Source: Prevotella sp.
GTDB lineage: Bacteria > Bacteroidota > Bacteroidia > Bacteroidales > Bacteroidaceae
Assembly: GCA_022783515.1 (NCBI GenBank)
Contig: JALEWR010000023.1
Span: forward strand, 1 to 42,480
Direction of reading: 5' to 3'
Length of the DNA stretch: 42,480 bases
The translations under genes were made by a program, and so were the position numbers. Under the pieces are notes generated by a model. The model was not told the DNA's origin. It ran no database searches and was given only the letters and a program-made list of their open reading frames with translations. Of this stretch, positions 1-42,480 are shown piece by piece. Each line of letters opens with the position of its first letter. Position 1 is the first letter of the stretch.

Positions 1-1
1 A

Positions 2-436
2 TTTGACTTTACAGATCTCTCTGATGGTTTGGACGAACGCCAATGGCCATTGGAACTCAGCGGTAAAGGGTTCTATAAAAAATATAGACGCCCCACTTAT
101 CTCTTACCCAAGTTTTGCCTGGCAGTAAGGGTTTTAAAATGTGCAAAAGGCAAGAAAGCCGTCATACCGACATCGGCCACAACCCGGAGTAAGTTGAAAT
201 GTGCATCCTTTTATCAACCCGACGCACGCTCAGAGTGGAAAGAGATTATCCGCTTTAATCTTCCCATCAAGGTTTTCTGCTCCAATTACGACAGCGACCC
301 AACAAACATCGACCCTTACGAGCCATATTTTTATCACATAAGTCGAGAGATTGGCTTATCGCCCGAGGATGCTTATGAAACAATTACCTCCGGTTCAGGC
401 AAGGGGGGCTTGGGCTTTGACGCATGGTTCTTATAA
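2..436 (+). CDS. 3' end of a CDS of unknown function (truncated by window edge)
   Basis: Frame is open from base 2 to the stop at 434-436. It lies upstream of and co-oriented with the DUF4876-like lipoprotein gene. The C-terminus ends GGLGFDAWFL. No family recognised. Confidence 0.5.
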   Translation, partial: FDFTDLSDGLDERQWPLELSGKGFYKKYRRPTYLLPKFCLAVRVLKCAKGKKAVIPTSATTRSKLKCASFYQPDARSEWKEIIRFNLPIKVFCSNYDSDPTNIDPYEPYFYHISREIGLSPEDAYETITSGSGKGGLGFDAWFL

Positions 437-510
437 CCGGAAGACAGTGTTGAATGGTGGCCATACGGCCATAGATATAGACAGACAATAGAAATTTAAA
501 ATCAATAAAA

Positions 511-1554
511 ATGAAAAGAAATCTAAAAGACAATTTTTTAGTGTTGCTTCTTGCCGTGTTCGTTCTGTCAGGATGCAATAATGGTGAAGAGATTCAACCC
601 GACTCGGAGAAGGTTCTCGACCACTTGGTATTTACAGAAATTAATTATGTGGGTAGTTGGCAAGCTGATTGGAAAAATTTATACTCTTACGACCAGTATA
701 TCAAAATAACCAATCCCACAGACCATGCACTCTATCTTGATGGCATGGCATTGGCTTCCAGCGGTTTGTCTACAGGGCAATTGCAAAACTTAAACCATGG
801 CACCGACTTCCGTACCACACATTTTGGGGCAGCTATTTTGATTCGTTTCCCCGGAAAATCGGGCGAAACGAAATATCCCATCAACCCCGGGGAGTCGGTT
901 TTCATTGCTAAAGTAGCCCATAATCACACTTTAGGAGATAATGAAGAATTGTTCAATAAAAACTCTTACGACCTTTCAAAGGTCAACTTTGAGTGGGCAA
1001 GCGAGGATCAATTAAAAAACGATAGCGACTTTCCCGATAATCCTAATGTAGAGAATATGCGTACTGTCTACCCTATAGAGACGCCTGAAGATGCTTTCCC
1101 GCAAAACTTGATTCATGAAACCGGTGTACTGGCACTCATCAGAATCCCGGCAGAGGTAAGCGATAACGACATGTTGTCTAATACCTTATATAAATGGGCT
1201 ACCGGCTGGACAAGCCTCAACAAGACAGAAGGTGGTGTTGACAAAGAAGGTGGCGGTCATTTAACCGATGGCGACCACAACCCTGTCGTTTTCTTGAAAA
1301 TACCCAACGAGTGGGTTGTAGATGCCGTACAGATTTGTCCGCAACAAGATTATCAATGGAGCGTTGTGGGTGAAAGCGTAGAGAAAGGCTGCTGCAGTGT
1401 GTTAACTTCAGGAATGGATAAGGTGAAAAATCCACAGGAGGTCGCAGGAAAAGCTCTGCACCGCAGGTTTGACGGCAAAAAGTTTGTTGATACAAATAAT
1501 TCGGACGTCGATTTTGAAGTACGCCCTTCGTCTTTGAGTAAGAAAGCACTATAA
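511..1554 (+). CDS. DUF4876-like lipoprotein
   Basis: 347 aa with a lipoprotein signal (LLAVFVLSGCNN). Features such as FTEINYVGSW, YIKITNPTDHALYLDG and late HNPVVFLKIPNEWVVDAVQ resemble DUF4876 proteins. Confidence 0.75.
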   Translation: MKRNLKDNFLVLLLAVFVLSGCNNGEEIQPDSEKVLDHLVFTEINYVGSWQADWKNLYSYDQYIKITNPTDHALYLDGMALASSGLSTGQLQNLNHGTDFRTTHFGAAILIRFPGKSGETKYPINPGESVFIAKVAHNHTLGDNEELFNKNSYDLSKVNFEWASEDQLKNDSDFPDNPNVENMRTVYPIETPEDAFPQNLIHETGVLALIRIPAEVSDNDMLSNTLYKWATGWTSLNKTEGGVDKEGGGHLTDGDHNPVVFLKIPNEWVVDAVQICPQQDYQWSVVGESVEKGCCSVLTSGMDKVKNPQEVAGKALHRRFDGKKFVDTNNSDVDFEVRPSSLSKKAL

Positions 1555-1593
1555 CCGGCAGACAAGTCTCATACACTCATATCATCATGACAT

Positions 1594-1642
1594 AACAAAA
1601 GAGGTACATCCACATTCATTGTCGGGATGTACCTCTTTTGTT
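1594..1642. terminator. Bidirectional Rho-independent terminator between the DUF4876-like gene and trpS
   Basis: Perfect 18-bp inverted repeat AACAAAAGAGGTACATCC / GGATGTACCTCTTTTGTT with a 13-nt loop, between convergent genes. Confidence 0.85.
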
Positions 1643-1661
1643 GTGCTATATGTTTTTTCTC

Positions 1662-2645
1662 TTACTTAAAACCAATAATTCTTCTTACCTCTGCCAAGGT
1701 TGCAGCCGCACTTTCGCGAGCCACTTCGGCACCTTCGCGTGCCACTTTCTCCAAGAATTCGGTATTGGCCTGATAGTCTTGGATGCGTTCGCGGATGGGC
1801 GAAACGGTCTTGATGATGTCCTCGGCTATCTGCTTTTTCAAATCGCCATAACGAATGGAGCAGTCGTTCCACTTCTCGTTAAAATAGTCGTAGGTGTCGG
1901 GAGTGGAGCAAATACGCAAGAAAGTGAAGAGATTTTCAATCACTTGTGGCTTCTCGCTGTCAGCCATCTGCGGACCGCTATCGGTAACGGCTTTCATCAC
2001 TTTCTTGGAAATGGTCTTGTCGTCGTCGTGCAGATAGATGCAGTTGCCCTCGCTCTTGCCCATCTTTCCACTGCCATCCAGCCCGGGAACCTTCACTGCC
2101 TCAGCATTGAAATAGAAGTTTTGGGGTTCGGGAAAAAAGTCTACACCATAGATATGATTGAAACGTCTGGCACATTTACGGGCCATCTCCATATTCTGTT
2201 CTTGGTCTTTACCCACAGGAACCTTCTTTGCACGATGCTGCAAGATATCAGCTGCCATCAAGGTGGGATAGGTCAGCAAACCTGCATTCACGTTGTCGGG
2301 TTGCTTGCGAGCCTTTTCCTTAAAAGTGGTAACACGCTCCAATTCGCCCAAATACATATTCATATTGAGGAAAAGATACAGCTCGAGGGTTTCTTTCACA
2401 TCGCTCTGTACATATATCTTAGCCTTTGTGGGGTCAATACCGCAAGCCAGATACTCTGCCAAAATCACTTTGGCACTGCGTTGGATATCTTCCGGCTTCG
2501 GACTGGTAGTGAGTGAGTGCCAATCGGCGATGAAAAACAAACTCTCGTATTCATCCTGCATCTTTACAAAACTCTTCACTGCGCCGAAATAGTTACCCAG
2601 GTGCAGATTGCCGGTGGGGCGTATTCCGCTTACTACTTTTTCCAT
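1662..2645 (-). CDS. trpS: Tryptophan--tRNA ligase
   Basis: MEKVVSGIRPTGNLHLGNYFGAVK (HIGH-type motif) and GKMGKSEGN (KMSKS-type motif). The in-frame ATG at 2645 is preferred over the ORF start at 2678, which overlaps the promoter. Confidence 0.97.
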   Translation of the reverse strand: MEKVVSGIRPTGNLHLGNYFGAVKSFVKMQDEYESLFFIADWHSLTTSPKPEDIQRSAKVILAEYLACGIDPTKAKIYVQSDVKETLELYLFLNMNMYLGELERVTTFKEKARKQPDNVNAGLLTYPTLMAADILQHRAKKVPVGKDQEQNMEMARKCARRFNHIYGVDFFPEPQNFYFNAEAVKVPGLDGSGKMGKSEGNCIYLHDDDKTISKKVMKAVTDSGPQMADSEKPQVIENLFTFLRICSTPDTYDYFNEKWNDCSIRYGDLKKQIAEDIIKTVSPIRERIQDYQANTEFLEKVAREGAEVARESAAATLAEVRRIIGFK

Positions 2646-2677
2646 TTGCTTTCTTAATATATTGTTGAATTGAACCA

Positions 2678-2708
2678 CAAAGTTACGATAAACTGCACGT
2701 TTTGCAAA
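2678..2708 (-). promoter_or_regulatory. trpS promoter (Bacteroidetes type)
   Basis: Minus strand TTTG-N19-TAACTTTG. The -7 box is at 2685-2678, about 33 nt upstream of the trpS ATG. Confidence 0.75.
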
Positions 2709-2747
2709 ATAATTCTATCACGACTTTCGGTCTTTCGCCTTTCAATG

Positions 2748-2797
2748 AAGTCTGAATTGCTGTACAATTCAGACTTAACCGCTCAACAATTCAGACT
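2748..2797. repeat. Intergenic repeat containing CAATTCAGACT units, copy A
   Basis: 12-bp perfect hairpin AAGTCTGAATTG/CAATTCAGACTT (2748-2776) plus a third CAATTCAGACT at 2787-2797. A related block occurs at 38703-38779. Confidence 0.6.
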
Positions 2798-3005
2798 GCT
2801 TCGCATCAAGATTTAGCCTAATTTGGCAAACATTTAAGTGTTTATAATTGGGCGAAATATTATCTTTCTAAAAGTAAATCCTTATCTTTGCCTCCAGGCA
2901 AGTGGGCGAACAGGATTCATTTATCCGCTCTTTGTAAGAGTAAGTTACCGATAACCGTGTCAACTTCTCAACTTGTCAATTCGTAACAAATTCAACCAAT
3001 AACAG

Positions 3006-3647
3006 ATGATCAGACATTTATTATTCGATATGGGTGGCATTATCTTCCAACAAAACACGGAAGAGGCGTTTAGAAGATTTGCAGAAATGGGTATCGACAC
3101 CGATAGATATATGGGGCGATACGGGCAAAAAGAGTTTTTCCTGGATGTAGAAACAGGGGCGATTGATGTTGCAACGTTTTGCAAAAAGTTAGCCACCGCC
3201 ACTGGCAAACAAGAGATAACTTGGCAAGAGGCTCAGCATGCTTGGCTGGGTTTCGTGGATGAGGTGCCTCAAAAGAGCTTGAACCATTTGGAAAAGCTGA
3301 AGAAAGAATACCATCTGAGTTTATTGAGCAACACCAATCCCTTTGTGATGGACTATATGCGAAGCGAGAATTTCAGCTCGGACGGTCGCACAATAGAAGA
3401 CTTTTTCGATACGCTGTTTTGCAGTTATGAGCTGCAACTCTGCAAGCCTCATCCCGAAATATATCTTCAGGCCTTGCAAACATTGGGGGCAGAAGCCCAC
3501 GAATGTGTGTTTATCGACGACAGTAAGGCAAACATTGAGGCTGCTCAAGCTCTCGGTATTCACGTTCTGCATGTTGAGACCAATGCCGATTGGATGCCAT
3601 CGCTGCAGGCATTACTCCAACAATTGACAAGTGAGGGTCGGACATAA
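3006..3647 (+). CDS. HAD family hydrolase (HAD-IA, phosphatase-like)
   Basis: MIRHLLFDMGGIIF (HAD motif I variant), LSLLSNTN (motif II), KPHPEIYLQAL (motif III), CVFIDDSKANIEAAQALG (motif IV). Confidence 0.9.
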   Translation: MIRHLLFDMGGIIFQQNTEEAFRRFAEMGIDTDRYMGRYGQKEFFLDVETGAIDVATFCKKLATATGKQEITWQEAQHAWLGFVDEVPQKSLNHLEKLKKEYHLSLLSNTNPFVMDYMRSENFSSDGRTIEDFFDTLFCSYELQLCKPHPEIYLQALQTLGAEAHECVFIDDSKANIEAAQALGIHVLHVETNADWMPSLQALLQQLTSEGRT

Positions 3648-3857
3648 GGACACGGCTCTCCGGGTCTTGCCATCGCAACCGCGATGCGTTGCGGATAGAG
3701 GTTGGTAACGGGAAACCACAGCTCTGCGAGAAAAGAGTGTATCCATATCCTCCTCAAACAAAGGGATTTTGGTTAAAGAATATAGATTTTGTCTTGTTTT
3801 TTCACATAAAAGCTGTATCTTTACAACAAGATAAAACAACCAATTATACAAAAAATC

Positions 3858-5216
3858 ATGATTAAACAATACATTCAAGACAACGAGGCGAGAATGCTCG
3901 AGGAGCTGTTCTCTCTCATCCGTATTCCAAGTGTCAGTGCCCAACCTGCTCATAAACCCGATATGCTTCGCTGTGCCGAACGTTGGAAAGAGCTGTTGCT
4001 CATGGCCGGAGTTGACAAAGTGGAGATTATGCCTTCAAAGGGCAATCCTATGGTGTATGCGGAAAAGATTGTTGACCCTGCAGCAAAAACAATATTGATA
4101 TATGGCCATTATGATGTGATGCCTGCCGAGCCATTTGAATTGTGGCACAGCAAGCCCTTTGAACCCGAAGTAAGAGATGGACACATCTGGGCACGCGGTG
4201 CAGACGACGACAAAGGACAGTCGTTTATTCAAGCTAAAGCGTTTGAATATATGGCAAAGAACAACTTGCTGAAGCATAACGTCAAATTCATTCTCGAAGG
4301 CGAGGAAGAAGTTGGCTCACCCAGTTTGGAAGGCTTTATTGAACAGCACAAGGACCTCTTGGCGTGCGACATCATCTTGGTGTCTGACACAAGTATGCTT
4401 GCTCCCGAGTTGCCCTCACTCACAACAGGTCTTCGTGGCTTGGCTTACTGGCAGATAGAGTTGACCGGCCCTAACCACGACCTGCATTCGGGACACTTCG
4501 GTGGCTCTGTGGCTAACCCCATCAACGTGCTTTGCAAGCTCATCGCCGACGTAACCAACGAAGACGGCAAGATACTCTTCCCCGGTTTCTACGACGACGT
4601 GGAGGATATTCCTGCAGCCGAACGCGAACTCGTTGCCAATATTCCATTCGACTTGGAACAATACAAAAAGTCGCTCGACGTGGAGGAACTGTTTGGCGAA
4701 AAGGGTTATAACACCATCGAACGCACAGGCTTCCGTCCTTCGTTCGACGTTTGCGGAATTTGGGGCGGATACACGGGCGACGGTGCAAAAACCGTTATTC
4801 CGTCCAAAGCCTTTGCTAAAATTTCGTGCCGTTTGGTTCCTCACCAAGACCATAAGAAAATAAGTAAGTTGGTTGCCGACTACTTCGAGCGTGTCGCTCC
4901 TAAGTCGGTAAAGATTAAATGCGAGCCTTTGCACGGCGGTCAGGGTTATGTCTGTCCTATCGACCTGCCTGCTTACCAAGCGGCAGAGCGTGCTTTCGAG
5001 ACAACATTCGGCAAGCGTCCGTTGCCCGTGCGTCGTGGTGGCAGCATCCCAATCATCTCTACTTTTGAAGATTTGTTGGGTGTAAAGACCGTTCTCATGG
5101 GCTTCGGCTTGGAGTCGAACGCCATCCACTCGCCCAACGAAAACATGCCTGTGGAGATGATTCGCAAAGGTATCGAAACGGTTATCCACTTCCATTTGGA
5201 GTATGATAAGGTGTAG
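3858..5216 (+). CDS. M20 family dipeptidase
   Basis: 452 aa. YGHYDVMPAEPFELWHSKPFEPEVRDGHIWARGADDDKGQ, LEGEEEVGSPSL, LHSGHFGGSVANP, RRGGSIPI. Confidence 0.93.
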   Translation: MIKQYIQDNEARMLEELFSLIRIPSVSAQPAHKPDMLRCAERWKELLLMAGVDKVEIMPSKGNPMVYAEKIVDPAAKTILIYGHYDVMPAEPFELWHSKPFEPEVRDGHIWARGADDDKGQSFIQAKAFEYMAKNNLLKHNVKFILEGEEEVGSPSLEGFIEQHKDLLACDIILVSDTSMLAPELPSLTTGLRGLAYWQIELTGPNHDLHSGHFGGSVANPINVLCKLIADVTNEDGKILFPGFYDDVEDIPAAERELVANIPFDLEQYKKSLDVEELFGEKGYNTIERTGFRPSFDVCGIWGGYTGDGAKTVIPSKAFAKISCRLVPHQDHKKISKLVADYFERVAPKSVKIKCEPLHGGQGYVCPIDLPAYQAAERAFETTFGKRPLPVRRGGSIPIISTFEDLLGVKTVLMGFGLESNAIHSPNENMPVEMIRKGIETVIHFHLEYDKV

Positions 5217-5357
5217 GTAACACCTCTCCGGCACAAGTTTGAAATGCAATGAAGGAGTTTACTTGTTTTTAAATAACGCGTTTCTCACCATAACGGCATA
5301 AAAGCGAGCCGATTGCCATGCGTGTAAGAATATATTGGTACACGCTGATAATCTTAT

Positions 5358-5394
5358 TACCGCATGTTGGTAACCCCATTACCAGCATGCGGTA
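5358..5394. repeat. Near-perfect intergenic hairpin
   Basis: TACCGCATGTTGGTAA (5358-5373) CCCCA TTACCAGCATGCGGTA (5379-5394): 16-nt arms, one G/T wobble, 5-nt loop, no T-tract after it. Confidence 0.7.
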
Positions 5395-5529
5395 GTTTCA
5401 TTAAAAGCCTTATTCCTCGTATTCATTCCTGAAATAATCCATCTATGCCTTATACCTATCTTGTGTAGAAAGACAAGTGTCACCGGCAAATTAAAATCCT
5501 TTGTAAAAGCAACTTACGCATTTTTTTCG

Positions 5530-5537
5530 TAATTTTG
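5530..5537 (+). promoter_or_regulatory. Putative metG -7 box
   Basis: TAATTTTG matches TAnnTTTG, 33 nt upstream of the metG ATG. Confidence 0.55.
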
Positions 5538-5569
5538 CAAGCAAAATAAACACAAAAACAAGAAATTGA

Positions 5570-7615
5570 ATGGAACAGAAAAACTATAAACGCACCACCG
5601 TCACAGCGGCATTGCCTTATGCCAATGGCGGTGTGCATATAGGACACTTGGCCGGTGTGTATGTGCCAGCCGACATTTTTGCACGCTATCTGCGACTGAA
5701 GAAAGAGGATGTGGTATTTATCGGCGGTTCGGATGAGCATGGCGTGCCTATCACCATACGGGCAAAAAAAGAGGGAATCACGCCGCAAGACGTGGTGGAC
5801 CGCTATCATACGCTCATCAAACAGAGCTTTGAAGACTTCGGTATCAGCTTCGATATCTACAGCCGAACAACCTCAGACACACACCGCCGGTTGGCTTCCG
5901 ACTTTTTCAAGAAACTCTATGAAGACGGTCAACTCTTGGAAAAAGAGAGCGAACAGTATTATGACGAGGAGGCACATCAGTTTTTGGCCGACAGATATAT
6001 CATGGGCGAATGTCCTCACTGTCACAATGAGGGGGCTTATGGCGACCAATGCGAGAAGTGCGGACGCGACCTCGCCCCGACCGAGCTGATTAATCCTCGC
6101 TCGACCATCAGTGGTTCGCAACCCGTGATGAAGAAAACCAAGAACTGGTATCTGCCCCTTAACGACTATCAACAATGGCTGAAGGAGTGGATATTGGAAG
6201 GACATCAAGAGTGGAGACCTAATGTATATGGACAATGTAAAAGTTGGTTGGACCTCGACTTACAGCCTCGTGCCATGACACGCGACTTGGATTGGGGTAT
6301 TCCTGTGCCTGTTGAAGGAGCCGAAGGAAAGGTGCTTTATGTATGGTTCGATGCTCCTATTGGTTATATTTCCAATACAAAAGAGTTGTTGCCCGACAGT
6401 TGGGAGAAATGGTGGAAAGACCCCGAAACACGTCTTGTGCATTTTATCGGCAAGGACAACATCGTGTTCCATTGCATCGTATTCCCTTCTATGCTCAAGG
6501 CTCACGGTGATTATATCCTGCCGGAGAATGTTCCTTCCAACGAGTTTCTTAATCTTGAGGACGCCAAGATTTCTACATCCAAGAACTGGGCGGTATGGTT
6601 GCACGAATATCTCGTCGACTTCCCCGGTAAGCAAGATGTGCTACGCTATGTCCTGACGGCAAATGCACCGGAGACAAAGGATAACAATTTCACATGGAAA
6701 GACTTCCAAGACCGCAACAACAACGAATTGGTGGCGGTGTATGGCAACTTTGTGAACCGTGCATTGCAGCTCACCAAGAAGTATTTTGATGGTGTTGTAC
6801 CTGCGTGTGGTGAGTTGACCGACTTCGACAAGCAAATCTTCGATGAGCTGAAAGAAGTGAAAGAAAAGGTTGAGAGCTTGCTCAATGTATATAAATTCCG
6901 CGATGCCCAGAAGGAGGCAATGAACCTTGCACGCATTGGAAACAAATACATCGCCGAGTGTGAACCATGGAAAGTGTGGAAGGAAGACCCCAAACGTGTG
7001 GAAACTATCTTGTACATCTCCCTGCAGTTGGTGGCTAATCTCGCCATTGCTTTTGAACCTTTCTTGCCATTTAGCAGCGATAAGTTGCGTCGTTTAATCA
7101 ACCTCGATCGTTTCGATTGGAATGAATTGGGCAATGCGGAGTTGCTAAAACCCGGTCATCAGTTGGCAGAACCCGAACTACTCTTCGAGAAAATAGAAGA
7201 CGAAACCATTGAGGCTCAACTCAAAAAGCTTGATGACATCAAGAAAGAAAACGAGGCGGCAGCATACAAAGCCAAAGAAATTAAACCCAACATCGAATTT
7301 TCTGAGTTTGAGAAATTAGACATCCGAGTGGGCTATATCAAGGCTTGCGAAAAGGTGAAGAAGGCCAACAAACTACTCAAATTTACCATCGACGATGGTT
7401 CAGGCACTGATCGCACCATCGTAAGTGGCATAGCCAAATATTACGAGCCCGAAGAGTTGGTGGGCAAAAACGTTTGTTTCATCGCCAATCTCGCTCCACG
7501 CACACTCATGGGCATCGAAAGTCAAGGTATGATTCTTTCTGCCGAAAACTTCAATGGCGACCTAAGCGTAACCACCGTGTTGCGTGATGTGAAGCCTGGA
7601 AGTCAGGTTGGTTAA
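5570..7615 (+). CDS. metG: Methionine--tRNA ligase with C-terminal tRNA-binding (Trbp111/EMAP-like) domain
   Basis: [29 protein letters not shown], zinc-type [32 protein letters not shown], and a C-terminal domain [26 protein letters not shown]. Confidence 0.97.
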
Positions 7616-7643
7616 GAAAAGAGGATAAAATAATGATTATAAA

Positions 7644-7690
7644 ACAGCGGTGGTTTCGGGATCTACCTTCCCAAACCACCGCTGTGTTTT
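7644..7690 (+). terminator. metG Rho-independent terminator
   Basis: ACAGCGGTGGTTT (7644-7656) / AAACCACCGCTGT (7673-7685), perfect 13-bp stem followed by GTTTT. The loop contains an additional GGGA/TCCC pairing. Confidence 0.8.
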
Positions 7691-7795
7691 ACCTCGTTTC
7701 TTCACTCAAGCTGGCTTATTGTTATGCCATTCTGCGTGAATGGATTATTTGTTCTTCTTCTATTGGCATCTTAGAAGAAGGAGTTGCAGTGTCAA

Positions 7796-8566
7796 TTAAA
7801 ATCGATATCCGAAGCCGATGTTAAGGTTGAGAGGGTACATACCAAAGGTCACGGTATTGAAGTCGCTTTTAAAGATGCGATTAAAGCCCCAGGTGAAGTC
7901 GGCATTGACGGTGAAACGTTGATAGGCACGCCATGTGCCGCCTATCTGCAAACCGTAATGGAAACGGCGAAGGTCATCGCTGAAATCGTAGGTCGATTGT
8001 TGATTGGGGCCAAACTCCACGCGTTCGCCCGTTGGGTTGCCCTCGCGTAGGTATCCATTGCTCACCGAACCTGTAAATTCTCCATCCATGCGGTAAGAAA
8101 CGAACATGCCTGCACGCACTTTCCAAGTATCGTTGAAGCGATAGTTTGCCATGACGGGGAGGGTGATAAGCGTGCTGTTATAGTTGGTTGTTACATCGCC
8201 TGTCCACATTCCTTTCACTTTGTTGCCATCGTTCAGAACCTCTGTACTGTAGTTTTTAACGCGAGCGTCGGTCTTCATGCCTTTTTCCTCGATACGCAAG
8301 CCGGTGGATACACCCCAAGCCTTATGGTTGCAGAGCCATCGTGTGACGGTTGCCTCTATCGTTCCGTTAAGTTTCGGACTATAGTCTTTTATTTCTCTAA
8401 TCTCGGCGGGTAGAGAAAGGGGCGATGCTCCACCGATGTTAACACCGGCTTTTAGCTCGTATTCCCAACCGGCAGGTATGGTTTTCGTGTTGTTTATTTC
8501 ATTGTTTTTTCTGGCCCCCACCTGCATGCTCATGGCAAGGCCCATCAAAATGATTGTTGTTTTCAT
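7796..8566 (-). CDS. Outer-membrane beta-barrel (porin/PorT-like) protein
   Basis: 256 aa with an N-terminal signal-like segment and barrel-like strands such as TVTRWLCNHKAWGVSTGLRIEEKG and STLITLPVMANYRF. Terminal aromatic residue (NIGFGYRF). Confidence 0.75.
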   Translation of the reverse strand: MKTTIILMGLAMSMQVGARKNNEINNTKTIPAGWEYELKAGVNIGGASPLSLPAEIREIKDYSPKLNGTIEATVTRWLCNHKAWGVSTGLRIEEKGMKTDARVKNYSTEVLNDGNKVKGMWTGDVTTNYNSTLITLPVMANYRFNDTWKVRAGMFVSYRMDGEFTGSVSNGYLREGNPTGERVEFGPNQQSTYDFSDDLRRFHYGLQIGGTWRAYQRFTVNADFTWGFNRIFKSDFNTVTFGMYPLNLNIGFGYRF

Positions 8567-8632
8567 TAATATAATTGTTAAGAAAATCTGTTCTGTTTGC
8601 TAATTCATTAACCCATCAACTCATGAACTTGT

Positions 8633-9763
8633 TTATTCATAATATAAATTGATTTCATCTACATAGAGTGTGCTACCCACTGCACCATTGAAATAAGCAC
8701 CCCCTTCGCTTGAAGAGAGAACCAGGGCCAGATTATACTTGCCTTCTGCCAGTTTCTTGGGGTTGAGTTGCTTACCTTCCAACAGCTTAAACTCTGTCAT
8801 GAAAGGTGTCCATGTGTCGGTCTCTTTGCGATTGTCTACCTGTGCCATCATCACGATGTTGGTGTGCGTCTTGATGTTAGTGCCGTCAAGATAAGGCACC
8901 TCGTCGGTTACTTCGTACATCACGGCATAGATATCAAAAATGTCTTTCTTGCCCTCTTGTTCTACATTCCACTTGTTGGTATATCGTTCTCCGGCCTTAT
9001 ATTTGTAATAGCCCGACAGGCGGATAGGTATTTTGTTGAAAGGAATGCCAAAACGAGTAGACTTGGGCATATCGGACATGTTGATGCTAAAGTTGCCCCA
9101 AAAGAGGTTTCCGGCAGCTAAAGGCGACCCCATGTTTGCACCCAAGAAGCCGGTGGAACGGGTTACGAGCTTCGCACACTTGCCTATGTAACCGTCTTCT
9201 GCCTGACTGGTGGGGTAATTTTCTGCCGGAGCATTTTGGTTGAGAATCATAAAACCGGCATTGCCACTGCTCCATTCAAATTCTTTTCCATCTCCCAACC
9301 GGTCGTAGAAGATATGAAAGAGCTTCTTGGCAGGTGCTGTTGGGTTAGAGGAATCTTGGTCAGTGTGAAATTTTACATTCTCAAAATGGTAGTCGGATGC
9401 AAAGTTGACATAAGCAAACTCTACGGTATAAGTTTTCTTATAGCGTCCGTCTTGTGAGGTAACGGTGTATGTTTGCGGTGTGGTAAAATCTCTTGGTGTG
9501 CCACTGGCGGGTTCAATGGTTGCCCCTTCAGTTATTTCAAAGTAGGGTGCGAGTTGTGTTAAGTCGCGTTCCCAAGCGTTGACATAGAGTCGGATGGAAT
9601 TGTTGGTAATGATGGGTTCACGAAGAAGGATGTCTTTTTCTAATCGAAAGCCGAGGATATCTGCCTCTGCATTCAGAGGCTCGTCTTTGATACAAGATGT
9701 CAAGGTCAACGGTATAAGAAGCCAGACGATGAGATTTAAAACTGATGTTACTGTTGATTTCAT
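8633..9763 (-). CDS. PCMD-domain-like lipoprotein
   Basis: 376 aa with lipobox LTLTSCIKDE, an N-terminal Ig-like segment (YTVTSQDGRYKKTYTVEF), and a C-terminal carbohydrate-binding-like region ending SSSEGGAYFNGAVGSTLYVDEINLYYE, typical of PCMD proteins. Confidence 0.75.
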   Translation of the reverse strand: MKSTVTSVLNLIVWLLIPLTLTSCIKDEPLNAEADILGFRLEKDILLREPIITNNSIRLYVNAWERDLTQLAPYFEITEGATIEPASGTPRDFTTPQTYTVTSQDGRYKKTYTVEFAYVNFASDYHFENVKFHTDQDSSNPTAPAKKLFHIFYDRLGDGKEFEWSSGNAGFMILNQNAPAENYPTSQAEDGYIGKCAKLVTRSTGFLGANMGSPLAAGNLFWGNFSINMSDMPKSTRFGIPFNKIPIRLSGYYKYKAGERYTNKWNVEQEGKKDIFDIYAVMYEVTDEVPYLDGTNIKTHTNIVMMAQVDNRKETDTWTPFMTEFKLLEGKQLNPKKLAEGKYNLALVLSSSEGGAYFNGAVGSTLYVDEINLYYE

Positions 9764-9850
9764 GAAAATATCAAATGATGTTTTGTTCTGTTTTCTGTTT
9801 TAGGAATGATAAAAACCGCAGCCCCTTTTGTGCCGGTGGTATATATAGAA

Positions 9851-9885
9851 AAGGCATGATGCCGACAATTTCGGCATCATGCCTT
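9851..9885 (-). terminator. Terminator of M6 metalloprotease gene
   Basis: Perfect 15-bp stem AAGGCATGATGCCGA (9851-9865) / TCGGCATCATGCCTT (9871-9885), 5-nt loop, directly 3' of the minus-strand gene. Confidence 0.8.
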
Positions 9886-9889
9886 GCTT

Positions 9890-12382
9890 TTAGTGTTTCA
9901 TCACCTTTCTTGTGGCGGTCTTGCCGTTGGTATCGATGATTTTTATCACATAGACCCGACCCGACTGCATGTCTTTTTCTGCGATGCGTTGACCCTCAAT
10001 GGTATATACCTCGATGGTCTTTGCGGGCATGGTTGTCAGCTTATGGATGTCTGTGGTGCTTGTGTTGACGTTGGCAACAGCCGATGGCGACGATTCGCCC
10101 ATGCTGCTAATAGCGGTTACGGTGTAGGCGTTGTCGCCATTCACGGGTTGCTTGTCGATGTAGGTGGGTGAGGAGAGATTGCCTGCAATCAACACTCCGT
10201 TGCGATAAACATTATAGCCTGTGATGTTGGCACTCGATTGTGCGGCATATATTTCCACGTCATCGATGGCCCAACCAAATTGTACACCGTCTTTGGTGTC
10301 GAAGGCACGGAAGCGTACTTTCATCTGATTGGAGAGATAATCGGATAAGTCGACGCTGATTTTCACATAGTCGCGATAAGCGGGTTTGCCGTCATTGCCC
10401 ACGGGATAGTCGGTTGAAACGTCGAACACCTTTGTCCATGTGTTGCCTCCATCCTTGCTTACCTCCACCCAATAGTATTGTTGCGATGCAGTGAAATCTC
10501 TCAATGCAGCGTTAGAGCGACTGTAGAACGAGAGTGTTTTGCCTTGTGCAAAGACCGGCGACTCAAGGCGTTGATTTTCGTTGATTTCGTAAGTCTCCCA
10601 TGAGGTATATAAGGTGGCAGAGTATCCGCTACCCTCACGAGCCGGGTAAGTGCGGGTGTGAGGCTGCCATTTCCAGCCTCTGGTGTCGGTATTGGCCATC
10701 GTCCAACCATTGGGATTGGTGGTATCTTCAAAGTTTTCGCTAAGAAGCAAACCTCCCGTCTTGGCAATCCACGAGAGATGAACACCGTCTTCAGCCTGTG
10801 TTGCGATGAGTTGCTCGGGAGCAGACACTACATTAGATAGTTGGCGAACCACCATTGTGGTTGTGAGATTAGGGTCGGTGACAGACACAAAGGTAAGTGT
10901 TGCCTCACGCGTCTTCACTGTTTCGTTGGATGCTGTGGTCTTGATGGTGACCGAAGTGTTGCCCGAAGTGCCACCGGTTGTTGATGCCGTGAGCCATTGG
11001 GGTAAGCCTGTTATTTGCCAATTGTCGTCGGAAGCCACACTGATAGCCACGTTGCTCTCTGCCGTTCCACCCAATTCGATGTCTGTTTTCGATAGCAAGA
11101 TACGTTTGGCACCGGGTGTATAGGTAAACGAAATGGTTTCGCCTGCCATCGAGATATTGCTCAAGGTGAAGCGTGCCTCTGTGCCATCGCTATAAAAAGG
11201 ACGCACATTGGCATTTTCGCCGAAGAGTGTTTTGCCCTTGTCTGCACTGAAAGCGGCCTCGCGGATGTTGCCGTCGGCTGTTGTGGTGCCACCCGGACGG
11301 AAGATATATTGTTCGTCTAAGATGGTTGTGCCATTATAGTTGACATTACCTTTGGAAAATTTGGGGGTGATACGATAGACCAACAAACCCGATTCGGGTA
11401 TGCTTGCGTCATATCCATCCTTCTTTCTGTATTCCACCAAGAAATACTCTTCGCTACCGATGGGTTGAATCTTATAAGCAATGTTTTGCTTGGATGTGCC
11501 GCCAACGGGGTTCAAGGTGTATGTTCCCGGTTGGGTAATGGTAGTTATGTCGCTTTCATCCAGCCACTTGCAGTATTTCATCTTGGTGTAAACCATCATT
11601 TGTTGGGGTACCGTTTGGTTGTCCGACATCAAGTCCCACACACCTACGGGGTTGAGATTGCCCACCACATGATATAAGTCCCATGTGCCTAAAGAGTGCG
11701 ACATTTCATGACAGAGCAAGCCGGTGGATAGGGGGATGGGATCGAAAGCATTGCCAAAGCCGTTGGCTTCGTCAAAGACCATGATGTAACCGCCGATTTT
11801 TTTACCTAAAAAGTCAATGCCCATGATGGTTGGAAAAGCAATGTCTGAGCGGTGAGGCCAAAGCAAATACTTGGCTGAAAGGTCCGAACGACCGCTCAAT
11901 ACAATCACTACATTATCTATCAAACCATCGTTGTTGGCATCGAAAGTGGAACCATCGCTGAGTTTACTTTCCATATAAGCCGCCACTTCGTTGATTAAGG
12001 CACGTTCACGCAACGACTTTTCTGTGTCGTCTTCATAGCCAATAGTATTGATTTCGCCCTTGATGCGATAATAGCCGCGTGGATATTTGGCTTGATACGA
12101 CACAATTTTGTCTGTTCCATTTTGTCCCACGAAAGTGGTTGTCCAATCTAATTGTCCGTAAGATGAGTGTTTAAAGTAAGCATACACCGAGTTTACTCCG
12201 GATGTCTGATTGTTAAACATACGCTCGTAGTGGCTCAAAGAGTTGTCGGTAAACGATGTTTCATCGTCGGGGAAACTGACAAAAGCCACCAAATTACTCA
12301 TCTTTTGTTGTGCCAAGGCAGTGAAACCTTGTAGTAAAAACAGCAGGAGCCATGCTGCATGTTGTATCTTCTTATTCTTCAT
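9890..12382 (-). CDS. Secreted M6-family metalloprotease with BACON-like, choice-of-anchor/MAM-like and Fn3-like modules and a T9SS-like C-terminal tail
   Basis: 830 aa with a signal peptide. CHEMSHSLGTWDLYH zinc motif, BACON-like WQITGLPQWLTASTTGGTSGNTSVTIKTTAS, ITGYNVYRNGVLIAG, and tail YTIEGQRIAEKDMQSGRVYVIKIID. Confidence 0.88.
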   Translation of the reverse strand: MKNKKIQHAAWLLLFLLQGFTALAQQKMSNLVAFVSFPDDETSFTDNSLSHYERMFNNQTSGVNSVYAYFKHSSYGQLDWTTTFVGQNGTDKIVSYQAKYPRGYYRIKGEINTIGYEDDTEKSLRERALINEVAAYMESKLSDGSTFDANNDGLIDNVVIVLSGRSDLSAKYLLWPHRSDIAFPTIMGIDFLGKKIGGYIMVFDEANGFGNAFDPIPLSTGLLCHEMSHSLGTWDLYHVVGNLNPVGVWDLMSDNQTVPQQMMVYTKMKYCKWLDESDITTITQPGTYTLNPVGGTSKQNIAYKIQPIGSEEYFLVEYRKKDGYDASIPESGLLVYRITPKFSKGNVNYNGTTILDEQYIFRPGGTTTADGNIREAAFSADKGKTLFGENANVRPFYSDGTEARFTLSNISMAGETISFTYTPGAKRILLSKTDIELGGTAESNVAISVASDDNWQITGLPQWLTASTTGGTSGNTSVTIKTTASNETVKTREATLTFVSVTDPNLTTTMVVRQLSNVVSAPEQLIATQAEDGVHLSWIAKTGGLLLSENFEDTTNPNGWTMANTDTRGWKWQPHTRTYPAREGSGYSATLYTSWETYEINENQRLESPVFAQGKTLSFYSRSNAALRDFTASQQYYWVEVSKDGGNTWTKVFDVSTDYPVGNDGKPAYRDYVKISVDLSDYLSNQMKVRFRAFDTKDGVQFGWAIDDVEIYAAQSSANITGYNVYRNGVLIAGNLSSPTYIDKQPVNGDNAYTVTAISSMGESSPSAVANVNTSTTDIHKLTTMPAKTIEVYTIEGQRIAEKDMQSGRVYVIKIIDTNGKTATRKVMKH

Positions 12383-12483
12383 TTGCTTCTTTTTTAATTA
12401 TGATTAGAAGTATGTTATCCTTTTCTGATGAGGGGGATAACGATTTCCTGTCAATGTATAATTATCTTTCTATTAATTATAAA

Positions 12484-12552
12484 TGTTTTTATTCATCTGC
12501 AATCACTGTTTTTATTCATTTTCAATCACTGTTTTTGTTAATCTACAATTTG
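12484..12552. repeat. 23-bp tandem repeat, about 3 copies, between the M6 paralogues
   Basis: TGTTTTTATTCATCTGCAATCAC / TGTTTTTATTCATTTTCAATCAC / TGTTTTTGTTAATCTACAATTTG. The third copy runs into the 3' end of the neighbouring CDS. Confidence 0.75.
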
Positions 12553-15024
12553 TTTTTTCCATGCTGTTCTGCCGTTCTTGTCCATCATCTTCACCAGATA
12601 AACGCCATGAGGCAGCGTTTGAAGGTTGGTGTGTACTTGAACGCCCGAAAGAGTATAGACAGCTACGATGGTTGCATCGGTAGCGAGAATGTCGTGAATG
12701 TTAGTGGTAACGCCGGCCATAGCCTCGTTGGAAGGCGATGTTTCGCCAAAAGTTCCCACTGCTGTTACTGTGTAAACATTGTTGCCCGCAGGTGCAGCAG
12801 TGTCGGTATAGCTAGGCTCTTCCACTGTGGCAATGAGTGTACCGTTGCGATATACGTTATAGCCTGTGATGCGTTCGGCCTGCAAACCGCCAAAAATCTT
12901 CACATCGTCTATAATCCAATGGTAGGACAGACCATCCTCGCCATCGTGGTAAGCATGGAAGCGAACCTTCATATTGTCCGACATATAGGGCGTGAGGTTG
13001 AGACTGATAACGGTTGGTTTATTGCGAGTGCTAACGGGTTGCTCGGCTTTGATATCTGCCAACAGTTGCCATGTGGCACCTCCATCTTTACTAATGTCTA
13101 CCTGGTAGTATTGTTCGGGTATGGGATGAAGACCGATAGCGTTGCATCGTGAGATGAATTCCAAACGCTGACCTTGTGAGAAAGAGGGTGAGATAAGACT
13201 CTCATCTTGCTTCTCGGGGTCGTAAACTTCCCACATCACTGCCGAATAACTGCCAGAGAGAGGCTTGTAATAGCTCTCGGGTTGTTGCAGACGCCAACCT
13301 CTGGAACTGGTGTTGCTCAGTTGCCAGCCATTGGGATTGGCCGGATTTTCAAAGTCTTCTTCAAATATTTTGTCGCCCAGAGGATGTTCCACCCATGTCA
13401 GTTGTACACCGTTTTCTGAGTTAACAGCCTTTAAGTCGCTAGGAGTTTCTACCACAGCCGATAGTTGTGAAACAGCAAGTTCTGCCGTCAGACCACTTCC
13501 GTCGGTAGACACCAACTTCACTTTCCCCTCCTGTGTTTTGGGAGAGTTATTCGCTTTGTTGGCGGCTATAGTAAGAATGAATGCTCCGGAGTTACCTGTG
13601 AGTGTAGAGGGGGTAATCCAGTCGGGGGTGCTTTCCACCTTCCAAGGCACTTCGCTGACAACCTTGACATTGCTGGCACTACCTTCTTTACCATTGAGTT
13701 GCAGTTCAGAAACAGACAATAGGAGGCGTTTTTTCACCTCTTCGAGCGTAAAGCTAAGTGTAGAACCATTCTCCACCACGTTGCTAATGGCAAAGTTGGC
13801 AGGTGTCCCGTCGCTATAAATAGGTTGCCAAGTGGCATTTCCGCCAATAGCAGTATAGCCCCCGGTAGCTCCTAAGGCTGCCTTGTCCAAATTGCCTTTA
13901 TACGGTTCTGTCTCTTCAGGACGTATGACATAAACCTCGTCCAGTCGGTTGATGCCGTCGTAGTTGGCATTTCCGCTGCCAATACTGGGGTTGATGCGAT
14001 AAATCAGCAATCCGCTGGCAGGGATAGACGAGTCGTAACCTTCTTTCTTACGATATTCCACAATGAAGTATTCATTATATCCCGTGGGCTGAATCTTATA
14101 CGCTATTTTTTCGCTTGTTGTGCCACCGAGAGCATTGAGGGTGTAAGTGCCGGGTTCGGAGATTTGAGGTATCTCCGGAATCCACCGGCAATATTTCATC
14201 TTGAGATAAGCCGTCATTTGTTGAGGCTTGTTGCCTTGGTCGGACATCAAATCCCAGGCACCCACAGCTTTCAGACGATCGTTGAGGTGATAGAGGTCGG
14301 GTGTGCCTAAGCTATGCGACATCTCATGGCATATCACACCAGTATAAAGAGGAATCTTTTTGACCGATAAGAAACCAATGTCATAGCCATTGCTCTCGTC
14401 GAAGACTATCAGCACACTCATAAAACGCTTGCCTCGCACGGTAGGTTGTTCACCTGTGGGCAATAAAGGGAAGCGTTGAGGCCAGAGAGGCTCGTTGGGG
14501 TCGAGGGCCGAACCGCCACTCAATACCACGCAAAGGTTGTCTACAAAGCCATCGCCATTGCCGTCTATCATGGCGTCGGTGGGCAACGACTCTTGCAGCT
14601 TACCTGCAATCTCAAGCATCAAAACCTGCAGGCGTGCTCTTCCTTCTATATAATCTTTATAACCAATGTCGTTGTAACCTTCTTTATAAGGTGTAAAGAA
14701 GTTACGTTCCATTTTTGACTGAAATGATACGATATTGCCATTGGCATCGGATTGGGGCATAAACCGGCTGCGCCATGTTAACTGTCCGTAGGATGAATGT
14801 TTGAAATAAGCCAGCACCGAATTGGCATTGGGTGTCTCATCGTTGAACATCTGTTCATAATGAGAGAAAGGTTGGGCAAAGACCTGATTTTCGTCTTCGT
14901 CGGCAAAGCGTACAAAACAAACGATGTTTGATAAATTACCTGTGTTTTGGGCATTCACTTGGCCCTCCGACATCGATAGAGGCAGTAACACAAAACACCA
15001 AATCCATGCGTAAAATCTTTTCAT
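12538..15024 (-). CDS. Secreted M6-family metalloprotease (tandem paralogue)
   Basis: 828 aa. CHEMSHSLGTPDLYH and the same module order as 9890..12382 (FNDETPNANSVLAYFKHSSYGQL, YNEYFIVEYRKKEGYDSSIPASGLLIYRI). Tail YTLSGVQVHTNLQTLPHGVYLVKMMDKNG. Confidence 0.88.
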   Translation of the reverse strand: MKRFYAWIWCFVLLPLSMSEGQVNAQNTGNLSNIVCFVRFADEDENQVFAQPFSHYEQMFNDETPNANSVLAYFKHSSYGQLTWRSRFMPQSDANGNIVSFQSKMERNFFTPYKEGYNDIGYKDYIEGRARLQVLMLEIAGKLQESLPTDAMIDGNGDGFVDNLCVVLSGGSALDPNEPLWPQRFPLLPTGEQPTVRGKRFMSVLIVFDESNGYDIGFLSVKKIPLYTGVICHEMSHSLGTPDLYHLNDRLKAVGAWDLMSDQGNKPQQMTAYLKMKYCRWIPEIPQISEPGTYTLNALGGTTSEKIAYKIQPTGYNEYFIVEYRKKEGYDSSIPASGLLIYRINPSIGSGNANYDGINRLDEVYVIRPEETEPYKGNLDKAALGATGGYTAIGGNATWQPIYSDGTPANFAISNVVENGSTLSFTLEEVKKRLLLSVSELQLNGKEGSASNVKVVSEVPWKVESTPDWITPSTLTGNSGAFILTIAANKANNSPKTQEGKVKLVSTDGSGLTAELAVSQLSAVVETPSDLKAVNSENGVQLTWVEHPLGDKIFEEDFENPANPNGWQLSNTSSRGWRLQQPESYYKPLSGSYSAVMWEVYDPEKQDESLISPSFSQGQRLEFISRCNAIGLHPIPEQYYQVDISKDGGATWQLLADIKAEQPVSTRNKPTVISLNLTPYMSDNMKVRFHAYHDGEDGLSYHWIIDDVKIFGGLQAERITGYNVYRNGTLIATVEEPSYTDTAAPAGNNVYTVTAVGTFGETSPSNEAMAGVTTNIHDILATDATIVAVYTLSGVQVHTNLQTLPHGVYLVKMMDKNGRTAWKKQIVD

Positions 15025-15150
15025 ATCATCAATAATTTAATAAAGGGTTGTCTCTTTACAAATCGCAATTAATTTCGCAAAGTTATTAAACTTTTGAATG
15101 AAATTTTTATTTTTTGCTTAAAAAATACTATTTATGCGAATTTATTTTCA

Positions 15151-15158
15151 TACTTTTG
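15151..15158 (+). promoter_or_regulatory. Putative LRR-protein -7 box
   Basis: TACTTTTG, 16 nt upstream of the ATG at 15174. Confidence 0.5.
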
Positions 15159-15173
15159 CCAAATAAACTTTTA

Positions 15174-16505
15174 ATGTCAACGCGTATGAAAAAATTATTA
15201 CTCTTTCTGGCTTATGTATTATTGCCACTTAGTTTATTCGCACAAGGCACACCTGCCATTACTCTGGCCGTCGAAGTAGACGGGAATTCTCGCGACTTTT
15301 CATTTATAGTGAAAACTGAAGGTCAAAAACTTTCTATCGACTGGGGTGACGGTACGTTGGTAGAAACCGATGTTATTGCTTCCAATATTGCTGGAGGTTC
15401 TACAACCGTTACAGGTACACCTGTGGGCGAAGGCAATGTGAAGATTTATGGTGAGGGCATACTTTATTTCTCGTCTATCTCAAGAGTAGACGGTGCTGCC
15501 ATCACTGCGGCAAACGTAACCAATGCACCTGATTTGGTGAACTTGATGCTTACAACTAATAAGATTACAGAAATCGATTTGAGCAAAAACACTAAGCTCG
15601 AAACATTGAGCATGTCTAAGAACAAACTTTCTTCGCTTAATCTTACGGCTAATACAGCTCTTATGCGTTTGGAGGTAGAAGAAAACCAGATTGCTTCCAT
15701 CGATTTGTCTGCCAACACAGAGTTGAGTACTTTGAGAATGAGTAAAAACCCAATGAGTAGCATCGACCTCTCAGCTAACACAAAGTTAAAGATGGTGTAT
15801 CTCTTGAATTGCGGTTTGACCTCTGCCAACTTCGGAAACAATGCCACTACAGGACTTTTCCTGAGCTTGGGCGGTAACCTTTTCACCACTTTTGATGCCA
15901 CAACCATTCCCGGTTTGGCTACAGCAAGGGGCGAACTCTCACTTCGCGACAACCAGCTCACTAGCATCAAGGCTGATGGGGTGGCTCGTTTGAACGTGGC
16001 CATCAACAACCTGCCCCTCTCTGAACTTCCTGTTAAGGTAGGCGAACCTACTCGTTATAACTATCAGCCTCAACGCCCCATGACTATTGCCGGTAGCATT
16101 GAGGTGAACCAAGAACTCGACTTGTCGGCACAAAACAATTTGACCGATGCGGCGGGTGTGCAACATCCCACCACCTATACTTGGAAGACTGTCAGCGGAA
16201 CTCCACTCGTTGCAGGAACAGATTATACCGAGAATGCAGGTAAGTTTACCTTCCTCAAGCCACAAACCGAAGCAGTTTATGCAGTGCTTACTACTCCTGT
16301 ATTCCCTAAATTCACAGGTATGTACGAGTTTAGAACATCAGAAATCACTGTTACAGGTACCCCAACAGGTATTCAACAAGTGGAAGCTGCAGCATCAGCC
16401 GCCGTTCAACCAATCTACGATCTTAATGGTCGCTATGTAGGCAATAACCTTTCAGCTTTGCCTAAGGGTGTATATGTGGTTGACGGTAAAAAAGTTGTGA
16501 AATAA
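15174..16505 (+). CDS. Secreted leucine-rich-repeat protein with T9SS-like C-terminal tail
   Basis: About 21-aa repeats: ITEIDLSKNTKLETLSMSKNKLSSLNLTANTALMRLEVEENQIASIDLSANTELSTLRMSKN. Tail IYDLNGRYVGNNLSALPKGVYVVDGKKVVK. ATG at 15174 or 15186 is more likely than the ORF-track start at 15114. Confidence 0.88.
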   Translation: MSTRMKKLLLFLAYVLLPLSLFAQGTPAITLAVEVDGNSRDFSFIVKTEGQKLSIDWGDGTLVETDVIASNIAGGSTTVTGTPVGEGNVKIYGEGILYFSSISRVDGAAITAANVTNAPDLVNLMLTTNKITEIDLSKNTKLETLSMSKNKLSSLNLTANTALMRLEVEENQIASIDLSANTELSTLRMSKNPMSSIDLSANTKLKMVYLLNCGLTSANFGNNATTGLFLSLGGNLFTTFDATTIPGLATARGELSLRDNQLTSIKADGVARLNVAINNLPLSELPVKVGEPTRYNYQPQRPMTIAGSIEVNQELDLSAQNNLTDAAGVQHPTTYTWKTVSGTPLVAGTDYTENAGKFTFLKPQTEAVYAVLTTPVFPKFTGMYEFRTSEITVTGTPTGIQQVEAAASAAVQPIYDLNGRYVGNNLSALPKGVYVVDGKKVVK

Positions 16506-16583
16506 AGAATACTTGCAATCGTCTTAAACGATACTTACAGCTGTCTTTAAGACTATTTGCAATCATTCTGGAAAAAGAATTTG

Positions 16584-16617
16584 AAAGCCGGTTCAGCGTT
16601 TTGCCTGGGCCGGCTTT
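16584..16617 (+). terminator. Terminator of LRR gene
   Basis: AAAGCCGG (16584-16591) / CCGGCTTT (16610-16617) followed by a T run. Confidence 0.7.
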
Positions 16618-16915
16618 TTGTATTTTCCTCTCCAACGATTTTCAATACACGATAGAGTGGAATCTTAAAAAATGCCCAATAAAATCTCTGTTCTCTGCAC
16701 TCCGTGAATGGAATAGAAATACCCAAACTGTCTTTTGATGCACAAAAGCGTTCTTTTTTCGTGCCTCAAAAAGTGCGTTTAATCGCCATGGCATAGTTCA
16801 AACAAGTTTAACTCTGCTCATTTGGCTTCATTTAAACGTTGAATATTGATGCAATAGAACTACTACTTGCCACAAATTTACTGTGTTTTCGGGAAAATAT
16901 CGAATAATAAGGCAT

Positions 16916-17133
16916 AAAAAAGGGCTGCTACATTCCACATGCGGCAGCCTTTCAATGATTTTAAGAGAGTTGTAATAATTTTACGAGAGAGTTTCACTCT
17001 CGCTTATGCACTTTCTATTTACAATGTTACCGACATGCTCCCGCATCTCTGTTTCATTGCCTCGCCACATTCACTCTTACAATAAAAAAATAAGATGTGG
17101 ATGCTTTGAGAAAGACAATTACATTACATAATT
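16916..17133 (-). ncRNA. Candidate intergenic structured RNA (about 215 nt)
   Basis: Minus-strand promoter TTG-N19-TACTTTTG (17169..17140). No convincing ORF downstream. Ends in GGCTGC..GCAGCC + CTTTTTT terminator (16949..16916). Internal hairpins CCACAT..ATGTGG and CGAGAG..CTCTCG. Confidence 0.45.
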
Positions 17134-17139
17134 CTGTCA

Positions 17140-17169
17140 CAAAAGTACAATACTTTTTACACTCCACAA
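17140..17169 (-). promoter_or_regulatory. Promoter of candidate ncRNA
   Basis: Minus strand TTG (17169-17167), 19-nt spacer, TACTTTTG (17147-17140). Confidence 0.5.
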
Positions 17170-17403
17170 GTAATTCTTGATAAAAAACATACTTTTTAAT
17201 ATTCTTTTTGAGTTTTCTCTGAATATATGTGCAAAATATACGGATTTGGAAGAGAAAAACAAGATTCTTCACCGCCCACTCTCAAGGTGGAGAGAGTTAT
17301 CCCCCATAAAGCTTATAGGGATTACGAGTCACACAGAACTTATAGGTTGTGAGCCGGTTCTCCCCTCCTTGGGAGTGGCCGGGAAAGGCTATTCTCCCTC
17401 TTC

Positions 17404-17730
17404 TCACCCCCTAATCATCGTCAAAATCATCTTGAATCGCTTGGCTGCGTGCAAGGCATGAGGAACATTGGCAGGCATGATAATCATCTCGCCGGCCTTC
17501 ACTTGGTGTGGCACACCACCCACTTTGATTTCCGCTTCACCATCAATCACCATTACTGTGGCATCGAATGGTGCCGAATGTTCGCTCAAACCTTGCCCTT
17601 CGTCGAAAGCAAAGAAGGTGATACTTCCTGCCTGACTGTGAGAAACTTCTTTACTTACAATACCGCCATCGGCATAATCAATCACTGCACCGGGAACAAG
17701 AACTGTTCCTTTTTCTATTTTCTGACTCAT
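17404..17730 (-). CDS. Cupin-domain protein
   Basis: 108 aa. SAPFDATVMVIDGEAEIKVGGVPHQVKAGEMIIMPANVPHALHAAKRFKMILTM. Confidence 0.9.
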   Translation of the reverse strand: MSQKIEKGTVLVPGAVIDYADGGIVSKEVSHSQAGSITFFAFDEGQGLSEHSAPFDATVMVIDGEAEIKVGGVPHQVKAGEMIIMPANVPHALHAAKRFKMILTMIRG

Positions 17731-17839
17731 ACTTATTTTTTCTTTAATAGATGATTATTATAGTCAACAGACCTTCTGTCAACACTTCTTTACAAGATTA
17801 CTCTACCTATAGCAAAAAACATACCGAACCAAATGGTGA

Positions 17840-17851
17840 TAACAATTGTTA
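17840..17851. promoter_or_regulatory. 12-bp palindrome TAACAATTGTTA between divergent cupin and Crp/Fnr genes
   Basis: Perfect palindrome upstream of the regulator gene. Its role as an operator is inferred. Confidence 0.4.
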
Positions 17852-17899
17852 CTCTTTATCTGAACAAATATCATTTTTTTTAGCTAAATTTGTCAACGT

Positions 17900-18565
17900 A
17901 TGGAACCGAATATATATCAATCGCTCAGCATTTGTCCGCTGTTTCAAGGCATTGACATGGCAGAAATAGAAGTCATATTGCAAGATGTTAGTTTTAAACT
18001 GGTGAGATATGACAAGAAAGACATCTACACATTGACTGGTATGCCATGCAAATATGCCGACATCGTTATTAAAGGCGAACTCACTACCCGCATGGTGAGT
18101 ATGTCCGGAAAAACCGTAGAGGTGAGTCGACTCAACAAAGGCGACATCATTGCCCCTGCCTTTATTTTTGCCAAAGACCGCACCATGCCCGTAAGTGTGG
18201 AAACCGAATGCGAAACCTTTATTCTGCGTTTTCAACCATCGGAGTTTGAGACATTAATCGACCACGATATCCGTCTGCGTAGAAACTTTATTCAAATTCT
18301 CTCCAACATTGATGTTTTCTTAACCAAGAAGATGCGGGTGTTGAGTCTGTTCACCGTGCGTGAAAAGGTGGCTTACTTCCTTACCGACACGGCAAAGAAA
18401 CAAGGTTCACGCACCATTCTGCTGGACAAGTCTCGACAGGAGATAGCCGAGAGCTTCGGCATCCAAAAGTTTTCGCTCCTCCGTTGCTTCTCCGAGCTGG
18501 TAGAACAGGGAGCTATCGAGGTGAATGGAAAACAGATTACGATAATAGATGAAAAGAAGTTCTAA
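17900..18565 (+). CDS. Crp/Fnr-family transcriptional regulator
   Basis: 221 aa. Cyclic-nucleotide-binding-like N-terminus (YQSLSICPLFQGIDMAEIEVIL) and C-terminal HTH (LDKSRQEIAESFGIQKFSLLRCFSELVEQGAIEVNGKQITI). Confidence 0.92.
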   Translation: MEPNIYQSLSICPLFQGIDMAEIEVILQDVSFKLVRYDKKDIYTLTGMPCKYADIVIKGELTTRMVSMSGKTVEVSRLNKGDIIAPAFIFAKDRTMPVSVETECETFILRFQPSEFETLIDHDIRLRRNFIQILSNIDVFLTKKMRVLSLFTVREKVAYFLTDTAKKQGSRTILLDKSRQEIAESFGIQKFSLLRCFSELVEQGAIEVNGKQITIIDEKKF

Positions 18566-18667
18566 GATTTCCTCTAACTCCTTCCAAGGAGATAGAAAAG
18601 GAAAGCAAGAACCGTCTCCTAACACTTAACGACATAGAAGAAACGCAGTAAACTCCCCAAGAACACA

Positions 18668-20353
18668 TTGAATACAAGTTTTCCACTTCATCCGCTTACT
18701 TCTCTCCCCTCTATCTCAACCGAAGGCCGCTGTTCGCATCGCCTGCTACGAAGAGAACAATGGGATGGGGAAGAGATTCTCTTCACCAACCCCTTTTCCT
18801 ACACTCCGCATCCCTTATGCCTCCAAGCCGCAGAAGAGGTGAGACGGATGATTGCCGAATGTAAGGAATGGCAGGAAGAGGTGAGTAAGGGTAAGATGTT
18901 TGGCGTACTGGTGGTGCAAGACAAGGCCGGAGAAGTGGGCTTTTTAGCGGCTTATTCGGGACAGATGGGCGGCAGAAGCGATTGGGATGGCTTTGTTCCT
19001 GCAGTCTTCGACTATCTCCAGCCCGATGGATACTTTAAGCAAGAAGAGGCTCGTATCAGCGAGTTGAACCATCGTATCACCCTACTGAGTAAGGCTCCCG
19101 AGTATCGGTTGGCACAGCAGCAGCTGGAACAATGCCGGAAGGAAGCCAACGAAGCTATTGCCCGGCATAAGGAAAGGATGCAAGCAGCCAAAGTAGTAAG
19201 AGACCACGAACGTGCTGAGGGCGACATAGATGAGCTGCGAGAAGAAGAGCTACTGAATGAAAGTAGATGGATGAAAGCAGAGTTGCGACGCTTGAAACAA
19301 CATTTTCAACAACGCCAACAGAAAATAGAAGCACAACTCAAAGTCACGGACGACGAGATAGTACTTTTGAAAGAAGACAGAAAAAGGCGGTCGGACGCCT
19401 TGCAACGCTGGCTTTTCGCCCACTTTGAAATGCGGAACGCAAGAGGCGAAAGTAAGAATCTGCTCGAGATTTTTGCCTCTGCCACCCATCAACTGCCACC
19501 TGCGGGTACAGGCGAATGTGCGGCCCCAAAACTTCTGCAATATGCTTTCACCCACGACCTCAAGCCTCTGTGCATGGCAGAGTTTTGGGTGGGCGAATCG
19601 CCCAAAACCGAAATACGCCACGAAGGGCATTTTTATCCTGCCTGCCAAGGCAAATGCAAACCCACACTCCACTTTATGCTACAAGGCATGGAGGTGATGC
19701 CGCTCGATTTGCAGCACTGTGAGGTACAAGAATTAGAGGTGGTCTACGAAGACGAATACTTATTGGTCGTCAACAAACCGGCAGGCATGCTCAGCGTACC
19801 CGGTAAGGAAGCACAGCTATCGGTCTACGATCTGATGCGACAAAAATATCCTCATACCGACTCGCCCCTCATCGTTCACCGTTTGGATATGGCTACGTCG
19901 GGACTCTTAGCGATAGCCAAGACCAAGGAGTGTCACCAACTTTTGCAAGCCGCCTTTGCCCATCGCAAGATTAAAAAGCGATACATCGCCAAACTCGATG
20001 GCGTGTTGCCGGCCGACAAGGAAGAAGGAACGATAGATGTACCTCTTACACCCGACTACCACGATCGCCCTCGCCAAAAGGTAGATTGGCAAGAGGGGAA
20101 GAAGGCTGTCACCCACTATCGGGTGATTGAACGCCAAAAACAATACACTTGGGTGGCACTTGAGCCACACACTGGCCGCACCCATCAACTGCGTGTGCAT
20201 TGTGCCTCGCCCCACGGACTCAACACCCCCATCGTCGGTGACCTACTCTATGGTAAGGCAGCCGACCGATTATACTTACATGCCGAACAACTCCAGTTTA
20301 TCCATCCTATCACCCATCAACAGCTAAACATTTACAAACGCTGGGAAGAATAA
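18668..20353 (+). CDS. RluA-family pseudouridine synthase with a long N-terminal extension
   Basis: C-terminal catalytic region VVNKPAGMLSVPGK, VHRLDMATSGLLAIAKT, EPHTGRTHQLRVH, preceded by about 350 aa including a charged coiled-coil. Confidence 0.9.
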   Translation: MNTSFPLHPLTSLPSISTEGRCSHRLLRREQWDGEEILFTNPFSYTPHPLCLQAAEEVRRMIAECKEWQEEVSKGKMFGVLVVQDKAGEVGFLAAYSGQMGGRSDWDGFVPAVFDYLQPDGYFKQEEARISELNHRITLLSKAPEYRLAQQQLEQCRKEANEAIARHKERMQAAKVVRDHERAEGDIDELREEELLNESRWMKAELRRLKQHFQQRQQKIEAQLKVTDDEIVLLKEDRKRRSDALQRWLFAHFEMRNARGESKNLLEIFASATHQLPPAGTGECAAPKLLQYAFTHDLKPLCMAEFWVGESPKTEIRHEGHFYPACQGKCKPTLHFMLQGMEVMPLDLQHCEVQELEVVYEDEYLLVVNKPAGMLSVPGKEAQLSVYDLMRQKYPHTDSPLIVHRLDMATSGLLAIAKTKECHQLLQAAFAHRKIKKRYIAKLDGVLPADKEEGTIDVPLTPDYHDRPRQKVDWQEGKKAVTHYRVIERQKQYTWVALEPHTGRTHQLRVHCASPHGLNTPIVGDLLYGKAADRLYLHAEQLQFIHPITHQQLNIYKRWEE

Positions 20354-20542
20354 GTCCATCCAAAGCTTCTAAAATGCAGAAAAAAAAACACAAGGTTTAT
20401 ACATTTTTTATGTAAAAGAACATCGTGTTTCGCTTAAATTTATTATTTTTGCAACATCAATGTACCCGGTATCGCTGTATATCAGCAAATACTTTTCATG
20501 ACAGACAACTAACATTTTCAACCTGATAAAAAACAAACACTT

Positions 20543-21994
20543 ATGAGAAAAACTTTACGCTATTCTATTATGTGTGTCCTTATGCTGTTGAGCTATTTAC
20601 CAGCGATGGCACAAGACGTGACGATTGACTTCACCAAAGAAACCGTTGCACCCGCTGTGAATTATGTTATCACACACAATGCTCAAGGTTTTACCTTTAC
20701 TTTCTCTAAAGAAAAAGGTGTGTCAGCACCCAAACACATGGGAACTTCATCAAGAGATGTACGCCTGTATGCCAAAAACAAAATGGTGATTGAGTCGGAA
20801 ACACCCTTTAATAAGGTTGTATTCAACATCTCACAAAAAGGTTTGGAACAATGGGGAGATATAACTCCCTCACAAGGAGATATACCCAAAGCCGATAAAG
20901 AAGCAAAAACAGCCACTTGGACTGCACCGTCACCGGTTACACGCATTGAGTTTACCGTGAGCAATCAAGCCATGTACGGCACAAGACACGACAAAGCGTA
21001 TGCCGGACAGTTTTGTTTCAACTCTGCAGTGATAACAAAAGCGACTGAAGATACAGAAGTGGTGGAATCGCCTGTATTCTCTCATACCACAGGCAACTAT
21101 TTTGCCCCCTTCCAACTCAACATCACCGCTCCAGAAGGTTATACAATTCGCTACACACTTGACGAATCTAACCCAAGCGACGTAAATGGAGAAACATTCA
21201 CAGCCCCCATCACCATTTCCAACTTCACTACGGTTAAAGCCATCGCTTTCAATCCCAGCAACAAGAAGAGCTTTATCGTTACCCATACTTACACATTCCC
21301 TGCAACTCGCAATAGCATTGCCGAAATAAAAGTATTGAGTAATAAAGAAATTGCCAAACTCGTGCTGAAAGATGCAATTGTCTTGGCAGCCGGCAATGAT
21401 AACATGTTTGTAGCAGATGAGTCGGGAGCCATTATGTTCTACAAAACAGGCTTGAACTACGCTCCGGGAACACGCATCAACGGAACATTGGTATGTAAAT
21501 TTGACCGCTTCAACAACTTACCCGAAATCATTTCTGCCGGTGAGGACACCAACGACAAGGACCTTCGTACCACACAAGGAACAGCTCCCACACCGCAACC
21601 TGCCACATTGAACGGCGTGAAAGCCGAAGATATGTTGGGTAAATTGGTGAAGATTGACAATGTACAGCTTGACAGTGCGAGCAACAGACTTTACGCTGTA
21701 GTAGGAGAAGAGCGTATAGAGGTGTATAACAAAACATTGAATGCTCTGCCCACAAGCACCAAGATTGAAAGCGGAAGCACCAATAATACTCTCACCGCCA
21801 TCGTGTCAGTCTACAATACCAACTACCAACTTTTGCCCATCAGCATCGAGACAGTTACCACCGGTATCAACAACGTAAATGCAGAAGTAGGCAATAAAAC
21901 ACAAGAAGCGATTTATAACTTGGCAGGACAACGTGTAGATGCCAACTATAAAGGCGTGGTAGTGAAAAACGGAAAGAAATATCTACAAAAGTAG
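20543..21994 (+). CDS. Secreted protein with chitobiase/FN3-like module, OB-fold-like domain and T9SS-like tail
   Basis: Signal peptide. GYTIRYTLDESNPSDVNGETFTAPITISNFTTVKAIAFNPSNKKS, and tail IYNLAGQRVDANYKGVVVKNGKKYLQK. Confidence 0.8.
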   Translation: MRKTLRYSIMCVLMLLSYLPAMAQDVTIDFTKETVAPAVNYVITHNAQGFTFTFSKEKGVSAPKHMGTSSRDVRLYAKNKMVIESETPFNKVVFNISQKGLEQWGDITPSQGDIPKADKEAKTATWTAPSPVTRIEFTVSNQAMYGTRHDKAYAGQFCFNSAVITKATEDTEVVESPVFSHTTGNYFAPFQLNITAPEGYTIRYTLDESNPSDVNGETFTAPITISNFTTVKAIAFNPSNKKSFIVTHTYTFPATRNSIAEIKVLSNKEIAKLVLKDAIVLAAGNDNMFVADESGAIMFYKTGLNYAPGTRINGTLVCKFDRFNNLPEIISAGEDTNDKDLRTTQGTAPTPQPATLNGVKAEDMLGKLVKIDNVQLDSASNRLYAVVGEERIEVYNKTLNALPTSTKIESGSTNNTLTAIVSVYNTNYQLLPISIETVTTGINNVNAEVGNKTQEAIYNLAGQRVDANYKGVVVKNGKKYLQK

Positions 21995-22052
21995 ACTGCT
22001 TGACAAAACATGCGGCAAGCAAGCATCATCTTGCTCAACCGGCATGAGAAAT

Positions 22053-22090
22053 AACAAAAAAGCACTCCTCCTAAGGGGTGCTTTTTTGTT
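22053..22090. terminator. Rho-independent terminator
   Basis: AACAAAAAAGCAC (22053-22065) / GTGCTTTTTTGTT (22078-22090). Confidence 0.8.
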
Positions 22091-22150
22091 AGTTTTACTC
22101 CGCCTCATCGCAAGAGACACAAGGCAGGCAATATGAAAAGAGGCTTTATA

Positions 22151-22182
22151 TTTTGCCATTCGTGCAGTTTGCATTAACTTTG
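22151..22182 (+). promoter_or_regulatory. Promoter of YidE/YbjL-type transporter gene
   Basis: TTTTG-N19-TAACTTTG, matching the Bacteroidetes -33/-7 layout. Confidence 0.7.
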
Positions 22183-22297
22183 CACACAGTTTAAAGAGTG
22201 TTAACAAGAAGAAGTTGAAACGCTTTTAGATAAATAGAAGAACGTTGAAACAGCACCAGACACACTTTTTATAAAAACAAAATATAGAGAATATAAC

Positions 22298-23959
22298 ATG
22301 GATTGGTTCAATGGCTTGTTCTCCATTCACTCCGCTTTTCAGTCGATTATCGTCTTATCGCTGGTGTGCTTCGTAGGACTCGCATTAGGCAAAATACACA
22401 TCAGAGGAATATCTCTGGGTGTAGCATTTGTCTTTTTTATAGGTATTATAGCCGGACACTTCGGCTTAAACATATCGCCACAAATGTCCGAATATGCCGA
22501 AACCTTCGGACTTGTATTGTTTGTTTATACCCTCGGTCTGCATGTCGGTCCCAACTTTTTCGGTGCCATGCGACAAGAAGGCATCTCACTCAATCTTTGG
22601 GGACTTGCCGTTATTCTGCTTGGTACGGGCTTAGCCATTCTTTTCTGTCAACTCACAGCCATCCCCATCCCTACGATGATGGGCATCTTATCCGGTGCGA
22701 CCACTAACACCCCGGCCCTGGGAGCCGCCCAACAAGCACTAGGACACCTAGGATTGCCCACTCGAAGTGCAGCTCTGGGCTGTGCCGTAACCTATCCTTT
22801 GGGTGTAATCGGTGTTATATTGGCAATGATTTTCTTGCGAAAATTCGTGGTAAAACCGGCTAATATGGTTGCCAAGTCTACCGCCGACGAAGACCACACC
22901 TTTGTGGTACAATACGAAGTGGTGAATCAAGGCATCCACGGCAAAACCATTGCACAAATTTCTCAGATGGCTCACATCAAGTTCATTATATCGCGTATAT
23001 GGCGTGGAGAGCAGGTTATTGTTCCCCTTTCCACCACGCAACTGAAGTTAGGCGATAACGTTCTCATCATCACCACCGACGATGAAGTTGGCGGTATGGA
23101 GCTTCTCTTTGGCAAAAAGGTGGACAACGATTGGAACAGAGACCAGATAGATTGGAATCATCTCGACTCAAAAGTGGAGTCGAAGATTATCGTCATCACC
23201 AGGCCGATGCTCAACGGCAAAAAGTTGGGCAGTCTTCGCCTTCGCACCACCTATGGAGTGAATGTGAGCAGGGTGCTTCGGGGCGACACCAAACTATTGG
23301 GAACAAACGATTTACGCTTGCAATACGGAGACCGCGTAACAGTGGTGGGTGAACATCAAGCATTGGAAAATGTTGAAAAATACTTAGGCAATGCCGTGCA
23401 AGAACTGAAAGAACCCAATCTCGGAGCAATCTTCTTGGGCATGCTTCTCGGCTTAGCCATAGGAACTATCCCCATCCACTTCCCGGGAATGAGTGCTCCT
23501 GTGCGATTAGGAATAGCAGGAGGCCCCATCATTATGGGTATCTTGGTGGGGTCTATCGGCCCTCGCTTTCACCTCATTTCCTATACCACTCGCAGTGCTT
23601 CGCTCATGCTTCGTCAGCTCGGCTTGTCACTCTATCTTGCCTGCTTAGGTTTGGATGCAGGCAAAGACTTCTTCCATGTCGTAGTGAGACCGGAGGGATT
23701 GCTATGGATTGGTGTAGGTTTCTGCCTCACCATCATCCCCATCCTCATCATAGGAACCATTGCCCTTCGCACTCGTAAGCTGGATTTCGGCACGATATGT
23801 GGCGTACTATGCGGGTCTATGGCTAACCCCATGGCACTCAACTATGCCACCGACACCGTCAAAGGCGAAACTCCCTCTATCAGTTATGCCTCGGTTTATC
23901 CGTTAGGTATGTTCCTCCGGGTCATCATTGCACAGATAGTCGTGATGTTTTTTGTATAA
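22298..23959 (+). CDS. YidE/YbjL-family putative transporter (AspT-type, with TrkA-C domains)
   Basis: 553 aa. Multiple TM segments, GILSGATTNTPALGAAQQAL and GVLCGSMANPMALNYA half-repeat motifs, with central TrkA-C-like regions. Confidence 0.9.
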   Translation: MDWFNGLFSIHSAFQSIIVLSLVCFVGLALGKIHIRGISLGVAFVFFIGIIAGHFGLNISPQMSEYAETFGLVLFVYTLGLHVGPNFFGAMRQEGISLNLWGLAVILLGTGLAILFCQLTAIPIPTMMGILSGATTNTPALGAAQQALGHLGLPTRSAALGCAVTYPLGVIGVILAMIFLRKFVVKPANMVAKSTADEDHTFVVQYEVVNQGIHGKTIAQISQMAHIKFIISRIWRGEQVIVPLSTTQLKLGDNVLIITTDDEVGGMELLFGKKVDNDWNRDQIDWNHLDSKVESKIIVITRPMLNGKKLGSLRLRTTYGVNVSRVLRGDTKLLGTNDLRLQYGDRVTVVGEHQALENVEKYLGNAVQELKEPNLGAIFLGMLLGLAIGTIPIHFPGMSAPVRLGIAGGPIIMGILVGSIGPRFHLISYTTRSASLMLRQLGLSLYLACLGLDAGKDFFHVVVRPEGLLWIGVGFCLTIIPILIIGTIALRTRKLDFGTICGVLCGSMANPMALNYATDTVKGETPSISYASVYPLGMFLRVIIAQIVVMFFV

Positions 23960-24070
23960 TAAATAATAGAGAAGGCATGGAAAACAGAACTCTTCCAAAT
24001 GGTCCATCACAATAAGAAAGCAGAAAACCCTTGCCATATCAAAAGATATAGAGATTTAAGAAACAATTCT

Positions 24071-24100
24071 TTGAATTCTCTCCTATTTACTGTAACTTTG
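24071..24100 (+). promoter_or_regulatory. Promoter of PASTA gene and probable downstream operon
   Basis: TTG-N19-TAACTTTG, 22 nt upstream of the ATG at 24123. Confidence 0.65.
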
Positions 24101-24122
24101 CCAATATTAATCAACGAAGAGA

Positions 24123-24833
24123 ATGAAACCATCTGAATTTTTCGGGAAATTCTTGAGTATGGCACTCTGGGGCAATCTCATAACCATGTTTTTGGTGGTT
24201 GTAGGATTGGTCTTCGGCATAAAATATGGTATCGAGCTATATACTCACCACGGCGAAGAGATTGTCGTTCCGAATATAAAACATAAAATTTTCAATGATG
24301 CCGAACACATATTGGCCGATCTCGACCTGGAAATTGTCGTTGCAGATACGGGATATGTCAAGACATTACCTGCCGATTGTATTCTCGACCAATCGATAGA
24401 GCCGGGACATAAGGTAAAACCGGGGCGAGTGATATATGTAACCATTAACGCCTCGAGTACGCCAACCCTCACCCTACCCGATATCATCGACAACAGTTCG
24501 ATGCGCGAAGCCATCGCCAAACTTACCGCCTTAGGCTTTAAGGTGGGTCCTCCCAAGTTTATTCCCGGTGAGAAAGATTGGGTATATGGAGTGGTTGTCA
24601 ACGGCAAACAAATGCTCACAGGCTCTAAAGTACCCATCGATGCCACCGTTATCATTCTCGTGGGTAACGGGATGAGAGATGCAGGCGACTCGATTAACTA
24701 TGTGGAACCCGACTATCCCGAGATAGAAATGGCAGAAGGGGCAGAAGAAACCGACGAATTTGAAGAGGTAAAACCGGAAGAGCCTCAATCTCCTGCCGAT
24801 CCATTCACACCGGTGGAGCAGCCTACACAATAA
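24123..24833 (+). CDS. PASTA-domain membrane protein
   Basis: N-terminal TM, then PASTA-like repeats (VPNIKHKIFNDAEHILADLDLEIVV.. ; LPDIIDNSSMREAIAKLTALGFKVG..), acidic C-terminus. Confidence 0.88.
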   Translation: MKPSEFFGKFLSMALWGNLITMFLVVVGLVFGIKYGIELYTHHGEEIVVPNIKHKIFNDAEHILADLDLEIVVADTGYVKTLPADCILDQSIEPGHKVKPGRVIYVTINASSTPTLTLPDIIDNSSMREAIAKLTALGFKVGPPKFIPGEKDWVYGVVVNGKQMLTGSKVPIDATVIILVGNGMRDAGDSINYVEPDYPEIEMAEGAEETDEFEEVKPEEPQSPADPFTPVEQPTQ

Positions 24834-24876
24834 GGTATAGGATACAAACAACAACAAAGAGCAACGCAAACAATAG

Positions 24877-25947
24877 ATGACAGAATACATAGAAGATATT
24901 GACGAATTGGAGGGAGACGACCTCTTAGACGCACAAGAAGAAGGAAGCGGCGAATTATACGAACACTTGAAGATTGTGGTCGATAAAGGACAGGAGTCGG
25001 TACGCATTGACAAGTTCATGACCGACAAGCTCCAACACTCCAGCAGAAACCGCATTCAGAAAGCTGCCGACGCAGGTTTTGTGCATGTCAATGGTCAACC
25101 TGTCAAAAGCAACTATAAGGTTCGACCCGACGATATCATCACGCTGATGCTCGATCGTCCCAAACACGACAACACCATCGAAGCCGAAGATATTCCTCTC
25201 GACATTGTCTACGAAGACGACTATCTGATGGTTATCAACAAGCCTGCCGGTCTTGTGGTGCATCCCGGAGCAGGAAATTTCCACGGAACACTCATCAATG
25301 CTGTGGCTTGGCACTTACGAAACATTCCTTCTTTCGATCCTAACGACCCTGAAGTGGGTTTGGTTCACCGCATCGACAAAGACACCAGTGGACTTCTTGT
25401 TGTGGCAAAGACACCCGAAGCAAAAAGAAACCTCGGTCTGCAATTTTTCAAGAAGTCGACCCAACGACAATATAATGCACTGGTATGGGGCAACTTCGTG
25501 GAAGACGAAGGACGCATCGAGGGCAACATTGCACGCGATCCGAAAGACCGACTCCGCATGTGTGTCTTCCCTCCCGACTCCGAAATAGGCAAGCATGCCG
25601 TTACTCACTACAAGGTTTTGGAACGTTTTGGCTATGTTAGCTTTGTGGAATGCATATTAGAAACAGGAAGAACCCATCAGATACGAGCACACATGAAGCA
25701 TATCGGACATCCCATGTTTGGCGACGAGAGATATGGAGGAACCGAGATATTGCGTGGCGATCGCACTAGCAGTTATAAGGCATATATCCAAAATTGCTTC
25801 AAACTCTGCCCACGACAAGCACTCCATGCCCGCACCTTAGGTTTTATTCATCCTCACACAGGCGAAGAAATGAACTTCACAACGCCTATCCCCCAAGACA
25901 TGGAACAGCTGCTCGAAAAATGGCGTAAACGCTTATCAGCAGAGTGA
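24877..25947 (+). CDS. RluD-like 23S rRNA pseudouridine synthase with S4 domain
   Basis: S4-like VRIDKFMTDKLQHSSRNRIQKAADAGFVHVNGQPVKSNYKV. VINKPAGLVVHPGAGN, GLVHRIDKDTSGLLVVAKT, ETGRTHQIRAHMKHIGHP. Confidence 0.94.
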   Translation: MTEYIEDIDELEGDDLLDAQEEGSGELYEHLKIVVDKGQESVRIDKFMTDKLQHSSRNRIQKAADAGFVHVNGQPVKSNYKVRPDDIITLMLDRPKHDNTIEAEDIPLDIVYEDDYLMVINKPAGLVVHPGAGNFHGTLINAVAWHLRNIPSFDPNDPEVGLVHRIDKDTSGLLVVAKTPEAKRNLGLQFFKKSTQRQYNALVWGNFVEDEGRIEGNIARDPKDRLRMCVFPPDSEIGKHAVTHYKVLERFGYVSFVECILETGRTHQIRAHMKHIGHPMFGDERYGGTEILRGDRTSSYKAYIQNCFKLCPRQALHARTLGFIHPHTGEEMNFTTPIPQDMEQLLEKWRKRLSAE

Positions 25948-26102
25948 TGGAGCGATACACGAAGAGATACTCAGTGAAACAATATACTAAAAAAAACAGC
26001 TCTATCACCATCAAAGCAAACAAGTAACCCCCAAATAAGCTAAAAGCAGAGTCGCAATATATAGAAAACTCACTCGCTCAAGGCTACAAAACATACAAAG
26101 AA

Positions 26103-27104
26103 ATGAAAGAAACAAAACGAAACATCGCCATCGTTTGCGGAGGAGACTCTTCAGAATACGGAGTATCAAGACGTTCTGCATACGGACTATATTCATTTTT
26201 CAATCACGATAAATACAATGTCTATATCGTAGACATAAAAGGTTTGGAATGGAATGTGGAATTGAACGACGGCATTGTTGTACCTGTCAATAAGAAAGAT
26301 TTCTCTTTCACTACACCCCAAGAAACGGTCTTTTTCGATTATGCCTATATCACTATCCACGGCACTCCCGGCGAAAACGGCATCTTACAGGGTTATTTTG
26401 AATTGGTCCACATCCCTTATTCTACCAGCAATCTCTTGGTAGAGGCTCTCACCTTTAACAAATATGTGCTGAACAATTATCTCCGTGGGTTTGGTGTTAA
26501 CGTAGCCAATAGCATGCTCGTGAAGCGTACCGACATTAACAAAATCAATGAAAAGGAAGTGGAAAGCAAAGTGGGCATGCCTTGTTTTGTAAAACCTGCA
26601 GCCGACGGCTCAAGTTTTGGCGTATCAAAGGTTAAAAACGTGGACCAGTTGGCACCGGCATTGCGTCTCGCTATGATGCAAGACAGCGACGTTATGATCG
26701 AATCGATGTTGCAAGGCACTGAAATTTCCATCGGTTGCTATAAGACAAAAGACAAGAGTGTGGTGTTCCCTGCAACAGAAGTGGTGAGCCATAACGAGTT
26801 TTTCGACTACGATGCGAAGTATAACGGACAAGTGGAAGAAATTACACCTGCACGTTTATCGCCCGAAACTGCACAAAAAGTGGCAGCAGAAACCAGCCGC
26901 ATCTACGACATCTTAGATTGCAACGGCATCATCCGCATCGATTATATCATCTCTAAAAATGCAGAGGGAGAAGAACAAATCAACCTCATCGAGGTAAACA
27001 CCACACCTGGAATGACTCCCACCAGCTTTATTCCCCAGCAGGTAAAGGCTGCCGGTTTAGAGATGAAAGATGTACTTGCCGACATCATTGAGAATCAGTT
27101 TTGA
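26103..27104 (+). CDS. ddl: D-alanine--D-alanine ligase
   Basis: ATP-grasp motifs PCFVKPAADGSSFGVSKV, IRIDYIISKN, NLIEVNTTPGMTPTSFIPQQ. Confidence 0.94.
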   Translation: MKETKRNIAIVCGGDSSEYGVSRRSAYGLYSFFNHDKYNVYIVDIKGLEWNVELNDGIVVPVNKKDFSFTTPQETVFFDYAYITIHGTPGENGILQGYFELVHIPYSTSNLLVEALTFNKYVLNNYLRGFGVNVANSMLVKRTDINKINEKEVESKVGMPCFVKPAADGSSFGVSKVKNVDQLAPALRLAMMQDSDVMIESMLQGTEISIGCYKTKDKSVVFPATEVVSHNEFFDYDAKYNGQVEEITPARLSPETAQKVAAETSRIYDILDCNGIIRIDYIISKNAEGEEQINLIEVNTTPGMTPTSFIPQQVKAAGLEMKDVLADIIENQF

Positions 27105-27181
27105 TGGCAGTCGGGAAGCTAAGCAAACAATAAATACCAATCCCAGCGGCCGGATGGCCGATTCAGGCAACAATAACTACT

Positions 27182-28333
27182 ATGGTACAGATTCCTGCAG
27201 AATTCGATTCTATACGCCCTTACACGGCAGAAGAACTCCCTCAAGTGTTCGACCGGCTGCTGGCCAATGAACAGTTCAAGGTGGTAATGGCCCACATCTT
27301 CCCACAAATGAAAGAAAAAGAGTTGGCACAAACATTGAAAAGCTGCACCACCAACCTCGAAGTACAGAAGAAATTGGCATATCCCTTCCTTAAGAATCTT
27401 GTAAAACAAGCATCCAAGGGATGTACCATCGACATGCAAGCCATCGACAAAAACAAACGTCATACCTTCATCAGCAACCATAGGGACATTGTTTTAGACT
27501 CGGCTTTCCTCTCTATGCTTCTCTTCGATGAGCAGTGCGACACCACTTGTGAGATTGCCATTGGCGACAATCTCCTTTCCCTGCCTTGGGTGAAACATCT
27601 CGTAAGAGTGTGTAAAGCTTTTATCGTAGAACGCAATTTGCCCATCCGCCAGACACTCATCGCCAGCAAACGACTCTCCGAATACATCCACTTTGTGATG
27701 CAGCATAAAGACGACAACATCTGGATTGCACAACGAGAAGGACGTGCCAAAGACTCAAACGACCGCACACAAGAGGCTTTGCTCAAAATGCTTACCATCG
27801 GTGGAGAAGGCGATGTGATTGACCGACTCAAGGCTTTACGCATCGTGCCACTGTCTATCTCGTACGAATTTGATCCTTGCGACTATCTCAAAGCACAGGA
27901 AATGCAGCAGAAACGCGATATTGCCGACTTCAAAAAGAGTGCCGAAGACGATGTTTTGAGTATGCAAACAGGCATCATGGGATACAAGGGATATATCCAC
28001 TATCATTGTGCCGCGTGCATCAACGACTTCCTCGACACATTGAATAGAAACATGCCCAAAGCCGAATTGTTTGCTGCCGTGGCACAACATATCGACCAAA
28101 AGATATACCGCAACTATCGCATGTATCCCAACAATTACATAGCTGCCGACCTTTTGGCCGGCTCAACAACCATGAACGACCACTACACAGAGCAAGACCA
28201 AGCTATCTTTGAAAAATATCTGGCGGGACAACTCGATAAAATCAGAGTGGCAAACAGAGATGAAAGCTTTCTCTGCGACAGAATTTTAGAGATGTATGCC
28301 AACCCATTGAAAAACTTTTTATCAGTGAGATGA
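27182..28333 (+). CDS. PlsC-like 1-acyl-glycerol-3-phosphate acyltransferase family protein
   Basis: HTFISNHRDIVLDSAFL (NHxD motif), GDNLLSLPWVKHLVRVCKAFIVER. Confidence 0.75.
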   Translation: MVQIPAEFDSIRPYTAEELPQVFDRLLANEQFKVVMAHIFPQMKEKELAQTLKSCTTNLEVQKKLAYPFLKNLVKQASKGCTIDMQAIDKNKRHTFISNHRDIVLDSAFLSMLLFDEQCDTTCEIAIGDNLLSLPWVKHLVRVCKAFIVERNLPIRQTLIASKRLSEYIHFVMQHKDDNIWIAQREGRAKDSNDRTQEALLKMLTIGGEGDVIDRLKALRIVPLSISYEFDPCDYLKAQEMQQKRDIADFKKSAEDDVLSMQTGIMGYKGYIHYHCAACINDFLDTLNRNMPKAELFAAVAQHIDQKIYRNYRMYPNNYIAADLLAGSTTMNDHYTEQDQAIFEKYLAGQLDKIRVANRDESFLCDRILEMYANPLKNFLSVR

Positions 28334-28986
28334 AACGTTGGTTGCTGATATGGAGCCTGCTCATTGCTGTGCTGGCGGCATGCGAACACGGCAATTATGA
28401 AGACGGAGACAGCCAATATTCGTGGCTTCGAGCCGACTTCGTGGTGGTGCGTTCCAATGCAGACAAAGCTCTATATCAAGCCGTAAACGATGAGGGAGAT
28501 ACTATTCATTTCGCCTCTCCTCTATCCACTTCTTGGGCATTGACACCCGACACCACTTACCGAGCCTTGCTCTATTATCAAAAGAAAGACCAACGGGTGG
28601 AGGTCATCAACGTCAAACATATTCCCGTTGTTCATTTTGCTTTGGTCGACACCATCGGTTCTGACCCGCTCACCTTTCAAAGTGCGTGGATGAGCAATAA
28701 CCAACGTTACCTCAACATCGCTTTTATGGTCAAGACAGGAAAGGTGAACGGAGAAGTTATCCCCCAACGAATGGGGGTGGTATGCGATTCGATAACAGAA
28801 TCGGAGGATGGCGAAAACACACTATTCTTGCGTCTTACACATGCCCAAAACCAAGCTCCGCAATACTATTCATCACAAGGCTACATCAGCATCCCCGCTT
28901 ATCCACTGCCCAAAGGCACCCATATCGTATTGCGAGTGAACGATTATCGTGGAATGATAGAAAAAAAGTTCCGCGTCAATCCTTAA
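28330..28986 (+). CDS. NigD-like lipoprotein
   Basis: Lipobox LIAVLAACEHG. Overlaps the upstream stop by ATGA. Overall pattern resembles NigD-like proteins. Confidence 0.75.
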   Translation: MKRWLLIWSLLIAVLAACEHGNYEDGDSQYSWLRADFVVVRSNADKALYQAVNDEGDTIHFASPLSTSWALTPDTTYRALLYYQKKDQRVEVINVKHIPVVHFALVDTIGSDPLTFQSAWMSNNQRYLNIAFMVKTGKVNGEVIPQRMGVVCDSITESEDGENTLFLRLTHAQNQAPQYYSSQGYISIPAYPLPKGTHIVLRVNDYRGMIEKKFRVNP

Positions 28987-29127
28987 TACCTTGCATCCTC
29001 TTTCTTCTTTTTTTCTCTTGCATTCTTCGCTCAACAAGCGAAAGTACAAGTGATGATTTGCCGCAAAACAGCCTGTTGTGTACAATGATATTGGGCTGAC
29101 AGAAAACCTAAGTTCGAGATAAGGTTA

Positions 29128-29186
29128 ATAAAAGGGAATGAACTCACGACATGCCATCGGCATATCCTTGGTTCACTCCCTTTTAT
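29128..29186. terminator. Bidirectional terminator between convergent genes
   Basis: ATAAAAGGGAATGAAC (29128-29143) / GTTCACTCCCTTTTAT (29171-29186), 15/16 paired. Confidence 0.75.
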
Positions 29187-29222
29187 ACTTATCCATCAAC
29201 ATCGCCTATCGGATATTCAAGT

Positions 29223-31004
29223 TTATATCTCCTGCGTCTTCTCTTTTAACCATTCTGCCTCGTCTTCATTCAAATAAGGCGACAAAAGTTGGAAGACACG
29301 CTGATGATAACTATTCAGCCACTGACGCTCTTCCGCACTTAGCAAGTCGATTAAGATTGGCGTGGTATCGATGGGGCATAGTGTCAGCGTTTCAAACTGC
29401 AGAAAATCGCCAAACTCGGTGCTGCGATAAGGCACAACCAACAATAAGTTTTCTATTCTCACCCCAAACTTACCAGCCAGATATAAACCGGGTTCGTCGG
29501 TGACAGTCATGCCTGCCAACAAGGGAGCAGGACGATATTCCATGCGTATCTGTTGTGGTCCTTCATGCACATTGAGGTAACTTCCCACTCCATGCCCGGT
29601 GCCATGAAAGAAGTTAAAACCTTCTTTCCATAAGGCTTGGCGTGCCAACACATCCAATTGCGTGCCACTAACGCCCGTCGGAAACTTACACATCTGCACA
29701 TCGATATGCCCCTTCAACACCAAGGTATAAGCCATTTTTTCTTCTTCAGTCAATGCTCCCAAGGCGATAGTGCGGGTGATATCTGTCGTTCCGTCTTGAT
29801 ACTGAGCACCACTATCCAACAATAACAATCCCTTTGACGATAAAGGTGCATCTGTAAGCGGCGTGGCAGAATAATGCACAATGGCACCATGAGCCTCGTA
29901 TCCGGCAATGGTATCAAACGAAAGACCCTTAAAAAGCGGTTGTTCAGAACGCAGTCTCAGCAGCTCGTTGCTCACCGTTATCTCTGTCTGTCCTCCTTTT
30001 TCTACAGCCGGAATGAGCCATTTCAAGAACTTCACCATCGCAATTCCATCTTTCAGCATCGCCCTTCTGAATCCCTCCATCTCAGCTTCGTTCTTCACAG
30101 CTTTCATCATCGGTATGGGCGAGGGAGCAGCAACTCTTTCTATTTCTCCCACTCCCTTCCACACGGCTTCATTGGTTTGGTCGGGATCGAGCAAGATATT
30201 ATAACCTGAATAGTGTTTCAACTCTTTCAGTAAATTGGCATATCCACTCACCTCAACACCCTCATCCTCCAGATAGGTCTTCACGCTGGTCGGGAGTTTT
30301 TTATCATCGATATAAAGAATCGTACGCGTGGGAGAAATTAAAAGATAAGCGACAAAGACGGGATTGCAATGCACATCCGCACCACGAAGATTGAGAACCC
30401 ACGCTATATCATCCAATGTCGACACAATCATACCATCGGCATGTTGTCTAATCAACGCCCGACGCACTCGCCCGAGTTTATCTTTGCTCCGCTCGCCGGC
30501 CAACTCCAAAGGCTGAATTTCTACCGGTGTCTGCGGCAGAATCGGGCGATCACTCCACAACTGCTGCAAGGGGTCAAAATTGGTTCGCACCGTTATGCCA
30601 CCCACTCTACGCAATTCTGCCACCAATCCTGCGACAAAGGTATGCGAACAAACCCAACCGTCGACGCCCACCTCAGTCCAATCGCTGTCTTTCAGTTCAT
30701 CACCCAGCCATTCACTCAGCGTTGGTGTACCTTTCACCCCCATCTTCATTAGCTCGAACCCGGTGTCTTTCAACTGCTCTTCGGCAGCAATAAAATAACG
30801 AGAGTCGGTCCATAAAGCTGCTTTTTCAAGTGTTACGACCGCCGTACCTGCCGATCCGTCGAAGCCGGAAATCCACTCACGGCCCTTCCAATGATCGGGA
30901 ACATACTCGCCTTGATGCGGATCGGTACTTGGGAATATGAATGCTGCCAAATGCTCTCGGCTCATTATTTCACGCAATGCGGCTAATCTTTCGTTGATAT
31001 TCAT
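29223..31004 (-). CDS. Aminopeptidase P family (M24) protein
   Basis: MNINERLAALREIMSREHLAAFIFPSTDPHQGEYVPDHWKGREWISGFDGSAGTAVV, LLLDSGAQYQDGTTDITRT, HGTGHGVGSYLNVHEGPQ. Confidence 0.95.
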   Translation of the reverse strand: MNINERLAALREIMSREHLAAFIFPSTDPHQGEYVPDHWKGREWISGFDGSAGTAVVTLEKAALWTDSRYFIAAEEQLKDTGFELMKMGVKGTPTLSEWLGDELKDSDWTEVGVDGWVCSHTFVAGLVAELRRVGGITVRTNFDPLQQLWSDRPILPQTPVEIQPLELAGERSKDKLGRVRRALIRQHADGMIVSTLDDIAWVLNLRGADVHCNPVFVAYLLISPTRTILYIDDKKLPTSVKTYLEDEGVEVSGYANLLKELKHYSGYNILLDPDQTNEAVWKGVGEIERVAAPSPIPMMKAVKNEAEMEGFRRAMLKDGIAMVKFLKWLIPAVEKGGQTEITVSNELLRLRSEQPLFKGLSFDTIAGYEAHGAIVHYSATPLTDAPLSSKGLLLLDSGAQYQDGTTDITRTIALGALTEEEKMAYTLVLKGHIDVQMCKFPTGVSGTQLDVLARQALWKEGFNFFHGTGHGVGSYLNVHEGPQQIRMEYRPAPLLAGMTVTDEPGLYLAGKFGVRIENLLLVVPYRSTEFGDFLQFETLTLCPIDTTPILIDLLSAEERQWLNSYHQRVFQLLSPYLNEDEAEWLKEKTQEI

Positions 31005-31317
31005 GTCGTTCGTATTATAATTTACAAGATTCTTATTCCTTGAATTGTCCGTATCATGCGGAAATCCCTCATCTTCGGACATTCATTCGCTAAATTAGTC
31101 ATTAAAATTGAAATGACAAAACCTGTATTTTCCTATCTCGTCAATAGAGGAAAAACAGCCAATAATACACCAAAATACTAAATAAAAGTTAATTATTTGC
31201 TCTTTCTTGCAATTTAATAAACATTTATTTGGTTTATATTATAAACTAATTTATGTTTGCAATGTAATAGATATATCTATCCTTTCAAATTGTATTAACT
31301 TTCAAAAAACAACGTGT

Positions 31318-31944
31318 ATGGAAACAATTGAAAACTTGACTCCCGAACAGAGTTTGGAAATCATCAAGAGAAGTATGGAACAGAGCAGGAAGGATGCAAT
31401 GCAGCACGCAGGTACGCCCATGATTATCTGGGGTTGCTTGGTATGCTTCACGGCATTGATCATCAGCTATCTTTGGAATCATGCAGGCGGTTCTATCTGG
31501 AATTTGCTTTGGTTTGTAATGGCATTTGTCGGCTATTTGATCGAAAAAACGATGAGGAACAGGCATAAACCTACCCCAACAGGCTTCATTCCTCAGACGC
31601 TGGGATATATCTGGTGTGCGTTTGCTATCTTCGCACTTGCTCAACCTTTCCTTTCCGCATTCTTCTATATTGTCATCTGCAAGTATTATACCCCTTCAAC
31701 AGTTACCCTCACAATGTACCCGATAACATTCCTGATTGTCTTGATGTTGGGACTTTGTGCCACTATTTCGGGCTTCATCCTCAAGAGCAAGATTATTATA
31801 TGGAGCAGTGTTACAGGTAGTTCCTTGGGGGCGATTCTCAGTATCATCTGTACCGGAGGCTATCAATTGCTGACTGTGGCAATAACTGCCGTCATCTGCC
31901 TGATATTCCCCGGTGTTATAATCAATATGCGAAACAAAGAGTAA
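31318..31944 (+). CDS. Small multi-pass membrane protein
   Basis: METIENLTPEQSLEIIKRSMEQSRKDAMQHAGTPMIIWGCLVCF, several TM segments. The ATG at 31318 is preferred over the ORF-track start at 31207. Confidence 0.75.
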   Translation: METIENLTPEQSLEIIKRSMEQSRKDAMQHAGTPMIIWGCLVCFTALIISYLWNHAGGSIWNLLWFVMAFVGYLIEKTMRNRHKPTPTGFIPQTLGYIWCAFAIFALAQPFLSAFFYIVICKYYTPSTVTLTMYPITFLIVLMLGLCATISGFILKSKIIIWSSVTGSSLGAILSIICTGGYQLLTVAITAVICLIFPGVIINMRNKE

Positions 31945-31956
31945 GGAGGGAGGCTT

Positions 31957-32247
31957 ATGTACAAACCGTTGGATCCTTTATTACACAGTGAGCTACGTCT
32001 TGCCGTCATTTCCATGCTCATCAATGTCGAAGAGGTAGACTTTGTTTACCTCAAGGAACGCACCGGGGCGACGGCAGGCAACCTGAGCATTCAGATAGAC
32101 AAGCTCAACACCGCCGGATATATCACCATCGAGAAAGGATATAACGGCAAACGACCACGGACAACCTGCCGGATAACGACTGTCGGTCGGAAGGCTTTTG
32201 AGGCATATATTGATGCTTTGCAGAGCTACATTCATCCGCAAGGATAG
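31957..32247 (+). CDS. Winged-helix transcriptional regulator (HTH_34/MarR-like)
   Basis: 96 aa. LLHSELRLAVISMLINVEEVDFVYLKERTGATAGNLSIQIDKLNTAGYITIEKGYNGKRPRTTCRITTVGRKAFEAYI. Confidence 0.9.
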   Translation: MYKPLDPLLHSELRLAVISMLINVEEVDFVYLKERTGATAGNLSIQIDKLNTAGYITIEKGYNGKRPRTTCRITTVGRKAFEAYIDALQSYIHPQG

Positions 32248-32315
32248 GTTATGCGGGGGCATCGGAATCAAAAGTGGGGCAGTTGGTGAAACTGAATGAA
32301 AACGAATCATCCCAA

Positions 32316-32345
32316 GCAAATGCCACGTTCAGACGTGGCATTTGC
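32316..32345. terminator. Rho-independent-like hairpin after regulator gene
   Basis: GCAAATGCCACGT TCAG ACGTGGCATTTGC, perfect 13-bp stem with a 4-nt loop. Confidence 0.65.
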
Positions 32346-32430
32346 CAACTCTATATGTCAGACCTGTGATTTTCACAAAGTATTAACAATTTAAAGACAG
32401 AATATCGCACACATATAGCACTATTTTTAC

Positions 32431-32438
32431 TACCTTTG
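32431..32438 (+). promoter_or_regulatory. Putative mdh -7 box
   Basis: TACCTTTG matches TAnnTTTG, 110 nt upstream of the mdh ATG. Confidence 0.5.
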
Positions 32439-32548
32439 CAATAAGTAGGTAGGTATGATGACAACCCGATATTCATCTCATCAAAAAGCCCGACCCTACC
32501 GGTCGAAGACAAGAAGAATTATTGTTTTATTACATAAATAGTACACTT

Positions 32549-33541
32549 ATGAAATTTTTAACCAACGAGAAACTTACGATTGTAGGTGCTGCCGGTATGA
32601 TTGGCAGCAACATGGTTCAGACAGCGTTAATGATGGGTCTGACAAGTGAAATCTGTCTTTACGACGTTTTCTCACCCGAAGGTGTGGCAGAAGAAATGCG
32701 TCAATGTGGATTTGGCGATGTTAACATCACAGCTACCACTGACGTGAAAGAGGCATTCACCAACGCCAAATACATCATCTCTTCCGGTGGTGCTCCCCGT
32801 AAAGAAGGTATGACACGCGAAGACTTGCTCAAAGGCAACTGCGAGATTGCCGAAGGTCTTGGCAAGAACATCAAAGAGTTCTGTCCCGACGTTAAGCATG
32901 TGGTTATCATCTTTAACCCTGCCGACCTCACAGGCCTTGTTACATTGCTCTATTCCGGCTTGAAACCGGGTCAGGTTACTACACTTGCAGGTCTCGATTC
33001 AACTCGTTTGCAAAGTGCTTTGGCCAAGAAGTTCAACGTTAAGCAAACAGCTGTTACAGGCTGTACCACATATGGTGGTCACGGAGAACAAATGGCAGTG
33101 TTCGGCTCACAAGTAAAAATCGATGGAAAGCCATTGAACGACATCATCGGTACACCCGAATTCTCTGAAGAAGAGTGGACTCAAATGAAGAAAGATGTAT
33201 GCCAAGGCGGTGCAGCTATCATCAAATTGCGTGGTCGCTCATCATTCCAAAGCCCTTCGTACCTCTCTGTTGAAATGATCCGTGCCGTGATGGGTGGCGA
33301 GAAATTCAACTGGCCTGCCGGTACTTATGTACAAACCGATAAGTACAACCACATCATGATGGCGATGGATACAACCCTCGACCAGAACGGTTGCACATTC
33401 AAGGTTCCCACTGGTACACCCGAAGAAATCGCAGCATTGGACGCAAGCTATGCTCACCTCTGCAAGATGCGTGACGAGTTGATTACTCTCAACATCGTTC
33501 CCGAATTGTCTGAATGGAGCAAAATCAATCCCAACCTCTAA
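32549..33541 (+). CDS. mdh: Malate dehydrogenase
   Basis: KLTIVGAAGMIGSNMVQTALMMGL Rossmann motif, STRLQSALAKKFNVKQTAVTGCTTYGGHGEQMAVF. Start adjusted to ATG 32549. Confidence 0.9.
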   Translation: MKFLTNEKLTIVGAAGMIGSNMVQTALMMGLTSEICLYDVFSPEGVAEEMRQCGFGDVNITATTDVKEAFTNAKYIISSGGAPRKEGMTREDLLKGNCEIAEGLGKNIKEFCPDVKHVVIIFNPADLTGLVTLLYSGLKPGQVTTLAGLDSTRLQSALAKKFNVKQTAVTGCTTYGGHGEQMAVFGSQVKIDGKPLNDIIGTPEFSEEEWTQMKKDVCQGGAAIIKLRGRSSFQSPSYLSVEMIRAVMGGEKFNWPAGTYVQTDKYNHIMMAMDTTLDQNGCTFKVPTGTPEEIAALDASYAHLCKMRDELITLNIVPELSEWSKINPNL

Positions 33542-33641
33542 TCGCCGCCCTCTTCTATCTGCATGAAAAGACGCCTCTTTTCGCAAGGATAGAAAAGAAA
33601 AGCGATGCCAGGTGATGGTCTATACAGACAAAATAACATCC

Positions 33642-33680
33642 GAGGATATGCTCAACAACCACGAGCATATCCTCTTTTTT
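33642..33680 (+). terminator. mdh terminator
   Basis: GAGGATATGCTC AACAACCAC GAGCATATCCTC TTTTTT. Confidence 0.9.
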
Positions 33681-33696
33681 ATACCTTCATCAACCC

Positions 33697-33738
33697 TACT
33701 TTATCACTAATACCCCGTACTTCATCACTAATCACTCG
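33697..33738. repeat. Imperfect 21-bp tandem duplication
   Basis: TACTTTATCACTAATACCCCG / TACTTCATCACTAATCACTCG. Confidence 0.5.
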
Positions 33739-33899
33739 CACAGAATACCTACATCCACTCACACTTCGCCACATATCGCCTTGCAATTAAGGCTGAATTG
33801 ATGCCTGAAAGGTATGCTTTTACTTAGCCAAAGACAAGAGATTGGAGAAAGAAAACAAAGAAAGAAGAGAGAACATAAAGGAGAAGGAAGAGCAAAAGA

Positions 33900-34318
33900 C
33901 AAAAGAAAGGCTGAATAATTGTTGTCCAATTACTCAGCCGTTTTAACTTACTTAAGATGTTGTCGCAACATCATTAAGCTGATGTTTTGATAAATAAAAC
34001 CCTTAATATTCAACTTATTTACACCACGCATCACTGCGTATATCCATTTATATTACCCTGTTATTTCAAACTATCTCGCAGCATAAGCATTGACAAAGTG
34101 TATCTGCCAAAATGCCTACGGATAAAAGTAACACACAGTAATTTATCTGTTGATACCTACAAAATTGTGAAGTGCAATAAGTTTTCTTCCACTATGGACA
34201 GCATAAGACCTGCCCCATGTTTCATTATTGAGTTAATTTTGCTCGTGATAACATCATGGAAGTCTGCATATCTCACGAATAATTGCAGCCCAAAGATTAC
34301 ATTTAACAGTTACTTTCA
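33900..34318 (-). ncRNA. Candidate intergenic RNA (about 410 nt) or decayed gene retaining promoter and terminator
   Basis: Minus-strand TAACTTTG at 34332-34325. No sustained ORF. GGCTGAGTAATTG GACAA CAATTATTCAGCC + TTTCTTTTG terminator at 33939..33900. Confidence 0.4.
33909..33939 (-). terminator. Rho-independent terminator of the minus-strand candidate RNA
   Basis: 12/13-bp stem, 5-nt loop, followed on the minus strand by a T-rich tract. Confidence 0.65.
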
Positions 34319-34561
34319 GTGATGCAAAGTTAGGAAAAAATCACCAATCAACCTGCATATTATATCTCTTTTTTTACAAAGCCAAAGTTAATTAATATTT
34401 ATTTTTGTGTGTAAACACAAAAATACAAATACTATTAGAGGGCAATATCACTGCCTAACGGCTGATTTAAGGCATAGAATACACCTTAAAACCGCAGAAA
34501 GCCATCACATGAATAAATAAAGAAAAAGGGCGAAACAATGGGTTATCTTTCTTTTGTTTTA

Positions 34562-34569
34562 TAACTTTG
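34562..34569 (+). promoter_or_regulatory. Putative -7 box of 34592 gene
   Basis: TAACTTTG, 22 nt upstream of the ATG. Confidence 0.5.
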
Positions 34570-34591
34570 CACTATAAAACAAAATAGAATA

Positions 34592-35095
34592 ATGAAGAAA
34601 AAAATTTTATTGGCAGCTCTTATCATCATTTCTTTGGTGGGCAATGCTGCAACAAAAGCTGATTTTTCGGGAGTAGAATTTGGAGTAAATTATGCAGAAG
34701 CGTCACAACAACTTGAAACATTGTTTGGCATCCCCACAGCAACAAGTCCAACACAGATCGCATATAAAAATAAAGAACATTTGGGATTGACTTTCAACGA
34801 CGTTGTGTTCAATTTCCAAAAGAACAACGAGGGAAAAACATTTCTCAACGAGGCACGTCTTACAAGAAAGGTTGCAACCAAGGCTGAAGCACGCCAACAA
34901 GTTGAGGAAATGGCAAAACGGCTATCTGAAAGATATCCGGGTACGTCGTGGGATTTGGAAGAAAACGGCAACAAATTCTATAAAGGCGGAACTTCTCCCG
35001 TAAATAATAGCTACCTCTTTACCATCTATATGTATCGCAGCAATGGCCAATATCTCGCTGTTTTAAGATATGGCCCCCTTCCATATGTCAAATAA
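34592..35095 (+). CDS. Small secreted hypothetical protein
   Basis: 167 aa, N-terminal signal peptide MKKKILLAALIIISLVGNAATKA. Own promoter and terminator. Confidence 0.75.
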   Translation: MKKKILLAALIIISLVGNAATKADFSGVEFGVNYAEASQQLETLFGIPTATSPTQIAYKNKEHLGLTFNDVVFNFQKNNEGKTFLNEARLTRKVATKAEARQQVEEMAKRLSERYPGTSWDLEENGNKFYKGGTSPVNNSYLFTIYMYRSNGQYLAVLRYGPLPYVK

Positions 35096-35106
35096 TCAAC
35101 AACAAG

Positions 35107-35152
35107 AAGAGTCGGAATTGATGAACCTATCCATCAACTCCGACTCTTTTTT
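35107..35152 (+). terminator. Terminator of 34592 gene
   Basis: AAGAGTCGGAATTGATG (35107-35123) / CATCAACTCCGACTCTT (35132-35148), 16/17 paired, followed by TTTT. Confidence 0.85.
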
Positions 35153-35231
35153 CATTTGGTCTCAGTTCTCCCATCGTGTCTAACGGTTTCATAGCCGATA
35201 AAGACAGGAGCAAAAGATTGCCTGGTGATGC

Positions 35232-36620
35232 TTACTTCACCACAAACTTCTTTCCATTTTGGATATAAACACCTTGTGCAGGCTTGCTAACGCGTTGTCC
35301 TGCAAGATTGTAAACAGGGGCATTTTTATCGTTAACATCCTTGCTCACTTGGTTGATACCTGTTGCAACAACTTCGGTAACTGTGAAGGTTGAACCTGAA
35401 TCGTAGCCACCGGTCCAATAAGATACACCCACATTACCTCTATGGTTCAAGGCATGGCCTTCGTCATTAAAGAGGTAGAAACCATTAGCGGCATAAGTGC
35501 TGCCTTTGATTTCCCATTCGTGGTTGGGGTTGGTCACATAGTCGCTGGTCATCACAGCAAATGTCGTACCACCGGCATCATCAGAGCCTGTCGATGTAGG
35601 TGTAGCCAATGTCAAAGCGTTACCGGCTGCCTTGTTGTAGATAGAGAATCTATAGGGAGTACCCACAAATGCCCATTGGTTAGCGGGATCAGAAGATTCG
35701 CCTTGTACTTCAGGATTGGTAACGTTAGGAGTTGCCGATGAGTTATAAGCGGGATAACTATCGTTTCTCAAGATCAAGTTATACCATGTTGCGGTTTCAA
35801 AGCTTGAAGAGAATACGATGGGTGAAGTAGCACTTGTCGTAGCGGTTGCAGTAACTGTAGTATTGGTATTGGGTATAGTGGCGATGTCGTAAGTATAGTC
35901 GCAGAATTCGTTGACAAGAACATCAGGAAGTTTGGTAGGCGAACCCACTGCTTGCTGGACGATTGTTTGCTTAATAGTCTTACCATTCATCTTTACAATA
36001 TAGGTAACGTTAACTACAGCTTCAGCGAAGGTAACAGGATAAACGCTCCAGTCGTTGTTTCCTCCAACCTCATTCACTTTGTCTCGTTCCCAATAAGCCA
36101 ATGTATTACCGGCTCCGTTATTGTCTACGATGTTTGCATACACACCATAGTCGTAGAGGTTCCAGCCGAAGTGGGTATCCATATTGTTGATATTGTAGAA
36201 GTAGAAGTCGGCTCCAGGCGTACCTGCAGTAAGATCACTGGTGATATAGTCGCCGTTGGCAAACTGCACCTTATAAACACCTTCTTCTGTTACTTCGGTG
36301 TTTTTGATAAATCTCACCAAATACAGCTTTGACTCTGCCACAGTAGTCCCGCTCAATGAACCGGGAGTAACATTGGAAGCTGCACGCTTCAAAATAGTGT
36401 TACCGGTGTTATAAAGCGGACTTTCGCCCAAACGCTTCTGGCAAATGATGTACCAGTGGGAGTTGTCGTCTGCCGATGTTGCAGGAGTAATGGTTGCAGC
36501 CTTCTCCCCGATGTTCACATACTTTGCATCGTCAACAGTGGGATTCCATGAATCTTGTGCATGAGCCGACAAGCCCAAAAGCAAGAACAGGGACATGATA
36601 AGAGTAAATTTTTTATTCAT
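35232..36620 (-). CDS. Secreted protein with T9SS-like C-terminal tail
   Basis: 462 aa, signal peptide, tail VYNLAGQRVSKPAQGVYIQNGKKFVVK. Confidence 0.8.
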   Translation of the reverse strand: MNKKFTLIMSLFLLLGLSAHAQDSWNPTVDDAKYVNIGEKAATITPATSADDNSHWYIICQKRLGESPLYNTGNTILKRAASNVTPGSLSGTTVAESKLYLVRFIKNTEVTEEGVYKVQFANGDYITSDLTAGTPGADFYFYNINNMDTHFGWNLYDYGVYANIVDNNGAGNTLAYWERDKVNEVGGNNDWSVYPVTFAEAVVNVTYIVKMNGKTIKQTIVQQAVGSPTKLPDVLVNEFCDYTYDIATIPNTNTTVTATATTSATSPIVFSSSFETATWYNLILRNDSYPAYNSSATPNVTNPEVQGESSDPANQWAFVGTPYRFSIYNKAAGNALTLATPTSTGSDDAGGTTFAVMTSDYVTNPNHEWEIKGSTYAANGFYLFNDEGHALNHRGNVGVSYWTGGYDSGSTFTVTEVVATGINQVSKDVNDKNAPVYNLAGQRVSKPAQGVYIQNGKKFVVK

Positions 36621-36761
36621 AAAGCTTCATAATGCAGCACACCGGTTAAACATAATCATTTAGCTGTTTGTCCAAGCACCATTGCTCTTAGACCTTGTCT
36701 GATGTCGATACTCTCACTTCGGTGCTGCAAAATAAGTAAGAAATCACGACATAGGACATGG

Positions 36762-36769
36762 CAAAGCTA
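36762..36769 (-). promoter_or_regulatory. Putative -7 box of 35232..36620 gene
   Basis: Minus strand TAGCTTTG. Implies a leader of about 135 nt. Confidence 0.5.
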
Positions 36770-37136
36770 CATATAAATTCTAAAATAATCAATAGTTTTT
36801 GCAAAAAAATATTTTTATTTCTTACAAAACATAAGTTGCTGAGTGAAGAATCAGGTAACAGAGGATGAGAAATTGAGCTTTAAAGCATATAAGTCTCTGA
36901 CTTGCAAGGGCAAACCGTTGTATTTTCCATTGTATGAAGATGCTTGATATTTGAGTAATTGGGGTATCAAGTCGGGGAGTTTTAAGTTGACAAGCTAATG
37001 AGTTGATAATTGGGGAGGACTCGGGATTCTAAGTTTTCGGTTTTCCGGGCGAACCATACCTTCCCCAATCCAACTTCAGCCTTTCCCTTTCGTCCGGATA
37101 ACGACCAGGAGTCGGATTGAGGAAGATTGTTTCGTT

Positions 37137-38489
37137 CTATACTATGGGCAAAGAAATGCCGTTGATTTTTTGATAAATGTCGAGGGCAAAGATGTCGGTC
37201 ATACCACTGATATAGTCGACCACGGCTTGCAATCGGGTTTCGAGGTTGTCGCTGTGAATATCATATTGCGAACTGAAACGGTGGATGATTTGTTGCGAAT
37301 AATAACGTTCGGGATGAACGGCAGCCTCCACCAAGACGGTCATTAGCGTGTCCATGATTTTATAACCACTCAGCTCCACGTCGAGCACAGGCTTGCTGTT
37401 ATATATTTTTTGCTTTGAAACGCGGGTGCAATGCTTATAGGCAGCTTTGGCACGCGGGTCGATATAATCGATCAGACTGCCTTCCAAACGTCCTTCCAAA
37501 ATAGCGTCTTCGTTGTCGACAAAGGCTTCTACGCATAGTTTCTCAAGCATTCCGATAACACAAGAACGCATATACACCACCTTTTCCTGTTCATCGCTCA
37601 CGCCTTCTTCAATCACTCGTTGGCGTATTTGTGCTTGTCGGTCTTCATCAAAGAAGCTCAACAGCAAGTTCTCCGTTTCTTCAAAACCCAGTATTCGCAA
37701 TTTGTGAGCATCCTCAATGTCCATTATTTCATAGCAAATATCATCGGCAGCCTCTACCAGATAGACCAAGGGATGACGCACATAGCGTGGCGGTTCGCCA
37801 TCGGATGAAGTGCGGAGAATACCCAATTCGCGAGCGATGGCGTCATAGGTTGGCCACTCCGAGGTGAAAAAACCGAACTTTCCCTTCTTGCTTCCTGCTG
37901 CCGAAGCATAGGGATATTTCACGATAGAGGCAAGCATGGTATAGGTCATAACAAAGCCACCGGCACGCCTGCCATTGAAACGGTGGGTCAACAAACGAAA
38001 GGCATTGGCGTTTCCTTCAAACCGTATGAGGTCGTTCCAAAAGTCGCTGCTCACCTTCGATTGCAACAACTGCCCGGGTCCTTCGCTAAAAAATGTTTGT
38101 ATGGCTTTCTCGCCACTATGTCCGAAAGGCGGATTACCCATGTCGTGAGCCAGGCAAGCCGCACTGACAATAGTGCCAATCTCTTCAAACAGCGTACCCG
38201 CAAGATGGGGATGCTTCTGTTTGAGACGCTGAGCCACGTCTGAGCCCAAAGACATACCCACCGAAGCCACTTCCAGGCTGTGTGTCAGACGATTATGAAC
38301 GAACACACTGCCAGGCAAGGGGAAGACCTGAGTTTTATTCTGTAGTCGACGGAAAGGAGCCGAAAAGATTAATCGGTCGTAATCGCGTTTAAACTCAGAG
38401 CGGTCGTCTCGTCGCTCCAAGTGGCGTCCTTCTTGTCCTAATCGCTTATTGGAAATCAGCTGTTCCCATTTCATTCTGTTATTGGTCAT
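37137..38489 (-). CDS. dgt: Deoxyguanosinetriphosphate triphosphohydrolase (HD domain)
   Basis: RRDDRSEFKRDYDRLIFSAPFRRLQNKTQVFPL, NRLTHSLEVASVG, AACLAHDMGNPPFGHSGE. Internal ATG 38489 preferred over the ORF-track start at 38639. Confidence 0.94.
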   Translation of the reverse strand: MTNNRMKWEQLISNKRLGQEGRHLERRDDRSEFKRDYDRLIFSAPFRRLQNKTQVFPLPGSVFVHNRLTHSLEVASVGMSLGSDVAQRLKQKHPHLAGTLFEEIGTIVSAACLAHDMGNPPFGHSGEKAIQTFFSEGPGQLLQSKVSSDFWNDLIRFEGNANAFRLLTHRFNGRRAGGFVMTYTMLASIVKYPYASAAGSKKGKFGFFTSEWPTYDAIARELGILRTSSDGEPPRYVRHPLVYLVEAADDICYEIMDIEDAHKLRILGFEETENLLLSFFDEDRQAQIRQRVIEEGVSDEQEKVVYMRSCVIGMLEKLCVEAFVDNEDAILEGRLEGSLIDYIDPRAKAAYKHCTRVSKQKIYNSKPVLDVELSGYKIMDTLMTVLVEAAVHPERYYSQQIIHRFSSQYDIHSDNLETRLQAVVDYISGMTDIFALDIYQKINGISLPIV

Positions 38490-38702
38490 GATGCTTTGGT
38501 TTGTCAGGGTGAGGAGAATTGGCTTGAGCAATATTTGCAAGGAGGTTGCAAGGGCTTTGGTGGCAACTAAGCAAGTTTTTACATTCCACCGGACAAGGCA
38601 AATCAATCGGACAAGGCGGACTTGCCTGATAAAACCCAATCAATGCCATTTTAGAAGCCGACTGATGCCCTATTGCCACACAACCAATCATCTTTCTCCA
38701 TT

Positions 38703-38779
38703 CAATTCAGACTAAACCGCCATGCAGTCGAGTCTGAATTGCGATTCAAATGAGGCTATATTACGATGCAATTCAGCCT
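38703..38779. repeat. Intergenic repeat containing CAATTCAGACT units, copy B
   Basis: CAATTCAGACT (38703-38713), AGTCTGAATTG (38731-38741), CAATTCAGCCT (38769-38779). Shares AATTCAGACTwAACCGC context with the block at 2765-2782. Confidence 0.6.
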
Positions 38780-38802
38780 ATTTTGCTCGCTTACAGATGG
38801 TG

Positions 38803-38810
38803 CAAACTTA
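38803..38810 (-). promoter_or_regulatory. Putative dgt -7 box
   Basis: Minus strand TAAGTTTG, about 315 nt upstream of the dgt ATG. Confidence 0.4.
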
Positions 38811-38875
38811 CGCATTTTTTTAGATATATACGCTCATTTTAATTATATTAATTCCCTTATCTGAATAATATTTGA

Positions 38876-38883
38876 TAAATTTG
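38876..38883 (+). promoter_or_regulatory. Putative dut -7 box
   Basis: TAAATTTG, 28 nt upstream of the dut ATG. Confidence 0.5.
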
Positions 38884-38910
38884 CATCATTAAGTAATAAG
38901 CCATTGACCA

Positions 38911-39348
38911 ATGATTGAAATAAAGGTTATCAACAATGGGCATCAGCCTTTGCCCACTTATGCCACTTCGCAGAGTGCCGGCATGGACTTGCGTGCCAAC
39001 ATCGATCAGCCCATCGTATTGCGACCGATGGAGCGTAAGCTGGTAAAAACGGGTTTGCACATTGCTCTGCCCCCCGGATATGAAGCACAAATACGCCCTC
39101 GCAGTGGGTTGGCTTTGAAGAAGGGTATCACTGTTCTCAATTCGCCAGGCACGGTTGATGCCGACTATCGCGGTGAAATCATGGTGTTGCTCATCAACTT
39201 CTCGAACGAAGATTTTATCATTAACGATGGCGAACGCATTGCCCAGATGGTGATAGCCAAACACGAACAAGCCGAATTTCAATTGGTTGAATTGCTGGAC
39301 GAAACCGAAAGAGGCAGTGGCGGATATGGACATACGGGAGTGGAGTGA
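38911..39348 (+). CDS. dut: dUTP diphosphatase
   Basis: [64 protein letters not shown]: canonical trimeric dUTPase motifs. Confidence 0.97.
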
Positions 39349-39486
39349 GGAATTGGAGTTGACACGTTAACAACGCGGACGAGTTAGCAAAGACATTGGT
39401 TGTGCTTAAAGTTGTAACCAAGTCTTTGACAGCTTACCGGACAACTTGTCAACTCGCCTACTTATCGACTCCTATATTTTTTTCTT

Positions 39487-41262
39487 ATGAAGACAAAAAC
39501 AATACATATATTTCTCTTTTTAATGGCGGCAACACTGGTATTTGCCGCAAATGTGCCAATGACGGCACAAGGGGAAAAGGGCGATTCGATTGATACGCTC
39601 ATCACCGATACGGTGGCTTACGAGCCACACCGCCGTTTCGACTACTTTTTCCTGGAAGCGGTGAGAGAGTTGAATGCGAGCCATCACGACAAGGCCTACA
39701 AACTCTTGCAATATTGCTTGAATCTCAATCCCAATGCGGCAGAGGTACATTTTCTGCTCACCAAGTATTATCAGACACAGAAAAACGATTCATTGGCGTT
39801 GATCAGCATAGCCAAAGCGGCTGAATTACGCCCCGAAAACAACAGTTATCTGGAGTTGTTGGCGATGCACTATATTTCCAACCGCAAGTACGACGAAGCC
39901 ATCGCTGCCTACGAAAAGTTGTATGCCAACGACAAAGAAAACGATGAAGCCCTCGATCTCCTGCTCAAGTTGTACCAGTATAAAAAAGACTTCGCCAACA
40001 TGCTCAAAACCATTAAGCGGGTGGAAGAACGCAACGGAAGCGACGAGGAAACGACGCTGACCAAGGTGAGGATATACGAGATGATGGACAACCCGAAGGA
40101 AGCGTTGCAAGCTCTCAAGTCGTTGGCGGCCGAACATCCTTACGATTTAAACTATCAACTGATGGTTGGCAACTGGCTCATGCAGAACAATAAAGAGAAA
40201 GAGGCTTATAAAATTTTTGCAAAAGCTCTGCAAGAAGAACCCGACAACACCTTGGCACAGGCATCGATGTACGATTATTATGTGGCACAACAAGAGGGTG
40301 AAAAGGCTGAAGCCATGATGGAACAGATGCTGGTGAGCAGTAAGACCGATTCGAAAACCAAGGCTAATCTCTTGAAACAGGTTATTCAGGAGAGTTTGTC
40401 GGCACGAAGAGATAGCACGGAGTTGCTCAACCTCTTCGACAAAATCGTGAAAGCCAATCCCAAGGATGGCGATATGGCAGAGATGCGACTGGCCTATATG
40501 AACCATATCGGTTTGCCCGACAGCGTGAGAAGGGCAGCCATGAAAGAACTGTTGGCCATCATGCCCGACAATGCCCCGGTGCGAATACAACTCATTCAAG
40601 AACGTTGGAAGGCGAAAGATTGGGACGGTATCATCGCCCTCAGCGAAGAAGCACAGGCTTATAACCCCGAAGAGATGGCATTTTACTACTTCATGGGCTT
40701 GGCTCATTATCAAAAAGAAGAAAAGGACAAGGCGTTGGCCGCTTTTCAACGTGGGGTAGACGAGATTAACGAAAACAGCAATAAAGACTTCGTTTCGGAC
40801 TTTTACTCGATTATGGGTAATATCCTTCACGAGAAAGGAAAGAAGAAAGAGGCATTCGAGGCTTTTGACAGTTGCTTGCAATGGAAACCCGACAACTTGG
40901 AGTGTTTAAACAATTATGCTTACTTTCTATCGCTTACGGGCGAACAATTGGGCAAGGCAGAGCAGATGAGTTATCAAACCGTTAAGGCTGAACCCACCAA
41001 TGCCACTTATCTCGACACCTATGCCTGGATATTGTTCATGCAAGAAAGGTATGCCGAAGCACAAATCTATATCGACCAGGCATTGGCACACGACACCGAC
41101 ACCACATTGAGTGCAGAGGTGCTGGAACATGCCGGCGACATCTATGCGATGAACGGCAACACGGAAAAAGCCTTGGAATATTGGCAACAAGCATTGCATA
41201 ACGAAAGTACAAGTGCCATGTTAGCCGAGAAGATAAGATTAAATAAATATATCAAGACATAG
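39487..41262 (+). CDS. TPR-repeat protein
   Basis: 591 aa, signal peptide, repeated TPR units (e.g. AYKIFAKALQEEPDNTLAQASMYDYYV, LEYWQQALHNES). Confidence 0.88.
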   Translation: MKTKTIHIFLFLMAATLVFAANVPMTAQGEKGDSIDTLITDTVAYEPHRRFDYFFLEAVRELNASHHDKAYKLLQYCLNLNPNAAEVHFLLTKYYQTQKNDSLALISIAKAAELRPENNSYLELLAMHYISNRKYDEAIAAYEKLYANDKENDEALDLLLKLYQYKKDFANMLKTIKRVEERNGSDEETTLTKVRIYEMMDNPKEALQALKSLAAEHPYDLNYQLMVGNWLMQNNKEKEAYKIFAKALQEEPDNTLAQASMYDYYVAQQEGEKAEAMMEQMLVSSKTDSKTKANLLKQVIQESLSARRDSTELLNLFDKIVKANPKDGDMAEMRLAYMNHIGLPDSVRRAAMKELLAIMPDNAPVRIQLIQERWKAKDWDGIIALSEEAQAYNPEEMAFYYFMGLAHYQKEEKDKALAAFQRGVDEINENSNKDFVSDFYSIMGNILHEKGKKKEAFEAFDSCLQWKPDNLECLNNYAYFLSLTGEQLGKAEQMSYQTVKAEPTNATYLDTYAWILFMQERYAEAQIYIDQALAHDTDTTLSAEVLEHAGDIYAMNGNTEKALEYWQQALHNESTSAMLAEKIRLNKYIKT

Positions 41263-41280
41263 AAGTAAGGAGAAGAAAAG

Positions 41281-42174
41281 ATGATTGAAAGAATAGGACA
41301 TCAATGGCTGGCCCTTGGTCTGGTATGCCTTTTGGCTGCTTGCGGAGCGAAGAAAAACGTGGTGGCAACATCGCCTGCCACGGGACAAACTGCTGAAACA
41401 CGAACCACCGATACCGATGCGGTGAAGAAACTCACCTTTGTTCAGAAGGTGTCGGACAATCAGCTATATACCAAAAACATTGTGGGCAACATGTCGTTCA
41501 ACATCCAAGCCGGCAGCAAAGACATCACCGTGCCAGGTGCTTTACGCATGAGAAAAGACGAGGTGATACGCATCCAACTCTTTGTTCCACTGCTCGGAAG
41601 TGAAGTAGGACGTGTGGAGTTTACACCGGAGTATGTCTTAATCGTCGACCGCATACACAAAGAATATATCAAAGCCGATTATATGCAGTTGGACTTTCTG
41701 AAGAAAAACGGACTCAACTTCTATAGTCTGCAGGCTCTCTTTTGGAATCAGCTGCTCCTTCCGGGTGCCGACCGTGTGCGTGAATCCGATTTAAAGAAAT
41801 ATGATGTCAAGTTCGACAATGGTAAGGAACACGCCGTTAGCTTGAACAACAATAATATTTCGTACACTTGGAATGCCGATGCTGCCAGCGGACGCATCAA
41901 CCAAACCAAGGTGATACACACCAACAGCAAACAAGAAAAGTCGGTACTCAACTGGATATACACCAACTTTAAAAGCGTGGGCGTGAAGAGTTTCCCTGCT
42001 CATCAAGCGTTTTCGGTATCGTCGCCATCAGTTAAAGACGGAAAGAGTTTGCAAGTAACAATCGACATGGACGAAGTAACCACTCGAGAAGATTGGGACG
42101 CTCAGTCCACCGTATCAGATAAATATAAGAAGGTGGAGGCAGCAGACGTCTTCAGCAAAATCCTCAATATGTAA
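41281..42174 (+). CDS. DUF4292-like lipoprotein
   Basis: Lipobox LVCLLAACGAKK. MSFNIQAGSKDITVPGALRMRKDEVIRIQLFVPLLGSEVGRVEFTPEYVLIVDRIHKEYIKADY. Confidence 0.85.
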   Translation: MIERIGHQWLALGLVCLLAACGAKKNVVATSPATGQTAETRTTDTDAVKKLTFVQKVSDNQLYTKNIVGNMSFNIQAGSKDITVPGALRMRKDEVIRIQLFVPLLGSEVGRVEFTPEYVLIVDRIHKEYIKADYMQLDFLKKNGLNFYSLQALFWNQLLLPGADRVRESDLKKYDVKFDNGKEHAVSLNNNNISYTWNADAASGRINQTKVIHTNSKQEKSVLNWIYTNFKSVGVKSFPAHQAFSVSSPSVKDGKSLQVTIDMDEVTTREDWDAQSTVSDKYKKVEAADVFSKILNM

Positions 42175-42480
42175 ATGAAACATTCACTTATACTCTTGAG
42201 CTTCGTGCTTCTGACCTTGTCGGGAAATGCCCAACAACGTAAAACCGCGACCAAAACAAAAGCACGCAGCATACAAACCACCAAGCAAAAAACAAGAAGC
42301 AAGACCGCCGGCACAAAAAACAGGAAGGCGAATACAAAGACAAAGGTCGACTATTCCACACCCTCAATCAAGGGTTTGGAAAAGGAACGCGAGGCCATCA
42401 AAAAGAAAATAAGCCAGCAGGAAAAGGCACTGAAAGCCAATCAAGCTGACGTAAAGAAGCGATTGCAAGACTTGCTCGTC
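42175..42480 (+). CDS. EnvC-like murein hydrolase activator / M23 peptidase, N-terminal part (truncated by window end)
   Basis: ATG at 42175 directly after the preceding stop. MKHSLILLSFVLLTLSGNAQQRK signal, then basic linker and coiled-coil start IKGLEKEREAIKKKISQQEKALKANQADVKKRLQDLLV. Not in the ORF track because it runs off the window. Confidence 0.7.
   Translation, partial: MKHSLILLSFVLLTLSGNAQQRKTATKTKARSIQTTKQKTRSKTAGTKNRKANTKTKVDYSTPSIKGLEKEREAIKKKISQQEKALKANQADVKKRLQDLLV

Follow-up and report, generated by a model that had tools for sequence, protein, structure and literature searches.

The described systems closest to the element reported here are the small RNAs GibS and FopS of Bacteroides, whose exposed seeds act on translation initiation regions, with the RNA-binding protein RbpB as a modulator (PMC7366714, PMC11697453); the FopS family has been deposited in Rfam (PMC11697453). 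Our locus lies in a window of 42,480 nucleotides, which makes up an entire contig of a fragmented assembly (87% complete) from the Prevotella group, and it had been put forward in a preliminary description as a stand-alone, minus-strand small RNA, either 6S-like or specific to the lineage. To our knowledge, the small RNAs of the Prevotella group, which is common in mouth and gut, have been little studied, and Bacteroidota do without the usual Shine-Dalgarno sequences that small RNAs block elsewhere. Comparative evidence strongly favors the lineage-specific, stand-alone RNA, whereas the 6S-like alternative is not supported, as the element yields no match to 6S models, has no conserved closing stem and is predicted to fold into serial hairpins.

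The element occupies a gap of roughly 900 bp between the gene of an LRR protein on the plus strand and that of a small cupin-domain protein on the minus strand (Table 1). All parts that had been named for it are indeed present there, including the internal arms CCACAT/ATGTGG, CTTAT/GTAAG and CGAGAG/CTCTCG. The closest named relatives of the cupin protein belong to Hoylesella (H. loescheii, H. shahii, H. saccharolytica) and P. conceptionensis. Within its own genome, the RNA element is present in a single copy. The gap also holds, at 16750-16840, an interspersed repeat of ~60-100 bp (TGCGTTTAATCGCCATGGCATAGTTCAAACAAG...) that recurs across the genus, in dozens of genomes; it has a second copy at 95% in the same genome, is repeated three times in tandem downstream of the P. 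conceptionensis cupin gene, and occurs in a P. nigrescens replicon without annotation.

Table 1. Features of the small RNA locus and its neighborhood, in window coordinates.
Feature	Coordinates	Strand	Remarks
LRR protein gene	15114..16505	+	convergent downstream neighbor; own terminator at 16583-16618
Terminator T-run	16916..16921	-	T-run at the same place in 5/5 homologs
Predicted small RNA, ~218 nt	16916..17133	-	start placed 6 nt after the -7 box
Intrinsic terminator hairpin GGCTGCCGCATGTGGAATGTAGCAGCC	16923..16949	-	kept in 5/5 species, with one compensatory pair
Unpaired AACTCTCTTAAA element	16960..16971	-	contains the 12-mer ACTCTCTTAAAT, 92% invariant
P4 hairpin CGAGAG...CTCTCG	16983..17003	-	4/6 pairs changed on both sides
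P3 hairpin	17021..17060	-	compensatory changes
P2 hairpin	17061..17110	-	5' domain of variable sequence, from folding each homolog; window and relatives not alignable
-7 box TACTTTTG	17140..17147	-	TAnnTTTG 210-217 nt upstream of the terminator word TGTAGCAG in 5/5 homologs
-33 box TTG	17167..17169	-	Bacteroidota sigma-ABfr type; TTTG/TTG at spacing 19-20 in 4/5 homologs
Small cupin-domain protein gene	17404..17730	-	upstream neighbor; position upstream of the RNA kept in G162
PASTA-domain gene	24123..24833	+	directly after the RNA in relatives; here 7 kb away through an apparent inversion

A plain BLAST search of the region against 100 relatives returned chance matches only. A similar element, recognized by its 3' end, lies downstream of the cupin gene in G162, a complete genome with the same cupin and Crp-type genes, and a strict search for the 3' pattern in relatives matched this genome alone. 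When a covariance model of the G162-type 3' end was run on 398 genomes of the genus, it returned three further strong members (G329, G214 and G409; E 1.7e-8 to 3.5e-7), which correspond to H. loescheii, H. shahii and P. conceptionensis. A second covariance model, built from these four relatives with the window left out, recovers the window at E=1.8e-7, and the window element is also its best match within the window's own genome (7.6e-6). Homologous elements are found in four other species, which places the family in 5 of about 398 genomes; beyond these members, neither model returned anything clearly above background in the genus sample, and within this sample the family is narrow. Weak model matches of 20-38 bits, read singly, proved to be other terminators, mainly after rpsT, folD or a 2-oxoacid oxidoreductase gene, and were left out of the homolog count. 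Collections of phages and plasmids contain no copy of the element, and no family in Rfam 15 matches the RNA; a match to Teg49 on the plus strand (27 of 186 bits, E 0.03) was taken as chance.

As expected of a stand-alone small RNA of Bacteroidota, the element has its own promoter of the type read by sigma-ABfr, the main sigma factor of this phylum, with the -7 box in all five homologs and the -33 box in four. The proposed arrangement TTG-N19-TACTTTTG is present on the minus strand of the window. Given a background of 3.6e-4 per base for TAnnTTTG in G162, the chance of this motif falling in the 8-nt slot is about 0.3% per genome. At the other end, the hairpin GGCTGC...GCAGCC with its CTTTTTT tract (16949-16916) constitutes an intrinsic terminator that is kept in all five species; a simple terminator scan of the window did not list it, probably because the hairpin has a mismatch at its apex and because of its loop. 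Across the five species, predicted RNA lengths range over 216-223 nt. In the window, where about 215 nt of mostly stop-interrupted, hairpin-rich sequence had been described, the predicted RNA is ~218 nt long, and a search for a conserved small open reading frame revealed none that is shared among the five homologs.

According to the predicted folds, each of the five RNAs runs from P2 through P3 and P4 to an unpaired stretch, with the terminator last. The preliminary description had proposed aligning the orthologous regions and testing for covariation; four relatives could be used for this, in which both promoter and stems are kept, and covariation is seen in P3, in P4 and in the stem of the terminator. 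With five homologs only, three of which are close to each other, the covariation amounts to few events: a model-free alignment of the four relatives contains 4 two-sided pair changes, compared to 1.5 in shuffles, and an alignment that includes the window contains 11, compared to 3.0 in shuffles and 1-4 in slid controls, the latter count leaning towards structure because the alignment was fitted to the model. In this second alignment, 95.7% of cells are paired, as against 29-57% in slid controls, and RNAalifold, making its own prediction on it, recovered P3, P4 and the terminator.

The most conserved stretch of the RNA, however, is unpaired. Situated between P4 and the terminator, the 12-mer ACUCUCUUAAAU shows 92% invariance, compared to 13-30% for the surrounding parts and 68% for the terminator. 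The five genomes contain few exact complements of it (TTTAAGAGAG), with no target common to them, and thus there is no support for base pairing with a conserved mRNA. We also considered ACTCTCT as a general feature of terminators, but it accompanies only one of 441 terminators in 1.2 Mb of G162.

The gene order around the element bears on two readings that would attach it to a neighboring gene. In G162, this order is crp(-) cupin(+) RNA(+) PASTA(+) rluD ddl, and in H. loescheii, H. shahii and P. conceptionensis the RNA likewise directly precedes the PASTA gene. In four relatives, the RNA is therefore located as one would expect of a cis-acting leader or attenuator of the cell-wall operon PASTA-rluD-ddl, directly upstream and on the same strand. 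In these relatives, however, a TACCTTTG promoter lies between the RNA terminator and PASTA, and in most of the remaining species of the genus PASTA is not preceded by such an RNA, this place being taken by L34 or other genes. In the window, moreover, the RNA is directed away from the PASTA gene, 7 kb apart; gene order, rather than breakpoint sequence, suggests that the segment from ~16.9 to 24.1 kb is inverted relative to G162, with a breakpoint just past the RNA terminator. Since promoter, hairpins and terminator are all intact after this apparent inversion, it represents a natural experiment, suggesting that the RNA is a gene independent of its usual neighbor, and we consider a leader or attenuator of PASTA improbable. 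The second reading, that the element is nothing more than the 3' UTR of the cupin gene upstream, together with its terminator, would agree with its position downstream of this gene, on the same strand, in the window and in G162. It is contradicted by Hoylesella, where the RNA occurs without an adjoining cupin gene, and by the separate promoter found with every copy, always at the same distance, and we accord it very little credence.

The possibility that the element is the 6S RNA of the lineage, which would mimic an open promoter and so bind RNA polymerase, draws on its length near 200 nt, on its own promoter, and on the detection of 6S RNA and product RNAs in B. thetaiotaomicron (PMC7366714). 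A closing pairing of the 5' and 3' ends, TGTAAT...ATTACA, had been proposed as well, and it is predicted in the window; across the five homologs, however, the duplex is no better than in shuffles (p 0.17-0.63), and a long closing stem is not conserved. The fold predictions, with hairpins in series and an exposed element, also differ from a single rod with a large central bubble. An Infernal/Rfam scan, which had been suggested for detecting 6S RNA, gave no match to RF00013 or RF01685 (6S-Flavo), but RF00013 was equally silent in Bacteroides control genomes and may be blind here, so that this result alone would be insufficient. A 6S RNA would further be expected nearly everywhere, not in 5 of about 398 genomes of the genus. 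It is structure and distribution that make a 6S RNA very unlikely. The remaining reading places the function on the plus strand, as a transcript, or in a structured DNA repeat. Indeed, the minus strand folds more stably than shuffled sequences (z-score -2.77), but the plus strand has a still lower z-score (-5.25), and the strand is accordingly not decidable from folding energy alone. The paired cells, however, comprise 18 G-U combinations in the minus-strand reading and a single A-C, which would be the wobble if the plus strand were the functional one; this ratio of 18:1 indicates selection on a minus-strand RNA. In each of the five species, T-run and promoter also belong to the minus strand, and a repeat is at odds with the single copy in the genome. 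We therefore attach hardly any weight to this last reading.

That a conserved small RNA gene exists at this locus appears to us highly probable. The gene, its strand, its boundaries, its structure and the conserved unpaired element are established by comparison of homologous sequences, while its transcription, its action in trans and the role of the element as a contact site are what we infer from them. On balance, we favor the full reading, in which a stand-alone small RNA gene is driven by sigma-ABfr and acts in trans via its exposed CUCUCUUAAA element. Minus-strand transcription by RNA polymerase bearing ABfr would begin near 17133 and end at the intrinsic terminator near 16916, yielding an RNA of ~218 nt that comprises P2, P3, P4, the unpaired AACUCUCUUAAA element and the terminator hairpin. 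The 5' hairpins could serve as a scaffold, while P4 and the terminator would clamp the exposed element, which would touch its partner directly; this partner may be mRNAs, contacted through base pairing, or an RNA-binding protein. For a single-copy, structured RNA with its own predicted transcript, no open reading frame and an exposed element that is its best-kept part, a trans-acting regulator is the simplest explanation, and by analogy it may work in a manner similar to GibS and FopS. Present in culturable type strains (H. loescheii and H. shahii), this structured family with its near-invariant unpaired element provides a handle on the action of trans-acting RNAs in this group.

A related motif is found at mRNA 3' ends. 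In at least 11 genomes, including that of the window, the 3' UTR after folD or the gene of a 2-oxoacid oxidoreductase gamma subunit contains AACUCUCUAA before a capped hairpin (loci L324 1479-1550, in the window's own genome at G000:C169 around 11130, L309-L315 and L318-L320). This module reads ACTTGATTTTTTTATAACTCTCTAATTTTT and continues into a hairpin whose stem varies and whose cap is GCAGTGATGC; 6 of its 9 stem pairs have two-sided changes, and it has no match in Rfam. It resembles the small RNA in carrying AACTCTCT(T)AA right before a terminator-like hairpin and in its short GCA...TGY cap, but it is located on mRNA ends, shows no promoter and has ACTTGATTTTTTTAT as its 5' part. This resemblance covers only a short stretch and could have arisen by convergence. 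One can nevertheless speculate that ACUCUCU(U)AA is a docking site common to the small RNA and to the folD and 2-oxoacid oxidoreductase mRNAs, with one partner linking them; we regard this as rather doubtful, although, if it were true, a single protein or RNA partner would tie the small RNA to mRNAs of central metabolism, for example by competition. Two further elements were observed. In several genomes, a conserved 3' end after an rpsT-like gene, where the end of the protein reads like ribosomal protein S20, has ACAAGATTGTTTCCATAATAATTTTTT and a terminator with GGTTGCAGCYCGTGAGGGGTAGCAACC (L162, L163, L166, L168, L169, L170, L177, L179 and L181, near 1500). A possible further small RNA family (L160, L180, L183 and L184, near 1500) consists of a hairpin, a conserved AGTTAAACAT and the terminator GCTGCAGCTCG...GCAGC, and L183 has TACCTTTG upstream.

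With 6S RNA (RF00013) and 6S-Flavo (RF01685), the window RNA shares its size class and predicted stand-alone transcription, but differs in its architecture, the lack of a conserved closing stem and its very narrow distribution. SrcF of Segatella copri (El Mouali 2024), to judge from its description in a review (PMC11814227), is a small RNA of a close relative within the old genus Prevotella. The best reading of our comparison is that the window RNA represents a new, narrow family of intergenic small RNAs, absent from Rfam 15. With its ~218 nt and its 5' hairpins, it does not fit the GibS and FopS type as defined by an R1 seed in a single-stranded 5' end, a terminator right behind it and a length of ~65-70 nt, and Rfam 15 gave no match that would assign it there. 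It does resemble GibS and FopS of B. thetaiotaomicron in its intergenic location, its Bacteroidota promoter, its conserved, single-stranded, seed-like stretch and its intrinsic terminator (PMC7366714, PMC11697453). While FopS, however, is a short RNA of ~65-70 nt, composed of a single-stranded 5' seed and a terminator and present in 14 copies per genome, the window RNA is predicted to be a single-copy molecule of ~218 nt, with three additional hairpins and its conserved unpaired element beside the terminator.
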